From IMG/VR virus record IMGVR_UViG_3300030105_000384, positions 1 to 22,063 of that record: DNA of 22,063 nucleotides; one strand, 5' to 3'. This document shows positions 1-22,063 of this stretch, in pieces; the first letter of the stretch is position 1; each line of letters starts with the position of its first letter. A program made the translations under genes and the position numbers. Source of the stretch: a virus. The notes below the pieces were generated by a model, which ran no database searches, was not told the origin of the DNA, and saw only the letters and a program-made list of their open reading frames with translations.

Positions 1-70
1 AACGTAAGAACCTTAAGAAAGAATAGTTTCCTAGGAAACTTTATAGGGGGCAATCAAGCCCCCTTATTTA
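1..70. terminator. Double hairpin after the last gene, possible two-way terminator
   Basis: This spacer follows the stop of the 900-residue gene and holds no start codon on the minus strand. Two hairpins are visible. The first pairs 45-51 with 58-64 (seven base pairs, five of them G-C runs plus one more G-C, six-base loop). Read on the plus strand it is followed by a T-rich tail, the usual form of an intrinsic terminator. The second is a perfect 16-base palindrome at 25-40. Read on the minus strand it can fold as a six-base-pair stem with a CTAG loop, followed by a T-rich run. The pair could stop transcription from both directions, or mark RNA ends. Function is inferred from structure only. 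Confidence 0.55.
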
Positions 71-2773
71 TTACTCCGTCAGACTTGCCCTGTAATCTCT
101 TTGATTCCTTTCTTCATTCTTCTCCTTACCACCTAACATCCAATCATAAATAATCCTTCCTACAACTGGGAATGTTTTGATTAAGTTAATAGGTTGCTCA
201 CTCTCCTCTATTGGTACACCATTATAATATCTGGAAGTATCTTTAAAAACAGCATCAAGAGGAGCAGTCACTGGAGTTATTAAATCTCCTACGAAAGAAC
301 TTGTGTCTCCTTTAGTAATATCACCTATAGAAAAACGATTTATAAAGAACAATGATGTAAGGTTATTTAGAGTTTGCTCAGGAATATCCTCTACATCAAA
401 GTCACCACCAGACATAAGTTCTTTAGCTTCATCAACTGTACCACCAGCAATACCTATCATAGCAGCGTACTTAGTTAAAGCGAGAGCAGCACCTTTCTTG
501 TCACCACCCTTACCTCTTTTAATTATATCGTTATGTAAAAGAGTTAACTGCTTAAGACCAAATGACTTAAGAGCATAGATTAGCCTACCATCAGGCATAT
601 CTAAATACTTCTTAGGCATTTCAAGAAGAGATATAGGCTGCGTATCGGATAGTTCATGGAACCTGTATAAGCTAGTTAACTCATCATCAGTACCATTCTT
701 TAAGCTAGTAACTAAATTATTAAAGTCATCACCATACGCTTCACCATACTTCTTTCTAAGAAGATCAACCCCTTTAGGTGAAGAGGCTAACTTAGTACCC
801 TTAATCCTAGAGGCTTCAAGCAGTGTACGCTTACCGAACCTATCAACAGCACGAAACATACTCAGCTTAAGCACTGAGTTGAGTAACTTAGTAGTGCCTA
901 ATCCAGTTGACATTTCTGCTGACACAGTATCTGCAAGACCTGTCTTGTCAAGTATGTTACTCCTGACATTTAAAGCCCCTTTGATAGTAGGCATTATCCC
1001 ATGCAAGTAAGCTGATGTACCTAAGTCTTTTAGCTGAGTAGCTGCTGACCTTAGCTGTCCTAACGAAGCCATGTAACCTATGTCTTTAACAGCAGCTAGG
1101 CTAGAACCCATAGCCTGTTCACCAGTAGTAAACCTAGACCGAACTAACTCTTTAATATCATCAAACTGCGCTGCACTAATTCGTCCTCTTTGCTTCTCTT
1201 CACCAAGAACTCTATATAACTGAGCAGCAGGATCAGTTTTCTTTTGTGCAAGTCCTTTGCCTAATAGTTTAGTCTTACCAAAAGTTCTAGTAGATGATTC
1301 AACATATCTAAGTAAAGACGTAGCAGGATCTTCATAGTATTTCATCAACTCTAAAGGAACTTTACTAACAGTACGTTGGCCCTTACCAGCCGCTACAACT
1401 TTAGGATAGTAAGCTGTGTTAATTGCCTTTGATACAGCATCAGTCATTCCTATTGAAGAAAGCTGTTGTTCAGTCTTAACCCCTTCCTTAGCTATTGCAG
1501 CCTTAATATGTTTGTCTAAGCTTGATGCTGCTTTTGTACTCTTTCTCCCTAACGCAATACGTAGACCCTCTACATCCTTTACCTTACGGGGAAAGTAATT
1601 ATTAAGAGCCTTATAGTTATTCCCTACTATCTTCTCAAACTTTTTACCATCTGCTCTCATCATCTTAGAAAGTTTTTTTAACTCAGCATTACCACCTTTC
1701 CCTAATTGTGTCATTAGCGTATCAGCAGCACCAAACTCCCTATTCATTAAGTGATTGTGTATAGGCTCTAACTCTTTCTGAGTATACCCTTTTAATGTTT
1801 TTATAAAAGGATCAATGTATTCTTTCTTTCTTGTGGATAATTGAATAGCTTGCTTCTCTTCAAATGCTCTAAGAACTTGCCATAGCCTTGGTGATATTTC
1901 TTTTACACGAGAAGAGATACCTTCAAGAAAATCACTGGTAGCTTTTACTACCTTTCCTGCTTCAGCTATTTTGAGAGAATCAGCTTTGTTAGGTTTAATT
2001 ATTTTTCTATTAGCTAATACTTCTGCCTTAGTTACAGCTTCAGAAGTTAGTCCTGTACGCTCAAGAGCAATCTTCTCGGCTCCTTTTTTTGTAGCACCAA
2101 GGGATATATGATGAGAGATATATGTATTCATGTTATCTATTGCTTGGTTTGCATTCCTTACAGCAATCTTTTGAGTTACCTTCCCACCTATTTTACGGAA
2201 CACCCACCCTCCAGCAGGGGCTAGTACAGCACCAGCCACAGTATATGCTCCTGCCTCTAGTGGATCAACAGAACCCTTTTTAATTAACTGATCTGAGGCT
2301 GAGTAAGCCCCTGACATAATACCACCAATAGCAGCCATACCTTTGTAGGTAGCACCTACAGGTAGAGCAGTAGTAGGGTCAGCTAAAAACCCTACAAAAT
2401 TACCAAACCCACTCCCTTCAACGTCACCATACTCTGCTTGTATACGTGCTGCTCTTTCATCTGTTATCATCTTACGTCTTTCATCAAAAGAAGCGTCAGC
2501 AAACTCAGGGCCATACATTTCTTCTGTTGATCTGTAACCTAGACCATACCCATCTTCATCACGATAAGTAATCATAGGAAGCATGCCAGTAGTAGCACCA
2601 ACAACATCACTTATTTTTGTTGACAATCCCTCTCCTTCAGCAAATCCTCTACCAAAGGATGTCTCTTTCTCTTGCTCTACAGGTGGTGGCATATTTTGTG
2701 ATAGTTCATCCCATGTAGGAGCAACAGAGGCTGTAGTATTTTGTGATAGTTCATCCCATGTAGGAGTCGCCAT
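71..2773 (-). CDS. Large internal virion (DNA ejection) protein candidate, 900 aa
   Basis: This is the longest gene of the 3' block and the last before the hairpins. I recognise no catalytic motif. It is a long, mostly helical, lysine- and alanine-rich protein with a few hydrophobic glycine/alanine stretches, for example near residues 172-195 and in the last fifth. Position supports the role: it follows adaptor, nozzle, fibre and two smaller glutamine/methionine-rich proteins, the place where T7-like phages carry the internal core proteins (gp14, gp15, gp16) ejected into the cell ahead of DNA. Residues 4-12 and 19-27 are the same nonapeptide, PTWDELSQN, encoded by an exact 30-base repeat. The start is supported by AAGGAG nine bases upstream, overlapping the previous stop. 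No lysozyme-type signature of T7 gp16 is apparent. The role is inferred from order and composition. Confidence 0.7.
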   Translation of the reverse strand: MATPTWDELSQNTTASVAPTWDELSQNMPPPVEQEKETSFGRGFAEGEGLSTKISDVVGATTGMLPMITYRDEDGYGLGYRSTEEMYGPEFADASFDERRKMITDERAARIQAEYGDVEGSGFGNFVGFLADPTTALPVGATYKGMAAIGGIMSGAYSASDQLIKKGSVDPLEAGAYTVAGAVLAPAGGWVFRKIGGKVTQKIAVRNANQAIDNMNTYISHHISLGATKKGAEKIALERTGLTSEAVTKAEVLANRKIIKPNKADSLKIAEAGKVVKATSDFLEGISSRVKEISPRLWQVLRAFEEKQAIQLSTRKKEYIDPFIKTLKGYTQKELEPIHNHLMNREFGAADTLMTQLGKGGNAELKKLSKMMRADGKKFEKIVGNNYKALNNYFPRKVKDVEGLRIALGRKSTKAASSLDKHIKAAIAKEGVKTEQQLSSIGMTDAVSKAINTAYYPKVVAAGKGQRTVSKVPLELMKYYEDPATSLLRYVESSTRTFGKTKLLGKGLAQKKTDPAAQLYRVLGEEKQRGRISAAQFDDIKELVRSRFTTGEQAMGSSLAAVKDIGYMASLGQLRSAATQLKDLGTSAYLHGIMPTIKGALNVRSNILDKTGLADTVSAEMSTGLGTTKLLNSVLKLSMFRAVDRFGKRTLLEASRIKGTKLASSPKGVDLLRKKYGEAYGDDFNNLVTSLKNGTDDELTSLYRFHELSDTQPISLLEMPKKYLDMPDGRLIYALKSFGLKQLTLLHNDIIKRGKGGDKKGAALALTKYAAMIGIAGGTVDEAKELMSGGDFDVEDIPEQTLNNLTSLFFINRFSIGDITKGDTSSFVGDLITPVTAPLDAVFKDTSRYYNGVPIEESEQPINLIKTFPVVGRIIYDWMLGGKEKNEERNQRDYRASLTE
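2692..2766 (-). repeat. 30-base exact direct repeat encoding a doubled N-terminal motif
   Basis: Bases 2692-2721 and 2737-2766 are identical over 30 bases with a 45-base period (15 codons). They lie at the very start of the 900-residue gene and encode two copies of PTWDELSQN. The period keeps frame, so gain or loss of a copy would leave the protein in frame. Confidence 0.95.
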
Positions 2774-2786
2774 ATATATATTCTCC

Positions 2787-3653
2787 TTACAGTGAAATTA
2801 TTGGCTTAGTCTTATCTGTTTTATGCCTAGCATATTGCTTACCATTATAAGTAATAACTTCATACCCAGCAGGAACAGCACCAGCAGCAGTTTGAGCAGC
2901 AGGTTGAGCAGCAGTGGGAGGATTCCAAGTATCATCCATCAGACCAAAGAATGAACCATCTTCTATATAATTAGTCTGTGCCTCACGGGTTGCCTCAGCC
3001 AATGCATCATTAGGCCGCATTAAGTTATCACGTTGTAATGATTCGCTACGATTAGCAATCCACCTAGCAGCAGAGTTTTTATCTTTTCTACCTAAGTCAA
3101 TACCAATCCTATCCATCTCAACAAGAGCCTCATCAATATTAGTTCCAGTTATATTAAAAGGACTAAGCTTACTGGTATCTTTTATTGTAGATCCATCAGG
3201 TAGAGGAATCCATGCTCCATCTTTACGATAGGAAGGTACACCATCCACTACATATCCCACTAATTCTTTACCATCAGGTGTTATGTAGGTCTTCTGATTT
3301 GATACGCTAGGTGCTTTGTTCTCTGAAGCCTCCATATCCCTAGCCTGTGCGTGTAATGCCATAGCCTGTGGATAGTTACCTGCCATCATTTGCTCTTGAG
3401 CAGCAGCACGTAGACCAGCAACAGTAGTTATGTCAGCCCCTTGCATAGCCCTCTGTACACTAGAAGCCTGTGCCATCTCAGGCGACTCCCTTCCAAATAG
3501 AGAACTAAGACCAGACCCCATCATCTGCCCACCAGCCGCACCAATAGCAAACTCTGGATTCATACGAGCAGCAGTATCAACACCACTCTGTACACGATTC
3601 TGTTGGATCACATTAGGATCCATACCAAATAAACTCATTACATCACTAGCCAT
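2787..3653 (-). CDS. Internal virion (ejection) protein candidate, 288 aa
   Basis: The second of three consecutive proteins between the nozzle-linked fibre and the terminal hairpins. It is rich in methionine, glutamine and alanine in its first third (residues 1-110), with no recognisable catalytic motif. The C-terminal third contains an alanine/proline linker (about 245-260) and a short domain ending in a lysine-rich tail. Residues 6-11 are MSLFGM, the same hexapeptide that opens the upstream 354-residue protein. The ATG at 3653 is preferred over the internal one because AGGAG lies seven bases before it, inside the last codons of the upstream gene. By position it would be a T7 gp15-like or P22-like ejection protein, but I cannot confirm homology. 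Confidence 0.65.
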   Translation of the reverse strand: MASDVMSLFGMDPNVIQQNRVQSGVDTAARMNPEFAIGAAGGQMMGSGLSSLFGRESPEMAQASSVQRAMQGADITTVAGLRAAAQEQMMAGNYPQAMALHAQARDMEASENKAPSVSNQKTYITPDGKELVGYVVDGVPSYRKDGAWIPLPDGSTIKDTSKLSPFNITGTNIDEALVEMDRIGIDLGRKDKNSAARWIANRSESLQRDNLMRPNDALAEATREAQTNYIEDGSFFGLMDDTWNPPTAAQPAAQTAAGAVPAGYEVITYNGKQYARHKTDKTKPIISL

Positions 3654-3655
3654 AA

Positions 3656-4720
3656 TTATCTCCTAGGGAACATTGAATACATATTATCAGAGTATCTAGG
3701 AGTAGTAGTGGCTGCTGTAGTTCCACCGCCAGACCACTGTCCTAAAGGAGATATTCCTCCCATAGAGTTATAACTTCCTATTCTATTCTGACCTTGAGGA
3801 GTATTTGCATACTGAGAATATGTCGGTGCGCCATAGCTATTAGGGTACATACCACCACTGCCCATAGAATTGTAACTTGCCATTCTATTCTGACCTGTTG
3901 GGGTTGCCATGTATTGAGAGGTTGGTACTGTAGGTGGCTTATTACCACCACTCATCATACTATTGAGTCCATTACCTAGTCCAATTATACCACCAGCCTG
4001 TGCATCCCCTCGCATTTTTGTATAGCCTGCTGCTTTACTCTGCCCACTAAGATAGTTCTGCATAGCTGCATTGTTAGCTGCCGATTGCTGTGAACCTAGA
4101 TCACCACCTAGCCCTATCATAGCCATAGCATTAGCATCCATGCCTTGACCTTGACTGAACATACCTTGACCAATAGAAATCTCACGCTCACGTTGTCGTT
4201 GTGCCTGTTCAAAAGAATTGCTACGATCCATAGCATCTTGTTGTGCAAAAGCCCTAGCAAAACCATAACCATCTGGACTCATCATACCAGAATCTGCTGA
4301 ACCACCTAGAGCCTCACCACCAACCCTAAGCCCTTGAGTACCAGCACCAAACATACGATTACCTAGCTGTGTTGCCTCTGCCATTCTACCGCCAGCACCT
4401 AGGCTACGCTGTCGATTGTACATATCAGATGCCATGTCGTCATAGTTACCACCAGCCCTGTTAAGAGCATCAGTACCTAGACCAAACATCTGTTCTTGTT
4501 GCGCTCGGTAACGAGGATCCATTGAGTAACTAGCATTACCATCTTTAAAAGAAGCACTACCAGCACCAGAGGTTACACCAAATGGTTTGTATTTCCCTTC
4601 TCTTGCTGCCCTATCTGCCGCATCAGACATTCTATCTTGGGCTTCCCCATACTTACGTTGCTGTTGATAAGCACCGACACCTCCAAGTAATGTTGAGGCA
4701 ATCATTCCAAATAAACTCAT
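3656..4720 (-). CDS. Internal virion (ejection) protein candidate, Gly/Met/Gln-rich, 354 aa
   Basis: The first of three likely core proteins. The N terminus (residues 1-20) holds a hydrophobic, glycine-containing stretch. Residues 20-45 are charged and probably helical. The rest is low-complexity, rich in glycine, methionine, glutamine and serine, as is common for small ejected proteins such as T7 gp14. Two 15-residue repeats near the C terminus, residues 273-287 and 307-321, share GQNR and SYNSMG. A Shine-Dalgarno AAAGGA sits in the last codons of the upstream gene, and the two genes are five bases apart. No enzyme motif is seen. The role comes from gene order and composition; homology is not established. 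Confidence 0.65.
   Translation of the reverse strand: MSLFGMIASTLLGGVGAYQQQRKYGEAQDRMSDAADRAAREGKYKPFGVTSGAGSASFKDGNASYSMDPRYRAQQEQMFGLGTDALNRAGGNYDDMASDMYNRQRSLGAGGRMAEATQLGNRMFGAGTQGLRVGGEALGGSADSGMMSPDGYGFARAFAQQDAMDRSNSFEQAQRQREREISIGQGMFSQGQGMDANAMAMIGLGGDLGSQQSAANNAAMQNYLSGQSKAAGYTKMRGDAQAGGIIGLGNGLNSMMSGGNKPPTVPTSQYMATPTGQNRMASYNSMGSGGMYPNSYGAPTYSQYANTPQGQNRIGSYNSMGGISPLGQWSGGGTTAATTTPRYSDNMYSMFPRR
3758..3904 (-). repeat. Two-copy 15-residue repeat in the 354-aa protein
   Basis: Codons for residues 273-287 (3860-3904) and 307-321 (3758-3802) encode near-identical peptides around GQNR and SYNSMG, spaced 34 residues apart. The repeat is clear in protein and partly visible in DNA. Confidence 0.8.
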
Positions 4721-4725
4721 TCTAT

Positions 4726-5481
4726 TTATCCTTTGATTTCCATTAATATCATTGATGATTGCGCTGCACGACCACCCATTCTAAATGTGCCACTGTTCGT
4801 GCTTCTGTGAGCCGCAACTGTATACCCTACGCTTGATGTGCTATTCGGAGAATCTAAGGCGCTCAACGACACAGTTGCATCTGAACTTTCACTGCTACCT
4901 CCATCGTTGTCAAAAGCAGCCATTCCTCGAATATTATCCGCTTGCGCCCCATACTGCCAACCCCCATTTGCTGAACTGTTAGCTGGGGCTAAATTAGTCC
5001 CTGATGCTGCTGCCCCAATAGAACCCGACCCCCTAAAGGCTGTAACCATAAATGGAGTATTACCAAACGCTGGCACTGTTTCGCAGTTGACATTCATAGT
5101 TACAAGTATTTTATTTGATGAGCTTGAGGGTGTAATTGTTCCAGTTAATCCACCAAACACATGAGTGGAGGATGTTGAATCGTCAATACCATCATGGTAA
5201 AAGGCTTTCACTTGTAAAACTGACCCTGTTGGCATCACTGCGGCAGCAACAGTTACAAAGGCTGTAGTAGCTATTTGTGTATTGTTAGTTCCTGCGGAAG
5301 CAGTTGGGGCAGTAGGTACACCAGTTAATGCTGTGTTGTTAGTGTTAGGTTTAGTAGCTATAGCAACAGCGATAGCATTGTACTCATCATCTATCTCTGT
5401 ACCACGTACTCGTTTAGCTGCTGTACCTGCACTGAGTCCATCCTTAACAGCAAAGTTAGTTGACTTAGTATAATTACTCAT
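4726..5481 (-). CDS. Tail fibre or receptor-binding protein, nozzle-proximal, 251 aa
   Basis: This gene starts on the stop codon of the nozzle gene (TAATG overlap, one base). The N-terminal 40 residues (KSTNFAVKDGL and RGTEIDDEYNAI) resemble the conserved opening of many podovirus fibres and probably anchor it to the tail. Residues about 48-80 match a phage fibre repeat pattern of the form LTGVPTAPTA followed by TQIATTAFV. The remaining 165 residues are serine-, glycine- and asparagine-rich and look beta-structured, ending in a short hydrophobic strand, as expected of a compact receptor-binding head. At 251 residues it is short for a fibre. It could be the direct link between nozzle and longer fibres, or a short spike. 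AAGG upstream supports the start. Confidence 0.72.
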   Translation of the reverse strand: MSNYTKSTNFAVKDGLSAGTAAKRVRGTEIDDEYNAIAVAIATKPNTNNTALTGVPTAPTASAGTNNTQIATTAFVTVAAAVMPTGSVLQVKAFYHDGIDDSTSSTHVFGGLTGTITPSSSSNKILVTMNVNCETVPAFGNTPFMVTAFRGSGSIGAAASGTNLAPANSSANGGWQYGAQADNIRGMAAFDNDGGSSESSDATVSLSALDSPNSTSSVGYTVAAHRSTNSGTFRMGGRAAQSSMILMEIKG

Positions 5482-6992
5482 TAGTTAGTTCTACCTTGTT
5501 TAACATAAACGTCAAACTTTTGAATTGATAATTGATCACCATTAATGTAAGCCTCAAAACCTAATTGAATTACACTACCTTGACCTCCTACTGGAACCTT
5601 AATACGATCCGTTAAACCACCGCCTGTATATTCTGAAATATTATACTGTGCAACATCATACTCAGACACAGCACTTTGTTTTATAGTTCTGTTGTAAGAC
5701 CTTGGTTGATCAGAATAATCAGTGCCTACTTTAACAGAGAAGTTCTGTCCACTACCTCCTATAACAGTTACGCCTACAATCTTTATTATTTTATTAACTG
5801 TAGGCTGATCAAAGTCAAAGTGGTTTGTACGATAGGCTAAGTAATACTGCGCTCCCCCATCTTGAAATCCTGTATACCTTGCTATTCCATTAACTAGCCC
5901 TAGGAAAAGAGTACCATCAAATGCAGACAGCCCACTAAGTATTTCAGTGTCTACCCATTTAGTTACCCGTAGTCCACCATTATCTAGTCTTCCTCTAGTA
6001 TCAAAACAATAGATTAGTTTAGAACTAGGGAATAGTAATAAATAGAAAGCATTAGATGCTGAGTAAATTGCTGTAACATTCTCAGGGCTAGTAGTAGATA
6101 GATTAATAATTTTTACTAGATCATCACGTATATTAATAGATAGGTCTGCTAAGGGGTTAGATTTCTCTTGTATGACACGAGTTAAAGAACGTAGACCTGA
6201 GTTAGCTAGGAAGTAGATGTCGTTTCCTACGGCCTGTATGGACTTCCTAGACACACATCCTACATTCTCTAGTACCTCGACTACTGATAATTTAGCAGGT
6301 TCAATAGTTAAATCTGCATTGTTATCATCACCAAGTATTACAATACATCGTTTACAAAATACAATGACTCGTCCGTTAAAGCCAGCAACACTTACAATCT
6401 CATCTCCACCATTAGTCCATATCTGTCTAAGGTCTAAAGATAAAGTAGAACCCGAAGCAAAGGAACCATCAACTAAGTTAGAGCCATACAGTGTGTACTT
6501 ATCTGTAGCAGTACCCCCAGCCCATAACCTACCATAAGCAGAAGTTACAAAAGAGAACTGATGATTAGAAGATGTAGTGGCATGAGTAGTCACTGCAAAG
6601 TTAGAAGCTACTTTAAGCATAGGCTTACCAGCTTGTGCTAGGTATACAGCATTTCCTAGTGAAGCAGCTTGCCAATCATTATTAGAACCATGTCCTGTAG
6701 ATATAGCAGTGAGTGTACCAAGACCTCTATATATTTTACCATTGCCCCAAGTAATATACCCTAAGTGTCCTGTAGAACCTACAAAGTCATGCATTCCTAC
6801 AAGAGAAGAAGAGTTACCACCAGAAGAAGTATTATAAATATACCCTTTACGCGCACCTAGTCTACCTTCAGCATCTATTACACAGTTGTCTGCTTGTAAT
6901 GCGTAGCCACTAGCTAAAGTAATGCTACTTTCCTGTGTGTTTAACCCAAAAAAGCCTGGAGCTGCAATGGACTGACTAACTAATTGTTTCAT
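5481..6992 (-). CDS. Tail nozzle (tail tubular protein B-like), 503 aa
   Basis: A beta-rich protein of 503 residues directly after the adaptor gene, with a four-base ATGA overlap. Residues 11-22 read APGFFGLNTQES, followed by a segment with NCVIDAEGRLGARKG near 36-50. This N-terminal pattern is one I associate with podovirus nozzle or stabilisation proteins (T7 gp12-like, P22 gp10-like). The body has many short strands and glycine turns compatible with a beta-propeller. The adaptor-then-nozzle order matches T7 gp11-gp12. The product would form the tip of the short tail and contact the fibre encoded next. There is no strong Shine-Dalgarno, so translation is probably coupled to the adaptor gene. 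Confidence 0.82.
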   Translation of the reverse strand: MKQLVSQSIAAPGFFGLNTQESSITLASGYALQADNCVIDAEGRLGARKGYIYNTSSGGNSSSLVGMHDFVGSTGHLGYITWGNGKIYRGLGTLTAISTGHGSNNDWQAASLGNAVYLAQAGKPMLKVASNFAVTTHATTSSNHQFSFVTSAYGRLWAGGTATDKYTLYGSNLVDGSFASGSTLSLDLRQIWTNGGDEIVSVAGFNGRVIVFCKRCIVILGDDNNADLTIEPAKLSVVEVLENVGCVSRKSIQAVGNDIYFLANSGLRSLTRVIQEKSNPLADLSINIRDDLVKIINLSTTSPENVTAIYSASNAFYLLLFPSSKLIYCFDTRGRLDNGGLRVTKWVDTEILSGLSAFDGTLFLGLVNGIARYTGFQDGGAQYYLAYRTNHFDFDQPTVNKIIKIVGVTVIGGSGQNFSVKVGTDYSDQPRSYNRTIKQSAVSEYDVAQYNISEYTGGGLTDRIKVPVGGQGSVIQLGFEAYINGDQLSIQKFDVYVKQGRTN

Positions 6993-7636
6993 ACACTATA
7001 CCATTCTGTCTCTTCTGGATGCTTTGATGCATCTAAGGCGATTGCGTTAGATAAAGAGTTAGCTGCTGCCATGTAAGCACTGTTACCTGTCTGACCATTA
7101 TCTTCACCTCTCTCTTCTACAGCCTTAGCATAAGCTAACAAAACTATAGGACGATGAGGACATAGTATTCTAGTGGATGGTGATTCTAAATCTTCTGATC
7201 GTTGGACAACATTAAATCGAACTGTATACACAGCATCAGGCTTAGGGTATAGATCAACAAGAGTATCCCCATCAGTGCTAACGCCATTGAAAGAGTAGTA
7301 ACTAGGAGAACCAGTGGCTGGAGATGGAGTTAAGTATCTATCATTAAACCAATTAGCAGTCTGATAATTAACATCACTTTGAGTTGATACATTAACAACA
7401 CTTAGAACCTTGATGCTGTTCTGAGAACCATTTAGTTCGTAATTGAAAACACCATTAGTAGTATTAACAGTTAGAGTCTGACGTAAGGCAGACCAGTCCC
7501 ATGCTTGTTCTACTTCTTGAATTGAATCATTGATAAGAGTACCTATAAGAGATGAATAATCATTCTCATTAATAGATTCTACTGTTCGCTCTCGTAGACG
7601 TACAAGAACTGAGTTGATTGCTGCTAAGTAATTCAT
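6989..7636 (-). CDS. Head-tail adaptor (tail tubular protein A-like), 215 aa
   Basis: The N terminus (MNYLAAINSVLVRLRE, then a segment ending in IQEVEQAWDWSALRQ) is the typical helical opening of podovirus adaptors that dock under the portal. A central beta region follows (about 50-150) and then a helical C terminus. The length suits T7 gp11-like proteins, and the next gene is the nozzle. The conserved N terminus argues for the ATG at 7636, and there is no other ATG, GTG or TTG in the first 27 codons. Oddly, no Shine-Dalgarno precedes it: the -10 box of a strong promoter occupies that space, three bases before the start codon. Confidence 0.8.
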   Translation of the reverse strand: MNYLAAINSVLVRLRERTVESINENDYSSLIGTLINDSIQEVEQAWDWSALRQTLTVNTTNGVFNYELNGSQNSIKVLSVVNVSTQSDVNYQTANWFNDRYLTPSPATGSPSYYSFNGVSTDGDTLVDLYPKPDAVYTVRFNVVQRSEDLESPSTRILCPHRPIVLLAYAKAVEERGEDNGQTGNSAYMAAANSLSNAIALDASKHPEETEWYSV

Positions 7637-7639
7637 AGG

Positions 7640-7668
7640 ATTATACCATATTTCTGTTTAAAAGTCAA
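7640..7668 (-). promoter_or_regulatory. Sigma70-type promoter with extended -10, before the adaptor gene
   Basis: On the minus strand TTGACT (7663-7668) and TATAAT (7640-7645) are separated by 17 bases, and TGG directly before the -10 gives an extended -10. This is close to consensus. A 21-base block at 7658-7678, covering the -35 and its flanks, is identical to the block at the other promoter (17873-17893). The expected start point, about seven bases after the -10, falls at 7632-7634, on or just past the adaptor start codon. The upstream holin-like gene ends inside the shared block. Confidence 0.85.
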
Positions 7669-7671
7669 GAG

Positions 7672-8106
7672 TTATTTTCTCGCTACAATTGATTGACCAA
7701 AGTACATACCAACAACTGACATGATTGCATGAGGCAACCACTCAGGAGTAACCATTCCTTCTAGTGTTCTCCACTCTGTTACTGTTGTAGTAAAGTCAAA
7801 GAATAAAAGTTTAAATCCACTGGTTACTTCTACTGGTACTACTGTTGGTAGGTTTAAGATAGGAGCAATAAGAATAAACATAGCCATGCCCATGAAGGAC
7901 ACCACTAGGAATCTCCTGATCCATTGTGCATTAGGAGTATCATAGCTACGTGCTGCTGCTACACTGTCCTCAGAGGCCGAGAATTGCTGCATGAGCATCT
8001 TTTGCTGATCAGCCTTATCCTTCTGTGCCTGTGCCATCATCTTCATTACAGCGCCTCCTAGGACGCTTAACAGCAATGTGATAACTTCTATTGGCATACC
8101 AAACAT
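7672..8106 (-). CDS. Candidate holin, three membrane spans, 144 aa
   Basis: Three hydrophobic segments are visible, at about residues 5-24, 66-87 and 123-141, separated by a charged glutamine/lysine-rich stretch (25-60) and a beta-like loop. This layout and the C-terminal GMYFGQS motif recall the three-span holin family known from gene transfer agents and marine phages (family name recalled, not searched). Such a protein would form lesions in the inner membrane at lysis. It lies in a run of small membrane-type genes, which supports the idea. AAGAGG precedes the ATG at 8106. It could instead be another virion-associated membrane protein, since no endolysin is adjacent. Confidence 0.6.
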   Translation of the reverse strand: MFGMPIEVITLLLSVLGGAVMKMMAQAQKDKADQQKMLMQQFSASEDSVAAARSYDTPNAQWIRRFLVVSFMGMAMFILIAPILNLPTVVPVEVTSGFKLLFFDFTTTVTEWRTLEGMVTPEWLPHAIMSVVGMYFGQSIVARK

Positions 8107-8119
8107 AACCTACCTCTTA

Positions 8120-8296
8120 CTAAAAAGTTCCATCTTTAAAATATAACCAACAAGCAAATGCACTTGCCCCTATAATCCACATTAACTTCTTAACAACTGA
8201 CTTGCCCACTGCTAGATAGAATCTATCATATGCTTTCTGTGCAGCCAACTCAGCTATTTCATCTTTCTCTATTTCTGTCAATTTAGGATCACTCAT
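8120..8296 (-). CDS. Small one-span membrane protein, 58 aa
   Basis: A 58-residue reading frame begins two bases after the stop of the upstream gene. Residues 1-25 are acidic and helical (MSDPKLTEIEKDEIAEL). Residues 27-37 are basic, and residues 38-54 form one membrane span with a single cysteine at 49. This predicts a type II or tail-anchored inner-membrane protein. The ATG at 8296 lacks a clear Shine-Dalgarno, so translation may be coupled. It sits between a one-span coiled-coil protein and the holin candidate, so a part in lysis, such as a holin partner or antiholin, is possible but unproven. Confidence 0.7.
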   Translation of the reverse strand: MSDPKLTEIEKDEIAELAAQKAYDRFYLAVGKSVVKKLMWIIGASAFACWLYFKDGTF

Positions 8297-8298
8297 AT

Positions 8299-8721
8299 TT
8301 AATATTTAAGATACATAACTACACCAAAGAAAGCAGCTAGGATAGTTATAAGTATTCCTACAACCTGACCTGCTAGTACCAGAGTATCCTTAATTTCCTT
8401 ATCCTTTGCTTTTTGTTTCTTAACATCTGCTTTTTGTTTCTTATAAAACTCTTCTCTAAATTGTTGATACTTATAATAGCCTTGTATTTCCTGCTTGTTT
8501 AGCATCCAAGCCAGTTCTTTTTCTTGACGTTCTATAGCTTGTTTTGCTTGGTAGGCAGCTAATACGTCACCTGTACCTAGTTTTACTTTTTGATGTATAG
8601 ACTGACTTGCACTAAAGTATTTAGTAACAGCAGATCCAGCATCAGCAATATCTTTACCATTAGATAATGTTTGCTTGATAACTGCAAAGGCTGCATTAGC
8701 TATCATTAATTCAGCTAACAT
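8299..8721 (-). CDS. Coiled-coil protein with C-terminal membrane span, about 140 aa
   Basis: The first 50 residues are hydrophobic to amphipathic helix with alanines (AELMIANAAFAVIKQ). Residues about 55-112 are highly charged, rich in lysine, glutamate and glutamine, and likely coiled coil. A single strong membrane span closes the protein. Two start codons are possible, 8727 and 8721. I prefer 8721, because AGAGG is eight bases from it and only two from the other. The gene overlaps the end of the preceding one by seven bases. Length and topology would suit an inner-membrane lysis accessory or a virion membrane protein. Similar openings occur in marine phage proteins of unknown function, as far as I recall. 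Confidence 0.75.
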   Translation of the reverse strand: MLAELMIANAAFAVIKQTLSNGKDIADAGSAVTKYFSASQSIHQKVKLGTGDVLAAYQAKQAIERQEKELAWMLNKQEIQGYYKYQQFREEFYKKQKADVKKQKAKDKEIKDTLVLAGQVVGILITILAAFFGVVMYLKY

Positions 8722-8897
8722 ACCCATACCCTCTTTGTGTACTCTACGGGAATCCCATATGGTTCTCTTGATGGTTGAACAACAAGATACTCTGCATTTA
8801 CTTTGTTCACTGCTGGCTCAATAAGTAAACCTTGACCTACAGGTGCTAATGATGGAGCTACATGAACAGGGTATATTTCTAATGGACTAGAGTTCAT
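8715..8897 (-). CDS. Small protein of unknown function, 60 aa, C-terminal cysteine
   Basis: The gene begins on the stop codon of the preceding gene (one-base overlap) and runs into the next one. It has no clear membrane span or signal peptide. The sequence is rich in proline and valine and ends in WVC, so the last residue is cysteine. That could be a coincidence, or a site for lipid attachment or disulfide formation. The tight overlaps on both sides support translation as part of the operon. I do not recognise a family. Confidence 0.6.
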   Translation of the reverse strand: MNSSPLEIYPVHVAPSLAPVGQGLLIEPAVNKVNAEYLVVQPSREPYGIPVEYTKRVWVC

Positions 8898-9127
8898 TAT
8901 ATACTCTGTATATTCTTAGCACAGAAAGCAACAGTAGTTTTTTCTTCTGTCTTTTTCTGTGCTGTGTATCCCAACGTAGGACTAACAATTAATTTGTATT
9001 CTAACTTTATAGAAACATCTATTAATTCTGCCCTACAACTTTTAAGAGTAGCATAGCTAGAAATTATAACAGGCATTGCAGGTGCTTCACTCGCTACAAT
9101 CATAGTTGCTACAAGGATAGACCACAT
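8897..9127 (-). CDS. Putative exported small protein with two cysteines, 76 aa
   Basis: The first 22 residues form a short hydrophobic stretch without an N-terminal charge pair, followed by small residues (ASEAPA). This could be a weak signal peptide cut near residue 17, leaving a mature domain of about 59 residues. Two cysteines, C31 and C69, would suit one disulfide in the periplasm. No lipobox is seen, so it is not an obvious outer-membrane spanin. Both neighbours overlap it by one base at TAATG junctions, which implies coupled translation. The position in the membrane cluster suggests a lysis-time or envelope role. Function is unknown. Confidence 0.65.
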   Translation of the reverse strand: MWSILVATMIVASEAPAMPVIISSYATLKSCRAELIDVSIKLEYKLIVSPTLGYTAQKKTEEKTTVAFCAKNIQSI

Positions 9128-9264
9128 TACTTTTTAGTCTTCTTATGAGTTAGATTCTTACTAGATGCAGTATGCTTTGCACCTGACATAAGTTTACCAT
9201 TAGTCTTGTGAGTCTTACCTGTGTACTCCTTACCATTTGGTAAGTAATGCTTAACCCCTTTCAT
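9127..9264 (-). CDS. Tiny basic protein, 45 aa
   Basis: The frame encodes 45 residues, strongly basic, with MKGVKHYLPNGKEY at the start, a central KLMSGAKHTASSKN motif and a terminal KKTKK. Histidine, lysine and glycine are frequent and no cysteine or membrane span is present. The start lies two bases after the preceding stop, and the stop overlaps the next gene's ATG by one base. The motif resembles small hypothetical proteins I recall from marine phages. Charge and late-operon position suggest nucleic acid binding or packaging with DNA, which is inference. Confidence 0.72.
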   Translation of the reverse strand: MKGVKHYLPNGKEYTGKTHKTNGKLMSGAKHTASSKNLTHKKTKK

Positions 9265-9266
9265 AC

Positions 9267-9368
9267 CTAGTACCCCATCCTTTTAGCTGGCTTCTTCTTA
9301 GCTGTCTTCTTCTTAGCTGGCTTCTTCTTAGGTGCTGTTGTCTTAGGTGCTTTATAACCATACATCAT
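9267..9368 (-). CDS. Tiny lysine/proline-rich histone-tail-like peptide, 33 aa
   Basis: The frame encodes 33 residues: a short MMYGYKAPKTTAP head, then three pentad repeats (KKKPA, KKKTA, KKKPA) and RMGY. A strong Shine-Dalgarno (AGAGG, eight bases before the first ATG at 9368) and two-base spacing to the next gene argue that it is translated. Composition resembles histone H1 or bacterial AlgP-type tails, so binding to DNA or RNA is plausible. The low complexity makes family assignment unsafe. A second ATG at 9365 is an alternative start. Confidence 0.68.
   Translation of the reverse strand: MMYGYKAPKTTAPKKKPAKKKTAKKKPAKRMGY
9285..9329 (-). repeat. Three tandem 15-base units
   Basis: Units at 9285-9299, 9300-9314 and 9315-9329 differ at one base and each encodes a KKKxA pentad. 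The period preserves frame, so copy number could vary between strains by slippage without breaking the gene. Confidence 0.9.
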
Positions 9369-9380
9369 AATAACTTCCTC

Positions 9381-9617
9381 TTACTTTCTAAACTTAGCTG
9401 TCTTCTTTGCAATCTTCTTAGGCTGCTTTACAAACTGCTTACCAGCCTTAGTTCCTTTACGCTTTGCTGCTGTAGTAGCTGCATACTCTTTAGCACTCAG
9501 GGCATCCCTAGCTGCTTTAGGTAAGTAACGCTCACCTGTCTTAGCACTAGCTTTACCACTCTTAGTACCCCACTTCTCCTTAGTCCATTTCTTTAAAGAC
9601 TTCTGTGATTCTTTCAC
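9381..9617 (-). CDS. Small basic protein resembling DUF5872, 78 aa
   Basis: The protein has the run KKWTKEKWGTKSGKAS, then TGERYLPKAA, then EYAATTAAKRKGTKAGKQF and KQPKKIAKKTA. This order of motifs matches the uncharacterised family I know as DUF5872 (recalled, not searched). It is highly basic with no cysteine. The start codon is GTG at 9617, overlapping the preceding TGA by four bases, a classic coupling arrangement. Function of the family is unknown. The charge and the company of other basic proteins suggest interaction with nucleic acid. Confidence 0.78.
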   Translation of the reverse strand: MKESQKSLKKWTKEKWGTKSGKASAKTGERYLPKAARDALSAKEYAATTAAKRKGTKAGKQFVKQPKKIAKKTAKFRK

Positions 9618-9793
9618 TTGTAACCTCCACCAGCTTTCTTATACTGTGTAGCTAGAAGTTGTGCCTTACGTGCTGACCACTGACCAGCCTTACCACCACT
9701 AGTACCTGCCTTGATCTTTTTAAAAAGAGTCTTACGCATAGTAGGCTTAGTGTAGTTACCTGCTGCATTTACTTTTGATTTTGCTTTTACCAT
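9614..9793 (-). CDS. Tiny basic protein with GQWSARKAQLLA and GGGYK motifs, 59 aa
   Basis: This 59-residue frame starts at an ATG overlapping the end of the 92-residue gene by seven bases and ends in a four-base overlap with the GTG start of the next gene. It is basic throughout, with MRKTLFKKIKAG near residues 19-30, then GGKAGQWSARKAQLLATQYK and a terminal GGGYK. This is a recurrent small phage protein pattern as I recall it; no function is known to me. No membrane span or cysteine is present. Overlaps at both ends make a chance reading frame unlikely. Confidence 0.75.
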   Translation of the reverse strand: MVKAKSKVNAAGNYTKPTMRKTLFKKIKAGTSGGKAGQWSARKAQLLATQYKKAGGGYK

Positions 9794-10065
9794 TTTGATT
9801 TGTTCGCCCAGAATGCTGCTGACATCTTACCCTTAGCAATGTTCTTACCATGCCTAGCTTTGAATGATTTACGTTTAGCTTTCATCTTATCACTCTCTCC
9901 AGCCTTGGGCTTACCTGCTGTACTTGCACCTTGCTCACCATAACGAATCATCTTAATGGTAGATCCTTCCTTAGCTAGAACTACGTGAGACTTAGTAGCA
10001 TGTTTAGGTGTACGCTTAGGCTTGTTGTAACCAGCAAACTTCTCACCTCTGTAGTCTACGCTCAT
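9787..10065 (-). CDS. Small basic protein, FKARHGKNIAKGKMSAAFWA type, 92 aa
   Basis: The first half contains scattered lysines and a hydrophobic strand (SHVVLAKEG), and the second half is dominated by lysine and arginine, closing with KARHGKNIAKGKMSAAFWANKSKW-like features at residues 69-92. The C-terminal motif is common in marine phage hypothetical proteins as far as I recall. The ATG at 10065 overlaps the fibre stop by one base, and GGAGG lies four bases upstream. It opens a cluster of five basic small genes. Possible roles are DNA condensation or a virion-internal protein. Neither is shown by the sequence. Confidence 0.75.
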   Translation of the reverse strand: MSVDYRGEKFAGYNKPKRTPKHATKSHVVLAKEGSTIKMIRYGEQGASTAGKPKAGESDKMKAKRKSFKARHGKNIAKGKMSAAFWANKSKW

Positions 10066-11630
10066 TATGCCTCCAGTGCTTCAATTCGTGCTGATAATTC
10101 TTTGATTGCGTTAAGCATATGCCAGTGCAGGTCGTCCCCTGATACTACCTTAACCCCACTAGACTGTGTAACAACACAATCTGGACAGATTAGTTCAAGC
10201 TCCTGTGCTATAACACCTAGCTGTGTACCAGACTTTGCAATAGCTTGATTTGAATTTAAAACACCATCTGACCCAACTTCCTCTGCGGTCTTGTAATCAA
10301 AGTTACGAACTTGTATGGCATTAATCTTTGCTAGTCCAACATTATTATTAACAATGTTTTTCTTTAATCGCTCATCCGATACTTGCCCCCATGTCTGCGA
10401 GTTGTTGCCTTGAAACATGAAGCCGCCATTGGGGTTTATAAAACCTGTGTTAGACCCCTTACCTACTACAGCACTACCCCCAGTTGTACCTAACACTATA
10501 GTCTGGCTGTTACCTACAGCTTCTGGTTTAGTGTTAGTGCCAAAGAATATGTTGTAACTGCCCGTTGTTAAAGAAGTTCCAGCTAAGTATCCTTCTCCTA
10601 TGTTATAACTACCAGTGGTAACATCGTTTAATGTTTTATAACCACTAGCTGTGTTATAAGAACCTGTTGTGTTGCTTAACAAAGAAAGTACACCTGTTGC
10701 GGTATTGTAACCACCTGTGGTGTTAGCTGGTAAAGCAGAAGCCCCTACAGCACTATTTCTTAAACCTGTAGTATTTGCGACTAAAGCACCTTGACCAACT
10801 GCGGAATTGTTTGGCCCTGTAGTGTTGGCACTTAAAGCAAAACTACCTAAAGAAGTATTTTCACCACCCGTAGTGTTAGCGTCTAAAGAACCTATACCTA
10901 CTGCCACATTGTCACTACCTGTTGTGTTAGACCCTAACGAAAAATAACCTAATCCTGTGTTATTACCACCCGTAGTGTTAGCTAGCAACGCATCTGCTCC
11001 AAGAGCAGTGTTCTGTGCCCCTGTGGTGCTAGCAGTTAAAGCATTTCTACCAACTGCGGTATTATAAGAAGCAGTTGTGTTACCATTTAAAGCACCCTGA
11101 CCAACTGCGGTATTATCAAGACCCGTAGTATTGCTTGCAAGAGAAGCATCACCGATAGCAGTGTTGAACTGACCTGTTGTGGACAACTGTAGTGCAAATG
11201 TTCCTACTGCTGTGTTGTATGCCGCAGTAGTGTTAGTACCTAACGCACTTTTACCTACAGCAGTATTACGATCACCTGTAGTAATAGCAGTGCCAGCATT
11301 AGTACCAACTAACGTATTCTCATTACCACCAGACGTAATGCTATCGCCAGCAGTAGATCCAGCTACAAAGTTATCTGTACCTAGAGTGACAGAAGTAATG
11401 CCCTTAGTTGCAATGTTACCTGTCATCGTGCCGCCAGCTTTGGGTAAGGCTGCTGCTGCTGTAGCTGTAGTAGATGTTAAGATACCATCACGGGTAGCAA
11501 TGTCTACTCCATCAAAGGTGCTGTTAGTTGTAACTGCTCCAGTTAATGCACCACCAGACTTAGGCAACTTAGCTGCTAAATTAGCATCAAGAGTTTTTAA
11601 GTCTTCTACTGAATCTCTTGCCTTACTCAT
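10065..11630 (-). CDS. Tail fibre with peptidase S74 chaperone domain, second copy, 521 aa
   Basis: The order is a short head (1-24), a TGAVTTNSTFDG motif region (25-100), about 15 tandem 17-residue units (117-371) of the form TTGxxNTAVGxxAL, and a C-terminal intramolecular chaperone (418-521). The chaperone has the SDERLKK motif with the expected Ser418-Lys423 dyad for self-cleavage after trimer folding, and GVIAQELE. The 17-residue units resemble the beta-roll of trimeric autotransporter heads. It is clearly a paralogue of the 1017-residue fibre, but lacks that protein's N-terminal anchor and alanine/serine region. AAGGAG precedes the ATG. It may be a distal piece, an alternative tip, or a separate fibre held by another protein. 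Confidence 0.85.
   Translation of the reverse strand: MSKARDSVEDLKTLDANLAAKLPKSGGALTGAVTTNSTFDGVDIATRDGILTSTTATAAAALPKAGGTMTGNIATKGITSVTLGTDNFVAGSTAGDSITSGGNENTLVGTNAGTAITTGDRNTAVGKSALGTNTTAAYNTAVGTFALQLSTTGQFNTAIGDASLASNTTGLDNTAVGQGALNGNTTASYNTAVGRNALTASTTGAQNTALGADALLANTTGGNNTGLGYFSLGSNTTGSDNVAVGIGSLDANTTGGENTSLGSFALSANTTGPNNSAVGQGALVANTTGLRNSAVGASALPANTTGGYNTATGVLSLLSNTTGSYNTASGYKTLNDVTTGSYNIGEGYLAGTSLTTGSYNIFFGTNTKPEAVGNSQTIVLGTTGGSAVVGKGSNTGFINPNGGFMFQGNNSQTWGQVSDERLKKNIVNNNVGLAKINAIQVRNFDYKTAEEVGSDGVLNSNQAIAKSGTQLGVIAQELELICPDCVVTQSSGVKVVSGDDLHWHMLNAIKELSARIEALEA
10518..11282 (-). repeat. About 15 tandem 51-base units in fibre 2
   Basis: Codons 117-371 encode 17-residue units starting TTG or TTA and containing NTAVG. 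The last two or three units are degenerate. The repeats are clear in protein but diverged in DNA. Confidence 0.92.
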
Positions 11631-11642
11631 ACCTTAATCTCC

Positions 11643-11852
11643 TTATGCAGAAGCTGCTGTAATTGCTGTCATGTCTTCAGTAGTCCAGTAGTCTTTAGCC
11701 AACATAATAACTAGATGCTCTTTGTTACGTGCTAGACAATCTACCCAATCTGCGTCTTCCATATCGTCTGGCTTACCTGCATTGATTAGTGTTACTGAGT
11801 CACCACAGGCTGCATAGTGTGCTGCGATTTCTACTGCTGTTAATTCTTCCAT
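11643..11852 (-). CDS. Small acidic protein between two fibres, 69 aa
   Basis: The protein is acidic, with two cysteines in the first half (residues 16 and 39) and a tryptophan-rich pattern (DADWVDCLARNKEHLVIMLAKDYW) before TTEDMTAITAA. AGAAGGA precedes the ATG. It lies four bases after the first fibre's stop and twelve before the second fibre's start. Small proteins in this place often assist fibre folding or attachment, so a fibre assembly factor is possible. The similarity is positional only, and I do not recognise the fold. Confidence 0.65.
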   Translation of the reverse strand: MEELTAVEIAAHYAACGDSVTLINAGKPDDMEDADWVDCLARNKEHLVIMLAKDYWTTEDMTAITAASA

Positions 11853-11856
11853 TGGT

Positions 11857-14800
11857 CTATCCTTCTAGTGTTGTGATACGTGCAGCGAGTGCTGCGTTTT
11901 GGGCTGATAATTCTTGTATTGCTTTTACCATTGACCAGAATATCGGGTCTGTGTTGACTTGCTTTAGACCATGATTATTCTCTGAAACTGCATCAGGTAA
12001 CACTAATTCTAACTCTTGTGCTATTACTCCTGTTTGCAATCCAGCAGCATCAGACGTAGTTAAACCTTCTACTGTAACTTCTTCTTGAGTTTTAAAATTA
12101 AAGTTACGTACTTGTATAGCGTCAATCTTTGCTAGACCATTAGGGCTATCTACAATGTTTTTCTTAATTCGTTCATCAGATATGGTACTCCAAGTATTTG
12201 TATTATCGCCTTGAAAGCACTGACCTGCTGAAGTACCATGTATCCATACAGAAGAATTACCTACACCTTGTGGGCCTCTTGCAATCCATAATTGAGTGTT
12301 ACCTGTTGTCTCTGATCCACCAGCTTGATTCCCAATACGTACATTTAAAGATCCTGTTGTAACAGTAGCACCAGCAGTTTCACCTATAAAAGTATTATTC
12401 GAACCTGTAGTTAGAGCAGCCCCAGCAAAAGAACCATAGCCACAGTTTTTTTGGCCTGTAGTAACCGCTCCTAAAGCAGACTTACCAACTGCTGTGTTTC
12501 TTTGGCCTGTAGTGTTAGCATAGGCAGCCTCTGTACCCATAAAAGTATTATTAGAGCCTGTTGACAAGTCATGCCCAGCAGTAAAACCAATTACAACATT
12601 GTTAGAAGCCGTTGTTGCTGACACCGCAGCATGATAGCCCATTGCTACGTTTGACTGTCCCGTTGTGTTAGTTCCTAATGAGTTGATACCAACAGCAGTG
12701 TTGTTTGCACCTGTGGTATTTGCGTCCATAGATTGATAACCGATAGCAGTATTGTTACTTGCGGTGGTGTTAGCTGTCAAAGCTCCAGTACCCACAGCAG
12801 TGTTTTGTGCGCCTGTTGAGTTAACCTGTAACGAACTTTTACCTACGGCTGTGTTGTTGCTTGCTGTAGTGTTGCCTGATAAAGCATCTTTACCTACTGC
12901 GGTGTTACGATAACCTGTACTGTTAGTGTATAAAGCACTAAAACCAACACCAGTATTGTCACCACCTGTGGTGTTAGAAGCTGAAGCCTCTCGACCAACA
13001 GCAGTGTTATTAGATGCTGTGGTGTTAGACCTTAAAGATTCATAGCCAATAGCTGTGTTTTTAGAGCCTGTAGTGTTAACCGCTAAAGAGTCTGAACCTA
13101 CTGCTATGTTGCTAGAGCCTGTAGTGTTAAGACGTAGTGCTTTGAAGCCATAGCCAGTGTTATGGCTTGCTGTGGTGTTAGTTAATAAAGCCTCAAAACC
13201 AACCGCAGTATTTAAAGAACCTGTGGTGTTAGCACCTAGCGCACTTAAACCAACAGCAATATTGTTACTGGCGGTAGTATTTGCACCTAGAGAAGCATAT
13301 CCAAGAGCAGTGTTATTAGCACCTGTAGTGTTAGCACCTAGGTTGCCACCAGCACCTACTGATACATTGTTAGAGCCAGTCGTAATAACCCTTGAAGCAA
13401 GATAACCAAATGCCGTATTGTTGTCACCTGTAGTAATCGCAGTTCCAGCGTTAGTACCTACTAGTGTGTTGTTATCACCACCTGACGTAATGCTATCTCC
13501 AGCAGTCGAACCAGCTACAAAGTTGTTATTACCTGCTGTGACACTGGTGATACCTTTAGTGGCTATGTTACCTGTAAATGTACCGCCAGCTTTAGGCATA
13601 GCGTTAGTAGCCAATACTCCGTCTGCTGCTACGTCCCTTCCGTCTATAGTAGAGTTAGTAGTGACAGCACCTGTAAATGCACCACCGCCCTTGGGCATTG
13701 CGTTAGTTGCTAGTACTCCGTCTGCTGCTACATCTCTACCATCAAAAGTACTGTTGGTAGTAACTGCACCACTAAAAGCACCTCCAGCTTTAGGCATAGC
13801 ATTCGTAGCTAGTACACCATCAGCAGCAACATCACGACCATCAAAGGTACTGTTAGTAGTTACTGCTCCAGTTAACGCACCACCAGCTAGACCTAAGAAA
13901 CGAGCATCTGCCTGTGTTTTATTATAATGATCTGATAAAGCAAATGTTCCAAATGATTGTATAAATACTATATCGTTTGCAGTAGCACCTATGTCTAATA
14001 CTACTGTAGAACCATTAGTTGCTGTGTAATCTCCTGTGTCTAAACGTATTCCGTTAAGATATACTTGTAAATAACCAGCGTCATACGTAGCATTAAAGCT
14101 AGTCTGGTTTGCTGAAGCTGTGTACTGTACTGAGTTTTGAGTACCATTAACAGATGAACCAGCATTAATAAAACCAGATCCACTATAAACTTTCATAGTG
14201 TTAGATGAGGTATCAAACCATAAGTCACCTGTACTTGGATTACTAGGGGCTGATGATTGTGAAACGTACTGGCCTTGGAATGTAGTTAATGATGCAGCAG
14301 ATGCTGTAGCTGAGTTACCACTAGCTGTTGCTGAGTTGGCTGAGGCAGTGGCTGAGTTGGCTGCTGCTGTAGCCTTTGTAGTTGCAAGTGTTGCTTTTGT
14401 ACTTGCAGTAGAGGCAGAGGCAGCAGACTCATTAGCTTTGGTAGTTGAAGTAGATGCAGAATTACCAGAAGCAGTGGCACTGTTGGCTGAAGCTGTGGCT
14501 GAGTTGGCTGAAGCCGTAGCTGAGTTGGCTGACGCAGTGGCACTGTTACCACTAGCAGTAGCACTGTTTGCTGAAGCAGTAGCTGAACTAGCCGCTTGAC
14601 CTGCTTTAGTAGTTGATATGGCTGCTTGTGCAGCAGATGTATTCTTACTTGCTAACGATGCTGAAGCACTGTTACCTGATGCAGTGGCACTGTTACCACT
14701 AGCTGTTGCACTGTTTGCTGAAGCAGTAGCACTATTGGCTGATGCTGTAGCTGATGTACCAGCACCAGATGCAGAGGAGGAGGCTGCGGTTGCACTGTTA

Positions 14801-14910
14801 GCACTAGCTGTAGCGGAAGCTGCTGCCTGTTCAGCTTTAAGTGTTACTTCTGTAATGGTAGCATCAGTGTTGGAGTCACCAGTACCACCTACTCCTCTGT
14901 AAATACCCAT
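11857..14910 (-). CDS. Long tail fibre with peptidase S74 chaperone domain, 1017 aa
   Basis: The layers are an anchor (1-26, IYRGVGGTGDSNTDATI), an alanine/serine/asparagine heptad region (27-206, NSATASx units), a linker with GDLWFD (about 228-233), a beta domain with VYLNGIRLD (255-325), three 33-residue repeats (342-440), about 22 units of 17 residues (493-867), and a C-terminal chaperone (911-1017). The chaperone has SDERIKK with Ser911 and Lys916, the serine-lysine pair used by S74 domains to cut themselves off after trimerisation. The product is an adhesin shaft with a beta-roll head, probably binding the cell surface. AAGGAAT precedes the ATG. Whether it binds the tail directly or through the 251-residue protein is unknown. 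Confidence 0.9.
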   Translation of the reverse strand: MGIYRGVGGTGDSNTDATITEVTLKAEQAAASATASANSATAASSSASGAGTSATASANSATASANSATASGNSATASGNSASASLASKNTSAAQAAISTTKAGQAASSATASANSATASGNSATASANSATASANSATASANSATASGNSASTSTTKANESAASASTASTKATLATTKATAAANSATASANSATASGNSATASAASLTTFQGQYVSQSSAPSNPSTGDLWFDTSSNTMKVYSGSGFINAGSSVNGTQNSVQYTASANQTSFNATYDAGYLQVYLNGIRLDTGDYTATNGSTVVLDIGATANDIVFIQSFGTFALSDHYNKTQADARFLGLAGGALTGAVTTNSTFDGRDVAADGVLATNAMPKAGGAFSGAVTTNSTFDGRDVAADGVLATNAMPKGGGAFTGAVTTNSTIDGRDVAADGVLATNAMPKAGGTFTGNIATKGITSVTAGNNNFVAGSTAGDSITSGGDNNTLVGTNAGTAITTGDNNTAFGYLASRVITTGSNNVSVGAGGNLGANTTGANNTALGYASLGANTTASNNIAVGLSALGANTTGSLNTAVGFEALLTNTTASHNTGYGFKALRLNTTGSSNIAVGSDSLAVNTTGSKNTAIGYESLRSNTTASNNTAVGREASASNTTGGDNTGVGFSALYTNSTGYRNTAVGKDALSGNTTASNNTAVGKSSLQVNSTGAQNTAVGTGALTANTTASNNTAIGYQSMDANTTGANNTAVGINSLGTNTTGQSNVAMGYHAAVSATTASNNVVIGFTAGHDLSTGSNNTFMGTEAAYANTTGQRNTAVGKSALGAVTTGQKNCGYGSFAGAALTTGSNNTFIGETAGATVTTGSLNVRIGNQAGGSETTGNTQLWIARGPQGVGNSSVWIHGTSAGQCFQGDNTNTWSTISDERIKKNIVDSPNGLAKIDAIQVRNFNFKTQEEVTVEGLTTSDAAGLQTGVIAQELELVLPDAVSENNHGLKQVNTDPIFWSMVKAIQELSAQNAALAARITTLEG
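12310..13434 (-). repeat. About 22 tandem 51-base units in fibre 1
   Basis: Codons 493-867 encode 17-residue units, with TTG and TTAS forms mixed and NTAVG or variants inside. Unit 2 is 18 residues long. One unit contains a cysteine (KNCGYG). Confidence 0.92.
13591..13887 (-). repeat. Three 99-base repeats with scrambled codons in fibre 1
   Basis: Codons 342-440 encode three 33-residue units around TGAVTTNST and DGRDVAADGVLATNAMPK. The protein is almost identical in all three, while the codons differ heavily. The arginine, for instance, is CGT, AGA and AGG in the three copies. Confidence 0.93.
14293..14832 (-). repeat. Alanine/serine/asparagine heptad repeat region
   Basis: Codons 27-206 of fibre 1 are built largely from seven-residue units of the NSATASA/NSATASG type, interrupted at about 83-110 and 152-183. 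The composition resembles the shaft repeats of lambda-type side tail fibres and suggests a trimeric coiled coil. Confidence 0.85.
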
Positions 14911-14920
14911 AGTCTATTCC

Positions 14921-15472
14921 TTAATAAGGTGAAGTCTTATTGTTTCTGTAATCTTTTTGCCTAGCTTTAACCTTTGCTGAGGTACTTAGTTTACGTCTAG
15001 CAGCTTGAAGTTTTTTCTGAGCATCTTCTTTCTTTTTAGCTGCTGCAAGATTTTTCACAACTTGTGGATTAGTGCTTACATAAGGTTTATTCTTTGGTCT
15101 ACCTTTTAATACGTTTACTGCTGTACCAGATTGTGGCCCTTTAGTTATCTTAGCTGCCTTATAAGGAGTGACAGTAACATTACTCTTAGGCTTATCAGCT
15201 TTCTTTTTAGCTACAGCCTTAACTACATTATTAGGATTACGATCCATAGTCAGCTTCTTTACTGCTGGCTGACGTACTTTCTTAGATGCATCTTTCTGAC
15301 GAACTACACCTGTCTTACTTTTAAGTACCCCTGTTTTAGTTTTAACAGCAGTACCTTTAGAATCTTTATTGAGTTGATTTAGTTTGTATTGTAAACGTCC
15401 TACTGTCTGCATAGACTTACCAGCTTTCTTAGCTGCTGCAATCTGTGCTTTTAATGATGCTTTAGTTTCCAT
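14921..15472 (-). CDS. Lysine-rich basic protein after the capsid gene, 183 aa
   Basis: A strongly basic protein, rich in lysine, alanine and threonine. It opens with a likely helix (residues 1-35, METKASLKAQIAAAKKAGKS), continues with near-repeats TGVLKSKTGVVRQK at about 47-60, and ends in an alanine/lysine/arginine-rich segment (143-175). There is no cysteine and no membrane span. AGGGG lies six bases before the ATG, just after the terminator that follows the capsid gene. Candidates are a DNA-binding internal head protein or an assembly factor. No family is recognised. Confidence 0.68.
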   Translation of the reverse strand: METKASLKAQIAAAKKAGKSMQTVGRLQYKLNQLNKDSKGTAVKTKTGVLKSKTGVVRQKDASKKVRQPAVKKLTMDRNPNNVVKAVAKKKADKPKSNVTVTPYKAAKITKGPQSGTAVNVLKGRPKNKPYVSTNPQVVKNLAAAKKKEDAQKKLQAARRKLSTSAKVKARQKDYRNNKTSPY

Positions 15473-15483
15473 GTCGTTCCCCT

Positions 15484-15526
15484 AAGTAAAAGAAAGGGAC
15501 TACCTAGAGTGTACTAAGTAGTCCCT
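15484..15526 (-). terminator. Intrinsic terminator after the major capsid gene
   Basis: On the minus strand a 13-base-pair stem (one G-U pair) with a six-base loop occupies 15495-15526, followed by a T-rich tail TTCTTTTACTT at 15484-15494. This is a textbook Rho-independent terminator. The next gene's ribosome site follows almost immediately, so the basic-protein and fibre genes would depend on read-through or on a promoter I cannot see. Confidence 0.85.
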
Positions 15527-15531
15527 ATGTG

Positions 15532-15547
15532 ATGGCTAAGAAGCCAT
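15532..15547 (-). other. Small hairpin just after the capsid stop codon
   Basis: ATGGCT and AGCCAT pair as a six-base stem with a four-base loop, five bases after the capsid stop and just ahead of the terminator. It may protect the 3' end of the transcript; no T tract follows it. Confidence 0.5.
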
Positions 15548-15551
15548 AGTA

Positions 15552-16460
15552 TTACCCAAGAAGAGCAATAGCGACTGCTGATTTATCACGCAACACACCA
15601 GTACCATAGATGGTATCGCTGGTGAATAGGTCAGCTAAGAACTCTTGCTTATACTGGGTTTGTGAACGAACAGCCATTTGCTCAAGAAGGACAAAAGCAT
15701 CCTTGTGCATAAGCATACCGATCTTGTTATTACCATCAACTGGGCAGTTGTTACTAATGTAAACATCTATGCCATACAAGTTACCGATCTTACCATTAAC
15801 TACAGGTTGACCAGATACAAAGTCAGAAGAAGTATAACGCTCAATACCCATAATTGTGTTACGAGCAGAAGGTGGAAGGATCAATGAACGTCCATCCATA
15901 GGGACATCAGCATCATCTAGTAATTGAATTAAGTTACGGAAACCAGTATCATTAATTGGAAGAGCCGCACCAGCATAATCTGAGATCGCACCATTGGCAG
16001 CGATCTCTTTTGCCTTAGCATAGTTTGCTCCGTTACCACCTTGAGTAGACTTACCCAATGCAAAGATATCGTCTTCAACTTTCTTAGCTAAAGCATAACC
16101 AGCATCAGCAGTATAGAACTTACGCATAGAAGCCTGAGCTTGAATGTCAGTAATATCTTCGATCATGCGAGAGTATTCAAAGTGCTTGTTGATGCTTAGA
16201 GCCAACTGAGTAGCAGTCTCGTTCTGGATAGTAACTGCTGTGTTAGCAGTTTTAGCAACAGCAGCACCACGGGTAGGTTTAGGGATAAAAACTGTATCGC
16301 CTTTCTTACCTTGCATTGCCATCTTGTTTACTAGGTTTGCAATAACCAATTCCTTTTTATAAGCAGCGATGATTTCATCACTCCAAATCTCAGGGATAAA
16401 GTTAGCAGCAGTTGTGTTGTTTGTGTTACCGCCCATTGCGGGATAGACTGAAGTAGCCAT
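15552..16460 (-). CDS. Major capsid protein, HK97-fold type, 302 aa
   Basis: The N terminus is asparagine/threonine-rich, then FIPEIWSDEIIAAYKKELVIANLVNKM (residues 22-48), a pattern I recognise from major head proteins of podoviruses and related phages. The following KGDTVFIPKPTRG (54-66) would be the extended-loop region, and further segments (DDADVPMDGRSLILPP near 187-202, VLLEQMAVRSQ near 257-267) fit the A and P domains. It follows the acidic scaffold candidate and is followed by a strong terminator, both normal for the most abundant virion protein. AGGAAG lies before the ATG at a suitable distance. The fold assignment rests on pattern and context. Confidence 0.88.
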   Translation of the reverse strand: MATSVYPAMGGNTNNTTAANFIPEIWSDEIIAAYKKELVIANLVNKMAMQGKKGDTVFIPKPTRGAAVAKTANTAVTIQNETATQLALSINKHFEYSRMIEDITDIQAQASMRKFYTADAGYALAKKVEDDIFALGKSTQGGNGANYAKAKEIAANGAISDYAGAALPINDTGFRNLIQLLDDADVPMDGRSLILPPSARNTIMGIERYTSSDFVSGQPVVNGKIGNLYGIDVYISNNCPVDGNNKIGMLMHKDAFVLLEQMAVRSQTQYKQEFLADLFTSDTIYGTGVLRDKSAVAIALLG

Positions 16461-16484
16461 TATGTATTCTTCCTAATTATAAAG

Positions 16485-17270
16485 TTATCGAACTCTACCT
16501 TCTTGGTATGCTTTCATGATAATATCATTGTTAGCTAGGTATCGTTCTGGTTCGTGTTGCATCATATGTAGTAACTCAGACCGCTTGAGGAACTTCTTAG
16601 TAGTCTCACCAGAACCTCTTGCTGACCCATTACTACCACTCTTAAGAGAACGCTTACGATCTCCTTCAGCAGCATTAGCGGCCTGTGCAATTAATTCCTG
16701 TTGCTCTTTCCATGTAGTAAACAGATCGTCAGCAGCGTCAAAGTCAAACTCTGCATCTGCTTTCTGTAACTTGTTAGTCCGAGCCTGAGACTTACCTACC
16801 CACTCTTGGAAGCCAGTATCATTTACTATATCCATCGCATCTGGATGGGTTGCAAAGATCCTGTCACGGGACTCCATTCGCTCTAGCTTTTTCGTAGCTT
16901 CATTAGCTGCTTTTAAAGCTGGGTGATTTGCTAATTTCTTATCAAAGCTTGCGTTAGGATTCTCTAAAAAATCCATGTCACTTACTTCTTCCTCTACTGG
17001 TTGTTTAGTGGCTGTTTGATTAACGATGTAATCATCTACCAGCTTTCTCAACTCACCTACTTCGTTACCCTGACGACCTGCCATCTTCTCGGCTTCTTGG
17101 TGCATTCGGACTAACTCGGCAGCAGACTTCCCTTTATACTTATCAGGTACATCTTGATCATCAGTTTGTTCTATAGAGTCAGAAGCTGATTCAAGTGATT
17201 CTGTTAGGGTTTGGTATTCTTCACCATCTGCTAGTTGAGGTTCTTGGTTGCCATCTAAAAATTCTGCCAT
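16485..17270 (-). CDS. Scaffold protein candidate, acidic, 261 aa
   Basis: The first 60 residues are strongly acidic. A helical, glutamate/lysine-rich stretch follows (65-140). The C-terminal third carries a basic serine/glycine linker (207-225) and a final helix-rich segment with KKFLKRSELLHMMQHEPERY. Acidic N terminus, central coiled regions and a basic C terminus are usual for scaffolds that bind coat protein through a basic end. Position directly before the capsid gene supports it. ACGGAGC precedes the ATG. The 64-base gap upstream holds only this ribosome site and AT-rich sequence without a clear promoter. Confidence 0.8.
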   Translation of the reverse strand: MAEFLDGNQEPQLADGEEYQTLTESLESASDSIEQTDDQDVPDKYKGKSAAELVRMHQEAEKMAGRQGNEVGELRKLVDDYIVNQTATKQPVEEEVSDMDFLENPNASFDKKLANHPALKAANEATKKLERMESRDRIFATHPDAMDIVNDTGFQEWVGKSQARTNKLQKADAEFDFDAADDLFTTWKEQQELIAQAANAAEGDRKRSLKSGSNGSARGSGETTKKFLKRSELLHMMQHEPERYLANNDIIMKAYQEGRVR

Positions 17271-17334
17271 TTGTTGCTCCGTACTTTATAGTATTATGGA
17301 ATTAATATTAATGAGATTACTTCAGTAAGAAGAC

Positions 17335-17577
17335 TCATGAGTTCCTGCGTTCTATCTCAATCTGTTTTTGGCGTTGCTTTGCCCATTTGATTGTAGCCCC
17401 TGCAAAGTGTCCTGTGTGGGGTTCTAACTTACTAATAGGTGCAGCTAGTTGTCGCTGAGATAGACTGTTACATTTAGAGCATACACTTTCCCGAATGTCA
17501 GAGTGACAAGCGGAGTGTACGAACTTCTCTTCAGTGTAACTACATTCACTACATTTGAAATCATAAACGCGAATCAT
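17335..17577 (-). CDS. Small zinc-ribbon protein, FmdB-like, 80 aa
   Basis: Two CxxC knuckles (C9-C12 and C33-C36) plus C24 and nearby histidines (H21, H25) suggest a zinc-binding ribbon, of the kind called FmdB-like or putative regulatory protein in many phages. The C-terminal half carries a motif around GHFAGATIKWAKQRQKQ, rich in lysine and arginine. The start ATG overlaps the preceding gene by 17 bases, and GAGGA lies eight bases before it. The place between portal and scaffold is recurrent for such proteins in marine phages, as I recall. Binding to DNA or to the assembling head is possible. Function is unknown. Confidence 0.72.
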   Translation of the reverse strand: MIRVYDFKCSECSYTEEKFVHSACHSDIRESVCSKCNSLSQRQLAAPISKLEPHTGHFAGATIKWAKQRQKQIEIERRNS

Positions 17578-17815
17578 TTACGAAATCCTCATAAGAGTTC
17601 TTGATACCATTTTCAAAACTTAATAGTTTTCCAATGATGTCTAATTGCCCTTGTCTGTAGTGTAATTCTTTTTCAGTTCTACAAGTGACCAGATCACGGA
17701 GAGATTCCTCCGATTCTGTAAAGTCTTCTAGTAGAAACTTCCATCCTTCTAGTTGGAATATATCAATCAATGATTCATAATATCTTTCTAGTTCTGGATC
17801 TGTATTTGTTGACAT
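17561..17815 (-). CDS. Small acidic protein of unknown function, 84 aa
   Basis: An acidic, helical protein (rich in E, D, L) with one cysteine at residue 45. The C-terminal half has an amphipathic helix with HYRQGQLDIIGKLLSFENGIK. I recall similar small proteins in the same place in other marine phages, but no function. It is the first gene after the promoter at 17855-17883. AAGGAAAA lies seven bases upstream of the ATG and the leader is about 33 bases. Its 3' end overlaps the zinc-ribbon gene by 17 bases in another frame. Confidence 0.72.
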   Translation of the reverse strand: MSTNTDPELERYYESLIDIFQLEGWKFLLEDFTESEESLRDLVTCRTEKELHYRQGQLDIIGKLLSFENGIKNSYEDFVNDSRL

Positions 17816-17854
17816 TGCGTTTTCCTTATGTTAGGGCGCGTTAGTAGTGAGTGG

Positions 17855-17883
17855 AATGTAACACATAAAGTATTAAAAGTCAA
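17855..17883 (-). promoter_or_regulatory. Sigma70-type promoter with extended -10, before the head genes
   Basis: On the minus strand TTGACT (17878-17883) and TACATT (17855-17860) are 17 bases apart, with TGT directly before the -10. The portal stop codon lies just upstream, partly inside the 21-base block (17873-17893) that is identical to the block at 7658-7678. The start point is expected near 17848, giving a leader of about 33 bases before the 84-residue gene. Confidence 0.82.
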
Positions 17884-17891
17884 GAGTTATT

Positions 17892-19835
17892 TTATTTATC
17901 TTGCATCTGCTTATTAACGATTGCTTCTTTACTTTCGATCTCTCGTTCTTTTAATACTAACTCTGCAATCTTTGCTCGTTTAAGAAATTCTTTTTCATCT
18001 ACATCACCATCAGCTACATTAGTAGTGAGAACTTTCAAACGATCAGTCTCTGCATCCATTGGAAGTAGTTCAGTCTCAAGCGCAACCTTAGCTGCCCTAG
18101 CTTGTGACTCCATTGCTTGTCCTTGTAATACTGCAATGTATGCTTGCTTCTGTGCATTGTCTATTTGTGCTGCTTCTTGAACCATTGGATCTGGTTGACT
18201 TGCTTCTGATAGTTTAGCAATTAGAGTCTCACGATTAGCAAGGTTCATATTATCAACAACAGACTTAACCAACTCAGGATACATTGGAGTATCAGGAGAC
18301 ATAGTTTGTAGTAGTTGTACTAACTGAGAAACCTCGTACTCACGGGCAATAACTCCTAGAGAACTAGAAGGAACAAACTTAAAGTCACCAGTAGGGAACT
18401 TGTCAGGGTGATACTGCATGTAACGCCACGCACTCTGCTGTACAAACGGAATGAGGAAGCACTCTTGGAAGTTAATTAAGGTACGCTTGTGACGCTTGAT
18501 GATAGCACCTAGGCCCATAGACACTGCACCAGCAGCAGCTTGTCCATTAACTACACCAGCCATACCAACACTGTCTACAGCACCAGTAGCATTCTGCACC
18601 ATACGTTGTAGATGTTCAGCTTGGCTAAAGGTAATATTATCTACGTTACCAAAGTGCATAGGCTGTAGAATTTCATTAGGATTACCATTCGTGAGAATAG
18701 TTTTTCCTGGCTTTACTTCCATCTTAGCCCCACGAGGCATCCTAGAAGCGTCCATAGCCATCATTGGGTGGACAGTCAAGGCTAGAGCATCAATACGCGC
18801 ACGTAACTCTGTGTCGAGTGCTTTCTGGCTGTTGTAGCCCTTCTCACAAACACCTCGTCCCCAGAATCTACTAGGTACTACGTCCCAAGGGAATGCAACT
18901 ACAGGACGATCCTGCATCATGTAAGGGTTTTCTTCTAGCTTAAGTATGTTTGAACCATTAGCTATGACTGCAACAACCTCAACATAGTTAGATCCATTCT
19001 CTGTCATGGTTTCAGATAGAGAAATCTCTTCCTCATCTTCATCATAGGTGTAAGCGTCTAACAGTTCTCTAGGAAGCAACCCATAGTATTTAGTTAATCG
19101 TACTCTGTCCGTATCATAATCATCAATATCATCTTGGGCATCTAAGAATGAATAGTTACTACCTTCACTAATATCAACATCCTCATATACACCCTCTTCA
19201 ATCAACTGTTGTACTTGGTGGATAGGAACATACTCATCAATAGCTACACCTAAAGCCTCTTCAATAGAGGAAGCTGTTGGGTCTATTAAGAAGTTCTGTG
19301 GAAGTACAGGGCGTACAGTGCAAGAGACTTCTTTAGTCTCTATAACACCAAAGGTAGCTACCTGACCATCCATAGCTGGCTGTGTAGAAGGAACCCTACG
19401 TGTCTTTTCCTGTACAACAACCTCACCAATGCCTGTACCAAACACAGCAGCGTTAACAATACACTCAGAGATAGCTTGTCGTGTCCTGTTCAGTGTGTAT
19501 TCTTCTGTTAGTTGCTTACGTAGGTACTCAACATCTTGACGATCTGGATCATCTACATCATCACGTATGTCAAAGAATTGACCACGCCCAAATGTAGCCT
19601 CTTCTACTTCAGCAACACTGCTTTCAACAGCTTGCTGTAGTGCTGGACTGATTAAACGAGAGCGTTCACTCTTCCGCAAGGAATCATCACCTGACCATAT
19701 GCCACGCCATAAGCGATTGTACTCGTCAAATCGTTCCTCATAATTGGATTCAAAGTGATCGCGCCAGCCATCACATTTTTCCATGATCCATCCTTCTGCG
19801 GATTCGTCTATTAGTAATTCGTTTTCATCTGACAT
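17892..19835 (-). CDS. Portal protein, 647 aa
   Basis: A 647-residue protein directly after the large terminase. The N-terminal third is acidic and helical. The middle (about 320-420) contains a GRGVCEKGYNSQKALDTELRA-type helix, then MPRGAKMEVKPGKTI, and a segment NITFSQAEHLQRMVQNATGAVDS, patterns I associate with podovirus portals. The C-terminal 100 residues are a long charged helical region (coiled coil), as in the barrel of P22-like portals. It would form the dodecameric ring for DNA entry and bind the terminase and the adaptor. The two-base gap to terminase and AGGAT before the ATG fit an operon. Confidence 0.88.
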   Translation of the reverse strand: MSDENELLIDESAEGWIMEKCDGWRDHFESNYEERFDEYNRLWRGIWSGDDSLRKSERSRLISPALQQAVESSVAEVEEATFGRGQFFDIRDDVDDPDRQDVEYLRKQLTEEYTLNRTRQAISECIVNAAVFGTGIGEVVVQEKTRRVPSTQPAMDGQVATFGVIETKEVSCTVRPVLPQNFLIDPTASSIEEALGVAIDEYVPIHQVQQLIEEGVYEDVDISEGSNYSFLDAQDDIDDYDTDRVRLTKYYGLLPRELLDAYTYDEDEEEISLSETMTENGSNYVEVVAVIANGSNILKLEENPYMMQDRPVVAFPWDVVPSRFWGRGVCEKGYNSQKALDTELRARIDALALTVHPMMAMDASRMPRGAKMEVKPGKTILTNGNPNEILQPMHFGNVDNITFSQAEHLQRMVQNATGAVDSVGMAGVVNGQAAAGAVSMGLGAIIKRHKRTLINFQECFLIPFVQQSAWRYMQYHPDKFPTGDFKFVPSSSLGVIAREYEVSQLVQLLQTMSPDTPMYPELVKSVVDNMNLANRETLIAKLSEASQPDPMVQEAAQIDNAQKQAYIAVLQGQAMESQARAAKVALETELLPMDAETDRLKVLTTNVADGDVDEKEFLKRAKIAELVLKEREIESKEAIVNKQMQDK

Positions 19836-19837
19836 AA

Positions 19838-21091
19838 TTAATATCCTGCGATAGCATCCATAAATTCATATTCATCTTCTTCGTAGTCATAGGCGTAGCT
19901 GATCTTAGCTAACTGATCAATATATGCTAACGAATCTATTAAATCATCGTGTACTAAGTGGTTAGGGAACTGGAATAACTGGTCTAAGAACTCTGTATTC
20001 CACTCACCTTCGTTTAAAGTTATCTGACCATGCTCAAATCTACCCTGCAAGGCCCATATGATTCGGTCAGTCTTCCGTTTATTACCATGAGTCAACTCTT
20101 CTACACGAAAGAAGAACTGCTCTTGCTTCATTCTGTCTGTCAGGTAGGGATGAACTGCATTCTTTAATGCACCTTTCTCTACACCAATAGCAATGGGCTG
20201 GTAATCGCGTACAGCTTGGAAGATTTTGTCGGCAGTCTTCTTAACATCCCATCGACCATAGATAATATTATCAACCCACCACCCATCAGGCCCAGCTTTG
20301 ACAACAGATATGGACGTTGTATCCAATTTCTTCTGCTTAGACGTAGTAGCTTTCTCAATATCAGCAAAACCTGCAAGGTCAACAGAGATATAGTAGTCAC
20401 CTTCATCAGGTTCTTCACTATCAAACGCAATCCAATCTTCTTTGAATATTGCGCCCCCTGCTGCCTCAAAGGATGCCAGAAATTCCTGACGAAATGCAAA
20501 TGAAGACATGCTACCTTTAGCTGCTTCGATCTCTTCGGGGTCTAGTAAGTTATTATCATAAGACGTAAAGTGCCAACTCTTAAAAGTAGGATCATCTCCT
20601 TGCCCGTGGCGGTATAGATCATAGAAATGGTTACGACCCATAGGAGTACCTATGAATATAGCACCACCTTTTTGGTCAGCTAGTGCTGGTCGTAGTATTT
20701 GTTCCCATACTTCTGGCTTCATGTCAGCATACTCGTCCATAACGAGAAACTTCAAGCTGACACCACGCATAGTCTCTGGTCTGTCAGCACCCTTGAGTGC
20801 AATCGTAGTACCATTGACTAGCTTAATCTGTAAGTTGTTTATGTGGCTGCTCTTGATAACAGTATGGCCTAACTCCATAAGAGTTTCCCACATGATATCT
20901 CTTGCTTGGCCTTGAGTAGGGGCAACATAAAAGACTTGGCCCTTCTTAGCCTGTAGTCCTTCTATAATCAATGACCATGCTGCCAGCCTACTCTTACCAC
21001 AACGTCTACCTGCTGCTATTACCTTGAATCGGACAGGATCATTAAAGACCTCTTGTTGCCATTCAAGTAGCTCAACTTTAAGATCAGCCAT
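19838..21091 (-). CDS. terL: Terminase large subunit (packaging ATPase/nuclease), 417 aa
   Basis: The ATPase half has a Walker A-type loop GRRCGKS at residues 28-34 and a Walker B strand FLVMDE with D119 and E120, plus an arginine-containing VAPTQGQARDIMWE segment (56-69). The nuclease half begins near residue 230 with SVDLAGFADIE, whose aspartate would bind metal in the RNase H-like fold, and a later acidic site is likely in the HDDLIDSLAYI segment (about 390-400). At 417 residues it is on the short side for the family. It powers DNA entry through the portal and cuts the concatemer. The start ATG follows the preceding TAA directly, with no strong Shine-Dalgarno. No small terminase is visible in the window. 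Confidence 0.93.
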   Translation of the reverse strand: MADLKVELLEWQQEVFNDPVRFKVIAAGRRCGKSRLAAWSLIIEGLQAKKGQVFYVAPTQGQARDIMWETLMELGHTVIKSSHINNLQIKLVNGTTIALKGADRPETMRGVSLKFLVMDEYADMKPEVWEQILRPALADQKGGAIFIGTPMGRNHFYDLYRHGQGDDPTFKSWHFTSYDNNLLDPEEIEAAKGSMSSFAFRQEFLASFEAAGGAIFKEDWIAFDSEEPDEGDYYISVDLAGFADIEKATTSKQKKLDTTSISVVKAGPDGWWVDNIIYGRWDVKKTADKIFQAVRDYQPIAIGVEKGALKNAVHPYLTDRMKQEQFFFRVEELTHGNKRKTDRIIWALQGRFEHGQITLNEGEWNTEFLDQLFQFPNHLVHDDLIDSLAYIDQLAKISYAYDYEEDEYEFMDAIAGY

Positions 21092-22063
21092 TTAAGAAAA
21101 CATATTGCTCAAGTTATCAAACCAACCTTTACCTACTCGTAACTGTTGACCATCCTGTAGATTCCTACCCATAGATCCACGGGTAATCTCTACTTCAGGA
21201 TTTAAATCTTGTAACTCATCAAGAGTCATACCATTCTCGTATGCTATGTGACCAGCAAAACGATTCTTACCTACTGAATCAAAATCTTGGCCTACAGATT
21301 TAATAGAGTTTAATAACCCACCTGTCTGCTGTGGGATGGTAGTTGCTATTGATTGTTCCTGCTGCATATTAAGTTGATTCTGCATCTCTGGTCTAAGTTG
21401 CTGCGCCATATTAAGCTGTTGCTGTTGTTGACGTATAGCTTCTTGCTGCTGATATTGTCCTTGCATATCAAGATCATTAAACATCTGTGTTTCTTGTGGG
21501 GACATACTGTTACGCATAGCTTCCATATCAGTATCAAGTTGTTCTTGTTGCATAGCTTCTTGTCTAAGGTTATCAGGTAGGAATGCCATGATATTATCTT
21601 TATTTGGTTCTTTACCAAAGTATTCTTCTGCCCTAGTCACAGTTGCTGAATCAGGTTTTGTGTGATGATAATCAAAATATAAATCTAAACCAGATTCATC
21701 ATTACCTTGTAACATCCCTTCTAAGTTAGAAGTTTCTTGCATGTAGATGTTAGCCAGCATAACTTCTTCTTGCTGCTGTGGAGATAGCTTTAATGGGTCT
21801 TGATGATCCATTGCCTGTGTTGCCCACACAGGTAACTCCATATCCATTAATCCATAAGCATTTTTTAATCTTGTGAGTCCTGTTTGAAAAGCATTACCAT
21901 CTCCTTTAGTAAGGAATTGAAACTCTCCTCTGGCAGATGAGTCTGGATTAATTAAGTTAGTTCCATAAGAACTTTCAATACCAGATACCCTATCACTGAA
22001 ACGAGCAATGTTATTAAACACATCATCTCTGCTCACATCTTTTGGGATACGCCCTTTGTATTT
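21092..22063 (-). CDS. Lytic transglycosylase-like protein with LysM-like C terminus, 5' end outside window
   Basis: Counting from the GTG at 22036, GIESSYG has a glutamate at residue 21 in the position of the transglycosylase catalytic acid, followed by GEFQF (37-41), ANIYMQ (95-100) and LYFDYHH (119-125), the usual order of goose-type/SLT lysozyme motifs. Residues 160-235 are glutamine/methionine-rich and likely coiled, and 265-303 (GMTLDELQDLNP, QDGQQLRVG) look like a LysM peptidoglycan-binding repeat. The frame is open without a stop from 22036 to the window edge, and no Shine-Dalgarno precedes that GTG, so the true start probably lies upstream and the gene is partial. It could be a virion-associated muralytic enzyme or the endolysin. 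Confidence 0.72.
   Translation of the reverse strand, partial: KYKGRIPKDVSRDDVFNNIARFSDRVSGIESSYGTNLINPDSSARGEFQFLTKGDGNAFQTGLTRLKNAYGLMDMELPVWATQAMDHQDPLKLSPQQQEEVMLANIYMQETSNLEGMLQGNDESGLDLYFDYHHTKPDSATVTRAEEYFGKEPNKDNIMAFLPDNLRQEAMQQEQLDTDMEAMRNSMSPQETQMFNDLDMQGQYQQQEAIRQQQQQLNMAQQLRPEMQNQLNMQQEQSIATTIPQQTGGLLNSIKSVGQDFDSVGKNRFAGHIAYENGMTLDELQDLNPEVEITRGSMGRNLQDGQQLRVGKGWFDNLSNMFS

Follow-up and report, generated by a model that had tools for sequence, protein, structure and literature searches.

Five small reading frames, designated A to E, follow one another on the minus strand between a fibre-like gene and a three-gene module (Table 1). The window, i.e. the whole stretch of DNA that was analysed, is an entire IMG/VR record of 22,063 bases and possibly a genome fragment. 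The earlier note had described five end-to-end frames of 92, 59, 78, 33 and 45 residues, and its coordinates, overlaps and TAATG junction proved to be exact. Genes A and B overlap by 7 bases and B and C by 4 bases; gaps of 12 and 2 bases separate C from D and D from E, respectively. The stop codon of the fibre gene and the start codon of A are joined by a one-base TAATG overlap at position 10065. A second overlap of this kind, absent from the earlier note, joins E to the next frame at position 9127. Shine-Dalgarno-like sequences precede A (GGAGG), C (GGAGG) and D (AGAGGAAG). All products were computed to be basic and free of cysteines, as had been proposed (pI 10.4-10.8, net charge +11 to +21). 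D is rich in AKKKPAKKK and resembles the tail of histone H1 in composition, and E is a protein with a KHY-NG-EY-G-HK motif. No minus-strand terminator-like site was found in the cluster, and promoter-like matches within it were no commoner than in shuffled sequence.

Table 1. Positions of the cluster genes and of neighbouring features in the window
Feature	Position	Strand	Product (aa)	Start codon	pI	Remarks
Gene A	10065-9787	minus	92	ATG	10.5	
Gene B	9793-9614	minus	59	ATG	10.8	
Gene C	9617-9381	minus	78	GTG	10.7	
ORF D	9368-9267	minus	33	ATG		
Gene E	9264-9127	minus	45	ATG		
Three-gene module	8299-9127	minus	76, 60, 142			adjoins the cassette; not part of the basic set
Basic ORF	14921-15472	minus	183		10.8	net charge +41; directly after the major capsid gene
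Fibre-like gene	10065-11630	minus				
Larger fibre-like gene	11857-14910	minus				C-terminal Peptidase_S74
Promoter-like site	7640-7668	minus				TTGACT-17-TATAAT, 11/12, with TG; just before tail tube A

The main genes of the window all lie on the minus strand. They comprise a lysozyme-like gene, terminase, portal, scaffold, major capsid protein, the basic 183-aa ORF, two fibres, the cluster, the three-gene module, a holin-like gene, and tail tubes A and B. The names of terminase, portal, scaffold, capsid and tail genes are based on PHROG matches; those of lysozyme, holin and tail tube B are partly our own reading. The source is a marine phage that looks short-tailed. The scaffold is acidic (pI 4.8, net charge -17). 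The basic protein encoded after the capsid gene, to which the earlier note had drawn attention, is indeed present; it gave no tblastn match among 50,697 phage records and no PHROG or Pfam match. A megablast search of the cluster region against the phage records gave no match, and the PADLOC models of anti-phage defence did not match any of A to E. In relatives for which more sequence is available (L022, L060, L207, L226 and L230), as in the window, the cassette lies in the stretch that separates the major capsid gene from tail tube A. Across a wider sample, most of the closest larger genes whose PHROG has a name encode terminase, portal, head morphogenesis, maturation protease, endolysin and holin proteins. 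These neighbours uphold the proposed placement in the virion and lysis region, and the position appears typical of a late region.

The order A-B-C-D-E is kept in four close relatives (L330-L333; DNA identity 93-97% across the cluster region), where, as in the window, the three-gene module, the holin-like gene and tail tube A come next. In these relatives the A protein is identical (dN 0, dS 0.09-0.20), B differs by a single amino acid (dN 0.007 versus dS 0.14-0.23), and E is identical with synonymous differences only (dN 0). C evolves faster, with 69-76 of its 78 residues identical. Compared to more distant relatives, dN/dS was 0.05-0.08 for A, 0.04-0.09 for B, 0.10 for C (one usable pair), and 0.12-0.31 for E. 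By this pattern of substitutions A, B, C and E are real genes. D is 88-100% identical in six relatives and shows an in-frame length change, with too few substitutions to gauge selection; a chance reading frame is disfavoured by this change and by its presence in the six relatives. D is conserved among close relatives only and is the least supported of the five, and thus it is considered a gene less surely than the other four.

Association of the families was analysed in IMG/VR, where scans with A, B and C each yielded at least 600 matches. Only the best 80 per query were examined, and the sample is therefore biased to near relatives. Among these, C was present in all 80 B loci, downstream and on the same strand; B was present in 62 of 75 further C loci, and both B and C in 24 of 77 further A loci. 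Wherever B and C co-occurred they were on the same strand with B first (171/171, counting the window and overlapping contigs), and 142 of these pairs were within 300 bases of each other. The longest gap was 1765 bases and fits phage HMO-2011, in which an oxygenase gene separates B and C. Besides HMO-2011, the set is present in the isolated Roseobacter phages CRP-13, CRP-603 and CRP-207. B is fused to C in L112/L113/L115/L125, L123, L127, L134, L146 and L155, and C to A in L156 and L055. In about ten loci E separates B from C, and in many it is found near A. A search starting from E, which is free of this bias, placed A in 53 of 80 loci and A, B and C together in 10 of 80. The gene orders observed across phages were A-E, B-E-C, A-B-C and B-C-A.

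Gain and loss affected B and C jointly. Contigs L334 and L337 retain A, a nine-codon stub of B, and then E, so that B-C-D is missing in one piece compared to L330-L333; L340 is devoid of B-C, which is present in the same setting in L341 and L343. A and E occur without other cassette members in many contigs, and A is by far the most widespread family of the set. The check for synteny of the motifs, fused versions included, thus found families that recur together as well as B-C and C-A fusions, which together with the joint gain and loss of B-C favours the proposed single functional set. To treat all five as a fixed unit goes too far, since B-C may be missing where A and E are retained and A occurs far more widely. 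Judged by these gene neighbourhoods, A, B and C form one set, which E frequently joins.

B and C correspond to phrog_17747 and phrog_14910, PHROG families with no assigned function. Neither protein alone matched DUF5872 (PF19197) at E <= 1 or any other Pfam family. Fused phage B-C forms matched DUF5872 colinearly across both halves, with best scores of 24-25 bits, below the curated cut-off of 27.5 bits. In phage CRP-207, two adjoining ORFs align to positions 1-52 and 41-101 of the model. A GTDB search with C retrieved about 45 loci in Alphaproteobacteria, all encoding single-gene B-then-C proteins. Two of ten bacterial homologues tested exceeded the cut-off (L280, 32.1 bits, positions 2-110 of 116; L286, 28.0 bits), and both of these were matched by the B and the C profile at E 1e-14 or better. 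The Azospirillum homologue is named DUF5872 in RefSeq. DUF5872 proteins of Alphaproteobacteria, phages and an algal giant virus have the same block order as B followed by C, i.e. KGG-GQWSARKAQ-YK-GGGY, then WT-W-TKSGK-GERYLP-GKQ-QP, and homologues passing the cut-off align with both proteins. By these alignments B is the N-terminal and C the C-terminal half of a DUF5872-type protein. In the window the halves are encoded in order by two overlapping genes, and the product of each on its own fails to match the Pfam model. The DUF5872 resemblance stated in the earlier note for one of the proteins was accordingly not found for B or C singly and holds for both together. Since the window proteins stay below the cut-off, B+C is termed a split DUF5872 relative rather than a formal member. 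A duplication origin of B and C from each other was rejected by profile comparison (0.1% probability). In the CRP-207 record (L001:3977-4324, minus strand) only a 32-aa gene is annotated; extending the reading in frame gives a match to the second half of DUF5872, and therefore the annotation probably misses most of the gene.

Most alphaproteobacterial B-C proteins end in a GRSKMSKAEL-like segment resembling Rho_N, with all matches below the cut-off (best E 3e-5, 24.2 bits versus 24.9). The form of the roseobacter Phaeobacter inhibens, PGA1_RS18440 of strain DSM 17395, has two Rho_N-like repeats, and Roseomonas forms have long histone-H1-like AAKRAPAAKRAP tails. The window, in contrast, has neither a C-terminal Rho_N-like segment nor such a tail; ORF D takes the place of the tail after C, and its AKKKPAKKK recalls the Roseomonas tail in composition and place, not as alignable homology. 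The bacterial genes are chromosomal or plasmid-borne, with no phage genes nearby and no visible link to phage heads. They are accessory, being present in 2 of 240 genomes of the class and in 12 of 41 genomes of one genus. Split forms assigned to other phyla come from MAG or single-cell contigs and are probably phage sequence. In a quick tree of B+C with many unresolved forks, nearly all split forms were on one side of a supported branch (95) and the fused form L123 was nested among them. The split thus looks old and rare, its direction depending on the root.

Gene A belongs to phrog_7595 and was present in 153 phage records. Its domain follows a Peptidase_S78_2 domain in the annotated capsid protease gp125 of ICP1, precedes such a domain in gene 0055 of Aeromonas phage PAc (both XkdF-type proteins, 35-36% identity over the A domain), and lies between the portal and MuF domains in Aphanizomenon phage CL131. 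In contrast to the first two proteins, A of the window is free-standing: it has no Pfam match and no protease domain, and only the accessory domain is common to it and Peptidase_S78_2 (XkdF). A weak match to phrog_220 ('minor head protein and DNA pilot'; 4e-6) is due to the domain in common with CL131-type portals. A precedes the coat genes in KBS-S-2A, and in HTVC008M and immuto it is located away from annotated head genes. Its fusions link A to head proteins. A search of the chromosomes of 12 bacteria that have B-C homologues, run without a positive control, found no A.

The predicted structure of A consists of a beta-hairpin and two helices (pLDDT 90), and that of a fused B-C protein is mainly helical (pLDDT 92, pTM 0.63). 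Fold searches of the PDB with A and B-C gave no match with E below 0.7 and no known DNA-binding fold, and no solved relatives were found by sequence. The B-C model matched confidently only viral models, mostly unnamed, one of which contains a B-like stretch within a phage protein named ParB/sulfiredoxin. A SAP-like fold of B, hinted at by a weak Pfam match (FANC_SAP, 0.03), was not confirmed by the fold search.

Small virion proteins that are internal or ejected, and whose late-region genes lie close to the head genes, include the internal proteins of T4, which are basic, and gp6.7 and gp7.3 of T7. A to E are likewise small and encoded near head genes; in Pfam and PHROG they gave no match to the families of these T4 and T7 proteins. 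Bacterial nucleoid proteins with H1-like tails of lysine, alanine and proline exist, and D and the Roseomonas B-C proteins are similar to them in charge and tail composition. No match of A to E to HU, H-NS or other nucleoid families was found in Pfam.

The reading preferred here, to which a probability of roughly 0.45 is assigned, is that the set consists of late proteins which bind nucleic acid and act at the head or inside it. A to E would be made together with the head proteins and would be small, folded, basic proteins that bind nucleic acid. B-C would represent a DNA- or RNA-associated module and D a detached H1-like tail, and A would couple the set to the head interior. This role is assigned to A because of its fusions, in other phages, to a capsid protease and a portal-MuF protein. 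The bacterial counterpart of B+C is joined to DNA/RNA-binding-like or histone-like tails, and therefore the set probably handles DNA during head filling; most likely, phage DNA would be bound during packaging and the proteins would remain in or near the head. Binding of nucleic acid is suggested by the charge and by the Rho_N-like and H1-like tails of homologues, and action at the head by gene position and the fusions of A. The coupling of B and C, the fusions, the paired gain and loss and the location between capsid and tail genes argue for this assignment, as do the absence of cysteines and the confidently predicted compact folds. Against it count the Rho_N matches below the Pfam cut-off, the cellular setting of the bacterial homologues away from any head, the occurrence of A apart from head genes, the occasional absence of B-C, and the lack of a match to a solved fold. 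Searches of open-licence papers for virion proteomes of phages with these genes gave nothing usable, nor did data on binding or expression come to light.

Much of the same evidence could be read differently. The set may act in the host cell, where a taken-apart alphaproteobacterial DUF5872 protein would bind the nucleoid or RNA of the host at a late stage of infection (in host shut-off, nucleoid handling or transcript control). The nearest cellular counterparts are chromosomal and plasmid genes of Alphaproteobacteria, including P. inhibens, in surroundings free of phage genes, and they carry Rho_N-like repeats; the cassette, however, lies in the virion region and A is fused to head proteins, so that this explanation is tentative and on the unlikely side. 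The occurrence of the A domain in the XkdF-type protease and the portal-MuF fusion, its place before the coat genes in KBS-S-2A and the acidic scaffold as a possible partner would also suit cofactors of head assembly. A and the B-C protein would then aid scaffold, protease or portal in building the prohead, and their charge would serve protein contacts rather than nucleic acid. Such a role is unlikely in view of bacterial B-C proteins encoded with no head genes nearby and of H1-like and Rho_N-like tails that suggest nucleic acid. That unrelated small genes merely gathered in a permissive late region and were carried along, with no joint function, would agree with the variable order and membership and with the many contigs having A and E without the rest. 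It is hard to reconcile with C in every one of the 80 best B loci of at least 600, the B-C and C-A fusions, the paired gain and loss of B-C and purifying selection, and is considered very improbable.

A more far-reaching version of the preferred head reading is speculative and rather doubtful: in marine phages, a taken-apart nucleoid-type DUF5872 protein (B, C and the tail D) together with a head-coupling A might form a virion chromatin set that binds the genome during packaging and enters the next host. If so, DUF5872 would be a nucleic-acid-binding module common to bacteria, phages and algal viruses.

The earlier note went too far in calling the system undescribed, as A, B and C are already catalogued as PHROG 7595, 17747 and 14910, with no function given. 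In open-licence papers we found no account of the split form of DUF5872, of how it is coupled to A or of its counterpart in bacteria; a single one of them mentions DUF5872, as a list entry. The three families are abundant in ocean viruses, and several unconnected hypothetical proteins become one testable set in which B+C is connected to one cellular family and A to capsid protease and portal. DUF5872 gains a mechanistic lead open to experiment in P. inhibens and other culturable bacteria.

Further observations concern the neighbours of the cassette. In many relatives the three-gene module is found together with A and E, to one side of the cassette or the other. Its 76-aa protein contains two cysteines and starts with a signal-like stretch. 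A small basic HNH_3-like protein is encoded directly upstream of A in L093 (1951-2259; E 4.5e-7), and a similar one upstream of A in L060 (5032-5301) scored below the cut-off (0.035). The promoter-like site before tail tube A is a strong one, and the count of such sites in the region was close to the shuffle mean. The two fibre-like genes are adjacent and related, and contain many NTTGxxNTAVG repeats.
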